A DNA stretch of 64,000 nucleotides. Source: Falsiroseomonas frigidaquae. GTDB taxonomy: Bacteria; Pseudomonadota; Alphaproteobacteria; Acetobacterales; Acetobacteraceae. How positions within the stretch are numbered: the stretch's first letter is position 1; the number at the start of each line of letters is the position of its first letter. The stretch spans positions 62,001-126,000 of the forward strand of contig NZ_JAAVTX010000004.1 in assembly GCF_012163145.1 (NCBI RefSeq). The letters are read 5' to 3'. This document shows, one piece after another, positions 1-64,000 of this stretch. Under the pieces are notes generated by a model. The model did no database searches. It was given only the letters and a program-made list of their open reading frames with translations, and was not told the origin of the DNA. The position numbers and the translations under genes were made by a program.

Positions 1-1
1 T

Positions 2-1306
2 CTGGTGCAGGCGGAATTCGGCCTGTGCTGCCCGGTCTCCATGACCGACAGCCTGGCCCGCACGCTGCGCCGCTTCGGCGACCCGGCGCTGGTCGCCCGC
101 TACCTGCCCGGGCTGACCAGCCAGGATCTGGATGCGCTGGACCAGGGCGCGATGTTCATGACGGAACAGGGCGCCGGCAGCGACATCGCGGCCACCGCCG
201 TGATGGCCGCGCCGAATGCGGATGGAAGCTGGGCGCTGACCGGCGACAAGTGGTTCTGCTCCAACCCCGATGCCGGCCTGGCCATGGTGCTGGCGCGGCG
301 CCAGGGGGCTGAGCAGGGTGCGGGGCCGGGGCTTGCCGGTGTCTCCCTGTTCCTGCTGCCCCGGGTCCTGCCGGATGGCACGGAGAACGCCTACCGCATC
401 CTGCGCCTGAAGCCGAAGCTCGGCACCCGGTCCATGGCCAGCGGCGAGATCCGGCTGGAGGGGGCGACTGCCTACCTGGTCGGCGACCCGGCGGCCGGCT
501 TCCGGCAGATGGCCGACATGGTCAACAATTCCCGCCTCTCCAACGGTATGCGCGCCGCCGGCCTGATGCGCCGCGCCGTGACGGAAGCGCTGTATGTGGC
601 GCATCGCCGCCGCGCCTTCGGCCAGCGCCTGGTGGACATGCCGCTGATGCGCCGGCAATTGGCAAAGATGCTGCTGCCGATGGAGCAGGCGCGCAGCCTG
701 ATGTTCCAGACGGCGGAGGCGCTGCGCCGATCCGATGCCGGGGAGGAAGGCGCCTACCCCCTGCTCCGCATCCTGACGCCATTGCTGAAATTCCGCGCCT
801 GCCGCGACGCCCGCCGCGTCACCGGCGATGCGATGGAGGTGCGCGGCGGCTGCGGCTACATCGAGGAATGGCCGGATGCCCGGCTGCTGCGGGACGCACA
901 TCTCGGCAGCATCTGGGAAGGCACCAGCAACATCGTGGCGCTGGACGTGCTGCGCGCGGCAAAACGGGAGGCGGCGCTGCCGGTGCTGCGCCGGCATGTC
1001 ATGGCGCTGCTCGGCAATGCCCCTGCCCTGCCCGAAGCGCCGGCGGCACTGGACCGCGCCGTGGCGCTGGCCGAACGGGCGCAGGAGAACCCGGCTTTGG
1101 CCCGCCAGGCGGCCTCCGCCCTGTACCATTTGACCTCCGCCGCCGCGATGGCGTGGGAGGCGGCGCGGCTGGAGGATGCCGGGCGGCTGGAACTCGCCCG
1201 GCTGGTGCTGCGCCACCGCGTGCTGCCGCGCGACCCGCTGGCGGCGGAGGATGAGGCGGTGCCGGAGGGGATCGCAGCGGGGCTGTTGCCCGACCCCGGC
1301 ACCTGA
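2..1306 (+). CDS. Acyl-CoA dehydrogenase family protein, 5'-truncated by the window edge
   Basis: Flavoprotein that desaturates an acyl-CoA thioester and passes electrons to ETF. The frame is already open at the window edge and the visible protein (434 residues) lacks the N-terminal helical domain, so the true start lies outside. Visible: the middle-domain block MTEQGAGSD at about residues 57-65, then WFCSNPD, and the C-terminal helical domain with RGGCGYIEEWP and SIWEGTSNI. The WEGTSNI block and the extended C-terminus recall the AidB-like branch; the substrate cannot be read from sequence. The stop lies 4 nt from the convergent receptor gene, so no terminator fits between them. Confidence 0.9.
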   Translation: MVQAEFGLCCPVSMTDSLARTLRRFGDPALVARYLPGLTSQDLDALDQGAMFMTEQGAGSDIAATAVMAAPNADGSWALTGDKWFCSNPDAGLAMVLARRQGAEQGAGPGLAGVSLFLLPRVLPDGTENAYRILRLKPKLGTRSMASGEIRLEGATAYLVGDPAAGFRQMADMVNNSRLSNGMRAAGLMRRAVTEALYVAHRRRAFGQRLVDMPLMRRQLAKMLLPMEQARSLMFQTAEALRRSDAGEEGAYPLLRILTPLLKFRACRDARRVTGDAMEVRGGCGYIEEWPDARLLRDAHLGSIWEGTSNIVALDVLRAAKREAALPVLRRHVMALLGNAPALPEAPAALDRAVALAERAQENPALARQAASALYHLTSAAAMAWEAARLEDAGRLELARLVLRHRVLPRDPLAAEDEAVPEGIAAGLLPDPGT

Positions 1307-1310
1307 CACT

Positions 1311-2318
1311 TCAGCTGGCCCGGATGCCCGCCGCGCGGACCAGCGGTTCCCACACCGCAATCTCGCTGGCGAGGTAGGCGGCGGCCGATTCCGGGGTGCT
1401 GTCGGAGACCACCTGCATGGTGAAGCCCAGCAGCCGCTCCTTCACCGCCGGGATGTTCACCGCCGCATTCACCGCCCGGTTGACCTGCTGGATGATGGCC
1501 GGCGGCGTGCCGCTGCGCGCCATCACCATGTGCCAGGTATAGGCCTCGTAGCCCGCAACGCCCTGCTCGATCATGGTCGGGATGTTCGGCGCGAGCGGCG
1601 AGCGCTGCTTCGTGCTGATCCCCAGCGCCCGCAACTGCCCGGACCGCGCATAGGGCAGCGCGGAGGCGGCGATGTCGAAGATCATCGGCACCCGGCCGGA
1701 CAACACATCCGGCAGCGCGGCGGAACTGCCGCGATACGGCACATGGTTCACCCGCAGCCCGCCGGCCGCATGCAGGAACAGCTCCGTCGCCAGGTGCACC
1801 GCGCCGCCATTGCCCGAGGAGGCGTAGTCGTACTTGCCGGGATTGGCGCGCAGCACGGCGATGAACTCGGCCAGGTTCCGGGCCGGGAAATCATTGTTCA
1901 CCAGCAGCACCACCGGCACCTGGCCGACCAGCGCGCAGGGCGTGAAATCCGCGATTGGGTCGAAGGGCAGCGTCGGGAACATCGCCCGCGTCACCGCATG
2001 CGCCACGGTGGTGTACAGCAGCATGGACCCGTCCTGCGGACCCTTGGCCACCACATCCGTGCCGATCACCACACCGGACCCGGTGCGGTTCTCCACCACG
2101 ATGCGGTTGGGCAGCGCCTTCGACATTTCCTCCGCGATCAGGCGCCCCGGTACATCGGTGGGGCCGCCAGCGGCGAAGGGGACGATCATGCGGACCGGCT
2201 GGCTGGGCCAGGTACCCTGCGCCGCGGCGCCGCGCGGCAGCAAGGCGGGGGTGGCCAGCGCGGCGGCGCCGAGCGCCAGCGCGCTGCGGCGACCGAAGAT
2301 CGGATCTTTCATGAACAT
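1311..2318 (-). CDS. Tripartite tricarboxylate transporter receptor (Bug/TctC family), first of a tandem pair
   Basis: Periplasmic solute receptor of the Bug family (about 300 residues after signal removal), which binds carboxylates or related small acids. The N-terminus has a twin-arginine motif (GRRSALAL) and an alanine-rich hydrophobic stretch ending AAAQG, a Tat-type export signal. Family blocks seen: VRMIVPFAAGGPTDV, IVVENRTGSG and YASSGNGG. The ATG at 2318 follows GGGGAGA; an ATG at 2312 is an alternative. The frame stays open upstream to 2393 but without family sequence. No TctA/TctB membrane genes are nearby, so the receptor is an orphan. It is a paralogue of the next gene, on the same strand. 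Confidence 0.92.
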   Translation of the reverse strand: MFMKDPIFGRRSALALGAAALATPALLPRGAAAQGTWPSQPVRMIVPFAAGGPTDVPGRLIAEEMSKALPNRIVVENRTGSGVVIGTDVVAKGPQDGSMLLYTTVAHAVTRAMFPTLPFDPIADFTPCALVGQVPVVLLVNNDFPARNLAEFIAVLRANPGKYDYASSGNGGAVHLATELFLHAAGGLRVNHVPYRGSSAALPDVLSGRVPMIFDIAASALPYARSGQLRALGISTKQRSPLAPNIPTMIEQGVAGYEAYTWHMVMARSGTPPAIIQQVNRAVNAAVNIPAVKERLLGFTMQVVSDSTPESAAAYLASEIAVWEPLVRAAGIRAS

Positions 2319-2443
2319 GCTCTCCCCTCGGGCGAGATTGCCGCCCGTTGATTTATGGGCGGAACAGTCGGGGAGAGTGTGGGCCGGCGTCAACCGACGA
2401 TCGCCGGGGCAGCCTCCGGGGCGGGCACGCCCCCCTCACGCAA

Positions 2444-2470
2444 CCCTCTCCCCCCGTCGGGGGGAGAGGG
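2444..2470 (-). terminator. Palindromic hairpin, CCCTCTCCCC family
   Basis: Perfect 12-bp inverted repeat, CCCTCTCCCCCC (2444-2455) with GGGGGGAGAGGG (2459-2470), 3-nt loop. It lies 13 nt past the stop of the upstream minus-strand receptor gene and before the downstream one, so it probably ends or attenuates transcription between the two. It is followed by only two U residues on that strand, so it is not a textbook intrinsic terminator. The same palindrome recurs at 7463-7487 and 14514-14543. Confidence 0.6.
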
Positions 2471-2482
2471 CTTTCGCGGGTG

Positions 2483-3472
2483 CTAGTTGATGGTGATATT
2501 GGCTTCGCGCACCACCGATGACCACTTCCGGGTCTCCTCCCGCAGCCAGGCGGCAGCCGAATCCGGCGTGCTGTCGGTGACCAGGCGCATCGCCAGGTCG
2601 GACAGGCGCTGCTGCACCGCGGCCTCGCCGGCCACCTGCATGAAGGCGCGGTTCACCGTCTGGACCACATCGGCCGGAGTGCCCTTGGGCGCCATGACCA
2701 TGTGCCAGGTATAGGCCTCGAGCCCCGGGAAGCCGGCTTCCGCCGTGGTCGGCACATCGGGAAGCTGCGGCATGCGGGAGCTGTCCATCACCGCCAGGGC
2801 ACGCGTCTCGCCGCTCTGGACATAGGACAGCGCGGAGGTGGCGACATCGACGATCAGCGGGATGGTGCCGTTCAGCACATCCGGCATCGCCGCCGCCGTG
2901 CCGCGATAGGGCACGTGCAGGGCGCGGGCATCCATCGACCGCAGCATCAGCTCCGTCGCCAGATGCAGCGCGCCGCCATTGCCGGAGGAGGCATAGGTCA
3001 TGCCGCCCGGATCGGCCTTCAGCGCCGCCTGCAGCCCGCGCAGGTCGCGCACCGGGGAGCTCCGGCCGACGGTGACCAGCATCGGGATCACGCCGACCAG
3101 CGCCACCGGCACGAAATCCGCCTCGGGGTCGAAGGGCAGGCGCTGGAACAGGGCGCGCAGTACCGCATGCGCCACGGTCGTATACAGGAAGGTGTGGCCG
3201 TCCGTGGCCTTGGCCACCACTTCCGTCCCCACCAGCACGCCGGCGCCGGTGCGGTTCTCGACGATCACGCGCTGCGGCAGGTTGGCGCCGATGCGCTCGG
3301 CGAACAGGCGGGCCGGGATGTCGGTCGGGCCGCCGGCGGCGAAGGGCACCACCAGGCGCATCGGCTGGTTCGGCCAACTGCCCTGGGCGCGGGCGGCGGA
3401 GGTGAAGGCGGGGGCGGCCAGCGGGGCGGCGATTGCGGCCATGCCGGCGCCGAGAATTTGGCGGCGATTCAT
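2483..3472 (-). CDS. Bug/TctC family receptor, second of a tandem pair
   Basis: Full-length receptor of 329 residues starting MNRRQILGAG, a short twin-arginine signal with cleavage likely after SAARA. Shared with its neighbour at 1311-2318: VPFAAGGPTDIPARL, VENRTGAGVLVGT, SGNGGALHLATEL, EAYTWHMVMA and DSTPDSAAAWL. These point to an old tandem duplication. Differences cluster in the ligand-cleft half, so the two may bind different acids. The gene reads from the side of the diaminopropionate lyase gene, 84 nt downstream of its stop on the same strand, so both may serve uptake and breakdown of one compound class. No specific ligand can be assigned. Confidence 0.92.
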   Translation of the reverse strand: MNRRQILGAGMAAIAAPLAAPAFTSAARAQGSWPNQPMRLVVPFAAGGPTDIPARLFAERIGANLPQRVIVENRTGAGVLVGTEVVAKATDGHTFLYTTVAHAVLRALFQRLPFDPEADFVPVALVGVIPMLVTVGRSSPVRDLRGLQAALKADPGGMTYASSGNGGALHLATELMLRSMDARALHVPYRGTAAAMPDVLNGTIPLIVDVATSALSYVQSGETRALAVMDSSRMPQLPDVPTTAEAGFPGLEAYTWHMVMAPKGTPADVVQTVNRAFMQVAGEAAVQQRLSDLAMRLVTDSTPDSAAAWLREETRKWSSVVREANITIN

Positions 3473-3556
3473 GCGGCGGGTCTCTCCGTAAGGTCGTTCA
3501 GGCAGCGCCGAAGCGCCGCCGTGGTTCCCCGCATGTCGCGCTGCAACAATCCAACG

Positions 3557-4726
3557 TCAATCCGATTGGTCTATCAACCTTGCGTAGAGCTCCGGGTCCG
3601 TGGCGCCCTCGGTTCCGAACAGCAGCACCCGGCTTTCAGTGCCCAGTCCCAGCATGATCCGGGTCATCGGCTCCCGCGCCGCCAGCAGCAGGGCGGCGAG
3701 CCCGGCCACGGCGCTTTCGCCCGCGACGATCTTCGGGGTGCGCCGGGCCAGCAGGCGCATGCAATCCACGGCGCTGTCGTCGGAGACGGCCATGAAGGCG
3801 AAGGCGCCGCGCTCCAGCTCCTGCCAGGCGAGCAGGCTCGGCTCGCCGCAGGCCAGGCCCGCCATCAGCGTGTCCAACTCGCCCTCCACCGTCACCGCTT
3901 CCCCGGCCTCGGCGCTGGCGAGCAGGCAGGCGGCCTTCTCCGGCTCCACCACGATGACCTTCACATCCGGCCCGAAGCGGGCGCGGAGCTGGATGGAGAC
4001 CGCGGCCGCCACGCCGCCGACGCCGCCCTGGATGAAGGCGTGGGTCGGCGCCTGGCCGTCCAACTGGTCCGCCGCCTCATCGACCATGACGCGGTAGCCC
4101 TGCATCACGTCGCGCGGGACCTCGGTATAGCCCTCATAGGAGGTGTCGGAGACGACAAACCAGTTCTCCGCCTCGGCCGTGCGGGCGGCTTCGCGCACGG
4201 CGTCGTCATAGTTGCCCGGGACCACCCGGATCTCGGCGCCGTATTTCGCGATGGCGTCGCGGCGGCCCTGGCTGACCGTCTCATGCACGAAGATGACGCA
4301 GCGGCAGCCGAAGCGCTGGGCGCCCCAGGCGACGGAGCGGCCATGGTTGCCATCCGTCGCGCAGGTCACGGTGATGCCGCGCAGCGCGTCGCGATGCGCG
4401 CCGCCGGCCAGCTCCGCGCTGGTCGCGGCATTCGCCACGCCGCGCCGCGCCAGTTCCGCCACCAGCAGCCGCGCCACCGCATAGGCGCCGCCCAGCGCCT
4501 TGAAGCTGCCGAGACCGAAGCGGCCGGCCTCATCCTTCCAATGCACCGCCGCCACCCGCGCCTCGGTGGCCACATCCTCCAGCTTCAGCAGGGGGGTCGG
4601 CGCATAGCCGGGCCAGGAGGCGATCTCCGCCTTGGCGCGACGGAAGCTGCCATCCGGCAGCACCACCACGCCGGGGGTGCCATGGCGGCGATTGAGCAGG
4701 AGGCGGGAGGGGCGATCGGGGATCAT
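3557..4726 (-). CDS. dpaL: Diaminopropionate ammonia-lyase-like PLP enzyme
   Basis: Fold-type II PLP enzyme expected to convert 2,3-diaminopropionate to pyruvate and ammonia in the cytoplasm. The 389-residue length matches the family (about 400). Seen: YAPTPLLKLEDVA near the start, the PLP lysine Lys76 in RFGLGSFKALGGAYA, ATDGNHGRSVAWGAQ, a glycine-rich phosphate loop GGVGGVAAAV, and GLGTESRVLLFGTEG near the end. The start chosen is ATG 4726 (MIPDRPSR); the longer upstream frame has no family sequence and would run into the divergent gene. Threonine dehydratase is the main alternative, but the KDE..RFGLGSFK block and the length favour the DpaL branch. Confidence 0.82.
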   Translation of the reverse strand: MIPDRPSRLLLNRRHGTPGVVVLPDGSFRRAKAEIASWPGYAPTPLLKLEDVATEARVAAVHWKDEAGRFGLGSFKALGGAYAVARLLVAELARRGVANAATSAELAGGAHRDALRGITVTCATDGNHGRSVAWGAQRFGCRCVIFVHETVSQGRRDAIAKYGAEIRVVPGNYDDAVREAARTAEAENWFVVSDTSYEGYTEVPRDVMQGYRVMVDEAADQLDGQAPTHAFIQGGVGGVAAAVSIQLRARFGPDVKVIVVEPEKAACLLASAEAGEAVTVEGELDTLMAGLACGEPSLLAWQELERGAFAFMAVSDDSAVDCMRLLARRTPKIVAGESAVAGLAALLLAAREPMTRIMLGLGTESRVLLFGTEGATDPELYARLIDQSD

Positions 4727-4811
4727 GCGGCGGAGAGTGGCGCGCCGGCCCCTGTCCCGGCAAGTTGCCCTCGGGCGAGTCGCGCCAGTTGATGAAGAAG
4801 GGAAGAGAAGC

Positions 4812-5852
4812 ATGCAGGTCACCATCCTGGGCGGCGGCGGGTTCCTGGGCCGCAGGCTGGCGGCGCGGCTGGCGGCGGATGCCGCGGTGGGCGGCCAGCG
4901 CATCACCGGGCTGACCCTGTTCGACCTGCACCAGCCGGCGCCGCTGGAGGCTCCCTTCCCGGTCCGCTGCCTGGCCGGCGACGTGGCCGATGCATCCGTG
5001 CTGGCGCAGGCGATTCCGCCCGGCACCGGGCTGGTGGTGCACCTGGCCGCCGTTGTCTCCGCCGCGGCGGAGGCCGATTACGACCTGGGCATCCGGGTCA
5101 ACATCGCCGGGACGCAGGCGCTGATCGATGTCTGCCGGAAGCTGGTGTCCGATGACCGCAGGGCCGAAGGGCCCGAAGGTCTGAATCGGCCGCCCGGCCA
5201 AAGGCCGCCGCGGGTGGTCTTCACCTCCTCCGTCGCCTCCTTCGATGGCGGCCAAGCGGCGATGGTGCCGGATGAGGCGCGGCAGCTGCCCACCAACAGC
5301 TACGGCGCGCAGAAGGCGATCGGCGAATTGCTGCTGGCGGATGCGACGCGGCGCGGCTTCCTGGACGTGGTCTCGATCCGCCTGCCGACGGTGATGGTGC
5401 GGCCGGGTCGGCCGAATCGCGCGGCCAGTTCCTTCGTCTCCGCGGTGCTGCGGGAACCGCTGCTGGGCCTGCCGGCGCAGTATCCGGTGGCGGAGGATTT
5501 CCGCGTCTGGGTCTGTTCCCCGCGCCGCGCGGTGGATTGGCTGGCGCATGCCGCCGGGATGGATACCGCGAAACTCGGCCGCGACCGCGGCATCAACCCG
5601 CCCGGCCTGTCCGCCTCCATCGCGGAGATGCTGGCGGCGCTGGAGGAGGTGGCGGGGCCGCAGGCCCGCGCCCTGGCCCGGCACGTGCCGGATGCGGAGG
5701 TGGAGGCGATCGTCGCCGGCTGGCCCGCCGCCTTCGCCGCGACGCGCGCCCCCGGCCTCGGCTTCGTCCGCTCAGAACCGCTGACGGAGATCCTGCGCGC
5801 CTTCATCGCGGATGATCTCGAAGCCACGCGCCGGGACCGCGAGGCCGGCTGA
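4812..5852 (+). CDS. denD: D-erythronate dehydrogenase-like NAD-dependent epimerase/dehydratase
   Basis: Extended-SDR oxidoreductase of 346 residues. The Rossmann motif GGGGFLGRRL is near residue 6 and the catalytic Tyr-Lys pair is in PTNSYGAQKAIGELLL. RLPTVMVRPGRPNRAASSF and the REPL block are the pattern of DenD proteins, which oxidise D-erythronate to 2-keto-erythronate in four-carbon acid sugar catabolism. ATG 4812 follows GGGAAGAGAAG and matches the conserved N-terminus. A 12-15 residue insert rich in Pro, Gly and Arg (5156-5206) precedes PRVVFTSS, probably a surface loop. The partners of the pathway (DenK, OtnC/OtnI) are not next to it. The 3' end overlaps the convergent gene by 81 bp. 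Confidence 0.75.
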   Translation: MQVTILGGGGFLGRRLAARLAADAAVGGQRITGLTLFDLHQPAPLEAPFPVRCLAGDVADASVLAQAIPPGTGLVVHLAAVVSAAAEADYDLGIRVNIAGTQALIDVCRKLVSDDRRAEGPEGLNRPPGQRPPRVVFTSSVASFDGGQAAMVPDEARQLPTNSYGAQKAIGELLLADATRRGFLDVVSIRLPTVMVRPGRPNRAASSFVSAVLREPLLGLPAQYPVAEDFRVWVCSPRRAVDWLAHAAGMDTAKLGRDRGINPPGLSASIAEMLAALEEVAGPQARALARHVPDAEVEAIVAGWPAAFAATRAPGLGFVRSEPLTEILRAFIADDLEATRRDREAG

Positions 5853-6284
5853 CGGCGCGGCATCACGCGACAGCGGGCCCGGCTGCAGCACCAGGCAGAG
5901 CGGGATGGTCATCGCGGCGCGCACCGCCTCCAGCAGCGGGGGCGCCATGCGGCCGCGGGACATGTCGTGCGGGAACCAGCCGATCAGCACCGGCGCGGCC
6001 TGCCTTGGCGGCACCGTCACCGGCTCCGCCGGCGCCTCCACGATGCCGGGCAGGCGGATGCCGGCCAGCACGGCGGCGGGCCAGGGATGCGGGTTGCGGA
6101 CCGTCATCCAGTATTCGGTACGCGCCGCCTGCGGCGGTTCCGTCTGCACCACCAGGTCGAATCGCTCCGCCACGAGGTGGCTGTCCTTGGCCTCGAGCCG
6201 GCAGGGGAAGGCTGTCTGCGCCGCGGCCGGGGTGGCGGCCAGCAGCAGCAGGGTGGCGGCGAAGGCGGGGCGAAAGCGGATCAT
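5772..6284 (-). CDS. Small secreted protein of unknown function
   Basis: 170 residues with a clear Sec signal (MIRFRPAFAATLLLLAATPA, cleavage likely after AAAQ). The mature part has two cysteines (FPCRLEAKD and IPLCLVLQP) that could form one disulphide, and beta-strand-like stretches (DLVVQTEPP, YWMTVRNPHPW). I recognise no family. The start is supported by GGAGAG 7 nt upstream. The last 27 codons lie antisense to the end of the denD-like gene, an unusually long convergent overlap. The long open frame, signal and SD argue that it is real. Confidence 0.6.
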   Translation of the reverse strand: MIRFRPAFAATLLLLAATPAAAQTAFPCRLEAKDSHLVAERFDLVVQTEPPQAARTEYWMTVRNPHPWPAAVLAGIRLPGIVEAPAEPVTVPPRQAAPVLIGWFPHDMSRGRMAPPLLEAVRAAMTIPLCLVLQPGPLSRDAAPSAGLAVPARGFEIIRDEGAQDLRQRF

Positions 6285-6372
6285 CGGGGTCTCTCCTGCA
6301 CTGACGGCAGGATGCGGCGCCGGGCGCGGAGCAGGCCAAGACGCGCTGCCTTTCGGGCCGATTGGCTGCGCC

Positions 6373-6400
6373 TTGGGCCGGACGTTGCGTCAGGTAGAAT
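6373..6400 (+). promoter_or_regulatory. Putative sigma-70 type promoter
   Basis: TTGGGC (6373-6378), a 16-nt spacer and TAGAAT (6395-6400), in the divergent gap between the small secreted protein and the third Bug receptor. It would give a leader of about 75 nt for the receptor. The same hexamer pairing (TTGGCG, 16 nt, TAGAAT) occurs at 28068-28095. By eye only. Confidence 0.4.
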
Positions 6401-6481
6401 GATTTATGAAGCGAGTTCAAGCCGTTGCATGCCGCGCAGTCCGGCGTCATGCTGCCGGAAATCGTCCCGGGAGGACCCGCC

Positions 6482-7453
6482 ATGACCACCCGCCGCACCC
6501 TGTTGGGTGTCGCCGCCGCATCCGTCGCCACCCTCGCCGCGCCGCGGCTCGCCCAGGCCGCCTGGCCGGGCGACCGCGCCATCGAGGTGATCGTCCCCTT
6601 CCCGCCGGGCGGCGGCGTGGACAACATGGTGCGCCCCATCGTGCATTTCGTGACGCCGCGCCTGCCCGGTGCGCGATTCGCCATCGTCAACCGCCCCGGC
6701 GCCGCCGGGCAGCTGGGGTTCGAGGCGTTGTTCAACGCGGCGCCGGATGGCTACACGCTGGGCGCGCTGACCAACACCGCCATGCATGCCATCGCGGTGG
6801 AACGCACCCCCCGCTACAAGCCGGAGGACTTCACCTACATCGCCAATGTGGTGGATGACCCGGGCGGATTGTGGGTTCGCGCCGACAGCCCCTGGCGCAC
6901 GCTGGACGACCTCAAGGAAGCCGCGAAGAAGGACCCGGAGGGAATCGGCGTCGGCACCGCCGGCATCGGCTCCGACGACCACATGCTGCAGCTCAGCTTC
7001 GAGGAAGCGGCCGGCGTGCGGCTGCTGCACATCCCCTACAACGGCACCGCGCCGGTGCAGCGGGACGTGCTGGGCGGCAGCCTGAAGGTGGGCAGCTTCA
7101 ACATGAGCGAGGGCGTGGCGCTGATGCGCGAAGGCCGCATCCGCTGCCTGGCGCAGGGCGGGCCGCAGCGCTGGGCGCCGACCGGCCAGGTGCCGACCTT
7201 CAAGGAACAGGGCTACGACGTGCTCGGCGGTTCCGCCCGCGGCATCGGCGCCCCGCCCGGCCTGCCGGAGGAAATCCGCGTGAAGCTGGAGACGGCCTTC
7301 CGCGAGGCGATGGCCGACCCCGCGCTGATCGCCGATGCCGAGCGCACCGGCCTGCCGCTGCGGCCCCTGGTGGGCAAGGACTACCGCGACATGATGCGGG
7401 CCGACCACGCGGTGCTGCAGGGGCTGTGGCAGCGGCGGCCCTGGCGGCAGTAG
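6482..7453 (+). CDS. Bug/TctC family receptor, plus strand, third copy
   Basis: 323 residues starting MTTRRTLLGVAAASVATLAA, a twin-arginine export signal ending at AQA. It belongs to a more divergent Bug branch than the 1.3-3.5 kb pair: the ligand-loop block is VIVPFPPGGGVDNMVRPIV, and the second block GFEALFNAAPDGYTLGALTN has no canonical VENRxGAGG. ATG 6482 follows GGGAGGA with 6-nt spacing. It stands alone between a secreted protein and an SDR gene, and a hairpin follows its stop by 9 nt. No permease genes are adjacent. Confidence 0.9.
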   Translation: MTTRRTLLGVAAASVATLAAPRLAQAAWPGDRAIEVIVPFPPGGGVDNMVRPIVHFVTPRLPGARFAIVNRPGAAGQLGFEALFNAAPDGYTLGALTNTAMHAIAVERTPRYKPEDFTYIANVVDDPGGLWVRADSPWRTLDDLKEAAKKDPEGIGVGTAGIGSDDHMLQLSFEEAAGVRLLHIPYNGTAPVQRDVLGGSLKVGSFNMSEGVALMREGRIRCLAQGGPQRWAPTGQVPTFKEQGYDVLGGSARGIGAPPGLPEEIRVKLETAFREAMADPALIADAERTGLPLRPLVGKDYRDMMRADHAVLQGLWQRRPWRQ

Positions 7454-7462
7454 TTCGGCGAA

Positions 7463-7487
7463 CCCTCTCCCCCTGTGGGGGAGAGGG
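7463..7487. terminator. Bidirectional hairpin of the CCCTCTCCCC family
   Basis: Perfect 11-bp stem, CCCTCTCCCCC (7463-7473) with GGGGGAGAGGG (7477-7487), loop TGT. It lies between two convergent genes (stops at 7453 and 7499), so it can serve both as a shared terminator. It is the second near-identical copy of the palindrome at 2444-2470. Confidence 0.7.
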
Positions 7488-7498
7488 CTTGCCGGCTG

Positions 7499-8260
7499 TC
7501 AGATCCCGAAGCCGCCGGCCATGTTGAGGGTCTCGCCGGTGATGTAGCCGGCGGAAGGCCCGGCCAGGAAGCAGATGGTCTCCGCCACCTCCTCCAGCGT
7601 CGCGATGCGACGAATCGGGTGCGCGTCCAGGATGGCATCCCGGTCCGGCAATTCGCCGGCGACGTCGGCCGCCATGTCCGTCGGCATGATGCCCGGCTGC
7701 ACCACATTCACCGTGATGTTGCGCGGGCCCAGGTCGCGCGCGATGCCCTTCGCGTAGCCCGCCAGCGCCCATTTCGTGCCGGCATAATCGGCCACCCCCG
7801 CGAAGGGCACGACGGAGCCGAGGCGTGAGCCGACGAAGATGATGCGCCCGCCATCGCTCATCCGCGGCGCCGCCGCGCGGGTATTGGCGATGCTGCCCAG
7901 GACATTCACCTGCCATTGATGGTTGTAGCGGTCGCCATCGAGCGTGGGGTCATCGACGCGCTGGCCCTGGATGGCGATGCCGGCATTGTTCACCAGGATG
8001 TCGAGCCGGCCAAATTCGGCAAGCACCGCATCGACCAGCGGCCGGGCGGTGGCCAGGTCCGCCTGGTCGCTGCGGATGGCGATGGCGCGCGCCCCCTTCG
8101 CCTTCAGCTTCGCCACGACGGCCTGCGCCTTGTCGGCGGAGGCCGCATAGCTGATCGCGACATCCGCCCCCTGCGCGGCGAAGGCTTCCGCCGTGGCAGC
8201 GCCGAGGCCGCGGGAACCGCCGGTGACCAGGACGACCTTGCCCTTGAACGTGTTGGACAT
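7499..8260 (-). CDS. SDR-family short-chain oxidoreductase
   Basis: Classical SDR of 253 residues, an NAD(P)-dependent reductase/dehydrogenase of unassigned substrate. Seen: the cofactor motif TGGSRGLGAA near residue 12, NNAG in DILVNNAGIAI, catalytic Ser in IIFVGSRLGS, YAGTK (Tyr and Lys), and the C-terminal ITGETLNMAGG. ATG 8260 follows GAAGGGG and is preferred over ATG 8281. It is divergent from a TetR regulator, and a 16-bp palindrome lies 42 nt before its start, so repression by that regulator is the likely control, as in many SDR/TetR pairs. Confidence 0.9.
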   Translation of the reverse strand: MSNTFKGKVVLVTGGSRGLGAATAEAFAAQGADVAISYAASADKAQAVVAKLKAKGARAIAIRSDQADLATARPLVDAVLAEFGRLDILVNNAGIAIQGQRVDDPTLDGDRYNHQWQVNVLGSIANTRAAAPRMSDGGRIIFVGSRLGSVVPFAGVADYAGTKWALAGYAKGIARDLGPRNITVNVVQPGIMPTDMAADVAGELPDRDAILDAHPIRRIATLEEVAETICFLAGPSAGYITGETLNMAGGFGI

Positions 8261-8301
8261 GTGAACCCCTTCGGATGGCATGGGCACCTTCGCCCTGGAA
8301 A

Positions 8302-8317
8302 CGTAATGGCCATTACG
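8302..8317. promoter_or_regulatory. Perfect 16-bp palindrome, probable TetR operator
   Basis: CGTAATGGCCATTACG is a perfect dyad in the SDR/TetR intergenic region, centred about 50 nt from the SDR start. AT-rich palindromes of this length are typical operators of TetR dimers. It is much more AT-rich than its surroundings. Confidence 0.7.
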
Positions 8318-8361
8318 GTAACGTCTGGTATGAAATTCGACAGGGGCCGTCAAGCCGTTTA

Positions 8362-8375
8362 ATAATGCTCGTTAT
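8362..8375. promoter_or_regulatory. Degenerate second operator-like dyad
   Basis: ATAATGCTCGTTAT, with five of seven pairs complementary and the same TAATG...TTA outline as the perfect palindrome at 8302-8317. It lies 21 nt before the TetR start codon, where binding would autoregulate the repressor. Confidence 0.4.
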
Positions 8376-8396
8376 GAAAAAGGTCGGGTCCAGCTG

Positions 8397-8978
8397 ATGG
8401 GACGCCATCGGGAGTTCTGCACCGAGAAGGCGCTCGACGCCGCGCTCTGTGTCTTCTGGCGCAAGGGCTATGAGGGCGCGTCCTACACCGACCTGGTCGC
8501 GGCGACCGGCGTCGAGCGGCCCGCGCTGTATGCGGCCTTCGGCAACAAGGAATCGCTGTTCCACCGCGCCTTGGCGCGCTACGGCGAGCGCTACCTTGGC
8601 TACATCCCGGAGGCGCTGCAGCAGCCCACGGCGCGCCAGGTTGCGGCGCATTTCCTGCAAGGTGCGGTCGAGCTAACCACTCGCTATACGGACCGTCCCG
8701 GCTGCCTCGGCATCCAGGCCGTGCTGGCCGGGTCGGACGAGTCCGAACCCATCCGCCAGGCCCTGATCGCCTATCGCGCCACCGGCGAGGCGGCGCTGCG
8801 GGAACGCTTCGAGCGGGCGAAGGCCGAGGGCGACCTGCCAGCCACGGCGGATTGCGCGACGCTGGCCGGCTTCGTGATGGCGATGGCGCACGGCCTGTCC
8901 GTGCAGGCAAAGGCGGGCTTGCCGCGCGCGACGCTGCAGGCGGTGGCCGAGCAGGCGCTGGCCGGCTGGCCCGGCTGA
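8397..8978 (+). CDS. TetR/AcrR-family transcriptional regulator
   Basis: 193-residue repressor. The N-terminal helix-turn-helix spans about residues 8-55, with FWRKGYEGASYTDLVAATGV and the recognition helix RPALYAAFGNKESLF. The C-terminal ligand and dimer domain is all-helical and unassigned; it keeps the CLGIQAVLAG block common in the TetR branch that controls neighbouring SDR or nitroreductase genes. Its target is likely the divergent SDR gene and itself, through the dyads at 8302-8317 and 8362-8375. No strong SD precedes the start. The gene ends 1 nt from the convergent thioesterase gene. Confidence 0.9.
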   Translation: MGRHREFCTEKALDAALCVFWRKGYEGASYTDLVAATGVERPALYAAFGNKESLFHRALARYGERYLGYIPEALQQPTARQVAAHFLQGAVELTTRYTDRPGCLGIQAVLAGSDESEPIRQALIAYRATGEAALRERFERAKAEGDLPATADCATLAGFVMAMAHGLSVQAKAGLPRATLQAVAEQALAGWPG

Positions 8979-8979
8979 G

Positions 8980-9381
8980 CTAGGCGGCCGCCTCCGCCCC
9001 CTGCCCTTCCAGCAGCGCGCGCCATTCGGGCGTCAGCGCCACCTTCTCCCCGCTGTCCTGCCGCGTGAGCACGCAGACGGCGCGCGCCGTGCAGCAGGGC
9101 TCGCCATCCTTCAGCAGCGCATAGTCCTGCACATAGGAGCTGCGGCGGAAGGAGATGGTGCGGCAGGTCAGCGTCACCGCATCGTTGAAGCGCACCCCGC
9201 GCAGGTAGCGCACATCCAGCTGCGCCACGACCGGCCCCGGCCGGTCCGGCGCCAGCGCCGCGCCGGTCAGCGCCTGCCAATGCGCCACGCGCAGATCCTC
9301 GAACAGGATCAGGTAGGCCGCGTGGTTCACATGGCCATAGGGGTCGCATTCGGACCAGCGGATGACGTGTTCGCGGATCAC
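8980..9381 (-). CDS. YbgC-type hotdog acyl-CoA thioesterase, GTG start
   Basis: 133-residue single hotdog domain of the 4HBT family, expected to hydrolyse acyl-CoA thioesters. The active-site Asp is in the N-terminal RWSECDPYGHVNHAAY block, typical of the 4-hydroxybenzoyl-CoA thioesterase/YbgC branch. The GTG start (9381-9379) shares GTGA with the stop of the upstream thioesterase gene, a 4-nt overlap that implies translational coupling. Two different hotdog thioesterases thus lie in one transcript. No Tol-Pal genes accompany it, so a YbgC envelope role is not supported. Confidence 0.88.
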   Translation of the reverse strand: MIREHVIRWSECDPYGHVNHAAYLILFEDLRVAHWQALTGAALAPDRPGPVVAQLDVRYLRGVRFNDAVTLTCRTISFRRSSYVQDYALLKDGEPCCTARAVCVLTRQDSGEKVALTPEWRALLEGQGAEAAA

Positions 9382-9767
9382 AGGGGGGGCACCGGCCGCG
9401 GCTTGCGGTTCTCATCGATGGCCACGAAGGTGAAGACGCCCTCCGTCACCAGGCACATCTCCTCCTCCGACCTTTCGCGGCGCCAGGCCTCGACCTCGAT
9501 GCGCATGGAGGTGCGGCCGACGGAGACGACCTCGGCATAGATGCTGACCTCGTCGCCGACGAGGACCGGCATGTGAAACTTCATGCCCTCCACCGCGATG
9601 GTCGCGACCCGGCCGCGGCCGCGGCGCCCGGCGGCGTTGCCGGCCGCCAGGTCCATCAGCCCCATCAGCCAGCCACCGAAGATGTCGCCGGAGGGGTTGG
9701 CATCGGCCGGCATGGCGATGGTGCGAAGCTTCGGCGCATCGGTGGGCGGGGTGCGGGGGTTGGGCAA
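9378..9767 (-). CDS. YciA-like acyl-CoA thioesterase, probable TTG start
   Basis: 129-residue hotdog thioesterase. RTIAMPADANPSGDIFGGWL near the N-terminus, with the Asp of GDIFGGW, is the YciA signature, followed by FTFVAIDENRKPRPVPPL. No ATG fits: the first in-frame ATG lies inside the conserved block (AMPADAN). TTG at 9767 follows GGAGA with 5-nt spacing and gives the expected family length, so it is chosen as start. The stop overlaps the GTG of the downstream thioesterase gene. It is divergent from the phosphatase gene, with 48 nt between starts. Confidence 0.85.
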   Translation of the reverse strand: MPNPRTPPTDAPKLRTIAMPADANPSGDIFGGWLMGLMDLAAGNAAGRRGRGRVATIAVEGMKFHMPVLVGDEVSIYAEVVSVGRTSMRIEVEAWRRERSEEEMCLVTEGVFTFVAIDENRKPRPVPPL

Positions 9768-9815
9768 GCGTGTCTCCGTGGTAGGGTCGTGGCGCAACGC
9801 ATCCTTACGGCAGCC

Positions 9816-10391
9816 ATGGCGCAAGTCCACTTCCTGACGCATCCGGAGGTCGCGATCGACCCCGCCGTGCCGGTCCCCGACTGGCCGCTTTCGCCGCGCG
9901 GGCTGGAACGGTCGCGGGCCATGCTGGCGCAGCCCTGGGTGCCGCAGGTCCGCGCGGTGTTCAGCAGCACGGAGCGCAAGGCGCGCGACATGGCGGAAAT
10001 CCTGGCCGGGCATCTGGGCCTCGGCGTCACCCAGGTGGCGGCGCTCGGGGAGAATGACCGCAGCGCGACAGGCTACCTGCCGCCGGCGGAGTTCGAGGCG
10101 ACGGCGGATGAATTCTTCGCCGCGCCGGAGCGCAGCGTGCGCGGCTGGGAAAGGGCGGTGGATGCCCAGGCGCGGATCGTGGCGGCGGTGCGCGGCGTGC
10201 TGGCGCAGGCGCCGGCGGGGGATGTGGCGATCGTCGCCCATGGCGGCGTGGGGGCGCTGCTGCTGTGCCACATCAAGGGCGTGGCGATCAGCCGGGCGGA
10301 GGACCAGCCGGGCGGCGGCGGGGGGAACGGGTTTCGGTTTGCGCGGATCGGCTGGGGGTTGCTGGAGGGGTGGCGAAGGGTGGAGGGGTAG
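9816..10391 (+). CDS. Histidine phosphatase family protein with a THP in place of RHG motif
   Basis: 191-residue member of the phosphoglycerate-mutase-like superfamily. The nucleophile His is in VHFLTHPEVAID: it is preceded by Thr rather than Arg and followed by Pro rather than Gly. FSSTERKARDMAEIL supplies the second Arg, and IVAHGGVGALLL the second His. The glycine-rich loop GGGGGNGFRF comes before the end. The loss of the RHG arginine suggests altered phosphate binding, though the rest of the site is intact. Substrate unknown. ATG 9816 agrees with the fold's first strand; no strong SD is seen. Confidence 0.82.
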   Translation: MAQVHFLTHPEVAIDPAVPVPDWPLSPRGLERSRAMLAQPWVPQVRAVFSSTERKARDMAEILAGHLGLGVTQVAALGENDRSATGYLPPAEFEATADEFFAAPERSVRGWERAVDAQARIVAAVRGVLAQAPAGDVAIVAHGGVGALLLCHIKGVAISRAEDQPGGGGGNGFRFARIGWGLLEGWRRVEG

Positions 10392-10539
10392 CCCGGCCCC
10401 CACCCTCCCGCGCTGCGCGCGGGCCCCTCCAGCCCATGGCGTTGCGGCAGCGCCGCAACCCCCCGCTTCGCAGGGGAGGGTTTGCTTCTCCCTCCCCCGC
10501 TTTGCGGGGGAGGGTCGGGGTGGGGGCTCGGCGGCCCCC
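10392..10539. repeat. Composite palindromic repeat block between convergent genes
   Basis: 148 nt between convergent stops, built of palindromes. GTTGCGGC (10441-10448) pairs with GCCGCAAC (10452-10459). CCCTCCCCCGC (10490-10500) pairs perfectly with GCGGGGGAGGG (10504-10514) around a TTT loop. A third, imperfect GC palindrome lies at about 10405-10425. The block contains no gene. The 10490-10514 stem is a variant of the CCCTCTCCCC family and probably ends transcription from both sides. Confidence 0.6.
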
Positions 10540-11718
10540 TCAGCCCGGCCCGAGCTTCAGGATCGCCCGCGCCACCGCCTGCGCCCGCGGCACCAGGCTC
10601 CCCAGCTCCAGATACTCCTCCGGCGTATGCGCCTTGCCGCCCACCGGCCCGACGGCACACAGCGTCGGCGCGCCCATCGCCGCGGTGAAGCCGCTATCGG
10701 CGCAGCCGCCGCTGAACTCGCCGCTGGGATCGAAGCCGGATTCGGCGGCCGCCGCGCGATAGGTGGCGAAAAGCTTCGCCGCCTCCGGCGACTGCGTCAG
10801 CGGCAGGAACTCGCCCTTGATGGTCAGCTTTGCGCGAGTGCCGGGGACGTAGGATTTGTCGATGATGGCGTGGATCTTCGCCATCACCTCCTCGCGGTCT
10901 GCCGGCTCGACATAGCGCAGGTCGATCTGGCCCTGGGCGTGCGGCGCCACCGTGTTCACGCTCTGCCCGCCGGTCACCAGGCCCACATTCAGCGTGATGC
11001 CGCGCTTCAGGTCGGTCAGCGCATGGATCGCGGTGATCTTGGCCGCCAGCTCGCCGATGGCGCTGATGCCGGCCTCGAAATTCCCGCCGGAATGGGCGGC
11101 CTTGCCCTCGATATCGAAGACGGAAAACACGCCGCCCTTGCGGCCGGTGACGATGCCGCCATTCGGCCGGCCGGGTTCCGAATTGAACACCACGCGCGCC
11201 GCCTTGGCCTCCGCCTCGATCACCGGGCGGCCCTCGGGCGAGCCGATCTCCTCATCCCCCGTGAACAGCGCGACGAGCGGCCCGGGCGCGCCGCCGAATT
11301 TCTTGAAGGCGGCCAGGACGAACATGTTCATCACCAGCCCTGCCTTCATATCGGCGACGCCAGGGCCAAAGGCGCGATCGCCCTCGATGGTGAAGGGGCG
11401 GCGCGTCGGTTCGCCCTTCGGGAAGACGGTGTCGCGATGGCCCATCAGCAGGATGTTCTCACGGGCATTGCCGCCGCGCGTAGCGTCCCCGCCCTCAAGC
11501 GTCGCACGGATGCAGTCGCCGTGCTTCTGCTGCGGCAGCACCTCCACCGGAATGCCCTGCGCTTCCATAAAACGCGCAACCTGCGCGCCGACCTTGTCGA
11601 CGCCCTCCTTGTCGTAGCTGCCGCCATCGGTATCCACCATCTCGCGCAGCACCTGGATCATCGACTCGCGTTGTGTGGACAGCCATTTGATGATGTCGGT
11701 CTCGGTGGACATGGTCAT
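10540..11718 (-). CDS. M20-family metallopeptidase (glutamate carboxypeptidase-like)
   Basis: 392-residue zinc-dependent exopeptidase or amidohydrolase. Zinc-ligand and catalytic motifs of M20 are all present: MGHRDTVFPKG (His ligand), GVADMKAG (bridging Asp), FTGDEEIGS (general base and Glu ligand), FNSEPGRPNG and, near the end, GKAHTPEEY (His ligand). The dimerisation lid between about residues 190 and 300 carries GKAAHSGGNFEAG. The order and the FPKG block fit the CPG2-like group that removes C-terminal glutamate. No signal peptide is seen, so it is probably cytoplasmic. ATG 11718 follows AAAGGAGA. The divergent gene is a peptide-type ABC receptor, which may supply its substrate. Confidence 0.88.
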   Translation of the reverse strand: MTMSTETDIIKWLSTQRESMIQVLREMVDTDGGSYDKEGVDKVGAQVARFMEAQGIPVEVLPQQKHGDCIRATLEGGDATRGGNARENILLMGHRDTVFPKGEPTRRPFTIEGDRAFGPGVADMKAGLVMNMFVLAAFKKFGGAPGPLVALFTGDEEIGSPEGRPVIEAEAKAARVVFNSEPGRPNGGIVTGRKGGVFSVFDIEGKAAHSGGNFEAGISAIGELAAKITAIHALTDLKRGITLNVGLVTGGQSVNTVAPHAQGQIDLRYVEPADREEVMAKIHAIIDKSYVPGTRAKLTIKGEFLPLTQSPEAAKLFATYRAAAAESGFDPSGEFSGGCADSGFTAAMGAPTLCAVGPVGGKAHTPEEYLELGSLVPRAQAVARAILKLGPG

Positions 11719-11860
11719 CCGGTCTCCTTTGCGGCGCGACAGCCTCGCATCCGGCGGGAAAGCTGGAAAGGCCTGTCCGTCCCGCAGCCTTCATCACCCC
11801 GTCATCGGTGCGTCATCCCCCGCGCCTAGCTTCCGCCGCCTTCGAACGGGAGCCATCCGC

Positions 11861-13483
11861 ATGATCCAGCGCAGACATATCCTCGGCGCCACCGCCGGCG
11901 CGGCGCTGCTGCCGCGCTTCGCCATCGCGCAGAACGCGGCACCGGATACGCGGCCTTCCATCACGGTTGCCGTGCAGATCGTCAGCATCTCCGGCACGCT
12001 GGAGCCGATGCGCGAGCAGTCCAATGTCGGCTTCCGCATCATGCCGAGCTTTTCCGAACCGCTGATCGGCATCGACTGGACGCGCACGCAGCGTGCCGAG
12101 CCGGTGCTGGCGACATCCTGGCGCCGCATCGATGCGAAGACGCTGGAGCTGACGCTGCGCGACGATGTGCGGATGCATGACGGCCGCGTGATGGAGGCGG
12201 AGGACGTCGCCTTCACCTTCTCCAACGAACGCATGTGGACCGGCCTGCCCGCCGACACCCGCGGGTTGTTCGTCTCCACCACCGCGGGTGCCGCCGGCAA
12301 GACGCCGCCGCCCGAGGCCGCTGCCATCAGCCGCGCCCATTTCCCGAATTTCGAGCGCATGGAGGTGGTGGACCGGCGCACCGTGCGCTTCGTCAATTCC
12401 GTGCCGGATGTGACGCTGGAAGGCCGGCTGACGCGCACCACCGGCGCCATCTTCTCCCGCGCCGCCTTCGCGCAGGCCGCCACCTGGCTGGACTGGGCGC
12501 GCAAGCCGGTCGGCACCGGACCCTACCGCGTGGTGTCCTTCCGCCCCGGCCAGGACCTGGTGCTGGAAGCGCATGACGAATACTGGGGTGGCCGCCCGCC
12601 GCTAAAGCGCATCCGCTTCGTCGAGGTGCCGGATGTCGCCTCCCGCGTCGCGGGGCTGCAGGCCGGCGACTGGGATTTCATCTGCGACCTGCCGCCGGAC
12701 CAGATCCAGGGCATCGAGCGCAGCCCGCGGCACGAGGTGGTCGGTGGGCCGATCAACAACAACCGGCTGATCGTCTGGGACAAGACGCATCCCGTTCTCG
12801 CCAATCCGCTGGTGCGCCGCGCCATGTCGCACAGCATCGACCGGCAATCGATCGTCGACAGCCTGTGGGGCGGCCGCACCGCGGTGCCGCGGGGCCTGCA
12901 ATGGGAAGTCTACGGCGACATGTACCTGGCCGACTGGGAAGCGCCCCGCTTCGACCTGGCCGAGGCGCGCCGCCTGCTGCGGGAGGCCAACTACCAGGGC
13001 CAGCCGATCCCCTACCAGCTGCTGAACAACTACTACACGCTGCAGGTCGCCTCCTCGCGGATCCTGGTCGAGGGCTGGCGCCAGGCCGGGCTGAACGTGC
13101 AGATCGAGATGAAGGAGAATTGGGGCCAGATCATCGGCCGCTTCGAGGGTCGCGGCCTCTGCGACAATTCCAACACCGCGGTCTTCAACGACCCGGTCGC
13201 GCCGATGTCCGTCTATGCGCCGGGCGGCCAGACCTGGGCCAGCGGCCAGTGGCAGAATGACGAAGCACCGAAGCTGATGGACGCGCTGCAGACCGAGAGC
13301 GACCTGCAGAAGCGCCGCGCCACCTTCCGCCGCCTGCTGACGCTGACGGAGCGCGAGGACCCCGCCTATACCGTGCTGTTCCAGACCGCGAACTTCACGG
13401 GCAAGCGGAAGGACCTGCCCTGGCAGGCCTCGAAGTCCTTCGTGATGGACTTCTCGGCCCGCAACTGGGGCGGCGCGGCCTGA
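11861..13483 (+). CDS. ABC transporter substrate-binding protein, family 5 (peptide/nickel type)
   Basis: 540-residue periplasmic receptor of the SBP_bac_5 family (oligopeptides, dipeptides, some opines). The Tat-like signal MIQRRHILGATAGAALL carries an RR pair, as the Bug receptors here do. Family blocks seen: LTLRDDVRMHDGRVMEAEDVAF, split by normal spacing; PVGTGPYRVVSF; and NPLVRRAMSHSIDRQSIV. The start follows GGGAG. No DppBCDF-type membrane or ATPase genes are adjacent, so this receptor too is an orphan here. The stop abuts the convergent Bug gene with no intervening base. Confidence 0.9.
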   Translation: MIQRRHILGATAGAALLPRFAIAQNAAPDTRPSITVAVQIVSISGTLEPMREQSNVGFRIMPSFSEPLIGIDWTRTQRAEPVLATSWRRIDAKTLELTLRDDVRMHDGRVMEAEDVAFTFSNERMWTGLPADTRGLFVSTTAGAAGKTPPPEAAAISRAHFPNFERMEVVDRRTVRFVNSVPDVTLEGRLTRTTGAIFSRAAFAQAATWLDWARKPVGTGPYRVVSFRPGQDLVLEAHDEYWGGRPPLKRIRFVEVPDVASRVAGLQAGDWDFICDLPPDQIQGIERSPRHEVVGGPINNNRLIVWDKTHPVLANPLVRRAMSHSIDRQSIVDSLWGGRTAVPRGLQWEVYGDMYLADWEAPRFDLAEARRLLREANYQGQPIPYQLLNNYYTLQVASSRILVEGWRQAGLNVQIEMKENWGQIIGRFEGRGLCDNSNTAVFNDPVAPMSVYAPGGQTWASGQWQNDEAPKLMDALQTESDLQKRRATFRRLLTLTEREDPAYTVLFQTANFTGKRKDLPWQASKSFVMDFSARNWGGAA

Positions 13484-14455
13484 CTATTCGACCTTGCCGA
13501 TCCGGGCGACGGCGCGCAGCAGGCGCGCGCTGTCCTCGGCGAAGAAGCGGGAAAATTCCGGCGCGTCCAGATAGGCCACGGGCGCGCCGGCAGCGGTGAA
13601 GGCGGCGACCAGCTGCGGGTCCCGCACCGCCTGGCGCACCGCGTCGCGCAGCTTCTGCTGCACCGGCGCGGGCGTCGCGGCCGGCACGAAGAGCCCGGCC
13701 CAGATGTAGAACTCAACCTCCGAGAATCCCTTCTCCATGAAGGTCGGCACATCCGGGAAGGCCGCCACGCGGTCCTTGCCCCAGCAGCCCAGCACCCGCA
13801 CCCGGCCCGACCGCACATGCTGCGTCAGCGTGCCCGGCGCGGAGGCCAGCGCCTGCACCTGGCCGCCGAGCAGCGCCGTGATGGCGGGGCCGGCGCCGCT
13901 GAAGGGCACATGCAACGCACGGAAGCCGGCGGCGGCCGCCAGCATCTCCATCGCCACATGCAGCGTGCCATAGGTGCCGGAGGAGCCGTAGGGGATTTCG
14001 CCCGGCCGCGCCTTCGCCGCCGCGATGAACTCCTCCATCGTCTGCCAGGGCGCGCTCGCCGGCACGGCGAGCATGGTCGGGTCGGCATTGACCAGGGCGA
14101 TGGGGGCGAACTGGTCGACCGTATAGGGCGGCGTGCGGCCGAACAGCTTCTCCGCCTCCGGGATCACCGCCAGCGAGGACAGCGCCATCAGCGAGGTGTA
14201 GCCATCCGGCGCGCTGCGCGCGACATGCGCATTGCCGATGGCGCCCGCGGCACCGCCGCGATTCTGCACCACCACCGACTGGCCGAGGATCTTCTCCATC
14301 GCCGAGGCCGTCGGTCGTGCCGCCAGATCCGCCTGCCCGCCCGGCGGGAAGGCCACCACCATGGTCATGGCGCGGGAGGGGAAGTCGGACTGCGCGAGGG
14401 CGCTGCCGGCGAAGGGCAGCGCGGCGGTGGCGCCCAGAAGCGTGCGACGGTTCAT
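13484..14455 (-). CDS. Bug/TctC family receptor, fourth copy, with FAH hydrolase and amidase
   Basis: 323 residues from ATG 14455 (MNRRTLLGATAALPFAG, twin-arginine). Ligand-loop blocks are MVVAFPPGGQADLAARP and VVVQNRGGAAGAIGNA. GSSGTYGTLHVAMEML corresponds to the SGxGGxxH region of its paralogues. It follows an FAH-type hydrolase and an amidase on the same strand, so the three may form a unit that captures an amide or carboxylate and hydrolyses it. A hairpin (14514-14543) between this gene and the hydrolase could set different expression levels. Confidence 0.9.
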   Translation of the reverse strand: MNRRTLLGATAALPFAGSALAQSDFPSRAMTMVVAFPPGGQADLAARPTASAMEKILGQSVVVQNRGGAAGAIGNAHVARSAPDGYTSLMALSSLAVIPEAEKLFGRTPPYTVDQFAPIALVNADPTMLAVPASAPWQTMEEFIAAAKARPGEIPYGSSGTYGTLHVAMEMLAAAAGFRALHVPFSGAGPAITALLGGQVQALASAPGTLTQHVRSGRVRVLGCWGKDRVAAFPDVPTFMEKGFSEVEFYIWAGLFVPAATPAPVQQKLRDAVRQAVRDPQLVAAFTAAGAPVAYLDAPEFSRFFAEDSARLLRAVARIGKVE

Positions 14456-14513
14456 TGTTGTTTTCTCCCTTGGTTCAGATCGCGGGCGGTGCGGCGCAGC
14501 CCCCCTCACCCTG

Positions 14514-14543
14514 CCCTCTCCCCCCGAAGTTGGGGGGAGAGGG
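14514..14543 (-). terminator. Intercistronic hairpin of the CCCTCTCCCC family
   Basis: Perfect 12-bp stem, CCCTCTCCCCCC (14514-14525) with GGGGGGAGAGGG (14532-14543), loop GAAGTT. It is 10 nt after the FAH hydrolase stop and about 60 nt before the start of the Bug gene on the same strand. Both arms are identical to those at 2444-2470, but the loop differs in sequence and length. Confidence 0.6.
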
Positions 14544-14552
14544 TTCGTCAGG

Positions 14553-15434
14553 CTAGGCGACCGGGTTCTCCAGCACGCCGATGCCCGAAATCTCGATCTT
14601 CACCACATCGCCGGACTTCAGGAAGACCGGCGGGTTGAAGCCGATGCCTACGCCGGCCGGCGTACCGGTGGCGATCACATCGCCCGGCTCCAGCGTGATG
14701 ACGGCGCTGATCGCCTCGATCAGCGTCGGGATGTCGAAGATCAAATCGGCGACGGGCGCCTTCTGGCGCTGCTCGCCATTCACCCAGGTGGTCAGCACCA
14801 GCGTCGTCGGGTCCGGCACCTCATCGGCCGTCAGGATGGCCGGGCCCATGGGGCAGAAGGTGTCCAGGCCCTTGCCCAGGATCCACTGGCTGTGGCGCTT
14901 CTGCAGGTGGCGCGCGGTGACGTCGTTGATGATGGTGTAGCCGAAGACGTGCTTCAGCGCGTCCGCCTTGGCGATGCCGCGGCCGCCCTGACCGATGACG
15001 ACGCCGAGTTCGCCCTCGTAATCCACGCCGCCGGTCGGATCGAGATGGCCGAGGATCTTCTCGCCCTGGGCGATGATGCTGGTATGCGGCTTGGAGAAGA
15101 CCACGGGGAAAGGCGGCACCACGTCCTTCGCGCCGCCGTCGAAGCCCGACCCGGCGAATTCCTTGGCGTGCTCGTGGTAGTTCTTGCCGACGCAGAACAC
15201 GTTCTTCGGCGGGCGCGGGATCGGCGCGCAGAGCTTCGCGCCCTCCACCACCGGCGCCTTCGGCATGGCAGCGCGGGCCTTGTCCAGCAGCGCCGGCGCG
15301 GCGGCCAGGTCCAGCATGCTCTGCCCGCGCAGCAGCGGCTCGGCGGCGGCCAGGTCCAGAACGGCATCGCCGGCACCGAGGGCGCCGACTTCCTGCTGCA
15401 ACTTGCCCGGACGCGTGAATGTCACCAGCCGCAT
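14553..15434 (-). CDS. Fumarylacetoacetate hydrolase family protein
   Basis: 293 residues with the FAH fold. The N-terminal cap (1-70) is followed by PKNVFCVGKNYHEHAKEF, where His in NYHEH is the usual catalytic base. Metal ligands are in DYEGELGVVIG. TIINDVTARHLQK, GKGLDTFCPMGPAI, GDVIATGTPAGVG and the final GDVVKIEISGIG follow in family order. Such enzymes cleave or decarboxylate beta-diketo acids in aromatic or sugar-acid catabolism; the substrate is not deducible. It starts 46 nt after the amidase stop, probably cotranscribed. Confidence 0.88.
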   Translation of the reverse strand: MRLVTFTRPGKLQQEVGALGAGDAVLDLAAAEPLLRGQSMLDLAAAPALLDKARAAMPKAPVVEGAKLCAPIPRPPKNVFCVGKNYHEHAKEFAGSGFDGGAKDVVPPFPVVFSKPHTSIIAQGEKILGHLDPTGGVDYEGELGVVIGQGGRGIAKADALKHVFGYTIINDVTARHLQKRHSQWILGKGLDTFCPMGPAILTADEVPDPTTLVLTTWVNGEQRQKAPVADLIFDIPTLIEAISAVITLEPGDVIATGTPAGVGIGFNPPVFLKSGDVVKIEISGIGVLENPVA

Positions 15435-15480
15435 GACGAGACCTTCCTCATTGGGCGGACCGGGTCGGACCCTCGGGCCG

Positions 15481-16908
15481 CTAGTTCAGCTTCGCCCGCA
15501 TCTGCCCGGTTTCGGCCGGATTGGCCAGGGGGAGGCTGGCGGCGCGTTCCAGGGCGCGGGCGGCGCGGAAGGCCAGGTCGTCGCGGTACAGCGCGGCCGC
15601 CACCTGCACGCCGCGCGGCATGCCGGCCTCGTCCAGGCCGATCGGCACGGCGATGGCGGGCTGGCGGGTCAGGTTGAAGGCGAAGGTCCAGGGCGCCCAG
15701 TCGCGCCACAGCGCCTCGACAGGCTTGATGGTGGGCGCATCGGCGTCGAAGGCCGCGGTGGGGGTGGCCGCCGTCAGGATCAGGTCGTAGCGCTGGTGGA
15801 AGCGCGCCATGGCGTGCCCGCATTCCACGCGCAGCATGTCCGCGCCGAGGAAATCCGCGGCGGACATGTCGCCCATCCGCCGCGCCACCTCCTCGATCCC
15901 GGAATCGAGCTGGCCGCGCTTGTCCTGGGCCGTGCTGTTCCAGATCCGGGCGATGGCGACGCCCCAGACGCGGGAGAAGATGGCGCGCGTGTCGGGCAGT
16001 TCGGGGTCCGCCTCCTCGACGATGGCGCCCTGTTCGGACAGCAGCTTGGCGGCCACCTGCAAGGCGGCCTCGCCTTCCTCATCCAGCGGCGGCTCGAAGC
16101 CCAGGCGGCGCACCACGGCGACGCGCAGCCCGGCGACGCCCTGGTCCATGCCGAGGCGCCAGTCGCGCGGATCATCCGGCAGGCTGACCGGGTCGCGCAG
16201 GTCGTGGCGGGCCATGGCGGACATCATCAGCGCGGCATCGCCGACGCTGCGCGTCATCGGCCCGGCGCAGGCGACGCCCGAAAAGGCGCCATGCGGCCAT
16301 TGCGGGATGCGGCCGTAGCTGGGCTTCACGCCGACCAGGCCGCAATAGGCGGCCGGGATGCGGATGGACCCGCCGGCATCGGTGCCGATATGCAGCGGCC
16401 CGAAGCAGGCCGCCCCGGCGGCGCCGGCGCCCGATGAGCTGCCGCCGGCGGAACGCTGCGGGTTCCAGGGGTTGCGGGTGACGCCATGCAGCGGGCAGTC
16501 GCTCGGCGTCTTCCAGCCGAATTCGGTGGTGGTCGTCTTGCCGATGATGACCGCGCCCTCAGCCAGCAGGCCGACCACGGCCGGAGCATTCTCCGTCGCG
16601 GGCGTCGCATCCGTCGTCAGGCTGCCGCGACGGGTCGGGAAGCCGGCCATGTTCAGCAGGTCCTTCACCGTGCAGGGCACGCCATCCAGCAGGCCGATCG
16701 GCCGTCCGGCGGCCCAGCGCGCCTCCGACTCGCCGGCCTGGCGCAGCGCCTGCGGGTTCATGGCGGCGAAGGCGTTGACCCAGGGATTGTAGCGCGCCAC
16801 CCGCTCCATCACCGCCTTCAGCGCCTCCACCGGGGACAGGGCCCGGGCGGCGTACAGCGCCAGAAGCTGTTCCGCGGTCATCTGCGCGGGGTCGGTTGGC
16901 GTGTTCAT
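15481..16908 (-). CDS. Amidase-signature-family hydrolase
   Basis: 475-residue amidase with the full Ser-cisSer-Lys triad: Lys in PCTVKDLLNMAG, cis-Ser in SAGGSSSGAGAAGA, and the nucleophile in GTDAGGSIRIPAAYCG. VGVKPSYGRIPQWP follows as usual. Start MNTPTDPAQM at 16908 is taken because it follows GGAAG and matches the typical length; an ATG at 16944 is in frame. It hydrolyses an amide to acid and ammonia, with relatives ranging from Glu-tRNA amidotransferase A to arylamidases. Absence of GatB/GatC nearby and the catabolic neighbours argue for a scavenging role. Confidence 0.88.
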   Translation of the reverse strand: MNTPTDPAQMTAEQLLALYAARALSPVEALKAVMERVARYNPWVNAFAAMNPQALRQAGESEARWAAGRPIGLLDGVPCTVKDLLNMAGFPTRRGSLTTDATPATENAPAVVGLLAEGAVIIGKTTTTEFGWKTPSDCPLHGVTRNPWNPQRSAGGSSSGAGAAGAACFGPLHIGTDAGGSIRIPAAYCGLVGVKPSYGRIPQWPHGAFSGVACAGPMTRSVGDAALMMSAMARHDLRDPVSLPDDPRDWRLGMDQGVAGLRVAVVRRLGFEPPLDEEGEAALQVAAKLLSEQGAIVEEADPELPDTRAIFSRVWGVAIARIWNSTAQDKRGQLDSGIEEVARRMGDMSAADFLGADMLRVECGHAMARFHQRYDLILTAATPTAAFDADAPTIKPVEALWRDWAPWTFAFNLTRQPAIAVPIGLDEAGMPRGVQVAAALYRDDLAFRAARALERAASLPLANPAETGQMRAKLN

Positions 16909-16977
16909 GCGGGGCTTCCGGTTCGGGGCATCGGGGTGCAGCATGGCGACTCACCAACGCCAGGGAAACCCCGCAGC

Positions 16978-17874
16978 ATGACCAGCGCCAATCCGTGGGA
17001 ATGGAGCGAGCCGGAATGGCGCCACATCGTGGGCCGCGCCCGCGCCGGACGCAGCATGCGGCCGACGCATTGGCCGGATGGCGCGCGCTGCTGCGTGACG
17101 CTGAGCTTTGATGCGGACCACGAGACGATCCCGCTGCGCGACAACGACGAAAGCCCGATGCGGATCAGCCAGGGGCAGTACGGCAACCGCCAGGGCATTC
17201 CGCGCATCCGCGCCCTGCTGGCCCGGCACGGCATTCCGGCCACCTTCTTCTACCCGGCCGTTTCCGCGCTGCTGCATCCGGAGGAAGTCCGCGCCGTGGC
17301 GCAGGAAGGCCACGAGATCGGCGTGCATTCCTGGATCCATGAGGCCAACACCAAGTTGCCCCCCGGCGTGGAACGCGAATTGACGCTGCGCGCGGCGGAG
17401 ACGCTGGAGAAGATCAGCGGCCAGCGCCCCGTCGGCATCCGCACCGCATCCTGGGATTTCTCGGTCGATACGCTGTCCATCATCAAGGAGATGGGGCTGC
17501 TCTATGACAGTTCCCTGATGGCGGATGACGATGCCTATGAGCTGCTGGACCAGGGCGAGCCGACCGGCATCGTCGAGCTGCCGCCGGAATGGATCCGCGA
17601 CGACGCGGTGTATTTCAACATGCTGCGCTTCTCCGGCCTGCGCCCCTACACGCCGCCCTCCGCGGTGGAGGAGATCTTCGCAGCCGAATTCGACGGCGCC
17701 TATGAGGAAGGCGGCATGTTCCTGCTGACCATGCACCCCCACGTCATCGGCCACCGCAGCCGCATCGCGCTGCTCGACCGGCTGGTGACGCGGATCAAGA
17801 AGTTCGAGGGGGTGTGGTTCGCGACCCACGCGCAGGTGGCGCAATGGTGCAAGGATAACGCGGCGAAGGCGTAG
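16978..17874 (+). CDS. Polysaccharide deacetylase family (CE4-like) protein
   Basis: 298 residues with the NodB-type fold. CVTLSFDADHET supplies the first Asp motif, EIGVHSWIHEANTKLP the metal-binding His pair, and IRTASWDFS and LLYDSSLM follow. The C-terminal FLLTMHPHVIGHRSRI corresponds to the last motif. This pattern resembles the cytoplasmic branch that includes PuuE-type allantoinases and imidase-like enzymes more than wall deacetylases; there is no signal peptide. An amide-hydrolysing role would fit the divergent amidase. ATG 16978 is 69 nt from the amidase start. Confidence 0.82.
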   Translation: MTSANPWEWSEPEWRHIVGRARAGRSMRPTHWPDGARCCVTLSFDADHETIPLRDNDESPMRISQGQYGNRQGIPRIRALLARHGIPATFFYPAVSALLHPEEVRAVAQEGHEIGVHSWIHEANTKLPPGVERELTLRAAETLEKISGQRPVGIRTASWDFSVDTLSIIKEMGLLYDSSLMADDDAYELLDQGEPTGIVELPPEWIRDDAVYFNMLRFSGLRPYTPPSAVEEIFAAEFDGAYEEGGMFLLTMHPHVIGHRSRIALLDRLVTRIKKFEGVWFATHAQVAQWCKDNAAKA

Positions 17875-17884
17875 CGGCAGTACG

Positions 17885-17907
17885 GCCCCCCGCGCCTTGC
17901 GGGGGGC
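17885..17907. terminator. Bidirectional hairpin between convergent genes
   Basis: Perfect 9-bp stem, GCCCCCCGC (17885-17893) with GCGGGGGGC (17899-17907), 5-nt loop GCCTT. It lies between the deacetylase stop (17874) and the GPP34 stop (17916), so it can act for both. It is not the CCCTCTCCCC sequence. Confidence 0.65.
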
Positions 17908-17915
17908 GGCGGGTT

Positions 17916-18575
17916 TCAGTGCATCGCGCCCTGGCGCAACAGCGTCGCGTAGACGTCCCGCGTCGCCGCGGACAGCGAGCGGGACAGTTCCTCCAGCCCC
18001 GCCACCTGGTCCACCCGCGCCGCCGCCTGCGCGCGTTCCTCCTCCGACAGCACCAGCGGCACCAGGCCGCTGGCCTTCGCCAGGCCTATCAGCAGCGCAT
18101 CGCGCGGGTCCGGGATCTCATCTTCCAGCAGCACGCCGCGCAGGCGGCGCCGGACCTCCGCCGTCTCGGCGCGGCCGGTGGCCTTCGGGTAGCGGCGTTC
18201 GGGGAAGACCCAGAGGAAGCGATCCTCGATCCGGCGCAGCACGCCGCCATCCACCAGCCGTTCCAGCACCTGCGCGCGCAGCGCCGGGCCGGATTTGGCG
18301 ATGTCCTGGATCCACCAGCGGCTGGTGCGCTCGCCGGCTGTGTTTCCTGCCACCAGCCGCGCCAGCACACCATCCAGCAGCGCATCCCCGGTCGGCCGCT
18401 GCTGCACCAGCACCAGCCGGTCCAGGTCGGTGTCGATGCGCCCGGCCAACGCCAGCTCCATCAGGATGGCCCCGGCCAGCGCCAAGTCGCCGGCGGGGCC
18501 GGGCAGCCCCACCGGCTTGCCGGTTTCGTCATCGAGGAGGAGCAGCAGGATCTCCTCCGGCATGGTCAGCGACAT
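17916..18575 (-). CDS. GPP34/GOLPH3-family protein, first copy
   Basis: 219-residue all-helical protein of the GPP34 family, named from the eukaryotic Golgi PI4P-binding protein GOLPH3/Vps74. Bacterial roles are unknown. Seen: MPEEILLLLLDDETGKPV at the N-terminus, LALAGAILMELALAGRI, VLERLVDGGVLRRIEDRFLW and, near the C-terminus, PRDALLIGLAKASGLVPLVL, all in family order. Start MSLTMPEE at 18575 matches the paralogue at 21990-22652. It follows the catalase gene on the same strand after a 33-bp tandem repeat. No transmembrane helix is seen; peripheral membrane binding is a family-based guess. Confidence 0.85.
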   Translation of the reverse strand: MSLTMPEEILLLLLDDETGKPVGLPGPAGDLALAGAILMELALAGRIDTDLDRLVLVQQRPTGDALLDGVLARLVAGNTAGERTSRWWIQDIAKSGPALRAQVLERLVDGGVLRRIEDRFLWVFPERRYPKATGRAETAEVRRRLRGVLLEDEIPDPRDALLIGLAKASGLVPLVLSEEERAQAAARVDQVAGLEELSRSLSAATRDVYATLLRQGAMH

Positions 18576-18629
18576 CTCGGCCCCCGTCTTTGCCGGCAGC
18601 CTGCCATGGAAGCCCCCACCGGGGCCATC

Positions 18630-18695
18630 CATGGCTACAAAGCCATGCCGGCGTCAGGCCAGCATGGCTATCAAGCCATGCCAACCTCAGGCCAG
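18630..18695 (-). repeat. Two 33-bp direct repeats, each a hairpin plus the katE stop region
   Basis: Two tandem units, 18630-18662 and 18663-18695, differ at five of 33 positions. Each starts with the inverted repeat CATGGCT (4-nt loop) AGCCATG. Each ends TCAGGCCAG, which on the minus strand reads CTGGCCTGA, the last two codons and stop of the catalase gene. The unit next to katE contains the real stop; the second repeats it outside the gene. The two hairpins follow the catalase stop in tandem and may end or stabilise its message. Confidence 0.75.
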
Positions 18696-20780
18696 CATGC
18701 GGACCTTCGGCTCCCGGTCCCATTGCCGCGTCGCGGCCGCCTTGGTGAAACCATCCACGCCTTTCGCCAGGTCGATGACGCCGGCATCGGGCTTCACCCC
18801 CGCTTTCTCCAGCAGCTTCATCGCCTCCGCCGTGTGGCCGATGGCCTTGAGATGGGCGAAGGCGAAGCTGGCGAAGTCCATCGCCGCGCTTTCGTGCAGC
18901 AACTGCGCGCAGCCTTCCTCGGACAGCACCAGCGCCACGGCGTCGAAGATGACGGAAGGTGTGCCGGCGAGCTGGCCATCGGCGGCCAGCTTCTTGCCGT
19001 CCTTCAGCGTCACGCCGCCCACCTTGGGCGCCACGATCTTCACCGTCGCCCCCGCCTGGGTGGCCGCCTTGCGCACCGCCTGCACCAGGCTGCCATCCGC
19101 GCCATCCGAGACGAGGATGCCCACGGCGCGGCCCTTCAGCGTCTCCGGATACTTGCCGACGATCCGCAGCGCCGGCGACTCCGGCAGATCCTGCGGCGCC
19201 ACCGCGGGCTTCGCCGCCGCCGGCAGATCGAGGTTCATGCCGGCGGCGACCCGGCTGGCCAGATCCTCATCCACGTTCCGCAGCAGCGACAGCATCCGGT
19301 CCCGCACATGCTGCAGCGTCACCTTGGACAGCTCGAAGACGAGTGCGGAGGCCAGATGTGCCTGCTCGATGGCGGTCTGCGACCGGTAGAACAGCCGCGC
19401 CTGGCTGAAATGATCGGCGAAGCTTTCCGCCCGGATGCGGACCTTGCCTTCCTCCACCGGAACCGAGGCGGTGCGGAAGCCGCCACGCGGGTCGGCACGC
19501 GGGCCGGCCACCTCGCCGGCCTCGGCCAGGCTGTTCGGCTCGTAATTGGCGCGACCCGGAATCACCTGGGTCTGCATGTGGCCGTCGCGCTGGAAGTTCT
19601 GGAACGGACAGCCCTTGGCGCGGTTGATCGGCAGCTGGTGGAAATTGGTGGAGCCGAGGCGCGAAAGCTGCGTGTCCTGGTAGGAAAACAGCCGCCCCTG
19701 CAGCAGCGGGTCCTCGGAGACGTCGATGCCGGGCGGCATGTTGGTGGGCAGGTAGGCCACCTGCTCGGTCTCGGCGAAGAAATTGTCCGGGTTGCGGTCC
19801 AGCACCATGCGGCCCACCACGCGGATCGGCTTCACCTCCTCCGGCACCAGCTTGGTGGCGTCGAGAATGTCGAAGGGCAGCGCCGCCGCCTCCTCATCGG
19901 TGAAGAGCTGCACGCCGAACTCCCATTCCGGGAGATCGCCGGAGGCGATGGCGTCGTGCAGGTCGCGGCGGTGATAGTCGGGATCGGCGCCGGCGATCTT
20001 CACCGCCTCGTCCCAGCAGGTGGATTGCGTGCCGAGCTTTGGCCGCCAATGGAACTTCACCAACGTGCCCTTCCCGGCGGCATCCACCAGGCGGAAGGTG
20101 TTGACGCCGAAGCCTTCCATCATGCGCAGGGACCGCGGGATGGTGCGGTCCGACATGATCCACATGACCATGTGCATGGATTCCGGCATCAGCCCGATGA
20201 AATCCCAGAAGGTGTCATGCGCGGTGGCGGCCTGCGGATAGCCGCGGTCCGCCTCCATCTTCGCCGCATGGATCAGGTCGGGGAACTTGATCGCGTCCTG
20301 GATGAAGAAGACCGGGATGTTGTTGCCGACCAGGTCCCAATTGCCTTCCACCGTGTACATCTTCACGGCAAAGCCACGCACGTCGCGCGGCGTGTCCACG
20401 GAACCGGCACCGCCGGCCACGGTGGAGAAGCGGGTGAACACCTCGGTCTTCTTGCCAACTTCGGTGAGGATCTTGGCGGTGGTGTAGTCGGCGAGGGATT
20501 CCGTCAGCTCGAAGAAGCCATGCGCGGCGGAACCGCGGGCATGGACGATGCGCTCCGGGATGCGCTCATGGTCGAAGTGCTGGATCTTCTCCCGCAGCAC
20601 GAAGTCTTCCAGCAGCGAGGGCCCCCGCCTTCCAGCCTTCAGCGAGTTCTGGTTGTCGCTGATCGGGACCCCATGATTGGTGGTGATCCGGGCATCCGGC
20701 GCGCTGGCCGTCTGGTGCAACTCGCCGCCATTTCCAAGGCTGGAGGCTTGCTCGGCGGGCTTCTTGCTGGCGGGGGGCAT
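18687..20780 (-). CDS. katE: Large-subunit monofunctional catalase (HPII/KatE type)
   Basis: 697-residue clade-2 haem catalase converting hydrogen peroxide to water and oxygen. Seen: the distal His in [18 protein letters not shown] (about residue 80), [17 protein letters not shown], the proximal haem Tyr in [14 protein letters not shown], and [15 protein letters not shown]. The C-terminal flavodoxin-like (GATase1-like) domain from about residue 540 ([14 protein letters not shown]) distinguishes this class from small catalases. The start follows AAAGGA. It is flanked by a Bug receptor gene and a GPP34 gene on the same strand. Regulation is not visible; no OxyR gene is near. Confidence 0.96.
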
Positions 20781-20895
20781 GGGGGGCGTCCTTTGGCTGC
20801 GCTACGACGCCACCCTTACGCGCCCCCACCCGTGTCGGTTCCATCATGGCCGCCGCCTGGCGCCAGGACAGCGTCCCGAAGGATGGCCAGCCGGT

Positions 20896-21876
20896 TCAGC
20901 TCACCACGATGTTGAATTGCCGCGCCACCGCGGTCCAGGCGGCGATGTCCTCCCGCATGATACGGATGAAATCCTCGCCCAGTGGCGGCGGGTTGCGCGG
21001 CAGGGTCACCAGTTCCTCGAAGCGGGCCTTCAGCTCGGGCCGCTGCAGCAGCGGCGGGATCAGCGCCGTCATCCGCGCCGCGATCGGTGCCGGCAGGTTC
21101 TTCGGCGCGGACAGGCCCAGCCATTGCGCGCTGGTCAGTTTCGGAAAGCCCTGCTCGGCGAAGGTCGGCACGTTCGGGAAGGCCGCCAGCCGCTGCGGCG
21201 ACGAAACGCCGAGGCAGCGCAGCGAACCATCCCGCATCGGGCCGACATTGGTGGTGATCGGGTCGAACATGCTCTCGATGGTATTGGCCATCAGGTCCTG
21301 CATGGCCGGCGCGCTGCCGCGATAGGGGATGTGTTCCAGGTTCGGCACATTCGCCTCGCTCGACATCATCGCCCCCAGCAGATGCGGCGCGGAGCCGATG
21401 CCGGAGGAGCCGTAGCGCACCGGACGGGTCTTCGCCGCCGCGATGTAGTCATCCAGCGTGCGGAACGGCGAATCGGCCCGCACCATCAATACATTGGCCG
21501 CTTCCACCAGCATCCCGAGATGGGTGAAGTCGGCCACCGGGTCGAAGGGCAGCGTCGGCATGGTGGCGGTGGAGAACACCTGCACCGAGGCATGGCTCAT
21601 CAGGAAGGTGTAGCCATCGGCGGGCTGTTTCGCGACGAAATCGGTGCCGATGACGCCACCGAAACCGGCGCGGTTCTCCACCACCACGGTCTGGCCCAGC
21701 GCCTGGGACATGAAGGGCGCCATCAGGCGGCTGATCGTGTCCACCAGCCCGCCCGGGGGGAACTGGGCGACCAGGCGGATGGACCCACGGGCCGGCCAGG
21801 CGCTGCCCTGGGCGAGCGAAGGCGTGGCCAGGGCCGTGGCGGCACCAGCCAGAAGCAGATGACGGCGTTGCAACAT
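20896..21876 (-). CDS. Bug/TctC family receptor, fifth copy, between GPP34 and catalase genes
   Basis: 326 residues from ATG 21876 (MLQRRHLLLAGAATALATP), again a twin-arginine export signal. Blocks seen: IRLVAQFPPGGLVDTISRL, VVVENRAGFGGVIGTDF, VRYGSSGIGSAPHL and HIPYRGSAPAMQDL. The SD is weak. It is separated by about 115 nt from genes on both sides, so its place in one transcript with catalase is uncertain. No other transport gene is present. Confidence 0.9.
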   Translation of the reverse strand: MLQRRHLLLAGAATALATPSLAQGSAWPARGSIRLVAQFPPGGLVDTISRLMAPFMSQALGQTVVVENRAGFGGVIGTDFVAKQPADGYTFLMSHASVQVFSTATMPTLPFDPVADFTHLGMLVEAANVLMVRADSPFRTLDDYIAAAKTRPVRYGSSGIGSAPHLLGAMMSSEANVPNLEHIPYRGSAPAMQDLMANTIESMFDPITTNVGPMRDGSLRCLGVSSPQRLAAFPNVPTFAEQGFPKLTSAQWLGLSAPKNLPAPIAARMTALIPPLLQRPELKARFEELVTLPRNPPPLGEDFIRIMREDIAAWTAVARQFNIVVS

Positions 21877-21989
21877 TTCTGTGCCCCGAGCACGAGGACC
21901 GGGCGGCCGCCGCACTGGCACCGGGCAGCCGCCCGGCACCGGGGTGCGGAACCCCCGGCAGTCGTGGGGAACAGCAAGCGCCGTGCCGT

Positions 21990-22652
21990 TCAGTCCCGCC
22001 GTGCCGTGCCGAGCCCGACGCCCCGCACATCCGCCACCGCCTCCGCCAGCGACCGGTTCAGGCTCTCGATCCGCGTCACCACGCCGAGCCAGGGCTGCAC
22101 CGCCTCCAGCTCCGCCGCGGTGAAGATCAGCGGCAGCAGCCCGGCGGCGCGGGCCAGGCCGAGCAGCAGCGCGTCATGCGGCGCCGGGATCTCGCCTTCC
22201 AGCAGCAGGGCGCGCAGCCGGGCGCGGGCTTCCCTCACCTCCGGCCGGCCGGGCGCCTTGGGGTGGCGGCGGTCGGGCAGGATCCACAGCACCCGGTCCT
22301 CCACCCGCCGCAGGATGCCGCGCGCCACCAGCCGGTCCAGGATCGCCGCGCGGGCGGCCGGCGCTTCGCGCGCCAGCAGGGGAATGGCACCGCGCGCATC
22401 GCCCGGCGCGCCGGGGGCCGCCAGCCGCGCCAGCGCCGTATCCAGCGCGGCATCGCCGAGCGGCGTGGGATCGACCAGGATCAGCCGGTCCCGGTCCGTA
22501 TCCAGCCGCCCGGCCAGCGCCAGTTGCATCAGCAGTGCGCCGGCCAGCGCCCGGTCCGGTGCCATGCCGCCGCGGCCGACCGGGCGCCCTGTCTCGTCAT
22601 CCAGCGCGAGGAGGACGATCTCCTCCGCCAGCGTCAGCGCGCTGTCGCTCAT
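21990..22652 (-). CDS. GPP34/GOLPH3-family protein, second copy, coupled to a gamma-glutamyltransferase
   Basis: 220 residues, aligned over its whole length with the copy at 17916-18575: LAEEIVLLALDDETGRPV, LAGALLMQLALAGRLD, ILDRLVARGILRRVEDRVLW, PHDALLLGLARAAGLLPLIF. The ATG at 22652 shares ATGA with the stop of the gamma-glutamyltransferase gene, so translation of the two is probably coupled. That fixed pairing is the best clue to a shared role in envelope or glutathione-related processes, though this is inference. The middle region between conserved helices diverges strongly from the other copy. Confidence 0.86.
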   Translation of the reverse strand: MSDSALTLAEEIVLLALDDETGRPVGRGGMAPDRALAGALLMQLALAGRLDTDRDRLILVDPTPLGDAALDTALARLAAPGAPGDARGAIPLLAREAPAARAAILDRLVARGILRRVEDRVLWILPDRRHPKAPGRPEVREARARLRALLLEGEIPAPHDALLLGLARAAGLLPLIFTAAELEAVQPWLGVVTRIESLNRSLAEAVADVRGVGLGTARRD

Positions 22653-24226
22653 GTCTGGGCGAGGGCGGCGGACCAGGGGGACATCACATCGGTGATCCCC
22701 ACCCTTTCGCCGCCCGCGCGGATCTGGATCAGGTTCGGGCAGGCGAAATTCACCGGCAGCACGGCGTGCTCCACCACCTCCAGCGGGCCGGCGGCGGCCA
22801 GGCCGTCCAGCGTCGCCTGCGGCAGGCCGCGATCGGCTGTGGCGCCTTCGGGGCCGCTGACATCGATGCGCGGAAAATGCGCCGCCGCGTCGGGGTCCAT
22901 GCCGAAGCCGCTGACCAGGGACAGCATCTGGAACACCGCCGCCAGGATGCGCCGGCCGCCGGAAGCACCGAGCGCCATTTCCGGATTGCCCGCCGCATCG
23001 GCCACGATGACCGGGGACATATTGGTCAGCGGCCGCTTGTTCGGCCCGATCTCATTGGCGCTGCCCGGCCGCGGGTCGAACCACATGACGCCGTTGTTCA
23101 TCAGCACGCCCGAGCGCGGCAGCACGACGCGGGAGCCCATGGAGGACAGCAGCGTGGTGGTCATGGACACCATCATGCCATCCGCGTCGCAGACATTCAG
23201 ATGGGTGGTGCAGGTCTCCGCGCCCTTCGGCTCGGCATCGCCGAGGCCGGCCAGGCGCTCGGCATAGGCCGCCTGCATCGCCTTGGCGAAGGCCAGGTGC
23301 CAGGCGGTGCCCGGCGCGCTGCCATTCCAGTCCGCCGCCTCCATCAACTCCATCACGCGGCGGAAGGTCGGTGCCGCGGTCAGGCCGTTGGACAGGTGCA
23401 GGGTATGGCCGCGCCAGGGCACGGAAACCGCCGGCAGCACCCGCGCCTGGCAGCCGGCGAGGTCGGCGGCGGAGAGGATGCCGCCCGCCTCCTTCACATC
23501 GGCCGCGATCGCCGCGGCCACGTCGCCCTCGTAGAAGTCCCGGAAGCCGGCCTGCTGCAGCCGCTCCAGCGTGTCCGGCAGCCGGCCGAGGCGGAAGAAG
23601 CCCGGCTTGCCCTGGTAGGGGGTGACCGGCGGCAGGCCGTTCGGCAGGTAGATCCGCGCCGATTCGGCGTAGAGCTTCAGGGTGGAGGCCGCGTTGGCGA
23701 TCTTCAGCGTGGTGTACCAGTCCTGCGGCAGGCCGCGCTGCGCCAGCGCCACCGCCGGGGCCAGCACATCCTTCGCCGGCATCCGGCCACGGCGCTCATG
23801 CAGCAGCGCATAGCCGGCCACGGAGGACGGGGTGCAGAAGCTCATCGGCCCATGGATGTTGCGGTCGCCCTCCACCTCCGGCCAGGAGAACAGGTCCTGC
23901 TTCATCCGGCCGGTGGTCGGGAAATCCCGGGCGTTCAGGCCGGCCGGGGAGACGGGACCGAAGTCGAAGGTCTCGGCCGGGCCTCCGGGGGCTGCCACCT
24001 GGGCGTAGCCGATGCCGCCGAGGCCGCTGTTCCAGGGCTCCATCGCGGCGAGCGCGAAGGCCATGCCGACCGCCGCATCCGCCGCATTGCCGCCGGCTTC
24101 CAGGATGGCGATGCCGGCTTCCGCGGCGGCGCGGGACTGGCTGGCCACCATGCCGCGGCGGCCGCGGGCGGCGGGCTTGGTGACCTGCCAATGCTGGGTG
24201 GTATGGGCGGGCGGCTGGTACATCAT
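22649..24226 (-). CDS. Gamma-glutamyltransferase family protein (Ntn hydrolase)
   Basis: 525 residues, GGT fold, expected to self-cleave into two subunits and then transfer or hydrolyse gamma-glutamyl groups. The nucleophile Thr is the first of the TTHLNVCDADG pair near residue 335. GMVASQSRAAAEAGIAILEA, GGNAADAAVGMAFAL, GLGGIGYAQV, NNGVMWFDPRPG and NKRPLTNMSPVIV occur in family order. There is no signal peptide, so it is cytoplasmic and more like the YwrD/cephalosporin-acylase-like branch than periplasmic Ggt. The start codon lies just after a perfect hairpin that holds its SD (24231-24253). A FadR-type regulator gene lies upstream on the same strand. Confidence 0.88.
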   Translation of the reverse strand: MMYQPPAHTTQHWQVTKPAARGRRGMVASQSRAAAEAGIAILEAGGNAADAAVGMAFALAAMEPWNSGLGGIGYAQVAAPGGPAETFDFGPVSPAGLNARDFPTTGRMKQDLFSWPEVEGDRNIHGPMSFCTPSSVAGYALLHERRGRMPAKDVLAPAVALAQRGLPQDWYTTLKIANAASTLKLYAESARIYLPNGLPPVTPYQGKPGFFRLGRLPDTLERLQQAGFRDFYEGDVAAAIAADVKEAGGILSAADLAGCQARVLPAVSVPWRGHTLHLSNGLTAAPTFRRVMELMEAADWNGSAPGTAWHLAFAKAMQAAYAERLAGLGDAEPKGAETCTTHLNVCDADGMMVSMTTTLLSSMGSRVVLPRSGVLMNNGVMWFDPRPGSANEIGPNKRPLTNMSPVIVADAAGNPEMALGASGGRRILAAVFQMLSLVSGFGMDPDAAAHFPRIDVSGPEGATADRGLPQATLDGLAAAGPLEVVEHAVLPVNFACPNLIQIRAGGERVGITDVMSPWSAALAQT

Positions 24227-24230
24227 GCGG

Positions 24231-24253
24231 GATCCTCCGATGCGCGGAGGATC
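24231..24253 (-). promoter_or_regulatory. Perfect hairpin sequestering the ribosome binding site of the gamma-glutamyltransferase gene
   Basis: GATCCTCCG (24231-24239) pairs with CGGAGGATC (24245-24253) around a 5-nt loop. In the mRNA the 3' arm contains GGAGG, the SD of the gene starting at 24226, and the 5' arm supplies CCTCC. Folding would block translation. The same 23-bp dyad could instead be a DNA operator for the adjacent GntR regulator. Confidence 0.6.
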
Positions 24254-24386
24254 GACCCGCCCAGGGCGTTGGGCAACCCCGGCCCCGGCCAGGGCGATCC
24301 GTTCGGCCGGATCATGTCGGTGCATCCTGCTCCAGGCAGGCCGCCGAGAAGGCCCGTCCAGACAGGGCGGCTGGCGGAGCGAGCCT

Positions 24387-25136
24387 CTACGGGCGCTGCT
24401 TGGCCTGCCGCCGGCGTTCCACCGCCTGCTCGAAATCCAGGTCCTCATGCCAGCTCAGATGGCGGTCCAGCGCTGCCTGCGCGCCCTCCAGGTCGCCGCG
24501 TTCCAGCAGGTCCAGGATCTCGGTGTGTTCGGCGGAAATGCGCGGCTTCGGCCGCACATCGTGGCCCAACCCCCAGACCACCGAGAGCTGCCGCGCCACG
24601 CTCAGCCAGATGCCATGCAGCACGCCATTGCCGGAAAGCCGGCAGAGCTCGCCATGGAATGCCTCGTCGGCCGAGACGATGGCCGCGGTATCCGGCCCCT
24701 CCGCCACGGTGTTGTAGCGATCCGCGGCGCGCCGTGCCGGGGCCAGGCGCTCCGCCGTCGCGAGGCCCGAGGCCAGGATCTCCCGCAGCGCCAGCGCCTC
24801 CAGCGCCGTCCGCACCCGCATCAGTTCCGCCACCGCGCGGTTGGTCACCTGCATCAGCCGCATGCCCTTGTAGGGCGTGGAGACAACGATGCCCTGGCTT
24901 TCCAGCAGGCGCAGCGCCTCCCTCACCGGGACGCGGCTGATGCCGAGTTCGCGCGCGATCTCGGCCTCCACCAGCCGGTCGCCGGGCAGGAACACGCCGC
25001 GCGCGGCGGCGGCCACCACCGCCTCCGCGGCCTGTTCGACCATGGTGCGCGGATGCACCGGGGCCAGGCGTCGCGCCTCGCCGACGGTGTCCTCGGGTGC
25101 GGACGGCTCGGAAGCCTCGGCGGACATGGCATTCAC
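24387..25136 (-). CDS. GntR-family regulator, FadR/FCD subgroup
   Basis: 249 residues. The winged helix-turn-helix spans about 30-95: FLPGDRLVEAEIARELGISR then PVREALRLLESQGIV. The FCD ligand domain has RVRTALEALALREIL, the metal-binding Asp and His in SADEAFHGELCRLSGN, and EHTEILDLLERGDLEGA. Members sense small organic acids and usually control the adjacent catabolic or transport operon, here plausibly the gamma-glutamyltransferase/GPP34 genes. GTG 25136 is 9 nt after AAAGG; ATG 25127 is an alternative. The N-terminal 28 residues are Ala, Ser and Pro rich and probably disordered. Confidence 0.9.
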   Translation of the reverse strand: MNAMSAEASEPSAPEDTVGEARRLAPVHPRTMVEQAAEAVVAAAARGVFLPGDRLVEAEIARELGISRVPVREALRLLESQGIVVSTPYKGMRLMQVTNRAVAELMRVRTALEALALREILASGLATAERLAPARRAADRYNTVAEGPDTAAIVSADEAFHGELCRLSGNGVLHGIWLSVARQLSVVWGLGHDVRPKPRISAEHTEILDLLERGDLEGAQAALDRHLSWHEDLDFEQAVERRRQAKQRP

Positions 25137-25434
25137 GGGCGGCTGCCTTTGGGTCGCTTCGAATTGTCAGGTCATTCCACCACAGGCGCGGGCGCTTGTC
25201 TCGCGCCGATGGCAGCGTGAGACGCTTCTTTCCGGGCGAAGGCCGGCGCTGCCCATTCCAGGGGCCGGTCCGCCGGTCCTTCAGGCCGCCCCCGGTGCCG
25301 CCGGGCGCGCCCTTCCGGCGTGCTGCCCCCTTGGATGAGCGGGCTTTTGCGCCTAAGCACCCGCCCCAAAGGCCTTGAGAGGCGTGGCACCCGCCGGCCT
25401 GGCGAGGGCGCCGCACAGGATTGGGAGACGGATC

Positions 25435-27600
25435 GTGGCAGCATCGGAGCGGATCGGCGGACTAGGCGTGGACCCGACCTTCCGGCAATTCATCGAGGCC
25501 GAGGCCCTGCCGGGCACCGGCGTCGAGCCGGCGCGCTTCTGGTCCGGCTTCGAGGCGCTGCTGCGCGATTTCGCGCCGCGCAACGCCGCCCTGCTGGCGA
25601 AGCGGGATTCGCTGCAGGCGCAGATCGATGCCTGGCACCGCGCAAACCCGGCCCGCCCGGTGGATCTGGCGGCCTACAAGGCGCATCTGGCCGAGATCGG
25701 CTACCTGCTGCCGGAGCCGGAGGATTTCAGCGTCGGCACCACCGATGTGGATGCCGAGATCGGCCAGATGGCCGGCCCGCAGCTCGTCGTGCCCGTCTCC
25801 AACGCCCGCTACGCGCTGAATGCGGCGAATGCGCGCTGGGGCAGCCTGTATGATGCGCTGTACGGCACGGATGCGATCCCGGATGCCGACGGCGCCGAGC
25901 GCGGCCGCGGCTACAACCCGAAGCGTGGCGCCAAGGTCATCGCTTTCGCCCGCAACGTGCTCGACCAGGCCGCCCCGCTGGCCGGCGGCGCCAGCCATGC
26001 CGGCAGCCGAGGCTACGCCATCGAGGGCGGCGCCCTGGTGGTGACGCTGGAGAATGACCGCAAGGTGGGGCTGGCACGGCCCGGGCAATGCGTCGGCTTC
26101 CAGGGCGAGCCCTGGGCGCCGACCGCCATCCTGCTGGTGAACAACGGCCTGCACCTGGAACTGCATATCGACCGCACCAGCGCCATCGGCCAGACCGACC
26201 CGGCCGGCATCTCCGACCTGGTGATGGAAGCCGCGCTGACCACCATCATGGATTGCGAGGACAGCGTCGCGGCGGTGGATGCGGCCGACAAGACGGAGGT
26301 CTATCGCTGCTGGCTCGGCCTGATGAAGGGCGACCTGACGGCCGATCTGGAGAAGGGCGGCAAGACCATCACCCGCCGGCTGAACCCGGACCGCACCTGG
26401 AAGACCCCGGCCGGGTCCGCCGTGACCCTGCATGGCCGCTCCGTCATGCTGGTGCGCAATGTCGGCCACCACATGATGACCGATGTGGTGACCCTGGACG
26501 GGGCCGAGATCCCGGAAACCGCGCTGGACGCCATGGTGACGGTGGCGATCGCGCTGCACGACATCCGCGGCAAGCGGATGAATTCCCGCACCGGCAGCGT
26601 CTACATCGTCAAGCCCAAGATGCATGGGCCGGAGGAGGTGGCGCTGGCCGACAGCCTGTTCGCCCGCATCGAGGACGCCCTCGGCCTGAAGCGCGCCACG
26701 CTGAAGATGGGCATCATGGATGAGGAACGCCGCACCACGGTGAACCTCAAGGCCTGCATCAAGGCGGCGCGGGACCGCGTGGTGTTCATCAACACCGGCT
26801 TCCTGGACCGCACGGGCGACGAGATCCACACCGCCATGGAAGCCGGCGCCGTGGTCCGCAAGAACGAGATGAAGGCACTGCCCTGGATCTCGGCCTATGA
26901 GGCCTGGAACGTCGATGTCGGCCTGCTGTGCGGGCTGCGCGGGCGGGCGCAGATCGGCAAGGGCATGTGGGCCATGCCGGACCTGATGGCGGCGATGCTG
27001 GAGCAGAAGGTCGGCCACCCCAAGGCCGGCGCCAATACCGCCTGGGTCCCCTCCCCCACCGCGGCCACGCTGCATGCGCTGCACTACCACCAGGTGGACG
27101 TGGCGGCGCGCCAGGTGGAGCTCGCCGCCGGCGGCCGCCGCGGCAAGCTGGACGACATCCTGACCATCCCGCTGGCCGTGGACACCAACTGGGCGCCGTC
27201 CGACGTGCAGGCGGAGCTGGACAACAACGCGCAAGGCATCCTGGGCTATGTGGTGCGCTGGGTGGACCAGGGGGTCGGCTGCTCCAAGGTGCCGGACATC
27301 AACAATGTCGGGCTGATGGAGGATCGCGCGACGCTGCGGATTTCCGCCCAGCACATCGCCAACTGGCTGCGCCACGGCATCGTCAGCCGCGACCAGGTGG
27401 AGGAGACGATGAAGCGCATGGCGGCCGTCGTGGACCGCCAGAATGCCGGCGACGCGGCCTATACCCCAATGGCGCCGGGCTTCGACGGCGCCGCCTTCAA
27501 GGCCGCCTGCGACCTGGTGTTCGAGGGTGCGGCGCAGCCAAATGGCTACACTGAATTCGTGCTGCACCGCCGGCGGCGGGAGGCGAAGGCGGCGGGCTGA
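25435..27600 (+). CDS. glcB: Malate synthase G
   Basis: 721 residues, the usual length of monomeric malate synthase G, which condenses glyoxylate with acetyl-CoA to malate. Seen: [20 protein letters not shown], the acidic metal site [52 protein letters not shown] and the catalytic Asp block [17 protein letters not shown], then [20 protein letters not shown] 25435 is chosen because GGGAGA lies 7 nt upstream and family homology begins there; the open frame to 25375 is not needed. No isocitrate lyase or glc genes are adjacent, so it may serve glycolate or glyoxylate from purine or other breakdown. Confidence 0.95.
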
Positions 27601-27685
27601 ACCGGTCGGGACGGGGTGCGGCGCGGGTGATTCCCTCCGCGCCGAACCTGCTATAGGCTTTCGCAACGATCGTGGAGCCCGCGCC

Positions 27686-28054
27686 CTGACCCGCTTCCTC
27701 GCTTTGCTGCCCGTGCTGGCGCTGCTGGCCTGTTCCTCCTCCAGCGAGGTCGCGGAGCTGGCGCCCGAGGTCTATGGGCTGACCGCGCATGGCAATACCT
27801 CCGCCCAGGCCGCGCGCGTCGGGGTGGAACGGGCGCGGGCGCATTGCGCGGCGATGGAGCGGGATTTCGCGGTGACGCGCAGCCATATCGGCGGGCTGGA
27901 CTACACCATCGCCTTCCGCTGCCCGCGCCCGGATGCCGCGGCGCAGAACCAGGCGGCCCCACCCCTGCTCGCCGGTGCGGCGCGCGGCTGGGAACCGGAT
28001 GCACCGGTGCCGCGATCTCCCGGCGGAAGCGGCCCGGCGCCTGCGCTCTACTGA
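27686..28054 (+). CDS. Small putative lipoprotein of unknown function, non-ATG start
   Basis: About 122 residues. The N-terminus LTRFLALLPVLALLACSSSS is a signal-peptidase-II type signal with the lipobox LLAC, so the mature protein would be anchored by the Cys. The mature part is short, with GLTAHGNTSAQAARVGVERA and two more Cys (HCAAMERD, FRCPRPD), ending in a Pro and Gly rich tail. No ATG or GTG precedes the signal in this frame within reach. CTG 27686 after GGAG (9 nt) is the best candidate. TATAGG at 27652-27657 could be its -10 box. No family recognised. Confidence 0.6.
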   Translation: MTRFLALLPVLALLACSSSSEVAELAPEVYGLTAHGNTSAQAARVGVERARAHCAAMERDFAVTRSHIGGLDYTIAFRCPRPDAAAQNQAAPPLLAGAARGWEPDAPVPRSPGGSGPAPALY

Positions 28055-28067
28055 AACCGTCCGCAAT

Positions 28068-28095
28068 TTGGCGGGGCCGTCAAATGCGGTAGAAT
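28068..28095 (+). promoter_or_regulatory. Putative promoter giving a very short leader
   Basis: TTGGCG (28068-28073), 16 nt, TAGAAT (28090-28095). Transcription would start near 28102, only a few bases before ATG 28108 or about 18 before ATG 28120. This fits the lack of an SD before this gene and suggests leaderless or near-leaderless translation. Confidence 0.45.
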
Positions 28096-28107
28096 GTCCC
28101 TTCTGAC

Positions 28108-29112
28108 ATGGTTGGATTGATGGCGGACGAGGACTGGAACATCCCCGAGGACATGCGGCCCGACCCGGCCGACTACAGCTTCGACCTGCAGCAAGCCCTG
28201 GCTTCGGTGGTCAGCCTGAAGACCCGCGTGCCCTCCGACGCCTTTTCCGCCCGCACATTGGGGACGGAGCGGGAAGGCAGCGGCGTGGTGATCCGCGAGG
28301 ACGGGCTGGTGCTGACCATCGGCTACCTGATCGGGGAAGCCGACAGCATCTGGATCAAGACCGCCGCCGGGCGCGTCGTGCCGGGCCATGCGCTGGCCTA
28401 TGATTTCGAGACCGGCTTCGGCCTGGTGCAGGCACTGGGACGGCTGGAGGCACCGGCCATGAAGCTCGGCTCCGCCACGCTGCCGGATGCCGGGGTGCAG
28501 ACCATCCTGGCCGCGGCGCCGCAATCCGGCCGCGCGGCCGGGGGTGGCGGGGCGATGGCCTGCTCCGTCGTCGCGAAGGAGCCGTTTGCCGGCTACTGGG
28601 AATACCTGCTGGAGGAGGCGCTGTTCACCGCCCCGGCGCATCCGTCCTGGGGTGGGGCTGGGCTGATCGGGCCGGATGGGTCGCTGCTCGGCATCGGCTC
28701 GCTCGTGCTGCAGCACCGCGATTCCAAGGGGCGCAAGCTGGATCTGAACCTGGTGGTGCCGATCGGGCTGCTGCACCCCATCCTGGACGACCTTTTGGCC
28801 TATGGCCGCGTGAACAAGCCGCCGCGGCCCTGGCTCGGGCTTTATTGCGCGGATCAGGAGGAAGGGGTGGTCGTGGCCTCCGTCGCGGCCAAGGGGCCGG
28901 CGGACAAGGCGGGCATCCGGCCGGGCGACCGGATCCTGGGGCTGGATGACAGCGAGGCGCCGGATCTGGCGGGGCTGTGGCGCAGCCTGTGGTCGCGCGG
29001 GGCTGCGGGGGTCGCGGTGAACGTGGCGGCGGAACGCGACGGCCGGCGGCTGATGCTGCCGGTGGTGAGCGCGGACCGGAACAAGTTTTTGAAGGCGCCG
29101 CGGTTGCATTGA
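28108..29112 (+). CDS. HtrA/DegP-like (S1C) protein with all catalytic residues lost, plus PDZ domain
   Basis: 334 residues: a trypsin-like fold (about 25-225) and a C-terminal PDZ domain (about 240-325; ASVAAKGPADKAGIRPGDRI). The usual His motif TNNHV is LTIGYLI, the usual Asp motif TDLAV is TGFGLV, and the Ser motif GNSGGP is SWGGAGLIGPDG. The whole triad is therefore gone while the flanking fold blocks (GSGVVIREDGLVL, GSLLGIGSLVLQ, LDLNLVVPIGLL) are kept. That indicates a selected, non-proteolytic scaffold rather than decay. No signal peptide is visible, so the location is probably cytoplasmic. The start could also be ATG 28120. Confidence 0.82.
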   Translation: MVGLMADEDWNIPEDMRPDPADYSFDLQQALASVVSLKTRVPSDAFSARTLGTEREGSGVVIREDGLVLTIGYLIGEADSIWIKTAAGRVVPGHALAYDFETGFGLVQALGRLEAPAMKLGSATLPDAGVQTILAAAPQSGRAAGGGGAMACSVVAKEPFAGYWEYLLEEALFTAPAHPSWGGAGLIGPDGSLLGIGSLVLQHRDSKGRKLDLNLVVPIGLLHPILDDLLAYGRVNKPPRPWLGLYCADQEEGVVVASVAAKGPADKAGIRPGDRILGLDDSEAPDLAGLWRSLWSRGAAGVAVNVAAERDGRRLMLPVVSADRNKFLKAPRLH

Positions 29113-30060
29113 GGTCAGTAGCGGCGGGGGTGACGCCCTCGAATTTTTGGTTCGACGAGCAAATTCAAGAAGGGATAGATCGCTTAGCTGGAAAAACTGG
29201 GCTCATCCACCAAGACGCCTTGCCATTCGAGGCCAATGCAGGCTCATTCAATTTCAGTGAAAATATGGCTGTCGCTGAAGCCAGCGGGCACAGTGGCGAG
29301 AATCTCTAAAATCGAAAGATGCAAGCTAGTAGGCTTTGTAGTCGTTAGTTTTCAAGCGCGATATAGAAAAGCCATGCCCAAGCCAGTCCGGCATAAGCGC
29401 ATCCTTGTCCGAGTTGTAGAGCGTCAAGAGGGCTTTGACGAAATATTCCGAAACCTCTACTTTCGAGAAATCTTTTGATACGCCCCTCGCAGCTGGTATC
29501 TTATAGTTTGAGGGGCCGCAAAGGTGACTCTGGCCAGAGTCCGCTATGCCTGTCCGGCACCAAATTGCAAAATGTTGGCAATTGTCTTGCAGAAGGTCGT
29601 AACTAGATCGACCGATATTAGATTCGGCTCGACGGACCGATTCCTTCAAACTAGGTATGGGCCGGCCCTCAACAGTTTCCGGCACGCCAATTACGTCGAA
29701 GCAAGGCGCTCCCAGCAGAAATTTATCGAGGCTTGTTTTCTAAATAATATTCTTCCCCGACATTTCAACATCATCATTAGTGTAGTGGACAATCTGGCCG
29801 GCTCCCACATATAGCCCGTAGTGCCAATAGAAGCGCCTAGATACGCGCAGAACAACGCCTGGATGTATTGACTTATTTGTTGCAGGTTCGGATGAGAATG
29901 ACTGGATAGCAGTAAACGCACCAGCAACGATGGAAACCAGGGGCCCGCTGAGTGTGGGCAAAATCGACCCCACGAAGATGCGCCACACCATGTCCTGTGC
30001 TCTCTGATGCTTCGAGGTCGGCCAATAGTTCGCTAAGGAGGGGTCGGCTCAACAGGCTGT
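29113..30060. other. AT-richer island between the HtrA-like gene and the LRAT and dehydrogenase remnants
   Basis: Base composition drops visibly here compared with both flanks, with runs of A and T and TAT/AAT codons rare elsewhere in the window. It holds one broken gene on the minus strand (29326-29991). On the plus strand a 59-codon frame from GTG 29130 to 29309 (MTPSNFWFDEQIQEGIDRL) has plausible composition but no SD or family and may be a remnant. No transposase, integrase or flanking repeat was seen. Recent transfer is likely; the mechanism is not visible. Confidence 0.55.
29326..29991 (-). pseudogene. LRAT-domain protein gene interrupted by one in-frame TAG
   Basis: Lecithin-retinol-acyltransferase (NlpC/P60-related) domain protein read on the minus strand. 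The first part, 29991-29740, has a hydrophobic N-terminus (VGSILPTLSGPLVSIVAGAF) and the H-box HPGVVLRVSRRFYWHYGLYV with IVHYTNDD. TAG at 29742-29740 follows. The same frame continues without another stop to 29326, with DKFLLGAPCFDVIGV, then ESVRRAESNIGRSSYDLL and the Cys motif DNCQHFAIWCRTG. All three catalytic residues (two His, one Cys) survive, on opposite sides of the stop. Full length would be about 220 residues. It is either a recently inactivated gene or one read through. Confidence 0.75.
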
Positions 30061-30350
30061 CAAAACCGGTTCGGCCAAAACGCCCGCCCCGCGCCCGCGC
30101 GCCCTGCGCTCCCTTCCGACCAGTCTCCCGCACACCGGCCCCAGCGTCCACCCGTTGAACGTCACCGCATGGTGCAACCCCTTCACCCGAGGGTCCGCCC
30201 AAGGATGGGGCCCGGCAACCTGCTCATTCAGCGCCGTCGAGCCTCGTGTCACCTGCAGCGCCGGCAGCACGCCGCGCCTCAGGTTGCCCTCGCCTCCCCT
30301 CCAGCAGGTTGCGCTGCCGTCCCGCAATATCCAGCACATTGCGTCCGCGA
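30060..30350 (-). pseudogene. Frameshifted remnant copy of the 3' end of the fused FAD dehydrogenase gene
   Basis: The minus-strand translation GLHHAVTFNGWTLGPVCGRL is nearly identical to residues in the last 50 of the intact dehydrogenase at 30714-33581 (GLHHAVTFNGWTLGPVAGRL). The upstream parts VLPAL and EGNL also match. Before that, the match (NVLDIAGRQRNLLEG against GVLDAAGRPRNLRES) continues in a different frame, so a frameshift lies near 30295. Only about 290 nt remain. It is in the same orientation as the intact gene and 360-650 nt from its end, suggesting a decayed tandem duplicate. Confidence 0.8.
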
Positions 30351-30473
30351 TGCGCGTCAAGTGCCGCCGTCAATGGTGTGGGGGTCACGGCTGAGTCGAC
30401 ACGCGCCCAGGTAGTTCTTGCGATATCCTAAATCGCCTATAGATTGGGTGTGACGATTTCGCGAGATCGCCCG

Positions 30474-30710
30474 ATGCCCGAGAACCTGCCGTTCCTGCCC
30501 GTCGATCCCGCGGCCGATGGCCGCCCCGGTTCCTGTACCGGCACCACACTCGGCTTCTCCGCGGCCTCAGCGGCGCAGGCGGTGGCAAGCGCGTTGGCGC
30601 AGTTCGCAACGGATCATCCGGCGACGTCGCACAAGGTCCTGCGAAGCGGCGTGCTGCCAGTCACACCCAACGAGGTCGGGCAGTATTTCGCCGAGGTCGC
30701 GCCGGTCTGA
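30474..30710 (+). CDS. Possible small hypothetical protein
   Basis: 78 codons from ATG 30474 (MPENLPFLPVDPAADGRPG) to a stop 3 nt before the end of the convergent dehydrogenase gene. It sits between the remnant copy and the intact gene. Composition is protein-like (SAASAAQAVASALAQFA, then TPNEVGQYFAEVAP), but there is no good SD and no recognisable family. It may be a real small gene or the edge of a lost one. Confidence 0.3.
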   Translation: MPENLPFLPVDPAADGRPGSCTGTTLGFSAASAAQAVASALAQFATDHPATSHKVLRSGVLPVTPNEVGQYFAEVAPV

Positions 30711-30713
30711 TCC

Positions 30714-33581
30714 TCAGAACCGCCCCGGCGAGAAGGCCCGCCCCGCCCCCGCGCCGCCGCGAATCCCCTCCGCCACCAGCCGCCCGGCCACCGGCCCCAG
30801 CGTCCAGCCATTGAAGGTCACCGCGTGGTGCAGCCCTGGCACCCGCGCATCGGCGCCCAGGATCGGCCCCGGCACCTGCACGTTCAGCCCGGTCCAGGCA
30901 CGGATCAACTGCAGCCCGGCCAGCGCCGGCAGCACGGTGCCGGCGACGAACAGATTGCCCTCGATCGATTCCCGCAAATTGCGCGGCCGCCCCGCCGCAT
31001 CCAGCACGCCGGGCCAGGCGCCGCCGAGCACCAGGTGTCCGGCATCGCCCTGCTTGGCCGACAGGTGGCGGCTGCCATGCAGCACCAGGTGGCGCATGAT
31101 CTCGCCGCTCGCCGCCTCCGTCACCATCACCTGCTGCACCGCCGCCTGCACCGGAATCGGCGCGCCCAGCATTTTCCCGAGTTCCCCCGCCCAGGGCCCG
31201 CAGGCATTCACCAGCTGCCCGGCGCGGATCACGCCGCCCGCCGCCGTCTCCGCCCGGAAGCCCGCCCCCTCCCGCACCACCGCCGCGATGGTGGTGCCGC
31301 CGCGCACCGAAACGCCCGCCCGCCGCACCAGCGCATACAGCGCCGAAAGGCCGCGCAGCGGGTCCATCTGGCCTTCCGGCGCGCAAAAGGCGGCCCCCGC
31401 GAAGCCGGGGGCGAGGTAGGGCGCCACCGACATCAGCTCATTCGCGCCGAGCACCCGGCTGTCCACGCCGAAGCTGCGTTCCATCGCCACCTTGGCGACC
31501 AGGCGTTCCAGCTGTTCGGGCGTCTCCACCAGCATGATGCCGCCCTCAGTGCGGATGCCGAGGCCCTCGCCCGCCTCCGCCGCAATCTCCCGCCACAGCG
31601 CGACGGAGGCCGGGCCGATGGCCAGCACCTGCGCCGCCGCACTTTCGGGCCCCTCCTCCGCCCCCGCGCTGTCATAGGCATGGAGCTGGATGTGCAGGCT
31701 GCCGGCATTGCCCGTGGTGGCGCCCTGCCCCGGCTCGCCGCGTTCCGCCAGGATCACCGAAAGCCCCTCCCGCGCGCAGTACAGCGCGGTGGACAGGCCG
31801 AGCGCGCCGCCGCCGACCACCAACACGTCGCAGGCCTCGGCCGGGCCGGTGGCCGGTGCGCGATGCGCCGGCAGGATGGGGGCGGGCTGCACGGCAGGGC
31901 CTTCGAGCCATTCCGGCTTCTCCATGGCCAGCGCGATGGCCGGCACCGGCTTCAGCGGCGCGCGCGGCGCGGCCCAGCCAGCTTCCTCCGCGGCGCCGGC
32001 GATGCGCGCCACGGTGGCGCCGCACATGCGGCCCTGGCAGCGCCCCATGCCGGCGCGCGTCGCCTTCTTCACCGCGCCGAGCGAGGCCGCGCCATCGGCC
32101 ATGGCGGCGCGCAGGGTGCCGGCGGAGACTTCCTCGCAGCGGCAGACCAGCGTGCTGTCGGCCAGGCTGCGCGCATCGAATTCCGGCACGGCGAAGAAGC
32201 GCCACAGCGCGTCCTGGAAGCCGATGGCGCGCGCCAAAGCGCGGCGGCTGACGGCATCGTCCTCCAGGCCCGGCCGCAGATCCCGCGCCGCCGCCAGGCC
32301 AGCCAGGCGGCCGCGTGCGAAGGCGATGCGCGCGCCGCCCACCTGCGCGCCATCGCCCACGGCAAAGACGGTCGGCAGGCTGGTGCGGCCGTTGGAATCC
32401 GTCACCGTCTCCAACCGGCCGAGGCCGCTATCGATGAAGCGATGCGCGCAGCCCAGCGCGCGGGCCAGCCCGGTTTCCGGCTGGAAGCCGAGGTTCAGCG
32501 CCAGCGCATCGGCGGCGATGCGCGTCTCGCCCCGTGGCGTGGATGCGTGCAGCGCGACGAAGCGGGTCTCGCCCTCCGCCGCCACAGGCCGTGCGCCCCA
32601 AATCACCGGCACGCCGGCGCGCTTCAGCACGGCCAGGTAGCGCGCGCCGTCCCAGGCGAGGTCCGGCGCACCGGCCGCCAGCCGCAGCGCCTGGCGCATG
32701 CCGCGGAAACCCGGAAAGGGCGCAGCCTCCAGCACCGCGGCGACCTGCACGCCGCCCTCCACCAATTCGCAGGCGAGCTGCAGGTTCAGCGGGCCATTGC
32801 CGGCGATCACCACGCGATCCCCGGGCGAGACGCGGTTGGCGCGGGCGAGCGTCTGCAGGCAGCCGGTGGTCATCACCCCCGGCAGGGTCCATCCGGGAAT
32901 CGGCACCGGGCGTTCATGCGATCCGGCCGCGATCACCAGTCGCTGCGGGCGGAACACCAAGTTGCGGCCCTCGACCAGCGCCGCGATCTCATCCGCCGCG
33001 AAGCCGCCCCACACCGTGGCGCCGAAGCGGAACTGCACGCCGGCGGCGATGGCGCGGGCGCGCAGCTCGGCGCCCTGGCGGAACTGCCGGTCCGGCGCCG
33101 CATGTTCGTGGCTGGCGGCGAGCGGCTTCAGGTACTGGCCGCCCGGCGCATCGCGTTCATCCAGCGCGACCACGTGGCAACCGGCCTCCGCCGCGGCGAT
33201 CGCGGCCGAGAGCCCGGCCGGGCCAGCGCCCACCACGAGCAGGTCGCAAGCCACTTCCTCCGCCTGGGCGTGCGGCGGCGGCGCGAGGGGCGCGGGCTGT
33301 GCCGGCGCGGCGCGTTCCACCACCATGCCGGGCGTGACCTTCGCCAGGCAGGCGCGCTGATTCGCGCGGCCATCGATGGTGACGAGGCAATCGAAGCAGG
33401 CGCCCATGCCGCAATGCAGTCCGCGCGGCGCGCCGGATTGCGTATACCGCAGCGTCAATTCCCCCGCGGCCGACAGCGCCGCGGCCAGTGTTTCCCCGTA
33501 CAGCGCGGGAATCGGGCGCCCGTCGAAGGTGATGCCCACCGCTTCGGCAGAAGGGCGGATCGCGGCGTGGGTCAGGCGCAT
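30714..33581 (-). CDS. Three-in-one FAD/2Fe-2S amino-acid dehydrogenase (HcnABC or D-hydroxyproline dehydrogenase subunits fused)
   Basis: 955 residues made of parts normally encoded by three genes. Residues 1-90: 2Fe-2S domain with Cys57, Cys62, Cys65 and Cys78 (LHCGMGACFDCLV, QRACLA). About 110-460: FAD/NAD oxidoreductase with VVGAGPAGLSAA, PGGQYLKP, GDRVVIAGNGPLN and FAVGDGAQVGG. About 475-530: BFD-like 2Fe-2S region (LVCRCEEV, CQGRMC). About 585-950: DAO-type FAD domain (VLVVGGGALGLSTALY, NACGPWAGELG, ending HHAVTFNGWTLGP). Such complexes oxidise glycine to cyanide (HcnABC), opines, or D-hydroxyproline. The divergent DHDPS-family lyase favours hydroxyproline. ATG 33581 is chosen by homology; the SD is poor. 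Confidence 0.88.
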   Translation of the reverse strand: MRLTHAAIRPSAEAVGITFDGRPIPALYGETLAAALSAAGELTLRYTQSGAPRGLHCGMGACFDCLVTIDGRANQRACLAKVTPGMVVERAAPAQPAPLAPPPHAQAEEVACDLLVVGAGPAGLSAAIAAAEAGCHVVALDERDAPGGQYLKPLAASHEHAAPDRQFRQGAELRARAIAAGVQFRFGATVWGGFAADEIAALVEGRNLVFRPQRLVIAAGSHERPVPIPGWTLPGVMTTGCLQTLARANRVSPGDRVVIAGNGPLNLQLACELVEGGVQVAAVLEAAPFPGFRGMRQALRLAAGAPDLAWDGARYLAVLKRAGVPVIWGARPVAAEGETRFVALHASTPRGETRIAADALALNLGFQPETGLARALGCAHRFIDSGLGRLETVTDSNGRTSLPTVFAVGDGAQVGGARIAFARGRLAGLAAARDLRPGLEDDAVSRRALARAIGFQDALWRFFAVPEFDARSLADSTLVCRCEEVSAGTLRAAMADGAASLGAVKKATRAGMGRCQGRMCGATVARIAGAAEEAGWAAPRAPLKPVPAIALAMEKPEWLEGPAVQPAPILPAHRAPATGPAEACDVLVVGGGALGLSTALYCAREGLSVILAERGEPGQGATTGNAGSLHIQLHAYDSAGAEEGPESAAAQVLAIGPASVALWREIAAEAGEGLGIRTEGGIMLVETPEQLERLVAKVAMERSFGVDSRVLGANELMSVAPYLAPGFAGAAFCAPEGQMDPLRGLSALYALVRRAGVSVRGGTTIAAVVREGAGFRAETAAGGVIRAGQLVNACGPWAGELGKMLGAPIPVQAAVQQVMVTEAASGEIMRHLVLHGSRHLSAKQGDAGHLVLGGAWPGVLDAAGRPRNLRESIEGNLFVAGTVLPALAGLQLIRAWTGLNVQVPGPILGADARVPGLHHAVTFNGWTLGPVAGRLVAEGIRGGAGAGRAFSPGRF

Positions 33582-33649
33582 GGGATGGGCTTGATGCTTT
33601 CGCGGAAAGGCGCATGGATGATGGCCTTTCGTGCAGTCGGAGCAAGCCA

Positions 33650-34576
33650 ATGGGTCACCAAAAAGAGCGGGGCAAGAAATTTCGCGGCTGCTACACAGTA
33701 CTGATCACGCCCTTCACCGAGGGCGGTGAGGCAGTGGATCTGAAGGCGCTGGAGCGCCTGGTGGAATTTCAGATCCGCGAAGGTATACGCGGCCTGATTC
33801 CGCTCGGCTCCACCGGCGAGTTCCTGTCGGTCTCGCCGGAGGAACGCACGGCGATCGTCGAGACGGTGGTGAAGACCGCCGCCGGCCGCGTGCCCGTGCT
33901 GATCGGCACCGGAGCCGAGGATACGCGGGAGGTGGTGCGCACGTCGAAGGAGGCGGAAGCGCTGGGCGCCGATGGCGTGATGATCATCCCGCCCTTTTAT
34001 TCGGTGCCGACCGAGGACGAGCTGTACGTCCACTACAAGAAGGTCGCGGACGCCATCGGCATCCCGATCATGGTCTACAACAACCCTGCGACGGCGAATG
34101 TGGATCTGACGCCGAAGATCCTCGCGCGTCTCGCCACCATCGAGAGCTGCCTCTACGTGAAGGAGAGCACGCTGGAGGTGACGCGCGTGCGCGACATCGT
34201 CGATCTCTGCGGCGACCGCATGGAAGTCTTCGCCGGCGTGCTCGGCTATGAGAGCGCCTGGCTGGGGGCGATCGGCTGGGTCGCGGTGTGTTCCAACCTG
34301 GCGCCGAAGCTGTCCACCGAGATGTTCCACGCGGCGGCCTTCGACAAGGACATGGACAAGGCCTTGCCGTTGTATCGCAAGCTGATGCCGCTGCTGCCCT
34401 TCGTCGGCGGGCCGCGCTACGTCTCCGGCACCAAGGCGGGCTTCCGGCTGATGGGCATGCCGATGGGCGATCCGCGTCCGCCGCGGCTGCCGCTGCCCGG
34501 CGCCGACACGGCGCAGCTCAGCGCCGTGCTGCAAGGCATGGGCCTGCTGTCCGAGGGTGCGCGGCAGGCCGCCTGA
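33650..34576 (+). CDS. DHDPS-family lyase/deaminase (N-acetylneuraminate lyase superfamily)
   Basis: 308-residue class I aldolase-type TIM barrel. Seen: TPFTEGGEAVD, GSTGEFLSVSPEER (the GSTGE substrate loop), IPIMVYNNPATANVD with the catalytic Tyr, and the Schiff-base Lys in CLYVKESTLEV. The family includes dihydrodipicolinate synthase, sugar-acid lyases, and the pyrroline-4-hydroxy-2-carboxylate deaminase of hydroxyproline breakdown. Its position next to an amino-acid dehydrogenase and an amino-acid ABC receptor favours the last. ATG 33650 follows GGAG with 7-nt spacing, 68 nt from the divergent dehydrogenase start. Confidence 0.88.
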   Translation: MGHQKERGKKFRGCYTVLITPFTEGGEAVDLKALERLVEFQIREGIRGLIPLGSTGEFLSVSPEERTAIVETVVKTAAGRVPVLIGTGAEDTREVVRTSKEAEALGADGVMIIPPFYSVPTEDELYVHYKKVADAIGIPIMVYNNPATANVDLTPKILARLATIESCLYVKESTLEVTRVRDIVDLCGDRMEVFAGVLGYESAWLGAIGWVAVCSNLAPKLSTEMFHAAAFDKDMDKALPLYRKLMPLLPFVGGPRYVSGTKAGFRLMGMPMGDPRPPRLPLPGADTAQLSAVLQGMGLLSEGARQAA

Positions 34577-34610
34577 CTTCTTCTTCGAACCAAACAGGGA
34601 GTTTCAAACC

Positions 34611-35450
34611 ATGCGTCGTCTTCTGCTCGCCGCCGCGCTCGCGGCCTTCGCCTCGCCTGCCTTTGCCCCCGTCGCTTCGGCCCAGGCGCCCGCCGGCTGC
34701 ACGCCGCGCGTCGCCAATTCCGAGCTGGTGAAGCCCGGCACGCTGATCATGTCGATCAACCCGACCCTGCCGCCGCTGCAATTCGTCAATGCGCAGGGCC
34801 AGCTGCAGGGGCTGCGCGTCGATCTCGGCGTGGAGATCGCGCGGCGGCTTTGCCTGACGCCGGAATGGGTTCGGATCGAGTTCAGCGCGATGATTCCGGG
34901 CCTCGCGGCGCGGCGCTGGGACGTGATCAACAGCGGCACCTTCTTCACCCCGGCGCGCGCCGAGATCATGCAGATGCTGCGCTACGAGAATGCGGCCGTC
35001 GCCTTCTCCGCCGCGCGCGGCAACCCGCTGAACATCTCCAGTGTCGATGACCTGGCCGGCAAGACCGTGGGTGTCGAGCTCGGCGGCTTCGAGGAATCCC
35101 GCACCCGCGCGCTGAGCGCGGATCTGGTCGCACGCGGCAAGGCTGCCATCACCATCCGCACCTTCGACAACTTCGCCATCGCCTTCCAGGCGCTGCGCGC
35201 CGGCCAGGTGCAGGCGGTGACGAGCGTGGATGCAGTGGCCGCCGAATACGACCAGCGCGGCGATTTTCCGCGTGTTCTGCATGGCCTGTTCCCTACCCCC
35301 GCGAGCCTTGCCATGCGGTCGCGTCCGCTGGCGCAGGAAATCGCCAAGGTGCTGACCGAGATGAAGGCGGATGGCAGCTACGACCGCCTGTTCGACCGCT
35401 ACGGCGTGTCGAAGTACGAGGCGGGCTTCGAGGTCGTCGGCCCGCAATAA
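34611..35450 (+). CDS. Amino-acid ABC transporter substrate-binding protein (family 3)
   Basis: 279 residues with a Sec signal (MRRLLLAAALAAFASPAFA, cleavage after ASAQ). Mature blocks: GTLIMSINPTLPPLQFVNAQ, GLRVDLGVEIARRLCL, DVINSGTFFTPAR, DLAGKTVGVELGGFEES and DGSYDRLFDRYGVSKYEAG, the order of polar amino-acid receptors. Start ATG 34611 follows AGGGAG. It begins 34 nt after the lyase stop. A strong hairpin separates it from the permease gene, which usually raises receptor over permease expression. The ligand could be hydroxyproline by context; this is inference. Confidence 0.9.
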   Translation: MRRLLLAAALAAFASPAFAPVASAQAPAGCTPRVANSELVKPGTLIMSINPTLPPLQFVNAQGQLQGLRVDLGVEIARRLCLTPEWVRIEFSAMIPGLAARRWDVINSGTFFTPARAEIMQMLRYENAAVAFSAARGNPLNISSVDDLAGKTVGVELGGFEESRTRALSADLVARGKAAITIRTFDNFAIAFQALRAGQVQAVTSVDAVAAEYDQRGDFPRVLHGLFPTPASLAMRSRPLAQEIAKVLTEMKADGSYDRLFDRYGVSKYEAGFEVVGPQ

Positions 35451-35468
35451 TCGCAGGAAGGATCTGGC

Positions 35469-35491
35469 GGCCCGCGCACCTCGCGCGGGCC
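35469..35491 (+). terminator. Intercistronic hairpin between receptor and permease genes
   Basis: Perfect 9-bp stem, GGCCCGCGC (35469-35477) with GCGCGGGCC (35483-35491), 5-nt loop, 18 nt after the receptor stop in a 154-nt gap. There is no U tract. Hairpins here commonly protect the receptor mRNA from 3' decay or partly end transcription, lowering permease output. Confidence 0.6.
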
Positions 35492-35604
35492 GAGGCCACG
35501 AACCTGGCCCGCGCCCAGACCACCACGCTTGCCAGGCACGATCGTGCACGGCGCGAAGCCAGGCGGCCGCAGGCCGCACCCGGCGTTTGAGGGCCTGAAC
35601 AAGA

Positions 35605-36294
35605 ATGCATATCTGGTCCTGGCAGGGCTTCTTCGACTACCTGTTCAATCCCTTCCTGCTGGAAGGCGCGCTCACCACGCTGTGGCTGACCGCGGCCTCC
35701 CTCGTCTGCGGGCTCGCGCTCGGCATCGTCGTGGCGCTGCTGCGGCTGTCCGGCAACAAGTGGCTGGCGGCGCTGGCCAGCTTCTATTGCTGGATCTTCC
35801 GCGGCACGCCGCTGCTGGTGCAGTTGCTCATCATCTATACCGGCCTGCCGCTGTTCGGCGTGCGCTTCAGCGTGACGCAGGCTGCCCTCCTCGGCCTGGC
35901 GCTGAACGAGGCCGCCTATCTCAGCGAGATCGTGCGCTCCGGCATCTCCGCCGTCGGCCCGGGGCAGCGGGAGGCGGGGCTGGCGCTGGGGCTGAAGAAG
36001 ATCCAGGTCTTCCGCACCATCACCTGGCCGCAGGCGTTCCGCATCATCATTCCGCCGCTGGGCAATTCGGTGAACGGCTTGCTGAAGACCACCTCGGTGG
36101 CCAGCGTGATCTCCATGGAGGAATTGCTGCGGCGCACGCAGATCCTGATCCAGGAGAAGTTCCTGGTGCTGGAATTATTCCTCGCCGCGGCGTTCTGGTA
36201 CCTGGTGATGACCACGGTGTGGGACCTGGTGCAGCGCCAGCTGGAGAAGCGCTACGGCCGCGCCTACGTCACCACCGCGGCGGACCGGCGCTGA
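35605..36294 (+). CDS. Amino-acid ABC transporter permease (HisM/GlnP type)
   Basis: 229-residue inner-membrane permease with about five hydrophobic helices (LLEGALTTLWLTAASLVCGL, LLVQLLIIYTGLPLFGV, LFLAAAFWYLVMTTVW among them). The coupling EAA-type loop reads REAGLALGLKKIQVF. It would carry the substrate delivered by the receptor encoded 154 nt upstream. A single permease suggests a homodimer. No ATPase gene of this family follows; the next gene is a convergent NUDIX hydrolase 3 nt away. The ATPase must be encoded elsewhere or shared. Confidence 0.92.
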   Translation: MHIWSWQGFFDYLFNPFLLEGALTTLWLTAASLVCGLALGIVVALLRLSGNKWLAALASFYCWIFRGTPLLVQLLIIYTGLPLFGVRFSVTQAALLGLALNEAAYLSEIVRSGISAVGPGQREAGLALGLKKIQVFRTITWPQAFRIIIPPLGNSVNGLLKTTSVASVISMEELLRRTQILIQEKFLVLELFLAAAFWYLVMTTVWDLVQRQLEKRYGRAYVTTAADRR

Positions 36295-36297
36295 AGC

Positions 36298-36786
36298 TCA
36301 GCCGGCGGCGATGGTGCGCAGCAGCGCCGCCAGTTCCGGCTCCGCCACCAGCCCCGCGGCGGTGGCGGGCGTGACCAGCCGGCGCTCCCGCTGCCGCCGC
36401 TCCGGCCAGTCATGCAGCAGGCGGGCGACGCGGAGGCGATAGACCATCACCTCGCAGGGCAGCAGCACGCCGCCTGGCTTGCGCTTGTTGTAGCCGAAGC
36501 TGCCGATCGGTTCCGGATCGGCATCCCCGACGATGCCGGCTTCCTCGAAGGCTTCGCGCACGGCGCTGCGATGCGGCTGTTCGCCCGGCTCGATCCAGCC
36601 CTTGGGAATCACCCAGCGCCGCGTCTCGCGGCTGGTCACCAGTACCACGCGCAGGGCGGTGCCCATGCCGGTCAGTGGCAGAGCCGCACATTGCCGGCGG
36701 AGGTCAGCCACCACATCGCCGCCCGGCATCTTTTCCCTGACCCCCCGGATCGCAGTGAGGCGGCCAATCCGCCTACGAAATTGCAT
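36298..36786 (-). CDS. NUDIX hydrolase
   Basis: 162 residues. The Nudix box is complete: GWIEPGEQPHRSAVREAFEE followed by AGI, with the REAFEE glutamates for metal binding. The core starts at ALRVVLVTSRETRRWVIPKG, and YNKRKPGGVLLPCEVMVY follows. This is the short DIPP/MTH1-like type that hydrolyses nucleoside diphosphates linked to another group; the substrate is open. Family homology begins near residue 30, so ATG 36729 (MPGGDVV) is an alternative start. The gap to the next minus-strand gene is 92 nt. Confidence 0.85.
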   Translation of the reverse strand: MQFRRRIGRLTAIRGVREKMPGGDVVADLRRQCAALPLTGMGTALRVVLVTSRETRRWVIPKGWIEPGEQPHRSAVREAFEEAGIVGDADPEPIGSFGYNKRKPGGVLLPCEVMVYRLRVARLLHDWPERRQRERRLVTPATAAGLVAEPELAALLRTIAAG

Positions 36787-36878
36787 ATGATCCAGATGGA
36801 CAATCCGCGGCAGGATGTGAAGAGCTTATGAATGCGCCTGGTCATTTCATACGGATGACTGGACTTGTCATGGATGTT

Positions 36879-38438
36879 TCACAGCTCCAGCAGCGCCAGC
36901 GCATGCGCCCGAAGCTTCACCTTCTGCACCTTTCCACTGGCGGTCATGCCGATCGCCTCGAAGCCACCGACGATTCGCAGGTGCCGTGGCATGCGGAAAT
37001 TCGCCAAGCGCGGCTTCAGCCAGGCGAGCAGTTCCGCCTCCGTCACCGCAGCACCCTCTCGCAGTTGCACGAAGGCGGCCACCACTTCCGTCAACCGCGC
37101 ATCCGGCACGCCGACCACCTGGGCGAGCGCCACGGCCGGGTGCGCCGACAATACCTCCTCCACCTCGGCCGGCGCGACATTCTCGCCGCCGACGCGGATC
37201 ACGTCCTTGATACGGCCGACCATGCGCAGCCGCCCATCCGCATCCTGCGTGCCGAGGTCGCCGGTGCGCAGGAAGCCGTCCGGCGTGAAGGTCCTCCGGG
37301 TGTTTTCGGCATCGTTCAGGTAGCCGCGCATGATCGACCAGCCCTTCACCTGGATCTCGCCGGCCTGCCCCGCGGGAAGCGGCGCGTTGCTGGCGGGGTC
37401 GGCGATGCGGACCTCGAGCCCCGCATGCGGCACCGCACCGCCGGCGATACGCGCCTCGACCGGCTCGCGATGGTCGGACAGGGCGACATTGGGCGACGCC
37501 TCGCTCAGCCCATAGGCCCAGCAGAGGTCGGTTACGCCCATCTCCTCGACGATCCGGCGCATCGTCTCCGGCCCCGCCGCGGCCCAGCCGCCGCGCAGAT
37601 GCAGCCGCGCGCGATCGAAGCGCGGATGCGACATGATCAACTGGAAGATCGCGTCATTGCCGGAGGTCAGCGTGCAGCGCTCACGCTCCAGCAGATCGAG
37701 CGCGGCACCGGCCTCGAAGGTCGGCGGCGTGACCATCGCGGCACCGGTCGCCAGGCAGACCAGCAGCGACAGCGTCGATCCGGCGACATGGAAAAAGGGC
37801 CGGCAGTTCAGGTAGCGGTCATCCGGCCGCACGCCCAGCTTCGCGGCGCAGGCTGTCGCGTTGCGCAGCATGTTGTGGTGCGTCAGCAGCACGCCCTTGG
37901 GGTGGGCTGTGGTGCCGGAGGTGTATTGCACCAGCAGGATGTCCTCCGCCGTCACCTCGGCCATGGCGGCGTCCAGCGCGGCGTCTTCCACCGCCTGCGC
38001 ACGAAAGCTGTCCCAGCCCGGCGTGCCCGCCACGATCACATGGCGCAGCTCCGGCAGCTCCGCCCGCACCTCGGCGACGGCCGATGCAAAGTCGATGTTG
38101 AGGAAGCGCCCGGCCAGCAGCGCCACCTTGCAGCGTGCGCGGCCCAGGGCGAAGGCGATCTCGGGCGGCTTGAAGCGGGTGTTGACCGGCACCGTCACCG
38201 CGCCGATCAGCGCCGCGCCGTAGAAGCCCGCAACCCAGTTCGCATCATTGCCCATCAGCAGCCCGACGAAATCGCCGCGCCGCACGCCGAGCGCCAGCAG
38301 GCTGCGCGCCACGCCGCGGGCTTCCGCACGCAGTTCCGCATGGGTCAGCCGCAGGCCATCGGCCACCAGCGCCTCCGCCGCGCCGCGCGTCGCCGCATTG
38401 GCGTCCAGGAGGTCGGCGACACGGGTGGTCCAGCTCAT
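36879..38438 (-). CDS. Class I acyl-CoA ligase (AMP-binding), third gene of a coupled operon
   Basis: 519 residues, adenylate-forming ligase that activates a carboxylic acid with ATP and CoA. Seen: P-loop VQYTSGTTAHPKGVLL, AYGLSEASPN (A5-like motif), GFLRTGDLGTQDADG, GRIKDVIRVGGENVAP, and the C-terminal catalytic Lys in GMTASGKVQKVKL. Its ATG shares ATGA with the stop of the enoyl-CoA hydratase gene, so it is translationally coupled. With the CoA-transferase and hydratase genes it forms a small acid-degradation unit; the acid is unknown (medium-chain or aromatic possible). Confidence 0.92.
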   Translation of the reverse strand: MSWTTRVADLLDANAATRGAAEALVADGLRLTHAELRAEARGVARSLLALGVRRGDFVGLLMGNDANWVAGFYGAALIGAVTVPVNTRFKPPEIAFALGRARCKVALLAGRFLNIDFASAVAEVRAELPELRHVIVAGTPGWDSFRAQAVEDAALDAAMAEVTAEDILLVQYTSGTTAHPKGVLLTHHNMLRNATACAAKLGVRPDDRYLNCRPFFHVAGSTLSLLVCLATGAAMVTPPTFEAGAALDLLERERCTLTSGNDAIFQLIMSHPRFDRARLHLRGGWAAAGPETMRRIVEEMGVTDLCWAYGLSEASPNVALSDHREPVEARIAGGAVPHAGLEVRIADPASNAPLPAGQAGEIQVKGWSIMRGYLNDAENTRRTFTPDGFLRTGDLGTQDADGRLRMVGRIKDVIRVGGENVAPAEVEEVLSAHPAVALAQVVGVPDARLTEVVAAFVQLREGAAVTEAELLAWLKPRLANFRMPRHLRIVGGFEAIGMTASGKVQKVKLRAHALALLEL

Positions 38439-39172
38439 CGGCCGAACCCGGACATCGCCTTGCGCCATTCGGCGGCGGCCAGGCTGTCCTCGATCGCCAG
38501 CAGTTCCGTCGCCAGCGCGCCGCGCGGGTCCCGTTCCAGCCCCTCGTCGATGCAGCGCTTCGCGAGTGCCAATGCAGAGGCGGGCGCCTTCAGGATGGTG
38601 GCGGTGATCGCCGCCAGCGTGGCCTCCACAGCATCGGGCGCAACCAGCCGCGCCACCAGCCCGGCCGCCACAGCCTCCTCCGCCGACAGCACGCGGCCGG
38701 TAAACATCATGTCCTTCGCCAGCCGCTTGCCGAGGATGCGCGGCAGGCGCTGCGTCGCGCCCACCGTGCCCCACAGCGCCTCCGGCGTCTTGAAGCTGGC
38801 AGCCGGGGTGGCGAGGATCAGGTCACAGGCTGCGGCAATCTCCACGCCCGACCCAACGGCCGGGCCCTCGACCACGGCGATGCTCGGCATCGGCAGCCGC
38901 TCAATGGATTCATACGCCCAAAATCCCTTCACGCGGCGTGCACGCACCGCGTTGTCGTCCATGCCCTGGCGTTCCTTCAGGTCCGCGCCTGCACAGAAGA
39001 CCGGGCCATTGGCGCGGATTACCACGCATTTCGCCTGGGCCTCCGTGGCGCGGCGGCAGGCGGCGGCCAGCGCCTCGGCGAGTGCCAGGTTGAGCGCGTT
39101 GCGCGCCTGCGGCCGATCCAGCGTCAGCGTGACCAGGCCCTCGGCCTCGGCGTAGAGCAGCGGCTCCGTCAT
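38435..39172 (-). CDS. Enoyl-CoA hydratase/isomerase family protein
   Basis: 245-residue crotonase fold. Oxyanion-hole strands are in VIRANGPVFCAGADLKERQG and VEGPAVGSGVEIAAACDL. The second glutamate usual in classical hydratases (at EALWGTVGA) is retained, consistent with hydratase activity. The C-terminus AAAEWRKAMSGFGR is unlike the trimer-forming GKRKP tail. ATGA overlaps tie it to both the upstream CoA-transferase and downstream ligase genes. Substrate not assignable. Confidence 0.9.
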   Translation of the reverse strand: MTEPLLYAEAEGLVTLTLDRPQARNALNLALAEALAAACRRATEAQAKCVVIRANGPVFCAGADLKERQGMDDNAVRARRVKGFWAYESIERLPMPSIAVVEGPAVGSGVEIAAACDLILATPAASFKTPEALWGTVGATQRLPRILGKRLAKDMMFTGRVLSAEEAVAAGLVARLVAPDAVEATLAAITATILKAPASALALAKRCIDEGLERDPRGALATELLAIEDSLAAAEWRKAMSGFGR

Positions 39173-40341
39173 ATCGCACCTTCCTCCCGCAATGCGGCGA
39201 TCCTGTCCGCGTCGTAGCCGAGCTCGGCCAGCACATCGTCCGTATCCGCGCCCAGTGCCGGGGCGGGCAGCGGCGAAGGATCCGCCAGGCCGTCGAACCG
39301 GAATGGCAGGCGCAGCGCGGGATGCGTCGCCGCGCCATGCGCCACCTGCGCCACGCTGCCGCGCGCCTGCACATGCGGGTCCGCCACCACCTCATCCAGC
39401 GCCAGCACCGGGCCGTTCGGCACATTCGCCGCATCCAGCACCGCCACCGCCTCCGCGCGGGACATCGCGCCGAGGGCGGCGGACATCGCCGCCATGATGC
39501 GCTCCCGCTGCTCCAGCCGCTCGGCATTGGTTGCCAGCCCGGCCAGGTCACCAAGCCCCAGCGCGGCGCAGAGCGGTGCCCAGTGCTGGTCGCTGGCGGT
39601 GATGTGCAGGAAGCGGTCGTCCTTGCAGCGGAAGCTGGCGGTGGGCACCCGGCCGGGATGTTCCGTTCCGAGCCGTGGCGGCACCTCCCCCAGCGCGAAC
39701 AGACGTGCCGCGGCAATCGTCAGCAAGGCCACCTGCCCGTCCAGCATGCTGAAATCCACATGCGCGCCATGCCCCGTGGCGTCCCGCCCGCGCAGCGCGG
39801 CGAGCAGCGCGATCGCCACCCACAGCCCGCTGGTCAGGTCCGCCACGGGCAGCCCTGGCTTCACCGGCCCGCCGCCCTTCTCCCCGGTCAGGCCCATCAG
39901 CCCGCCCATCGCCTGAAACACCGTGTCGTAGCCTTTCCGGGTCGCGTAGGGACCGGTTTGGCCGAAGCCAGTGCAGGACAGGTACACCAGCCGTGGATTC
40001 ACCTTCTGCAACTCGGAAAAGTCCAGCTTGCGGCGCGCGAGCGTGCCCGTTGGAAAATTCTCCACCAGCGCATCCGCGCCCGCCACCAGGTCGCGGATCA
40101 GCTGCCGCCCGCCGGGCTTGCGCATGTCCACGGTGATGCTGCGCTTGCCGCGGTTGCAGGCGAGGAAATAGCCGCTGACGCCGAAATCGAAGAACGGCTC
40201 GAAGCCCCGGGTTTCATCCCCCGTCCCGGGCTGCTCCACCTTAATGACGGTGGCGCCGAGTTCCGACAGCAGCATCGTGGCGAAGGGGCAGGCCAGCACG
40301 CGCGAAAGGTCCAGGATGCGCAGCCCTTCGAGCGGCCTCAT
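39169..40341 (-). CDS. CaiB/BaiF (family III) CoA-transferase, first gene of a coupled operon
   Basis: 390 residues from MRPLEGLRILDLSRVLACPF, the conserved family N-terminus. Later blocks: GATVIKVEQPGTGDETRG, CNRGKRSITVDMRKP, the Asp nucleophile region ALVENFPTGTLARRK, LVYLSCTGFGQTGPYA, and GYDTVFQAMGGLMGLTG. It transfers CoA between carboxylic acids as a dimer of interlocked rings. ATG 40341 fits homology; in-frame ATGs at 40359 and 40368 are alternatives, and 40359 follows GGGGG. Divergent from a Bug receptor gene with 129 nt between starts. Confidence 0.92.
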   Translation of the reverse strand: MRPLEGLRILDLSRVLACPFATMLLSELGATVIKVEQPGTGDETRGFEPFFDFGVSGYFLACNRGKRSITVDMRKPGGRQLIRDLVAGADALVENFPTGTLARRKLDFSELQKVNPRLVYLSCTGFGQTGPYATRKGYDTVFQAMGGLMGLTGEKGGGPVKPGLPVADLTSGLWVAIALLAALRGRDATGHGAHVDFSMLDGQVALLTIAAARLFALGEVPPRLGTEHPGRVPTASFRCKDDRFLHITASDQHWAPLCAALGLGDLAGLATNAERLEQRERIMAAMSAALGAMSRAEAVAVLDAANVPNGPVLALDEVVADPHVQARGSVAQVAHGAATHPALRLPFRFDGLADPSPLPAPALGADTDDVLAELGYDADRIAALREEGAI

Positions 40342-40470
40342 GACGCCATCGCCTGCCATCCGATCCATCCCCCGTTCCGTGCTTGCAGGAATGGGGGCTG
40401 TTGGTTGAGGATGTCAACGGTAAGGGCCGTCAGAGCCCGTCGTCAGTGCCCCTGGGATGGAGACCACACA

Positions 40471-41457
40471 ATGCACATCACGCGCCGCCACGCGCTGGCC
40501 GGGCTCGGCCTGGCGCCACTCGCACTGGCCGCACCCGCCCTGGTTCGGCCCGCTTTGGCCCAGCCCGCCTGGCCGAACCGGCCGGTGCGCTTCATCGTGC
40601 CCTTCGCCGCCGGCGGCCCGGTCGAGGTGCCCGCCCGCTTCATCGCCGATGCGCTGGGCGGCAAGCTGGGGCAGCCGGTGGTGGTGGAGACCAAGCCGGG
40701 CGCCGGCGGGTCGCTCGGCGTGCAGGCGGTGGTGCAGGCGAATGACCCGCATACGCTGCTGTTCACCACATCCTCCGTCGCCATCCTGCCGGCGATGATG
40801 GCGAACCCCGGCTACGACCCGTTCCGCGACCTGGTTCCGATCACCATGGTCAGCGAGGCGCCGATGGTGCTGCTGGCCAAGCCGGACCACCCGATCAAGG
40901 ACCTGGCCGACCTGCTGGCGCGGGCCAAGGCGCGGCCGGGCGCGATCAGCTACGGCACCTCCGGCGTCGGCTCCACCACCCATCTCGGCGGCGCGCTGCT
41001 GGGCGTGCGGGCGGGGATCGATCTGCTGCACGTGCCCTATCGCGGCGCCGGCCAGGCGGTGAATGCGCTGTATGCGGGCGACACGGATCTGCTGGTGACC
41101 GGCACGATCGAGGCGCTGACCCATGTGCGCGACGGCCGCCTGAAGGCGATCGCGGTCACCAGCGGCGAACGCGCCAGCAGCCTGCCGGATGTGCCGGCGA
41201 TCGGCGAGGCGGTGCCCGGCTACGCCATGACCATCTGGTACGCCATGTTCGGCCCGCGCAACATGCCCGAGGAGGTGGTGCAGCGCCTGGCGCGGGAGGT
41301 GGCGCCGCTGTCCCGCGGCAATCTGCTGGCCACCCGCATGGAGGAAAGCGGCGCGAAGCTGCTGCTGGACGGCCCCGCCCGGCTAACGGAGCGCCTGCGC
41401 CTGGAAGTGCCGCAGTGGCGGGAGGTGGTGGCCCGCGCCGGCATCCAGGCCGGGTGA
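40471..41457 (+). CDS. Bug/TctC family receptor, sixth copy
   Basis: 328 residues from ATG 40471 with a Tat-type signal (HITRRHALAGLGLAPLALA). Blocks: VRFIVPFAAGGPVEVPARF, VVVETKPGAGGSLGVQAVV, ISYGTSGVGSTTHLGGALL and HVPYRGAGQAVNALYAG. It is closest in style to the canonical Burkholderia-type Bug proteins. GGAGA precedes the start by 8 nt. It is divergent from the CoA-transferase operon, which may break down its ligand. The stop lies 2 nt from the convergent ligase alpha gene. Confidence 0.92.
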   Translation: MHITRRHALAGLGLAPLALAAPALVRPALAQPAWPNRPVRFIVPFAAGGPVEVPARFIADALGGKLGQPVVVETKPGAGGSLGVQAVVQANDPHTLLFTTSSVAILPAMMANPGYDPFRDLVPITMVSEAPMVLLAKPDHPIKDLADLLARAKARPGAISYGTSGVGSTTHLGGALLGVRAGIDLLHVPYRGAGQAVNALYAGDTDLLVTGTIEALTHVRDGRLKAIAVTSGERASSLPDVPAIGEAVPGYAMTIWYAMFGPRNMPEEVVQRLAREVAPLSRGNLLATRMEESGAKLLLDGPARLTERLRLEVPQWREVVARAGIQAG

Positions 41458-41459
41458 GG

Positions 41460-42323
41460 CTACAGCCCCGCCAGGGCGGCGACCGCGTCCTCGGGCCGCG
41501 CCACCGCCAGGGCGCCGGCCTGCGCCAGCGCGGCGAGCTTGGCCGCCGCCGTCTCCCGCTCCGCCCCCGCCAGCGCGCCGGCATGGCCCATGCGGGTGCC
41601 GGGCGGGGCATGGCGGCCCATCACCAGCGCGACCAGGGGCTTGCCAAGCGTGGGCAGCGCCTCGGCCAGCGCATATTCCTTGTCACCGCCGAGTTCGCCG
41701 CAATACAGCACCGCCCGCGTGCCGGGGTCGGCGGCCAGCATGGGCAGGTATTCATGCGGGTTGCGGCCGATCACCAGGTCGCCGCCCATATGGATGACGG
41801 CGCTCTGGCCGATGCCGGCCTCGGTCAGCAGGCGGGCCAGCGCCAGGGTCAGCGTGCCGCTGCGGCAGAGCAGGGCGACATGGCCCGGGCGGCAGAATTC
41901 CGGCGCGATGGAGCCGAGCAGCGTGCGGCCGGGGATGCAGAGGCCGAGCGTATTCGGCCCGACCAGCCAGCACCCCGCCGCACGGGCTTCCTGCGCCGCC
42001 TTCAGGCTGTCCTGCACCGGCACATACTCCGCCGCGGCGACGATCAGCGGGATGCGCGCGGCGATGGCGCCCCGCACCGCATCCAGCACGCCATCCGGCG
42101 GCGTGTAGAGCACCGCGGCATCGGCGGGCGCATCGAGCTGGCTGTAGTCATCCAGCAGCGGCAGCCCATCCTGGCTGGTACCGCCACGGCCCGGCGCGAT
42201 GCCGGCCACCAGGCTGGTGCCGGCGGCCCGCATGGCGGCGACCTGGGCGCTGGCGTAGCGTCCCGTCGGGTTGACCACGACGACGCGGCGGGGCGCATCC
42301 TGCAGCAGATTTTTTTGCATCAT
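41460..42323 (-). CDS. Succinyl-CoA synthetase alpha-like CoA-binding subunit
   Basis: 287 residues with the CoA-binding Rossmann domain (RRVVVVNPTGRYASAQ, VLYTPPDGVLDAVRGAI) and the ligase domain with the phosphohistidine site MGHAGALAGAERETA. GPNTLGLCIPG and GTLTLALARLLTEAG correspond to the SucD substrate blocks. It should pair with the beta-like protein encoded divergently (42353-43495) as an ADP-forming CoA ligase. Sequence is well diverged from housekeeping SucD. The start codons ATGATG are followed by CAAAAAAAT, a seven-A run rare in this DNA, with the frame continuing normally. Confidence 0.85.
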   Translation of the reverse strand: MMQKNLLQDAPRRVVVVNPTGRYASAQVAAMRAAGTSLVAGIAPGRGGTSQDGLPLLDDYSQLDAPADAAVLYTPPDGVLDAVRGAIAARIPLIVAAAEYVPVQDSLKAAQEARAAGCWLVGPNTLGLCIPGRTLLGSIAPEFCRPGHVALLCRSGTLTLALARLLTEAGIGQSAVIHMGGDLVIGRNPHEYLPMLAADPGTRAVLYCGELGGDKEYALAEALPTLGKPLVALVMGRHAPPGTRMGHAGALAGAERETAAAKLAALAQAGALAVARPEDAVAALAGL

Positions 42324-42340
42324 TCTCGGACAGGTATAGG
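42312..42340. promoter_or_regulatory. Putative bidirectional promoter for the divergent CoA-ligase genes
   Basis: In the 29-nt gap GGTATAGG gives TATAGG on plus (42335-42340) and TATACC on minus (42338-42333), so two -10 boxes overlap. On plus, TTTTTG (42312-42317) 17 nt upstream could be the -35. Transcription starts would lie about 6 nt or less before each ATG, implying near-leaderless messages. Judged by eye. Confidence 0.4.
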
Positions 42341-42352
42341 GACGGCGGCACG

Positions 42353-43495
42353 ATGCGTCTGACGGAGTGGGACGGCAAGACGGCGCTGCGGCGCCACGGC
42401 ATCGCGGTGCCGCAGGGCGTGCTGCTCGGCGCGGCGCCGCAGTCGGGCTGGGAGGACGCCGTGGTGAAGGCGCAGATCCTGGAAGGCGGCCGCGGCAAGC
42501 GCGGGCTGGTGCAGCGCGGCGCGGCGGCGAAGCTGGCGCCGGAGATCCGCGCGCGGCTCGGCGATGCCGCCGCGCCGCTGCTGCTGGAACGCCCGCTCGA
42601 CATCGCGCAGCAAATCTTTCTCGCACTGCGCGTGGATGGCACGGCGCAGGCGCTGGAAGTGCTCTGCGCGCCGCAGGGCGGGGTGGAGGTGGAGGCCGGA
42701 GCGCCGCCGCTGCGCTGGCACATCCTGCCCGAATCGCCCGCCGCCCTGCCCGACAGCCTGCGCATCCTGCGCGGCGCCTTCCCGGCCGACCTCGCCGCGC
42801 GGCTGGCGCGCATGGTGGTGCGGCTGGCGCGGGTGATGGTGGCGGAAGATCTGGAGAGCCTGGAGATCAACCCGCTGGCGCGCCTGGCCGATGGCAGCCT
42901 GGTCGCCTGCGACTGCAAGGCGGTGCGCGACGAGGCCGCCGGCTTCCGCCACGATGCGGAGGGCACGGCGCTGTCCGCCGCGCTGGAAGACGCCGCCATG
43001 ACGCCGCTGGAGCGCCGCGCGCGGGATGAGGGCTTCCAGATGGTGGAAATCCCCGGCGGCCGCGTCGCCATGGTCACCGCCAGGGCGGGGCTCGGCATGA
43101 TGATGCTGGACCTGCTCGGCGATGCCGGCTGCCCCGCCGCCTGCTTCATGGACAATGCCCAGGGCGGCCCGGTGGAAACCGCGCCACAGCGCTTCGCCAT
43201 CGCCTTCGAGATGGCGCAGCGGCCGGGGATCGATGCGGTGCTGTTCTACACCACCCTCGCCTCCCGCCCGCTGAAGGGGCGGGTGGAGGCGCTGGCGGCA
43301 CAGCTGCGCGCGCAGCCTTCGCCCAAGCCGCTGTTCGTCGGGCTGGCGGCGGGGCATGCGGCGCTGGCAGGCTATTCCATGGCGCAGGCGGCAGCCGACC
43401 TCGCCGCGGTGGGTGTCACGGCGCTGGAGGCCGACCCGCATGCGCTGGTCCGGCAACTGGCCACCGCCATCGGGCCGAGGAGAACCAAGCCGTGA
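42353..43495 (+). CDS. Succinyl-CoA synthetase beta-like ATP-grasp subunit
   Basis: 380 residues. ATP-grasp part: MRLTEWDGKTALRRHGIAVP, VVKAQILEGGRGKRGLVQRG (nucleotide-binding loop) and ESLEINPLARLADGSLVACD (the EINP metal site). Ligase part: ETAPQRFAIAFEMAQRPGID and the C-terminal GLAAGHAALAGYSM. The family makes acyl-CoA from acid, CoA and ATP with an alpha subunit, here encoded on the opposite strand 29 nt away. Its stop overlaps the GTG of the dioxygenase beta gene (GTGA), linking CoA activation to aromatic ring cleavage. No SD is seen; a short-leader start is likely. Confidence 0.84.
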   Translation: MRLTEWDGKTALRRHGIAVPQGVLLGAAPQSGWEDAVVKAQILEGGRGKRGLVQRGAAAKLAPEIRARLGDAAAPLLLERPLDIAQQIFLALRVDGTAQALEVLCAPQGGVEVEAGAPPLRWHILPESPAALPDSLRILRGAFPADLAARLARMVVRLARVMVAEDLESLEINPLARLADGSLVACDCKAVRDEAAGFRHDAEGTALSAALEDAAMTPLERRARDEGFQMVEIPGGRVAMVTARAGLGMMMLDLLGDAGCPAACFMDNAQGGPVETAPQRFAIAFEMAQRPGIDAVLFYTTLASRPLKGRVEALAAQLRAQPSPKPLFVGLAAGHAALAGYSMAQAAADLAAVGVTALEADPHALVRQLATAIGPRRTKP

Positions 43496-44196
43496 ATCAG
43501 CCGGACCGCTTCGACCCGCTGGACCCGGCGACGCAGCCGGTGGTGCCGGTGCCCGGCTACCCCAACACGATCCGCCGCAACCCCTCCCGCGCCGCCTTCC
43601 GCCGCGTGCTGACCCGCACGGAGCTGACCGGGCCGCTGGACCTGGCCGAGAAACTGCGGCCGGGCGACGACAACCTGGCGGTGCTGGCGCCGGGCCGCAT
43701 GGCGCAGGGCCAGCTCATCCATGTCGGCGGGCGGGTGCTAGACGAGGATGGAAGGCCGGTGGCCGGTGCGATCGTGGAGCTGTGGCAGGCCAATGCCGGC
43801 GGGCGCTACTTCCACCCGATCGACCAACGCGACGCGCCGCTGGACCCGGACTTCATCGGCAATGGCCGCACGCGGAGTGATGATTCGGGGCGCTACGGCT
43901 TTTTCACCATCAAGCCCGGCGCCTATCCGGTGCCCGATAGCGGGCGCTGGTGGCGGCCGCCGCATATCCACATTTCCGTCCTCGGGCCGGGGTCGCTGAT
44001 GCGGCTGGTGACGCAGATGTATTTCCCGGGCGACCCGCTGAACGCGATCGACCGCATCCTGAACGCGGTGCCCGATGCCGCCGCCCGCGCCCGCTGCATC
44101 GCCGGCTTCCTGCCGCCGGAGGCGGTGGAGGGCGACTGGCAGGGCTTCACCCACGACCTGGTCCTGCGCGGCCGCCACGCGACGCCGCCGCTGTGA
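43492..44196 (+). CDS. pcaH: Protocatechuate 3,4-dioxygenase beta subunit
   Basis: 234-residue intradiol dioxygenase subunit. This chain carries the ferric site: Tyr in GRYGFFTIKPGAYPV and YFHPIDQRDAPLDPDF, and the His pair in RWWRPPHIHISVLG. VLDEDGRPVAGAIVELWQAN and TQMYFPGDPLNAIDRI follow the PcaH order. It cleaves protocatechuate to 3-carboxy-cis,cis-muconate. GTG 43492 follows GAGGAGAA and overlaps the upstream stop. The N-terminal Pro-rich arm (VVPVPGYPNTIRRNPSRA) is the usual subunit contact. Confidence 0.88.
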   Translation: MNQPDRFDPLDPATQPVVPVPGYPNTIRRNPSRAAFRRVLTRTELTGPLDLAEKLRPGDDNLAVLAPGRMAQGQLIHVGGRVLDEDGRPVAGAIVELWQANAGGRYFHPIDQRDAPLDPDFIGNGRTRSDDSGRYGFFTIKPGAYPVPDSGRWWRPPHIHISVLGPGSLMRLVTQMYFPGDPLNAIDRILNAVPDAAARARCIAGFLPPEAVEGDWQGFTHDLVLRGRHATPPL

Positions 44197-44813
44197 CCCC
44201 GCGCCCCAACGCCCCGCTGGTGCCCACCGCCTGGGCCACCATCGGCCCCTTCTTCCCGCAGACCTTCTTCCGGGATGGCGACAACGACCTGACACGGCTC
44301 GCCCCTGACGCCCCGCAGACTGCCCAGGGCCGCCCCTTCTGGCTGACCGGGCGCGTGCTGCAGGAAGGTGGCGGCCCTTGCGTGAACGCCGTGCTGGAAG
44401 CCTGGCAGGCCGATGCCGCCGGCCGCTTCCGGCATCCGCGCGACCCTGCATGGCAGCAGGCCGATCCCGGCTTCCTCGGCTGGGGCCGCGCCTGGACGGA
44501 TGCGGAGGGCTGCTTCGCCTTCCGCAGCATCCTCCCCGGCGGCTACCAGGACGCCAGCGGACCGCGGGCGCCGCATATCAACCTGGCGATCATCGGCAGC
44601 GGCATCATGGGGCGGCTCGCCACCTGCGTCTTCCTGCCCGACTTCGCCGAGGCCAATGCCGCGGACCCGGTGCTGTCATCCCTGCCCGCGCCGCTGCGCC
44701 CGCTGCTGGTGGCCCGCGCCGATGGGCAGGGCCCGGATGGCGCGCCGCGCTTCAGCCTGGACCTGCTGCTGCGCGGCGATGCGGCGGAGGAGACGCCCTT
44801 CTTCGAGGATTGA
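44193..44813 (+). CDS. pcaG: Protocatechuate 3,4-dioxygenase alpha subunit
   Basis: 206 residues. TAWATIGPFFPQTFF at the N-terminus, FWLTGRVLQEGGGPCVNAVL, EAWQADAAGRFRHP and RAPHINLAIIGSGIMGRL are typical of PcaG. As expected for the alpha chain, the second His of the iron pair is absent (PHIN), so it assists rather than catalyses. GTG 44193 shares GTGA with the PcaH stop. PcaB, PcaC, PcaD and PcaIJ are not in the window; the coupled CoA ligase may act on a downstream acid, which is inference. Confidence 0.87.
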   Translation: MTPRPNAPLVPTAWATIGPFFPQTFFRDGDNDLTRLAPDAPQTAQGRPFWLTGRVLQEGGGPCVNAVLEAWQADAAGRFRHPRDPAWQQADPGFLGWGRAWTDAEGCFAFRSILPGGYQDASGPRAPHINLAIIGSGIMGRLATCVFLPDFAEANAADPVLSSLPAPLRPLLVARADGQGPDGAPRFSLDLLLRGDAAEETPFFED

Positions 44814-44814
44814 A

Positions 44815-44856
44815 GCATTTCAAGTCTTGCGGCTTCGCAAGACGGCTCGGAAATGC
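44815..44856. terminator. Two-tier hairpin between convergent genes
   Basis: Inner stem GTCTTGCG (44824-44831) with CGCAAGAC (44836-44843), 4-nt loop. Outer stem GCATTTC (44815-44821) with GAAATGC (44850-44856), separated by a small internal loop. It sits directly after the pcaG stop and before the convergent DUF3237 stop, so it can terminate both. It is unlike the GC-only hairpins elsewhere in the window. Confidence 0.65.
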
Positions 44857-44870
44857 GTGACAGCAAAAAG

Positions 44871-45341
44871 CTAAAGCACCGCGTAGACGTCATAGACCGG
44901 GCCATTGGCGAAGCGGTGGCCGACGCCCACCGCCAGCACGCGGTTCAGCCATTCATGCGGCCCCGGCCCGGTCTCGAAGCGCATGGCGACGCGCATGTAG
45001 TAGCTGCCGGGCTCCATCGCCTCCCCGGCCGCCATGCGGGCGGCCACCTCCGGCGGGGCGTGGCGGATGCCCTGGTAGGTCGCGCCGATGACCTGCCCGT
45101 CATCCGCCTGCAGCACCACCCGCACATCCAGGCGCGTGCCACCATCCGACTGGGTTACCAGCCAATCCGCCCCACCCGGCAGCACCTTGCCCGCCAGCCC
45201 CGGCCCGAAGAAGCGCCCGCCGGTGACGAGGAAGACGCGCCGGTCGCCGATCGGGCCAGCGCCGATGGCCTGCGGCCCCTCCACCGCCAGTTCCAGGCGG
45301 AACAGGAAGTCGCTGTGCAGTGGCATGCGTTCCACGGTCAT
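44871..45341 (-). CDS. DUF3237 family protein
   Basis: 156 residues, a beta-barrel family of unknown function often found beside aromatic or terpenoid catabolic genes. Seen: MPLHSDFLFRLELAV, the family block DRRVFLVTGGRFFGPGLAG, VLPGGADWLVTQSDGGTRLD, and, near the end, GSYYMRVAMRFETG with NRVLAVGVGHR. No export signal. It starts 3 nt after the rhodanese stop on the same strand, so both are cotranscribed. A role in handling a reactive aromatic intermediate would fit the pcaHG neighbours but is a guess. Confidence 0.82.
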   Translation of the reverse strand: MTVERMPLHSDFLFRLELAVEGPQAIGAGPIGDRRVFLVTGGRFFGPGLAGKVLPGGADWLVTQSDGGTRLDVRVVLQADDGQVIGATYQGIRHAPPEVAARMAAGEAMEPGSYYMRVAMRFETGPGPHEWLNRVLAVGVGHRFANGPVYDVYAVL

Positions 45342-45344
45342 GGC

Positions 45345-45761
45345 CTAGCGCTGCCGCCAGGGCAGTCCGTCGGCTTTCCAGCCGGCGACGCCACCGCGAT
45401 GCCCCGCCGCATCGACCGGGCCCTCGAAGCCGTCAGCGACGTTGAAGGCGTGCGGAAAGCCGTGCTGCTGCGCCGCCTGGCCGGCCGCGAGGCTGCGCGC
45501 ACCTGAACGGCAGATGAAATAGAGTTTGGACAGCGGGGTGGCCCCGGCGCGGTGCAACTGCTCCACGAAGGCGCCATTGACCTGCATGCTGGGATAGACT
45601 TGCCACGGGATCAGCGCGACCTCCTTGCCGACCTCCCCGAGGTCCGGTAGTCCGACGAAGTTCCATTCGGCGTCCGTGCGGACATCGACCAGTATTGCAT
45701 CGGGATCCTCCGCCAGGGCCTGGTAGGTGGCACGAGGGGTTACATCGGGAACACCGGTCAT
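45345..45761 (-). CDS. Rhodanese-like domain protein
   Basis: 138-residue single rhodanese domain that could transfer sulfane sulphur. The active-site Cys is in YFICRSGARSLAAG, preceded by DAILVDVRTDAEWNFVG, the CH2A-type region. The extended segment between them (EVALIPWQVYPSMQVNG) matches the stand-alone rhodaneses common in alphaproteobacteria. GGPVDAAGHRG-type ends follow. ATG 45761 follows GAGGAAG; the open frame continues to 45824 without family sequence. No signal peptide, so cytoplasmic. Confidence 0.9.
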   Translation of the reverse strand: MTGVPDVTPRATYQALAEDPDAILVDVRTDAEWNFVGLPDLGEVGKEVALIPWQVYPSMQVNGAFVEQLHRAGATPLSKLYFICRSGARSLAAGQAAQQHGFPHAFNVADGFEGPVDAAGHRGGVAGWKADGLPWRQR

Positions 45762-45873
45762 GGCTTCCTCTCCGTCGGTTGGTTGACCGGCAGGATGGAG
45801 CCTCAATGGCTGCGGGACAACCATAGCGTGCCGCGCTAAGTTATGCGTGGCGAGATTAGGGGAAGATCAAAGC

Positions 45874-46035
45874 ATGTCCGAGACGCAAGACAGCGACGCC
45901 ACGCACGACCACATGGGCCGCAAGATCGTTGATTCGAAGCGGGAAGCCTTCCAGCAGGACCTGCCCTGGATCATCGCCATGGCCGCCCTGACCGTGTTCA
46001 CCATCATGGCGCTGGCCGGCTACTTCCGCCTCTAG
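45874..46035 (+). CDS. Small single-helix membrane protein
   Basis: 53 residues. The first 30 are charged and His/Asp rich (DATHDHMGRKIVDSKREAF). The rest is one transmembrane helix, PWIIAMAALTVFTIMALAGYF, ending just before the stop. The start follows GGGGAAG by 9 nt, better than the in-frame upstream codon at 45847. The layout resembles small cytochrome-oxidase-associated subunits, but I cannot assign that. It stands alone, divergent from the rhodanese gene and 6 nt from the convergent dehydrogenase gene. Confidence 0.6.
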   Translation: MSETQDSDATHDHMGRKIVDSKREAFQQDLPWIIAMAALTVFTIMALAGYFRL

Positions 46036-46041
46036 GCCGCT

Positions 46042-47214
46042 TCAGGCCGATTCGCGGAAGATCTCCCGCCCGATCAGCAGGCGGCGGATCTCGCTGGTGC
46101 CGGCGCCGATCTCGTACAGCTTGGCGTCGCGCAGCAGGCGCCCGGCCGGGTAGTCGTTGATGTAGCCATTGCCGCCGAGGATCTGGATCGCATCCAGCGC
46201 AGCCTTCGTTGCGGCCTCGGCCGCGAACAGGATGGCGCCGGCGGCGTCCTTTCGGCTGGCGTGGCCGCGGTCGCAGGCGCGCGCCACGGCATAGGTGTAG
46301 GCACGGCCGGCGTTCAGCGCCGTGTACATATCCGCCACCTTGCCCTGGATGAACTGGAATTCCCCGATCGCCTGGCCGAACTGCTTCCGGTCGTGGATGT
46401 AGGGCACGACCAGATCGAGGCAGGCCTGCAGGATGCCGATGGGGCCGGCGGCCAGCACGGCGCGTTCGTAATCCAGGCCGGACATCAGCACGCGCACGCC
46501 GCCGCCGACCGTGCCCAGAACATTCTCCTCCGGCACCTCGCAATCCTCGAAGACCAGCTCGCTGGTCGGGCTGCCGCGCATGCCGAGCTTGTCCAGCTTC
46601 TGGGCGGGGCGAAAGCCCTTGAAGTCGCGCTCGATCAGGAAGGCGGTGATGCCCTTGGGGCCGGCCTCCGGGTCCGTCTTGGCATAGACCACCAGCGTCT
46701 CGGCGTAGTGGGCATTGGTGATCCAGAGCTTGGTGCCGTTCAGCACCCAGCGCTCGCCGCGCTTGTCCGCCCGCAGCTTCATGGAAACCACGTCGGAGCC
46801 GGCGGAGGGTTCGCTCATCGCCAGCGCGCCCAGATGCTCGCCGGAGATCAGCTTGGGCAGGTAGCGGCGCTTCTGGTCCTCGTTGCCGTTGCGGCGGATC
46901 TGGTTGACGCAGAGATTCGAATGCGCGCCGTAGGACAGGCCGACGCTGGCGCTGGCGCGGCTGAGTTCCTCCATCGCCACGCAATGCGCCAGGTAGCCCA
47001 TGCCGGCGCCGCCATATTCTTCCTCCACCGTGATGCCATGCAGGCCGAGCGCGCCCATTTCCGGCCAGAGGTAGCGGGGGAATTCATCGGTGCGGTCGAT
47101 CTCGGCGGCGATCGGGGCGACGCGATCCTCGGCGAAGCCGCGCACGCTGTGCCGCAGCGCGTCGATCTCCTCGCCCAGGTCGAAATCCAGCATCGGCATC
47201 TGGTTGGAGATCAT
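46042..47214 (-). CDS. ivd: Isovaleryl-CoA dehydrogenase-type acyl-CoA dehydrogenase, last gene of the Liv operon
   Basis: 390 residues, complete three-domain flavoprotein. The catalytic Glu is in the IVD-type position, [16 protein letters not shown], rather than the C-terminal position of MCAD-type enzymes. [52 protein letters not shown] and [17 protein letters not shown] complete the pattern. It oxidises isovaleryl-CoA (leucine breakdown) or a similar branched acyl-CoA. Its ATG shares ATGA with the upstream ligase stop on the complementary strand order: the ligase gene lies downstream, ending at 47211, and overlaps here by 4 nt, so the two are coupled. Confidence 0.9.
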
Positions 47215-48800
47215 CCCGCCACCCCTTCCCCGGCAAAGCGCGCCCGCAGCGCGCCGCGCATGATCTTGCCCGTCGCCGTCTGCGGCAGGGCTTCGACGAA
47301 TTCCACCTGGCGCGGATAGAGATGCGCCGCCAGGCGCTGGCGCACCTGCGCCTGGATCTCCGCGGCGAGCGCGGCGCCGGGCGCAAAGCCGGGCTTCAGC
47401 ACGACGACGGCCGTGACCCGTTCCGTGCGCAGCACATCGGGCAGGCCGATGACCGCGGCCTGGGCGATGGCGGGATGGGTGAGGAGAAAATCCTCCACTT
47501 CGCCGGGGCCGATGCGGTAGCCGGCGGAGGTGATCACATCATCATCGCGGCCGATGAAGGTGAACATGCCGGCCTCGTCGCGCACGGCCTGATCGCCGGT
47601 CAGCAACCAGTCGCCGTGGAATTTGTCGGCGGTCGCGGCCGGGTTGTTCCAGTAGCGCAGGAACATCACGGGATCGGGCGCGCGTACGGCGAGCACGCCC
47701 TGCGCGCCATCAGGCAAGGGCTGGCCCTCGGCATCGAGGATCGCCAGCTCATGGCCCGGCACGGCACGGCCCATGCTGCCGGGACGCACCGGAAACAGTT
47801 TCGCCGAATTGGCCACGATCTGGTTGCATTCGGTCTGGCCGTAGAATTCGTTGATGGTCAGGCCGAAGGCGCTGCGGCCCCATTCCAGCATCTCCGCGCC
47901 CAGCGTCTCGCCGCCGGAGCCGACGCTGCGGAGCGCATGGCCGAAGTGGGCGGGGTCCGTCACGCCGCGCAGCATGCGCAGCGCGGTGGGCGGCAGGAAG
48001 GCGTTGCGCACCCCGTGGCGCGCCATCAGGTGGAAGCAGAACTCCGGATCGAATTTCGCCATCCGATGCGCGAGCACCGGCACGCCGTGGAACAGGCTCG
48101 GCAGCAGCACATCCAGCAGCCCGCCGATCCAGGCCCAATCCGCCGGAGTCCAGAACAGATCGCCCGGCTGGGGGAAGCCATCATGCGGCCATTCCACGCC
48201 GGGCAGATGGCCGCGCAGCACACGATGCGCATGCAGCGCGCCCTTCGGACTGCCGGTGGTGCCGCTGGTGTAGATGATCAGCGCGGGATCGTCCGGGCCG
48301 GTGGCGAGGCAGGCGTGGCTGTCCCGGGCGCGCGCCATCTCCGCCGCCAGATCCAGCGCGCCGGGGCCGCCGCCGATGGCGAACACCTTGGTCAGTTCCG
48401 GCAAGGTGTCGCGGATATTGTCGAGCTTAGCCAGACCATCCTGGTCCGTGACCAACGCGGCCGCGCCGCAATCCGCCAGCCGGAAGCGCAGCGCCTCCTC
48501 GCCAAACAGCAGAAACAGCGGCACGGCGATGGCGCCGATGCGATAGGCGGCGAGATGCGCCACCGCCGCCTCCGGCCCCTGCGGCAGCAGCACGCCGATG
48601 CGGTCGCCGCGCGCGACGCCATGCGCCAGGAAGACGTTGGCGAGGCGGCAGCAGCGACGGTGCAGTTCGTCGAAGCTGATGCGCTCCACGGCATCGCCCT
48701 GCAGGTGCAGCAGCGCCAGGCGGCCGCTGCCATCGGCCCAGCGGTCGCAGGCCTCCTGCGCGATGTTGCAGCGGGCCGGGATGTTCCAGGCGAAGCTCAT
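47211..48800 (-). CDS. Medium-chain/AcsM-like acyl-CoA synthetase
   Basis: 529-residue adenylate-forming ligase. P-loop [64 protein letters not shown] and the catalytic Lys in [11 protein letters not shown]. The [20 protein letters not shown] segment is characteristic of acetyl/propionyl/butyryl-type ligases rather than long-chain FadD. It overlaps the genes on both sides by 4 nt (ATGA), so it belongs to the run that starts at livG. The acid is probably short or branched, matching the isovaleryl-CoA dehydrogenase gene beside it. Confidence 0.92.
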
Positions 48801-50017
48801 GCCGGGCGCGTGTCGTCGATCACCTTGCCGTCGTTCGGCAGGGCGCCGGGTTCCAGCAGTTCCACGCTGCCACGCAGCCGCGTGACGTTCTGCAGCGTGG
48901 CCGCCAGGCTCTGCACCAGGGATGCATCGCGCACCGGCGTTTCCACGCGCAGCACCATCGTGTCCCGCGTCTCGTCCAGCCCGATGACCAGCCGCGCGCG
49001 GCCGAGGCCGGGATGCGCGCGCAGGATTTCGGAGACCTGTTCCGGCCGCACGAACATGCCGCGCACCTTCGCCGCCTGGTCGGCGCGGCCCATCCAGCCC
49101 TTGATGCGGGTATTGGTGCGGCCGCAGGGGGAGGCGCCGGGCAGTACGGCGGAGAGATCGCCGGTGGCGAAACGCAGCAGCGGATAGGTGGCGGAGAAGG
49201 TGGTGACCAGCACCTCCCCCACCTCGCCCTCCGGCAGCGCATCGCCGGTGCCGGGGCGGACGATCTCGACCAGCACATCCTCGTCGCAGATCAGCCCCTC
49301 CCCGGCTTCGGATTCATAGGCGATCAGGCCGAGATCGGCGGTGCCGTAGCTCTGTCGCACCACCAGCCCGCGCGCGGCGTAGAAGCTACGCAGCGCGGGC
49401 AGGAAGGCACCGCCCGTAACATGGGCCAGCTTCAGCGAGGAGAGATCGAGCCCCAATGCATCGCCCGCCTCCAGGATCGTCTTGAGAAAATCCGGCGTAC
49501 CGCTGTAGCAGGCGGGCCGCAGATGCGCGGCGGCACGCGCCTGGCTTTCCGTATTGCCGGGACCCGCGGGGAACACCGGGCAGCCCAGGGCGCGCGCGCC
49601 TTCCTCCAGCATCATCCCGGCCGGTGTGAAGTGGTAGGCGAAGCAGTTGTGCAGCAGCATCCCGCGCCGCAGGCCGGTGGCGTGCAACGCGCGCGCATAG
49701 CGCCAGGGGTCGGCGCCCGCGCCCTGCGGCTCATGGATCGGCCCCGGCGAGGCGAAGACGCGTGGCACATCGGCGAGGCCCAGCGCGGTGAAGCCGCCGA
49801 AGGGCGGTGCCTCCGCCTGCGCCGCGATCAGGTCCGACTTGCGGGTGACGGGCAGCGACGCAAGGCTCGCCTCATGCGGATCGAGATCCGCCAGCATCTC
49901 GGCATAGGCCGGCGCGTGGCGCCTCGCATGCGCCACCTGCAGCGGCAGGCGCCGCGCATTCTCCGCCGCGCGCTGATCCGCGCTGCGTGTCTCGCGATCG
50001 TCGAAGAACCCTGTCAC
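48797..50017 (-). CDS. Phenylacetate-CoA ligase-like (PaaK family) protein, GTG start
   Basis: 406 residues, shorter than PaaK (about 430). RRHAPAYAEML, LPVTRKSDLIAAQ and VFASPGPIHEPQG align with the PaaK N-terminal part. The normal glycine-rich P-loop (SSGTTG) is replaced by ASPGPIHEPQG, so adenylation may be altered. SYGTADLGLIAYES and FATGDLSAVLPG are retained. GTG 50017 shares GTGA with the livF stop. It may activate an aromatic acid imported by the Liv-type system. Confidence 0.85.
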   Translation of the reverse strand: MTGFFDDRETRSADQRAAENARRLPLQVAHARRHAPAYAEMLADLDPHEASLASLPVTRKSDLIAAQAEAPPFGGFTALGLADVPRVFASPGPIHEPQGAGADPWRYARALHATGLRRGMLLHNCFAYHFTPAGMMLEEGARALGCPVFPAGPGNTESQARAAAHLRPACYSGTPDFLKTILEAGDALGLDLSSLKLAHVTGGAFLPALRSFYAARGLVVRQSYGTADLGLIAYESEAGEGLICDEDVLVEIVRPGTGDALPEGEVGEVLVTTFSATYPLLRFATGDLSAVLPGASPCGRTNTRIKGWMGRADQAAKVRGMFVRPEQVSEILRAHPGLGRARLVIGLDETRDTMVLRVETPVRDASLVQSLAATLQNVTRLRGSVELLEPGALPNDGKVIDDTRPA

Positions 50018-50853
50018 AGCCAGCGCTTCCGTCGTTTGTAGGATTTCAGGTTGCGGAAGGATTTGCGCTCCGCGCCATGGCCGCCGAGGTAGAATTCCTT
50101 CACATCCTCGTTGTTCGCCAGGTCGGAGGCGCTGCCATCCAGCACCACCTTGCCCTGCTCCATCACATAGCCATGGCTGGCGACGGAGAGCGCCATGCGG
50201 GCGTTCTGCTCCACCAGCAGGATGGTGATGCCGAGATCGGCGTTGAGCTGGCGGATGATGCCGAAGACCTCCTTCACCAGCAGCGGCGACAGGCCCATGG
50301 AGGGTTCGTCCATCAGGATCAGCTTCGGCCGCGCCATCAGCGCGCGCCCGATCGCCAGCATCTGCTGTTCGCCGCCCGAGAGGTAGCCGGCCAGGCCCGT
50401 GCGTTCCTTCAGGCGGGGGAAGTAGCCGTAGACCATCTCGATGTCGCGCCGGATCTCCGCATTGTCGCTGCGGGTGAAGGCGCCGAGGCGCAGATTCTCC
50501 AGGCAGGTCATGTCGCTGATGATCCGCCGCCCCTCCATGACCTGGAAGATGCCGCGGCGGACGATCTGGTGCGCCTCCACGCCGTTCAGTCGTTCGCCTG
50601 CGAACCGGATATCGCCGCGCGTGATCTCGCCATCCTCGGACTTCAACAGGCCGGAGATGGCTTTGAGAGTCGTCGACTTGCCCGCGCCATTGGCGCCCAG
50701 CAAGGCGACGATCTTCCCCTTCGGCACGGCCAGCGAAAGGCCGCGCAACACGAGGATGACGTCGTTATAGACGACCTCGATGTTGTTCACTTCCAGCAGC
50801 AGCTCCTCCGCCGGCGTCACCGCCGACGGAGGATTTGCGAGCGCCTGGCTCAC
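50014..50853 (-). CDS. livF: Branched-chain-type ABC transporter ATPase (LivF)
   Basis: 279 residues. Walker A GANGAGKST, Q-loop in RRGIFQVMEGRR, signature LSGGEQQMLAIGRAL, Walker B KLILMDEPSMGLSP and the H-region LVEQNARMALSV. The C-terminal extension (GGHGAERKSFRNLKSYKRRK) is basic and longer than usual. GTG 50853 overlaps the receptor stop by 4 nt (GTGA) and is preferred to GTG 50820, which has no SD. It pairs with LivG (56010-56813) in the transporter. Confidence 0.92.
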   Translation of the reverse strand: MSQALANPPSAVTPAEELLLEVNNIEVVYNDVILVLRGLSLAVPKGKIVALLGANGAGKSTTLKAISGLLKSEDGEITRGDIRFAGERLNGVEAHQIVRRGIFQVMEGRRIISDMTCLENLRLGAFTRSDNAEIRRDIEMVYGYFPRLKERTGLAGYLSGGEQQMLAIGRALMARPKLILMDEPSMGLSPLLVKEVFGIIRQLNADLGITILLVEQNARMALSVASHGYVMEQGKVVLDGSASDLANNEDVKEFYLGGHGAERKSFRNLKSYKRRKRWL

Positions 50854-52133
50854 CAGCCGAGCCAGTCGCGGCGACGCTCGAGATCGATCGTCGCGATGTT
50901 CTCGATCTTCATCGTGCCCGCCTGCATCAGCTCCGCCACGCTGCCCTGCGTCGTGTCGCCGCTGACATTGGCGCGGTACAGCGCGACGCGCAGCGTGCCG
51001 CGATGGTCCTCGCGCGTGAAGGTGGAGGGGTTGCAGACGCCCTCGAATCCGCGCGGCACCCAGTTCTGCCTTGCGTAGAAGCCATCGCGGATGCGCTCGC
51101 CCGTCACCTGCCCGCCACCCTCGGCCGCCGTCTCCATCGCCTCGACCATCAACATGGCGGAGCAGATGCCGGAGATGTAGTGCACGGGGCGATAGGCATT
51201 GCCGGCGCTGTCCGACACGCGGCTGATCTCCCGCACCTGCGCCATGCCCGGCGCCTCGCCGCCCCACACGGCCGCGGTGCGGACCGGGAACACCACGCCA
51301 TTCGCCGCCGCGCCCGCGGCCTTCATCGCATTCTCATCCATGCCCCAGACATTGCCGAGGAACTGCACCTGCACGCCGGCCGTCTGGCAGGCGCGCAGGA
51401 CGGAGATGTTGGAACCAGCGGTATTGCCGAGATAGGCGAAATTGGCGCCACCATTGCGCAGGCCAAGGCATTGCGCCGTGTAGTCGCCAGGCGTCAGCGC
51501 GAACTGGATGGCGGGCAGCACATCGAAGCCGAGCTCCGCCGCCAGCGCCTCACCGGCCGCCTTGGGCGAATTCGGATAGGGGTGGTTGGCGCCCATATGG
51601 ACGTATTTCGGCCGCCCCTGCTGGCCGCGATCCTTCCAGTCCTGCGCCGCCCATTGCAGCATGGCGCGCAGGCTGTCGGAGTAGGAGGGGCCGTAGAAGA
51701 AGTTGTAGGGCGCCGCCTCCACGCCCTGCCGCCCGGACTGCCCCGCGGCATCCGTCAGCGCGGCGGAGTAGGAGGCGCTAACATAGGGGATACGGTCGCG
51801 CGTGACGAAGCGCACCAGCGCTTCCGTATCCGCCGTGCCCCAGCCCTGGATGGCGACGACGCGCGTGCGCCCGGTCCAGGCCTGGTACTGGCTGACGGCG
51901 CGCGGCGCGGCATAGCCGTAGTCGAAACCGGAGACATTCAGCGGACGGCCATTGATGCCGTTGCGCCGGCTGTTCACCCAGGCCAGCGCATCCGCCACGC
52001 CCTGCCCATAGGGCTGGCCGACATCGCTGGTGGCGCCGGAATTGTCCATCAGATGGCCGACCGGGATCGGCTGCGCGGCGAGCGGCAGCGCGAAGGCCAG
52101 TGTCGCGGCGCCGGCCAGGATCTGCATTTTCAT
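50850..52133 (-). CDS. Periplasmic receptor of the Liv-type ABC transporter
   Basis: 427 residues, Peripla_BP_6 fold, with a Sec signal (MKMQILAGAATLAFALPLAA). Mature blocks: IPVGHLMDNSGATSDVGQPY, GINGRPLNVSGFDYGYA, VVAIQGWGTADTEAL, GLRNGGANFAYLGNTAGSN. Two Cys (SGICSAML, FEGVCNPST) could form a disulphide. It is of the type found with aromatic- or fatty-acid-ligase operons rather than classical LivJ. ATG 52133 lies 22 nt from the livM stop. Confidence 0.9.
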   Translation of the reverse strand: MKMQILAGAATLAFALPLAAQPIPVGHLMDNSGATSDVGQPYGQGVADALAWVNSRRNGINGRPLNVSGFDYGYAAPRAVSQYQAWTGRTRVVAIQGWGTADTEALVRFVTRDRIPYVSASYSAALTDAAGQSGRQGVEAAPYNFFYGPSYSDSLRAMLQWAAQDWKDRGQQGRPKYVHMGANHPYPNSPKAAGEALAAELGFDVLPAIQFALTPGDYTAQCLGLRNGGANFAYLGNTAGSNISVLRACQTAGVQVQFLGNVWGMDENAMKAAGAAANGVVFPVRTAAVWGGEAPGMAQVREISRVSDSAGNAYRPVHYISGICSAMLMVEAMETAAEGGGQVTGERIRDGFYARQNWVPRGFEGVCNPSTFTREDHRGTLRVALYRANVSGDTTQGSVAELMQAGTMKIENIATIDLERRRDWLGW

Positions 52134-52155
52134 TCGTTCGTTCCTCCCCTTTGGT

Positions 52156-53223
52156 TCAATGCGAGTATGGGTAGAGCTTCCAATACGCCTTGATCAGGCG
52201 CCAACGCCGGGCCAGCCCATCCGGCTCGAAGATCAGGAACAGGATGATCGCCGCGCCCACCACCATCTCCCGCAGGAAGGAGATGCTGGCGCCGAGTTTC
52301 AGCGCGCGGTCGATGCTGCTGCCGGCCAGCAGATCCGCGCCCCATTGCGTCACCTCCGGCAGCATCACCATGAAGGCCGCGCCCATCAGGCTGCCCATCA
52401 CGCTGCCCAGCCCGCCGATGATGACCATGCCGAGGAACTGGATGGAGAACAGGATGTTGAAGGCCTCGACCGAGACGAAGAGCAGGTAGTGCGCGTAGAG
52501 GGCACCGCCGATGCCGGCATAGAGGCTGGCGATGCCGAAGCTCAGCGTGCGGTAATAGGCCAGGTTGATGCCCATCATCTCGGCCGACAGGTAATGGTCC
52601 CGCACCGCCACCAGCGCCCGCCCGTCGCGGCTCCGCATGAGGTTCGCGGCGCCCACGAACATGATGATGACCCACACCAGGGTCAGGTAGAAATACGTTT
52701 CATCGCGGTCCAAGGCGAAGCCGAACAGCACCGGGCTTTCCGTCATCCGCCCCGACACGCCGCCGGTGAACCACTGCGCGCGGGCGAAGAAATCCTCCAG
52801 GATGAACTGCGCGGCGAGCGTCGCGATAGCCAGGTACAATCCCTTCAGCCGCGCCGCCGGCGCGCCGAAGACCAGGCCGATCAGCGCCGTCACCACGCCC
52901 GCGATCGGGATGCAGAGCAGCACCGGAACGTGGTAGCGCTCATGCAGATACGCCGAGACGAAGGCGCCGAGACCGAAGAAGGCCGCGTGCCCGATGCTGA
53001 TCTGCCCGGTGAACCCCACCAGAATGTTCAGTCCCAGCGCCGCGATGCCGAGGAAGCCGATATTGATCAGCAGCGAGAGCTCGTAGCGCCCGAAGACAAG
53101 TGGCGCGCAGCAGAGAATGGCGATGCCCAGCAGCAGCGCGATGCGGCTGTTGCGCGTCGGGAAGATGGTGGTGTCGGCGGCGTAGCTGGCGCGCCAGTCG
53201 CCGCAGGGGGTCAGCGCCGTCAT
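52156..53223 (-). CDS. livM: Branched-chain-type ABC permease (LivM)
   Basis: 355-residue permease with about 8-10 transmembrane helices, e.g. RIALLLGIAILCCAPLVFG, LLINIGFLGIAALGLNILV and VVGAAIILFLIFEPDGLA. GFTGQISIGHAAFFGLGAF and the coupling loop GRALVAVRDHYLSAEMMGIN are hallmark LivM blocks. The start codon directly abuts the livH stop (53224). The cytoplasmic N-terminus is about 27 residues. Confidence 0.94.
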   Translation of the reverse strand: MTALTPCGDWRASYAADTTIFPTRNSRIALLLGIAILCCAPLVFGRYELSLLINIGFLGIAALGLNILVGFTGQISIGHAAFFGLGAFVSAYLHERYHVPVLLCIPIAGVVTALIGLVFGAPAARLKGLYLAIATLAAQFILEDFFARAQWFTGGVSGRMTESPVLFGFALDRDETYFYLTLVWVIIMFVGAANLMRSRDGRALVAVRDHYLSAEMMGINLAYYRTLSFGIASLYAGIGGALYAHYLLFVSVEAFNILFSIQFLGMVIIGGLGSVMGSLMGAAFMVMLPEVTQWGADLLAGSSIDRALKLGASISFLREMVVGAAIILFLIFEPDGLARRWRLIKAYWKLYPYSH

Positions 53224-54117
53224 CTACACGCGCTCGATGTTCTTGGTGCCGAACAGGCCGTAGGGCTTGATCAGCAGGATCAGCACCAGCCCGTAGAAGG
53301 GCGCGATCTGGAACATGTTGCCCCAGTTGAGCCATTGGCTGTCGACGTAATGCGCCCAGTTCTCCAGCAGCCCGACAATCACGCCGCCCAGCACCGCGCC
53401 GAGGATGGAATCCAGCCCCCCCAGGATCACCGCCGGGAAAACCTTGATGCCGTAGAAGGACAGCGCGGAGGACACGCCGTTCACCACGCCAACGACCACG
53501 CCCGCCACCGCGGAGACGACGGCCGAGATCGCCCAGGACATGGCGAATACTTTCGGCACGGAGACGCCAAGCGATTGCGCCACCTGCTGGTCAAACGCCG
53601 TCGCCCGCATCGCAAGCCCGTGCTTGGAGGCTTTGAAGAACCAGCCGAACCCCGCCATGATCAGCAGCGAGACGCCGAGGCTGGCGAGGTACACGGTCTG
53701 CACCTCCAGCCCCAGCACCCGCACCTGTTCCATGGCGAAGATCGGCGGGAAGGGCTTGGCAAACACGCCAAAAATCCACTTCATCAGCGCCTGGAAGAAG
53801 ATGCCGAGACCGATGGTCGCCATGATCACGCTGATCACCGGCTCCCCGATCAGCGGCCGCAGCACCACCACCTGCAGCACCAGGCCGAAGAGCATCATGA
53901 ACACCAGGGTGAACAGGAAGCCGGCATAGAAGGGCAGCTGCCATTCCGTCAGGAACCACCAGCAGACCCAGGCACCAACCAGCAGGAACTCGCCCTGCGC
54001 GAAGTTCACCACCTGGGACGCCTTGTAGATCAGCACGAAGCTCATCGCGACCACGCCATACAGCATGCCAACGATCAGCCCGTTCAGCGTGAGTTGCAGC
54101 AGCAGCGCCATGTCCAT
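53224..54117 (-). CDS. livH: Branched-chain-type ABC permease (LivH)
   Basis: 297 residues with about eight hydrophobic helices, e.g. LTLNGLIVGMLYGVVAMSFV and ISAVVSAVAGVVVGVVNGV. VLIYKASQVVNFAQGEFLLV is the conserved LivH N-terminal block and KVFPAVILGGLDSILGAVLG the C-terminal one. SKHGLAMRATAFDQQVAQSLGV holds the coupling loop. It forms the membrane channel with LivM. It starts 12 nt after the ligase stop. Confidence 0.94.
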   Translation of the reverse strand: MDMALLLQLTLNGLIVGMLYGVVAMSFVLIYKASQVVNFAQGEFLLVGAWVCWWFLTEWQLPFYAGFLFTLVFMMLFGLVLQVVVLRPLIGEPVISVIMATIGLGIFFQALMKWIFGVFAKPFPPIFAMEQVRVLGLEVQTVYLASLGVSLLIMAGFGWFFKASKHGLAMRATAFDQQVAQSLGVSVPKVFAMSWAISAVVSAVAGVVVGVVNGVSSALSFYGIKVFPAVILGGLDSILGAVLGGVIVGLLENWAHYVDSQWLNWGNMFQIAPFYGLVLILLIKPYGLFGTKNIERV

Positions 54118-54129
54118 GCGACGTCTCTC

Positions 54130-56013
54130 CTACGCAGCTGCCAAGGCGGGTTCGGTGCGGATCACGGCGAGCGTCGTTCGGATGCGCTGCGTGGTGCCGT
54201 CCTGGAAGGCGATGGTGGTGTCGACGGGAATGTTGTCCGCGCCGCCATAGATCGCATTGATGATGTCGCCGTATTTCTCCGCGATCACGCCGCGCCGCAC
54301 CTTGCGGGTGCGCGTCAGCTCCCCGTCATCGGCGTCCAGCTCCTTGTAGAGCAGCACGAATTCCCGCAGCCGCTGCGCCGGCGGCAGCTTGGCGTTGACC
54401 TTCGAAACCTCGTCCCGCAGCAGTTCCAGAACCTGGTCCCGCGCCGCCAGGTCGGAGTAGGTGGTGAAGGCGATGCGGTTGCGCTCCGCCCATTTGGAGA
54501 CGATGGGGAAGCGGATGCAGATCATCGCCGCCAGGTGCGACCGCCCTGCCCCCAGCACCACAGCCTCCGCCACGAAGGGCGAGAATTTCAGCTTGTTCTC
54601 GATATATTGCGGACTGAAGCGATCGCCCCCATGGGTCTCCGCGATGTCCTTGATGCGGTCGATGACGACGAGCTGGCCGGCCTTGTCGAAATAGCCGGCA
54701 TCGCCGGTGTGCAGCCAGCCGTCCCGCATATCCGCCGGCGCCTCGGTGCCCAGGTAGCCGGAGAACATGTTGGGATGCCGCGTGACGATCTCCCCAACGC
54801 CATTCGCATCCGGCGCGTCGATGCGGATCTCGATGGTCTCGTCGAAGCCGACTCCCACCGTCTCGAAATCCACCTCCCCGGCCCGGTGCAGCGTATAGGC
54901 GCCGAGCAGCTCCGTCTGGCCATACAACTGGCGCATCGGCACCCCCATCGCCTGGAAGAACCGAAAGGTCTCGGGCCCGAGCGCGGCGCCGCCAGTCGCC
55001 GCCGAAGTCAGGTTCGAGAAGCCCAGCCGGTCGCGCAGCGCGCGGAACAGCAGCAAATCCGCCATGGCCGAACGCTTGCCATCGGCGATCTTCACGCCGA
55101 CATCGAACATGCGGCGCTTCAGGGCCGAGGCGTCCATCACCCGCGCCCGCACCTCGGCCGCCAGCTGTTCCCAGACGCGCGGCGCAAACAGGACGAAGGT
55201 CGGGCCGATCTCGCGGAAATCGGCCATCATCGTCTCCGGCTCCTCGACGAAGTTCACCTTCATCCGGGCGATCAGGCCCCAGCCGAGCACGTAGATCTGC
55301 TCCATGATCCAGGGCAGCGGCAGGACGGAAACGTATTCGTCCTGCGGTCCCTTGGGGTCGGCCTTCAGATAGGCGCGGCAATGGCGGATCAGCGCGCCAG
55401 CGGTCAGCATCGCCAGCTTCGGCCGCGCCGTGGTGCCGGACGTGGTGCACAGCACGGCGATGTTCTCGCCGTCCGTCGCCGCCACAAGCGCCTCGAACAG
55501 CCCGGGCTGCTCCGCCTCCAGCGCGCGGCCGGATGCCAGCAGCGCCTCCAGTGACATCAGCCGCGGGTCGTCGTGCTTTCGCATTCCGCGCGGATCGGCG
55601 TAGATGACGTGCTGCAGCGTCGGCACGTCGCCAAAGATGTTGAGCAGCTTGTCCACCTGCTCCTCGTCCTCGGCGAAGACCAGCTTCGCGCCGGCATGCG
55701 CCAGCAGATAGGCCACCTCCTCATCCAGCGCGTCGCGATACAGCCCCAGGCTGCGCGCGCCCACCGCATGGGCGGCGATCTCGCCCATCACCCAGTCGGG
55801 CCGGTTGTCGCCGATCAGCCCCACCACATCACCCGCACCGATGCCGAGCACCCGCAGGCCGAGCGCCATGGCGCCGGTGCGGTCGTGGTATTCGGACCAG
55901 GTGAAGCTGCGCCAGATGCCGAACTGCTTCTCCCGCAGCGCCACCTCGGCGCCGTGTTCGCGCGCATTCGCCGCCAGCAGCTTCGGCAGCGTGTCCAGCG
56001 TCGGCGCCCTCAT
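54130..56013 (-). CDS. Long-chain-type acyl-CoA ligase embedded in the Liv operon
   Basis: 627 residues, AMP-binding ligase of the plant/bacterial FadD15-like branch. P-loop CTTSGTTARPKLAMLT, LPWIMEQIYVLGWGLI, QLYGQTELLGAYTLHR, DGWLHTGDAGYFDKAGQ and KDIAETHGGDRFSPQYIENK. It overlaps livG by ATGA (56010-56013). Ligases of this branch recur inside Liv-type operons of proteobacteria and probably trap the imported acid as a CoA ester, keeping the gradient inward. The exact acid is unknown. Confidence 0.93.
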   Translation of the reverse strand: MRAPTLDTLPKLLAANAREHGAEVALREKQFGIWRSFTWSEYHDRTGAMALGLRVLGIGAGDVVGLIGDNRPDWVMGEIAAHAVGARSLGLYRDALDEEVAYLLAHAGAKLVFAEDEEQVDKLLNIFGDVPTLQHVIYADPRGMRKHDDPRLMSLEALLASGRALEAEQPGLFEALVAATDGENIAVLCTTSGTTARPKLAMLTAGALIRHCRAYLKADPKGPQDEYVSVLPLPWIMEQIYVLGWGLIARMKVNFVEEPETMMADFREIGPTFVLFAPRVWEQLAAEVRARVMDASALKRRMFDVGVKIADGKRSAMADLLLFRALRDRLGFSNLTSAATGGAALGPETFRFFQAMGVPMRQLYGQTELLGAYTLHRAGEVDFETVGVGFDETIEIRIDAPDANGVGEIVTRHPNMFSGYLGTEAPADMRDGWLHTGDAGYFDKAGQLVVIDRIKDIAETHGGDRFSPQYIENKLKFSPFVAEAVVLGAGRSHLAAMICIRFPIVSKWAERNRIAFTTYSDLAARDQVLELLRDEVSKVNAKLPPAQRLREFVLLYKELDADDGELTRTRKVRRGVIAEKYGDIINAIYGGADNIPVDTTIAFQDGTTQRIRTTLAVIRTEPALAAA

Positions 56014-56813
56014 GCCTCCACCGGCTCCGCTTGCACGGCATCCTCGCCGAGATAGGCGCGGCGCACCTCCGGATGCGCCATCACCTCCTCCGGCTCGCCC
56101 TCCGCGATCTTGCGGCCGAAATCCAGCACCATGACGCGGTGGGAGATGTCCATCACGACGCCCATGTCGTGCTCGATCATCAGCACCGTCATGCCCCATT
56201 CGGCGTTCAGGTCGGTGATGAAGCGGGCCATGTCCTCCTTCTCCTCGAGGTTCATGCCGGCCATGGGTTCGTCGAGGAGAATGAGCTTCGGCTTCAGCGC
56301 CACAGCGCGCGCCAGCTCCACGCGCTTGCGCAGCCCGTAGGGCAGCGTGCCGGCCATGGCCTTGCGCACCGGCTGGATCTCGAGGAAATCGATGATCTCC
56401 TCGACCTCCCGCCGATGCGCGAGTTCCTCCGTCTGCGCGCCGCCCAGCCAGTACAGCATGCCGCGGAGAAAACCCGCCTTCAGCAGGTGGTGGCGGCCGA
56501 CCATGATGTTGTCGAGCACGCTCATATGCCCGAACAGCGCCAGATTCTGGAAGGTTCGGCCGATGCCGAGGCCGGCGCGGCGGTTGGGGCCGAGGCGGGT
56601 GATGTTCTGCCCGTCGAAGTGGATCCGGCCCTCGGTCGGCCGGTAACGGCCGGAGATGCAGTTGACCATGGAGGTCTTGCCCGCACCGTTCGGCCCGATG
56701 ATGGAGAAGATCTCGCCGGGGCGGACGGCGAAGGACACATCGGTCAGCGCCCGTACCCCGCCGAAGCGCAGGCTTACGCCATCCACTGCCAGAACTGGCG
56801 TGTCTTCACCCAA
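56010..56813 (-). CDS. livG: Branched-chain-type ABC transporter ATPase (LivG), TTG start
   Basis: 267 residues. Walker A GPNGAGKTS, IGRTFQNLALFGHMSV (Q-loop), the signature-equivalent LPYGLRKRVELARA, Walker B KLILLDEPMAGMN and IEHDMGVVMDI. The long insertion with RGMLYWLGGAQTEEL is typical of LivG. It is the first gene of the nine-gene run. The TTG start at 56813 follows AGGGGAG, which lies in a hairpin (56822-56854); a later ATG would remove the first strand. Confidence 0.92.
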   Translation of the reverse strand: MGEDTPVLAVDGVSLRFGGVRALTDVSFAVRPGEIFSIIGPNGAGKTSMVNCISGRYRPTEGRIHFDGQNITRLGPNRRAGLGIGRTFQNLALFGHMSVLDNIMVGRHHLLKAGFLRGMLYWLGGAQTEELAHRREVEEIIDFLEIQPVRKAMAGTLPYGLRKRVELARAVALKPKLILLDEPMAGMNLEEKEDMARFITDLNAEWGMTVLMIEHDMGVVMDISHRVMVLDFGRKIAEGEPEEVMAHPEVRRAYLGEDAVQAEPVEA

Positions 56814-56821
56814 CTGGACGC

Positions 56822-56854
56822 GCTCCCCTGAACGCCGATCTTGTTGAGGGGAGC
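56822..56854 (-). promoter_or_regulatory. Leader hairpin holding the livG ribosome binding site
   Basis: In the minus-strand RNA GCTCCCCT (56854-56847), a 17-nt loop and AGGGGAGC (56829-56822) form a perfect 8-bp stem. The 3' arm is the SD of livG, 9-10 nt before its TTG. Folding would limit translation of the whole operon's first gene. Weak start codon plus masked SD suggests tight control. Confidence 0.5.
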
Positions 56855-56911
56855 CTAGGACGGCTTCACGGCGCGCCGCAACGACGCGATTGTGGCGCCG
56901 GCCGGTTCAGT

Positions 56912-57655
56912 TCAGGCTTCGGCGCGCAGCCGGATCGCCAGCGGCGGGTCGTCCGTGGCGAAGATGTCCACGCCAAGGTCCAGCATCCGCCGGATGCTCG
57001 GCGCGTGGTTGGCGCCCCAGGTGCCGATGCCGATGCCGGCGTCCCGCAGGCCGGCGACGAGTTCCGCATCGATGACGCTTTCATGCGCGCCGACCTCCGG
57101 GAAGCCATAGGCCCGCGCCGTCGCGACCAACCCGGTCAGGCCCAGGTCCCGCAAGGTTGCGGTCTCCAGCAGCCAGGCAACCCCGGCGAGGCCACCTGCC
57201 GCCTGCGCCTCGGCCATGGTGCCGGCCTGGAACCCGATGATCCAGCTTCGCGACCTTTCGCCCGCCCGGTCCAGGATGGAGAGGGTGGCGGGGACGATGC
57301 CGGTATAGGGCTGGCCGGAGGCGCTGGCCTTGATCTCGACCCGCGGTGCCACCGGGCTGCCGGCCAGGATCGCGAGATATTGTGCAAGCGTCGGCGGCGC
57401 CTCCCCGCCCGCTCCGCGCACCCGGACCGTCGCGAATTCGGCGGCGGTAAGGGCTGCAACCGGGCCGCGCCGGTCCGTGGTGCGGTCGAGCGTCGCGTCA
57501 TGCAGGACCACGACTTCGCCATCCGCGGTCAGGTGGACGTCGCATTCCGCCTGTTCCAGCGCCAGGCGGGCGGTGTTGCGGAAGGCGAGGGCACTGTTCT
57601 CAGGCCAGAGGAACAGGCCGCCACGGTGGCTGGCGATCAGGGTCTGGGGGCGCAT
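56912..57655 (-). CDS. Glycerophosphodiester phosphodiesterase family protein
   Basis: 247-residue TIM-barrel enzyme hydrolysing glycerophosphodiesters to glycerol-3-phosphate and an alcohol. LIASHRGGLFLWPENSALAF supplies the first catalytic His and the Glu, VHLTADGEVVVLHDATLDRT the second His and metal ligands, then PRVEIKASASG and the C-terminal LDLGVDIFATDDPPLA. It has no signal peptide, so cytoplasmic GlpQ2/UgpQ-like. ATG 57655 fits homology. About 100 nt lie between its stop and livG, with the livG leader in between. No Ugp transporter is near. Confidence 0.9.
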   Translation of the reverse strand: MRPQTLIASHRGGLFLWPENSALAFRNTARLALEQAECDVHLTADGEVVVLHDATLDRTTDRRGPVAALTAAEFATVRVRGAGGEAPPTLAQYLAILAGSPVAPRVEIKASASGQPYTGIVPATLSILDRAGERSRSWIIGFQAGTMAEAQAAGGLAGVAWLLETATLRDLGLTGLVATARAYGFPEVGAHESVIDAELVAGLRDAGIGIGTWGANHAPSIRRMLDLGVDIFATDDPPLAIRLRAEA

Positions 57656-57793
57656 CGGCCGGCAGTCTCGCCTCGCTTGCGCCGGGGCGCCAGAGCCATT
57701 CCGGAAGTTGCATCCGGTTGCAGGCAAGGCAACCTTCAGCGCATAAAGGGTGCGGCCGAACAATGGTCATCAGCTAGCCGTGCGGAGGGCTTC

Positions 57794-58114
57794 ATGACCC
57801 TGTCCATTGTCATCCACCGGCCAGAATCCGGCCATGCAGGCAGCCCCCCGGACGCGGAGGCGGAGGCGATGCGCCTCGCTGTGCGCGATGCGGTGTGGGA
57901 AATTGCCGATGCGCACTGGACCATGGGAAGCGACGCCATCCTGGTCTCCACCGACCTTTCGCCGGACTACATGCTGAGCCATTTCCGGCGCGCCCTCGCC
58001 CGGCGCGGCTTCAGCAGGACAGGATTGCTGCTGGTCACCGGAGTCGGGCCGCGCGCGGCCTGGTCGGACCTGCCGGAGGAAGCTGAAGGCTGGCTGAAGG
58101 ATGTGCTGGCCTGA
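57794..58114 (+). CDS. Small hypothetical protein
   Basis: 106 residues from ATG 57794, 6 nt after GGAGG. It begins TLSIVIHRPESGHAG and contains a helical acidic stretch (DAEAEAMRLAVRDAVWEIAD), then DAILVSTDLSPDYMLSHFRR and GLLLVTGVGPRAAWSDLP. The pattern of strand-helix-strand resembles a small alpha/beta fold, but I recognise no family. The good SD and coding-like third-position GC support it. It is divergent from the phosphodiesterase gene. Confidence 0.6.
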   Translation: MTLSIVIHRPESGHAGSPPDAEAEAMRLAVRDAVWEIADAHWTMGSDAILVSTDLSPDYMLSHFRRALARRGFSRTGLLLVTGVGPRAAWSDLPEEAEGWLKDVLA

Positions 58115-58205
58115 TCGCGGCAGGTTCCCCTTCGCGGCGAAGGCGTGTTCCTCCTGCCCCCGAATGTCGATAGCGCGATTGCGTAACCGCCCGCTCGCGT
58201 TATGG

Positions 58206-58236
58206 TTGCTGCAATCGTTAATAATCTTGCTATAGG
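58206..58236 (+). promoter_or_regulatory. AT-rich promoter-like region of the TRAP-receptor/kinase operon
   Basis: TTGCTG (58206-58211) and TATAGG (58231-58236) are 19 nt apart, slightly long, inside an AT-rich stretch (GTTAATAATC) unusual here. CGATTGC (58176-58182) and GCAATCG (58211-58217) form a 7-bp inverted repeat that overlaps the possible -35 and could bind a regulator. No other promoter candidate was seen for the two genes below. Confidence 0.35.
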
Positions 58237-58308
58237 ATGCTTCGGTGGCGGGGCCGTGCCGTCATGGCCCGCATGCCGCCGGGCGCCTCGCCTGCCAGGG
58301 AGCCCAGC

Positions 58309-59376
58309 ATGCCGACGGCACGTCGCTGCATCTACATCCTTCTCACCGCATGGCTTCTGGCCCTGGGGGTGGGTCTGGCTCCGGCACGCGCCGAGCAGCC
58401 GCCGATCCGCCTGAAGATCGTCGGCGGCCTGGCTGATGTCAGCCAGTATGTGCGCTACGAGGAGCCCTTCTGGCGCTCGCGCATCACCGAACTGACCAAC
58501 GGGCGGGTGCAGGCGGAAATCGCCCCCTTCGACCGCAGCGGCATCCGCGGGCAGGAAATGCTCCAGCTGATGCGGCTGGGAGTGGTGCCGTTCGGCACCG
58601 CGCTGCTGGCCGTCGTCTCGACCGAGGAGCCGGAATTCAACGCGGTCGACCTGCCGGCGCTGGCACCGGACATCAACAGCCTGCGGCAGACCGTCTCCGC
58701 CTTCCGCCCGCATATCGAGCAGGTGCTGCGCGAGCGATACCAGATCGAGCTTCTGGGCATCTACACCTATCCCGCACAGGTGGTCTTCTGCACCCGCCCG
58801 TTCACCGGGCTGTCGGACCTGTCCGGGCGCCGCATCCGGTCCTCCTCCGTCGGGCAGTCCGAGATGCTGCAGGCGCTGGGCGCGACGCCGGTGGTGATTC
58901 CCTTCGCCGAGGTGGCGCAGGCGATCAACAGCGGCGTGGTGGAATGCGCCATCACCGGCACGCTGTCCGGCAATGCCATCGGCCTGCACGAGATCACCAG
59001 CCATGTGCATGCCATGGCGCTGGCCTGGGGCATTTCCATCTTCGGCGCCAATGCCACCGCCTGGGCGGCAATTCCCCCCGATGTGCAGCAGGTGCTCCGC
59101 GGCGGGATCGTCGACCTGGAACGCCAGATCTGGGCCGCCGCGGACCGCGAGACCGGTGAGGGCCTGGCCTGCAATGCCGGCCTGCCCACCTGCACCGCCG
59201 GGCGCCGCGGCAACATGACCGTGGTGCCGGTCAGCGCGGCGGATGATGAGCGCCGTCGCCGGCTGCTGACCGATGTGGTGCTGCCGCGCTGGGTGAACCG
59301 CTGCGGCATGGATTGCGTGGAGGCCTGGAACGAGTACCTGGCGCCGATCCTCGGCATCCGGGCGCGGCCCGAGTAG
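58309..59376 (+). CDS. TRAP-type (DctP family) periplasmic receptor paired with a sensor kinase
   Basis: 355 residues with a Sec signal (RRCIYILLTAWLLALGVG, cleavage after ARAEQ). DctP blocks: LTNGRVQAEIAPFDRSGIRG, LLGIYTYPAQVVFCTRPF, SDLSGRRIRSSSVGQSEML and, for the carboxylate-binding loop, GATPVVIPFAEVAQAINSGV. Four Cys in the last third (ACNAGLPTCTAG, NRCGMDCVEA) may form disulphides. Start ATG 58309 follows AGGGAG. No DctQ or DctM genes are near; instead the stop directly abuts a hybrid kinase gene. The receptor probably feeds a signalling pathway rather than transport. Confidence 0.88.
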   Translation: MPTARRCIYILLTAWLLALGVGLAPARAEQPPIRLKIVGGLADVSQYVRYEEPFWRSRITELTNGRVQAEIAPFDRSGIRGQEMLQLMRLGVVPFGTALLAVVSTEEPEFNAVDLPALAPDINSLRQTVSAFRPHIEQVLRERYQIELLGIYTYPAQVVFCTRPFTGLSDLSGRRIRSSSVGQSEMLQALGATPVVIPFAEVAQAINSGVVECAITGTLSGNAIGLHEITSHVHAMALAWGISIFGANATAWAAIPPDVQQVLRGGIVDLERQIWAAADRETGEGLACNAGLPTCTAGRRGNMTVVPVSAADDERRRRLLTDVVLPRWVNRCGMDCVEAWNEYLAPILGIRARPE

Positions 59377-62304
59377 ATGCAGACCGCCCGCCGCCTTCGC
59401 CTAGCCGTACTGGCTGCCGTCATCCTGCTGCTCCTGGCGCAGGTCGTTGCGACGGCGATGCTGCTGGAGCGGTCTCGGGAAGCGGCGCTGACGGCGGCGA
59501 CCGACACGGCGGACCGGGTCAGCCGCGCCGTCGAATCCTCCATCAACCGCAGCTTCGTGCAGGTGGACGCGATGCTGGCGGGGCTGCCCGCCATCCTCGC
59601 CCCCTATGCGCGGGATGGCCGCTTCGACGCGAATGCGGCCGGCCGGGTGATGCGGGAGTTGAACAACCAGAACTTCACCTTCCGGGACGTGCTGCTGGTG
59701 CGGGATGATGGCATGCCCATCGCCACCTCGCTGGCCGTGTCGCGCCGCCGGCCGCTGCCGCTGCCGCTGGGCGCCGCCTTCATGGACGCCACGCCGAATG
59801 CCGGCAGCGTGATGATCGGCGGGCCGGTGCAGAACCCGGCCACCGGCGAGTGGGCCCTGTTCTTCGCCCGCCCCGTGGTCATGCCGGTGCTTGGCGCGAT
59901 CACCGCGGTGGCGGAGGTGCCGGTACCGATGGTCGGCAGCCTGCTGGCGGTGGGCGGCAGCGCGCCGGGCCTGCGCATCACGCTGGAACGCGATGACGGC
60001 ACGCTGCTCGCCGCCCTGCCGCATGACGAGACGCGCATCGGCCGCCGCCTGGCGCTGACCGCTGCCGCGCTCACCGGGGTGGCGGAAACCCGCAGCCGGT
60101 TCAACGGGGAGCCGGTGCTGATCGCGGTGCGGCCGACGCTGTACCCCTCCTTCTCCATCGTCACGACCATCGAATTGCAGGCCGCGCTGCAGGGCTGGAG
60201 CACGGATCGCGAACGCGCGCTGTTCGTCTCCGCCGCCTTCGCCGCCCTGGTGCTGGCCCTCGCCGCCGCCCTGCTGCTCGGGCTGCGGCAGCGGGAAAAG
60301 GTGGAGGCGGAGCGCGCCCGCTGGCGCTCCACGCTGGAGAATGCGCTGGAGAGCATGTCCGATGGCTTCGTCATGTTCGGGCCGGATGACCGGCTGATCG
60401 CCTGCAACCAGCGCTACAAGGAATTCTACGCGATCTCGGCGCCCTTCATCAAAGCGGGCGCCGCCTTCCGCGACATCATGCGCGAAGGCGCCCGGCGCGG
60501 GCAGTACCCGCAGGCGGTGGGCGACATCGAGGCCTTCGTGGACGAGATGGACCAGTGGCGCCACGCCAACAACCCGCCGATCGAGCGGCTGCTGCCGGAC
60601 GGCCGCTGGGTGCTGATCACCGAGCGCAGCACGCCGGATGGCGGTACCGTCGGCATCCGCACCGACATCACGCCGCTGAAGCGCGCCATGGATGACCTGG
60701 CCCAGGCCCGCGACACGGCGCGCGCGGCCGGCGAGGCGAAGAGCCAGTTCCTCGCCCGCATGTCGCATGAGCTGCGGACGCCGCTGAACGGCGTGCTCGG
60801 CTTCGCCCAGGTGCTGCTGCGCGACCCGAACCTGTCGGAGGAACAGCGCGACCAGGTGATGACCCTGCATGAGGCCGGGCAGCACCTGCTGGAGCTGGTG
60901 AACAGCCTGCTCGACCTGTCCAAGATCGAGGCCGGCAAGCTTGACCTGCATCTGCGCGATGTCGCGGTGCGGCCGCTGCTGGAAGCCTGCGCCGGGCTGC
61001 TGGCGCCGGAGGTGGACCGCAAGGGCATGACCCTGACGCTGGACATCGCCCCCGGCACGCCGGAGGCGGTGGAGGCGGATGCCACGCGGGTGCGGCAGAT
61101 GCTGCTGAACCTGCTGTCCAACGCCGTGAAGTTCACCCCGCCCGGCGGCAAGGTGGATTTCCGCGCCGGCCCGATGCCGGAAGGCCGCCCCGGCCTGCGG
61201 ATCGAGGTGCAGGATACCGGCCCGGGCGTGCCGCCAGAAAAGCGACACCTGCTGTTCGAGGATTTTTCCCAGCTTTTCCCCGTCGCCGGTCAGGAAGGCG
61301 CCGGCACCGGGCTGGGGCTGGCGATCTCCGCCCGGCTCGCGGCGGCCATGGGCGGGCGGATCGGCTGCGACAGCGAATCGGGCCCCGGCGCCCGCTTCTG
61401 GGTGGAGCTGCCGCTGAAGCAGGTGCCGCTGCCCGCCGTCGTCGCCTCCGCCCCGGCAACCCGGCCGGCCGAACCCGCACCGGCCACGCCGGGCCGCAGC
61501 CTGCGGATCCTGGTGGCGGATGACGTGGCGGCCAACCGCATGGTGGCGCGCGCCATGCTGGTCGGCGCCGGGCATCGCGTGGACAGCGCGGCGGATGGGG
61601 CGGAGGCGCTGGCCGCCGTGGAACGCGATGCCTATGACGTGGTGCTGATGGATGTGCAGATGCCGGTGATGGACGGGCTGGAAGCCACCCGCCGCATCCG
61701 CGCGCTGGACAGCGCCCGGCGTCGCGTGCCGGTGCTGGCCGTCACCGCCTCCGCCCTGCCGGAACAGGTCGCCGCCTGCCGCGCCGCCGGCATGGACGGG
61801 CACCTGGCCAAGCCGATCGACCGCGAATCGCTGATCGCCGCCGTCGCGCGCCTGGCGGCCGGGGATACGCTGCCGGGCATCACCACCGCCGCCATCGCCG
61901 ATGCCCAGCAGCCATTGCTGGACGAGGCGGCCTTGCGGAACCTGGCGGCCGATCTCGGGCCGACCGCGGATGTGGTGATCTCGGAATTCGTGTCGGAAGT
62001 GCGCATGGGCTTCGAGACGCTGTCCGTCCCCGGCATTGCCCAGGACCTGCCCCGCCTCCGCCATGCCGCGCACCGCATGCTCGGCGCGGCCCGCACCCTC
62101 GGCGCCCGGCGCCTGGGCGCGGTGACGGAGGGGCTGCAGAAGGAGATCCATGCGGAGCGGGATCCGGCAGCGCCGCTCCGCCTGGTGCTGGACACGGCGG
62201 CCGCCACCCTGCCGTTGATCGAGGCGCCGCTGGAATTCAGTGCGGAGAACGATCCCGCCCCGCGGAGCCGCGCGGCGCGGCTGGCGCAGGGCGTCGCGGA
62301 TTGA
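59377..62304 (+). CDS. Hybrid sensor histidine kinase (periplasmic sensor, PAS, HisKA, HATPase, receiver, Hpt)
   Basis: 975 residues. Two transmembrane helices (about 9-29 and 285-305) bracket a periplasmic domain of about 250 residues resembling a double Cache fold. Then come a PAS-like domain (about 320-440; ALESMSDGFVMFGPDDRLIA), HisKA with His464 (MSHELRTPLNG), HATPase (LLNLLSNAVKFTPPGG, DTGPGVPP, GTGLGLAIS), a receiver with Asp759 (YDVVLMDVQMPVMDG) and an Hpt-like end with His899 (AHRMLGAARTLGA). The relay is complete within one chain except the final response regulator, which is not encoded nearby. It abuts the DctP-type receptor gene with no gap. Confidence 0.93.
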   Translation: MQTARRLRLAVLAAVILLLLAQVVATAMLLERSREAALTAATDTADRVSRAVESSINRSFVQVDAMLAGLPAILAPYARDGRFDANAAGRVMRELNNQNFTFRDVLLVRDDGMPIATSLAVSRRRPLPLPLGAAFMDATPNAGSVMIGGPVQNPATGEWALFFARPVVMPVLGAITAVAEVPVPMVGSLLAVGGSAPGLRITLERDDGTLLAALPHDETRIGRRLALTAAALTGVAETRSRFNGEPVLIAVRPTLYPSFSIVTTIELQAALQGWSTDRERALFVSAAFAALVLALAAALLLGLRQREKVEAERARWRSTLENALESMSDGFVMFGPDDRLIACNQRYKEFYAISAPFIKAGAAFRDIMREGARRGQYPQAVGDIEAFVDEMDQWRHANNPPIERLLPDGRWVLITERSTPDGGTVGIRTDITPLKRAMDDLAQARDTARAAGEAKSQFLARMSHELRTPLNGVLGFAQVLLRDPNLSEEQRDQVMTLHEAGQHLLELVNSLLDLSKIEAGKLDLHLRDVAVRPLLEACAGLLAPEVDRKGMTLTLDIAPGTPEAVEADATRVRQMLLNLLSNAVKFTPPGGKVDFRAGPMPEGRPGLRIEVQDTGPGVPPEKRHLLFEDFSQLFPVAGQEGAGTGLGLAISARLAAAMGGRIGCDSESGPGARFWVELPLKQVPLPAVVASAPATRPAEPAPATPGRSLRILVADDVAANRMVARAMLVGAGHRVDSAADGAEALAAVERDAYDVVLMDVQMPVMDGLEATRRIRALDSARRRVPVLAVTASALPEQVAACRAAGMDGHLAKPIDRESLIAAVARLAAGDTLPGITTAAIADAQQPLLDEAALRNLAADLGPTADVVISEFVSEVRMGFETLSVPGIAQDLPRLRHAAHRMLGAARTLGARRLGAVTEGLQKEIHAERDPAAPLRLVLDTAAATLPLIEAPLEFSAENDPAPRSRAARLAQGVAD

Positions 62305-62308
62305 GGCT

Positions 62309-63553
62309 TCAGCCCGGTTCGCGCGGCAGCGTCCCGATCCGCATCGGCACGATCGGCGGGCGGACGAAGTAGGGCGGCAGATCGCTCCACAGCCCGCCGC
62401 GGCGCATGGCGGCGGCGCCGAAATCGAACAGGCACCGCATATAGGTTGGGTCGAATTCCTCGGTCGAGGTGCAGGGCATCTCGCGCGGGATCCAGGCGGC
62501 ACGGAACTCGATCTCGTCGCGCTGCGCGATCAGGAACAGCTTGTACAGGTCGCCGATGGCGCTGCCGCGGATCAGCGAACTGATCGAGGCGCCGCCGATG
62601 GAGAAGATGCGCGGGCGCACCGGCGCCGCGTTGGTCAGCACCCGGTTGTTGACGATCACCCACATCCGCCGATCGATGTTGCGGCCGATCTGCTGCCGGG
62701 TCAGCGCCGCGATCGGCAGCTGCGGTGAGATCAGCACCACCTGCGAGGTGGCGCCGCCATCCACATGCATCTCGTCATAGCGCCGTCCATCCGCGGTCTG
62801 CACCGGGATGAAGACCGGCGGGAAGGCGATCGGCACGGCGGCGGAGGCGCGGATCACGTCGCGGAACAGCTGCACGGCACCGGGATGGCCGGAGGCGGCG
62901 ATGGCGCCCATGTTCCAGATCATCGGCCTGCCATGATCCAGGTTGGTGGTGCCGACAAACAGCAGCCGCCCCCGCCGGTACTCCGCCGCAACCTTGGCCA
63001 GCAGGTCGGCCGTGACGTAGTGCGCGATGCGGTTGGCGAGGCCGGTGGTATCGGTCAGCGCCACGCCGGAGACCAGGCCGCTGAGCACCGCCGGGCGGGC
63101 CACCTGGCTGGTCCGCAGCGTGGTGTAGATTTCCTCGATCACCGGGTCGTAGTCGGAACCGAGGAAGGCGAAGGGCGCGATGATGGCGCCGGTGCTGATG
63201 CCGGCGACGGCGGCGAAGGTGGGCCGCGAGCCGCTTTCGCTCCAGGCGCGCAGCACCCCGGCCCCGAAGGCGCCATCCGGCCCGCCGCCCGACATCGCCA
63301 GGTAGTGCAGCACCGGCATCTGCCCGGCCGCCGCGCGGTCCCCGTAGCGCTGCCGCAGGATGCCGGCCTGGCGCGCGACCAGCGCATCCAGCGCATTCGG
63401 CTCCAGCACGTCGCCCCATACGCGCAGCCCCGGAATGCCGAGCGGATGCGCCTGGCCATCGAGGTCGACCGGCACGGCATTGCGGCTGACGCCAGCGCAG
63501 GCGGCCATCAGGCATAACAGGCAGGCCGCGGCCATGCGTCGGAAACGGGTCAT
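62309..63553 (-). CDS. Patatin-like phospholipase, lipoprotein
   Basis: 414 residues. The N-terminus MAAACLLCLMAACAG is a lipoprotein signal with lipobox MAAC, so it is anchored on a membrane facing the periplasm. Patatin features: oxyanion loop LAMSGGGPDGAFGAG, the nucleophile elbow GISTGAII with the active Ser, and the Asp in the MHVDGGATSQVVL dyad motif. It should hydrolyse acyl groups of phospholipid or other lipid. The long C-terminal part (EFRAAWIPREMP) is typical of the lipoprotein patatins of alphaproteobacteria. It ends 4 nt from the kinase gene. Confidence 0.9.
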   Translation of the reverse strand: MTRFRRMAAACLLCLMAACAGVSRNAVPVDLDGQAHPLGIPGLRVWGDVLEPNALDALVARQAGILRQRYGDRAAAGQMPVLHYLAMSGGGPDGAFGAGVLRAWSESGSRPTFAAVAGISTGAIIAPFAFLGSDYDPVIEEIYTTLRTSQVARPAVLSGLVSGVALTDTTGLANRIAHYVTADLLAKVAAEYRRGRLLFVGTTNLDHGRPMIWNMGAIAASGHPGAVQLFRDVIRASAAVPIAFPPVFIPVQTADGRRYDEMHVDGGATSQVVLISPQLPIAALTRQQIGRNIDRRMWVIVNNRVLTNAAPVRPRIFSIGGASISSLIRGSAIGDLYKLFLIAQRDEIEFRAAWIPREMPCTSTEEFDPTYMRCLFDFGAAAMRRGGLWSDLPPYFVRPPIVPMRIGTLPREPG

Positions 63554-63619
63554 CGGCGGAGCCTCCCAGGTCAGCGCGCAGACTGGGCTGGCAGACGTTG
63601 AACGTTTCTGAACGCGCCC

Positions 63620-64000
63620 TCAGCGCAGGGTGGCGATGCGCGCCGCCAGCAGGTCGAAGAAGCCGGGCGCGTCCAGCGTCTCCAGCAGGTTCAGGTTCGG
63701 CGGATGGCCGAGGCGTTGCCAGCGGTCGATCACCGTGCGGCCGCGGCCGGGCCCGGGTCCGCAATCCACCTCCGCCTGCGCGTCCCGCGCGCCGAACAGG
63801 CCGGGCGCCAGCAGCCAGGCGACGGCGGTCGGGTCATGCAGTGGAAAGCCGCGATGGCCCATGCGGCGGGAGGGTGGCAGGGCGCGCAGGATGGCGGTGG
63901 CCGCACGCCAGCAGGCGCCGCCCGGCCGCGCCTCCAGCGCCGCCACCACAGTGGGCGTAACGAAGGCCTGCGCCGTCAGGTCCAGCGTCGCCATGGTCAG
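63620..64000 (-). CDS. Nucleoside hydrolase (IunH family), C-terminal part only
   Basis: The last 126 residues of an inosine-uridine-preferring nucleoside hydrolase; the 5' part lies beyond the window edge, since the frame is open through the last base and the fold's calcium-binding DxDxxxDD start is missing. Seen: FPLHDPTAVAWLLAPGLF, with the conserved His-Asp of the catalytic site, GRTVIDRWQR and, at the end, APGFFDLLAARI. It splits ribonucleosides into base and ribose. The ATG 63994 is internal. Confidence 0.82.
   Translation of the reverse strand: MTMATLDLTAQAFVTPTVVAALEARPGGACWRAATAILRALPPSRRMGHRGFPLHDPTAVAWLLAPGLFGARDAQAEVDCGPGPGRGRTVIDRWQRLGHPPNLNLLETLDAPGFFDLLAARIATLR

Follow-up and report, generated by a model that had tools for sequence, protein, structure and literature searches.

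A 955-residue protein encoded in a single uninterrupted frame of Falsiroseomonas frigidaquae DNA joins in one chain the gamma, alpha and beta parts that form separate subunits in heteromeric flavin dehydrogenases. The fusion is real and conserved across genera, more than a quirk of one genome, and its gene is part of a conserved module with a DapA-family lyase, a polar amino-acid ABC transporter and often a dihydropyrimidinase-type hydrolase. From its sequence and by analogy with characterised enzymes, we consider it probable that the protein is a single-chain member of the opine, D-hydroxyproline and L-proline dehydrogenase superfamily with a respiratory role, whose product is cleaved by the DapA-family lyase. 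The features of the window, i.e., the whole 64,000-nucleotide stretch of DNA that was analysed, are given in Table 1.

Table 1. Features of the fused gene and of its neighbours (positions in the window; residues numbered in the fused protein).
Feature	Position	Strand	Basis
Fused gamma-alpha-beta flavin/iron-sulphur dehydrogenase, 955 aa	30714..33581	-	ORF, Pfam, conservation in 82 proteins
Gamma-type Fer2_4 [2Fe-2S] domain, residues 13-91; Cys57/62/65/78	33309..33545	-	Pfam; Cys invariant in 82/82
Alpha-type FAD domain (Pyr_redox_2), residues 113-415; GxGxxG at 118	32337..33245	-	Pfam, motif
BFD-type cluster domain (Fer2_BFD), residues 478-527; Cys480/482/515/520	32001..32150	-	Pfam; Cys invariant in 82/82
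Alpha-beta linker, residues 528-584, least conserved stretch	31830..32000	-	Residue frequencies, 82 proteins
Beta-type DAO FAD domain, residues 585-938; GxGxxG at 590	30768..31829	-	Pfam, fold match, motif
R894-x-W896 (R894-A-W896), putative FMN-site motif of beta subunits	30894..30902	-	Conservation; motif named in PMC4575208 (in part)
DapA-family (DHDPS) lyase, divergent; GSTGE and lysine of VKEST kept; PATAN loop; start assumed	33650..34576	+	Family match, locus comparison
Polar amino-acid ABC substrate-binding protein (SBP_bac_3); start assumed	34605..35450	+	Family match, locus comparison
Polar amino-acid ABC transporter permease	35605..36294	+	Family match, locus comparison
Gamma-glutamyltransferase-family hydrolase; link to the module uncertain	22649..24448	-	Relative at other loci

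The gene is read on the minus strand, from the ATG at 33581 to the stop at 30714; the earlier note had given no strand, and the plus strand of this interval is not the gene. From the N to the C terminus the chain comprises a gamma part (Fer2_4, 2Fe-2S), an alpha part (FAD and BFD-type cysteines) and a beta part (DAO-type FAD). All four Pfam matches exceed the curated cut-offs (E-values of 7e-24 for Fer2_4, 5e-34 for Pyr_redox_2, 1e-10 for Fer2_BFD and 8e-54 for DAO). This agrees with the order of domains in one 955-residue chain that had been read from the letters, including the positions of the four cysteines of the 2Fe-2S domain in the translation and the BFD-like cysteine cluster of the FAD oxidoreductase, which falls in the Fer2_BFD match. 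In the predicted structure, the likeness to heteromeric enzymes proposed in that note is seen for each half: the AlphaFold model is one confident fold (pLDDT 86, pTM 0.89), in which one half matches the alpha chain and the other the beta chain of both archaeal proline dehydrogenase and sarcosine oxidase, with glycine oxidase also matched by the beta part. The fold evidence for the alpha part comes from Foldseek, and the VIA rows mainly span residues 579-955.

Conservation is lowest between the alpha and beta parts, with a mean top-residue frequency of 0.50 over residues 530-582 against 0.60-0.72 elsewhere (82 proteins). A weakly conserved linker is what one could expect if the chain were processed after translation into gamma-alpha and beta subunits, the fusion then serving only to fix expression. 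However, the same linker contains five residues that are invariant in 34 sequences (A538, P539, R540, P542 and P545), two of which, P542 and P545, are kept in at least 99% of the 82 proteins, and we regard processing as the least probable of the alternatives considered here. As one lasting chain, the protein could plausibly fix the stoichiometry of its subunits and channel electrons between its redox centres.

The frame cannot be put down to a sequencing error or another frame artefact, since the same uninterrupted architecture was found in 82 distinct full-length, stop-free proteins, the window's included (frames read from fetched loci). Their hosts are Acetobacteraceae, other Alphaproteobacteria and Betaproteobacteria. 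Pairwise identities range from 0.37 to 0.98 (median 0.51), and all eight cluster cysteines are present in every protein. Continuity of the frame in relatives, which the earlier note had named as a point to check, is also evident at the level of genomes: by hand count, 81 of the 396 genomes of the order, the window's own among them, carry a full-length copy without stops. The search behind this count matched 95 genomes at 1e-100; the other 14 gave partial rows, and 11 of these have a piece starting at most 8 bases from a contig end. Among 60 related genomes (own included), 18 have the gene as a full-length single frame (hand-counted), i.e., a row starting at residues 1-11, ending at residue 940 or later and lacking an internal stop. 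The genus accounts for 12 full-length copies in 16 genomes, with pieces at contig ends in G002, G005 and G015 and no match in G012.

Broader samples gave fewer complete copies. Of 385 genomes drawn evenly from the class, 34 were matched at 1e-60, with the whole length covered in one frame only in rows of G000, G163 and G330 (the G330 row has one TGA, which the frame reading places beyond the matched part). In 398 genomes of the phylum there were five matches at 1e-80, full-length in G000, G1123, G1136 and G823. The fusion is also encoded in plasmids: a single place in the record accounts for at least 80% of the query in 14 of the 80 records matched at 1e-40 and in 18 of 387 at 1e-20. The 14 belong to Azospirillum, Variovorax, Aureimonas, Rhizobium and Agrobacterium vitis. 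In the four opened plasmid records with gene tables the fusion is annotated as one gene, "FAD-dependent oxidoreductase"; two further records carry no gene table at that place. The gamma-alpha-beta chain is already present in sequence databases under this kind of generic name, and we found no paper on it in the open-access PMC library, which takes in neither subscription journals nor bioRxiv.

The closest unfused relatives indicate how such a chain could have arisen. In these, gamma and alpha are already fused, and beta is either the next gene (L118, L143, L144) or the preceding one (L117). The beta gene of these two-gene relatives, and of L132, is separate, overlapping or adjacent, and the alpha parts of L117, L118, L143 and L132 are 43-45% identical to the fused protein. 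The two genes overlap in different frames in L118 and L143. In L132, a distant paralogue (40%) from a genome of the window's genus, they share a frame, separated by a single TGA, and the residues preceding this TGA resemble the linker of the fused form. Given such a pair, loss of the stop codon between adjacent gamma-alpha and beta genes is the simplest route and most likely the origin of the fusion. The protein offers a case of passage from genes to domains for which the genus also supplies a two-gene relative in frame.

We compared the two parts in quick trees with SH-aLRT support only. In the alpha tree, 47 non-redundant fused rows and nine gamma-alpha rows form one group (support 100; the L071 row ends early), which excludes OoxA, NoxA and the remaining alpha subunits, among them the paralogues L002-L006 of the window's genome. 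Within the group there are fused clades of 34 rows (95) and 11 rows (95), while the fork that joins these clades, L068, L136 and the split forms lacks resolution. The beta tree recovers the same 34 rows (99) and ten rows of the smaller clade (99), and 45 of the 47 fused rows join at 85; L136 groups with split forms (82), whereas L068 has no firm place. Since neither tree can be explained with fewer than two changes between the fused and the split state, a single origin followed by splitting and two separate fusions both fit.

The sequence retains the cofactor motifs of the superfamily. The gamma motif of heteromeric FAD/FMN/Fe-S dehydrogenases, C-x4-C-x2-C-x11-12-C, is present with its cysteines invariant, and the alpha part has both the FAD motif and the cluster, which reads CxCx32Cx4C here and CxCx33Cx4C in NoxA. 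The middle spacing of x15-20 printed for this cluster in a legend of PMC4575208 (available in part) fits neither protein. In the characterised opine dehydrogenase an FMN additionally sits between alpha and beta, and each alpha-beta-gamma unit is given two FAD, one FMN and one [2Fe-2S] cluster, despite the presence of both cluster motifs; the R-x-W of beta subunits is the proposed FMN-binding motif (PMC4575208, in part). This motif is R-S-W in OoxB and R-Q-W in NoxB, and both R894 and W896 are in columns conserved in at least 99% of the 82 proteins. Because opine dehydrogenase holds FMN and the fused protein keeps the R-x-W, up to five redox centres are expected in the chain, not four: the motifs agree with the two FADs and two iron-sulphur clusters first proposed, a count in which the FMN had been overlooked.

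The conservation of the neighbourhood provides further information. The divergent DapA-family gene and the fused gene lie 68 bases apart, start to start, if the former begins at 33650; it has an alternative in-frame ATG at 33614. We compared 52 loci with enough flank, which are partly non-independent (e.g., L029-L031, L053-L055) and in which neighbours are heuristic calls with identity thresholds varying by gene. The most frequent neighbours are a DapA-family gene (at 45% identity or more; 39 loci), the permease (39) and the binding protein (38), followed by a dihydropyrimidinase-type hydrolase (24), a GntR regulator (22), an ATPase (21), a PTE-family hydrolase (8), DUF3830 (6) and the gamma-glutamyltransferase family (5). 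In L045, L046, L048 and L049 a relative of the window's gamma-glutamyltransferase-family gene (about 59-60%) follows downstream of the fused gene. Thirteen loci lack a DapA gene at that identity. The two with the outlying fused proteins, L131 (a wider stretch that includes L068) and L136, have a more distant family member nearby, L045, L048 and L049 have a 26%-type paralogue farther off, and none was recognised in the other 8. Of the 60 related genomes, 19 have the DapA gene (1e-80); the fused gene, whole or in pieces, occurs in all of these except G026, and also in five genomes that do not have that DapA gene (G017, G019, G027, G029 and G035).

Annotated operons on plasmids of Azospirillum, Aureimonas and Agrobacterium vitis combine the transporter, DapA family, HydA, DUF3830 (a word found in no paper of the open-access PMC library) and GntR. 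In the window HydA is not adjacent to the fused gene, and the nearest homologue (59%) is on another contig. M20-family genes are found near the fused gene in L058 and L123, with kin at other loci (BLAST clusters). Across 59 DapA proteins, GSTGE, the lysine of KEST and the loop YNNPAT are all kept, and in 26 HydA proteins the histidines, lysine and aspartate taken to bind metal appear intact. In DapA itself, the loop of the PGRTG region holds the arginine that binds the second substrate. This loop is PGRTG in the Acinetobacter synthase and PATAN in the window's protein, so dihydrodipicolinate synthesis by the neighbour seems unlikely.

The conservation of these neighbours suggests a catabolic pathway. 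With opine dehydrogenase and the D-hydroxyproline module as guides, the most likely role of the fused protein is that of a respiratory, dye-linked dehydrogenase acting before lysis by the DapA-family enzyme, with an N-substituted or cyclic amino acid as the candidate class of substrate. The DAO domain would oxidise a C-N bond of this substrate to give an imine or a keto acid. Electrons would pass from the beta FAD to the FMN at the alpha-beta contact, then to the iron-sulphur clusters and to a respiratory acceptor (quinone) rather than O2. The DapA-family enzyme could then cleave or deaminate the keto or imino product via Schiff-base chemistry. At the loci that have one, a hydrolase of the dihydropyrimidinase, PTE or M20 type may first open or trim a cyclic or acylated substrate, and the frequency of hydantoinase- or PTE-type hydrolases at the loci suggests a precursor that is a cyclic amide or an acylated compound. 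More tentatively, and with distinctly less confidence than in the enzyme's own assignment, we propose a candidate catabolic route of soil, water and rhizosphere proteobacteria, previously unrecognised and centred on the widespread fused protein, in which a cyclic amide or N-acyl amino acid would be imported, its ring opened by a dihydropyrimidinase- or PTE-type hydrolase, and the result oxidised by the single-chain five-centre enzyme and cleaved by a new DapA-family lyase.

The acceptor might instead be O2, with formation of H2O2, as in heterotetrameric sarcosine oxidase or glycine oxidase, whose folds match as described above and whose kinship is also hinted at by a SO_alpha_A3 domain match. 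Yet the alpha subunit of sarcosine oxidase has an extra folate-binding part, and this domain is absent from the Pfam matches of the fused protein. Scores against the family models are far below the cut-offs (TIGR01372 soxA, 133.5 bits against 1164; soxB, 59.8 against 529.45), and we rejected membership of the sarcosine oxidases. The opine relative that was purified works as a dehydrogenase rather than as an oxidase (PMC4575208, in part), and an oxidase of this kind appears very unlikely.

The same domains, together with the DapA-family gene, the amino-acid transporter and in many loci the GntR regulator, could also belong to the classical hydroxyproline route, i.e., epimerase, D-hydroxyproline dehydrogenase and the DapA-family Pyr4H2C deaminase. 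Streptomyces SCO6289-6294 comprises three subunits, a DapA-family deaminase, an epimerase and a GntR regulator (PMC6608401, in part), and outside the genus five genomes (G017, G019, G029, G033, G035) hold a racemase-family gene as well as the fused gene or pieces. However, no gene of the proline racemase/epimerase family (PF05544) was found in the window's own genome (a 97.9% complete draft), and none in the genus (16 genomes, of which 15 carry the fused gene, whole or in pieces). Across the 60 related genomes (own included), 13 have a match, 11 of them above the cut-off. The epimerase family was likewise missing from the sample of neighbour proteins that was scanned. The active-site loop PATAN differs from the PPRTA and PVSYG of DapA genes near epimerases, a comparison drawn from the only two of eight epimerase loci read that had a DapA match. 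Because the epimerase-family gene was not found in the own genome or in the genus, we disfavour this route and consider it improbable.

The preferred reading, a single-chain dehydrogenase coupled to a DapA-family lyase, can be set against the known systems. The opine dehydrogenases (OdhABC, OoxB-gamma-OoxA, NoxB-gamma-NoxA) share the three domain types, both cluster motifs and the R-x-W, and the octopine operon has an amino-acid-type ABC transporter beside OoxB-gamma-OoxA, as at the fused gene. They are the nearest named enzymes by architecture, and one could ask whether the fused protein is itself an octopine- or nopaline-like dehydrogenase. Its gamma part is 46% identical to that of Oox and 39% to the small subunit of Nox, its alpha part 33% to OoxA and 32% to NoxA, and a split gamma-alpha relative is located on a Ti plasmid. 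Yet the catalytic beta part is only 23% (OoxB) and 26% (NoxB) identical, and related beta subunits differ in substrate (PMC4575208, in part). The octopine and nopaline stretches (about 9.6 kb each) have ornithine cyclodeaminase in place of an annotated DapA or hydantoinase-type partner; an N-methylhydantoinase-type pair (hyuA, hyuB) adjoins the nopaline genes. That the protein is such an opine dehydrogenase is unlikely, if slightly less so than the hydroxyproline route.

The superfamily is described by separate alpha, beta (and gamma) chains, and here there is one 955-residue frame. The subunits are indeed separate in opine oxidase and D-hydroxyproline dehydrogenase, as had been claimed for these: OoxB-gamma-OoxA and NoxB-gamma-NoxA are three genes in the order beta-gamma-alpha, whereas the single chain has the order gamma-alpha-beta, and Streptomyces SCO6289-6291 are also separate genes (PMC6608401, in part). 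D-hydroxyproline dehydrogenase (LhpBEF; SCO6289-6291) shares the three domain types, a DapA-family partner and a GntR-type regulator (PMC6608401, in part), but has separate subunits and the epimerase partner that was not found in the 16 genomes of the genus. Heterotetrameric sarcosine oxidase (1vrq, 2gag) aligns by its alpha subunit to residues 12 to about 570, spanning both the gamma and the alpha part, and by its beta subunit, a separate chain, to the DAO part, although the fused protein is far from reaching the family cut-offs. When the three parts were compared with NCBIfam, the matches at 1e-10 included no model named for HcnABC.

A precedent for part of the fusion is the archaeal L-proline dehydrogenase PDH1 (1y56), in which a gamma-like N-terminus is fused to alpha, as here (PMC4575208, in part). 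The alpha and beta chains of PDH1 are among the best fold matches of the fused protein, but its beta is a separate chain. PDH1 is not known to have a lyase partner. Opine enzymes of this kind are membrane-associated and long resisted purification (PMC4575208, in part), and a natural 1:1:1 single chain would be a handy object for work on their structure and electron transfer. The fusion of three subunits described in the earlier note is new only in part: the fusion of gamma to alpha was already known, and the new part is the joining of gamma-alpha to beta.

Downstream of the fused gene, the window carries a decayed second copy of that gene's 3' end, which spans about the last 100 codons and downstream bases. 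At the DNA level it is 72% identical to the fused gene itself over 345 bases and 80% identical to the copy in a Falsiroseomonas selenitidurans locus (L028) over 245 bases. In another of the fetched loci (L026), the interval between the fused gene and HtrA contains no such decayed 3'-end copy, the gap between both frames being only about 16 bases. The window also holds an open frame that matches profile positions 85-118 of the 120 in PF04970 (E 3e-9), and is apparently a fragment.

Features in the window and in fetched loci
Feature	Location	Strand	Description
Decayed second copy	window 30013-30337	-	fused-gene 3' end
Open frame, 119 aa	window 29326-29685	-	match to end of LRAT domain (PF04970)
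Fused-enzyme paralogue	L132 ~10282		window's genus
Lone DAO-type beta	L143 5878-7014		marine roseobacter plasmid
Lone DAO-type beta	L144 3968-5086		marine roseobacter plasmid
DAO-family gene, alone	L136 5097-6263		near outlying fused enzyme
DUF3830 gene	L111 6561-6977		adjoins dihydropyrimidinase

In the paralogue from the window's genus, a single TGA parts gamma-alpha from beta, both lying in one frame. The two plasmid loci encode a lone beta besides the one adjoining gamma-alpha, and the lone gene scores higher against the HMM (375 vs 304 bits in L143, 330 vs 269 in L144). Its region also contains DapA genes and glycine dehydrogenase subunits. Subunit exchange is possible in these loci. In L136 the outlying fused enzyme, together with the DapA gene that neighbours it, lies two genes away from the solitary gene.

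Within fused-enzyme operons, L111 and its relatives place DUF3830 beside the dihydropyrimidinase gene; the word DUF3830 was found in no paper of the open-access library searched. Finally, one locus (L168, genome G029) has a proline-racemase gene among separate alpha, beta and gamma genes and a DapA gene, and is likely an ordinary hydroxyproline locus.
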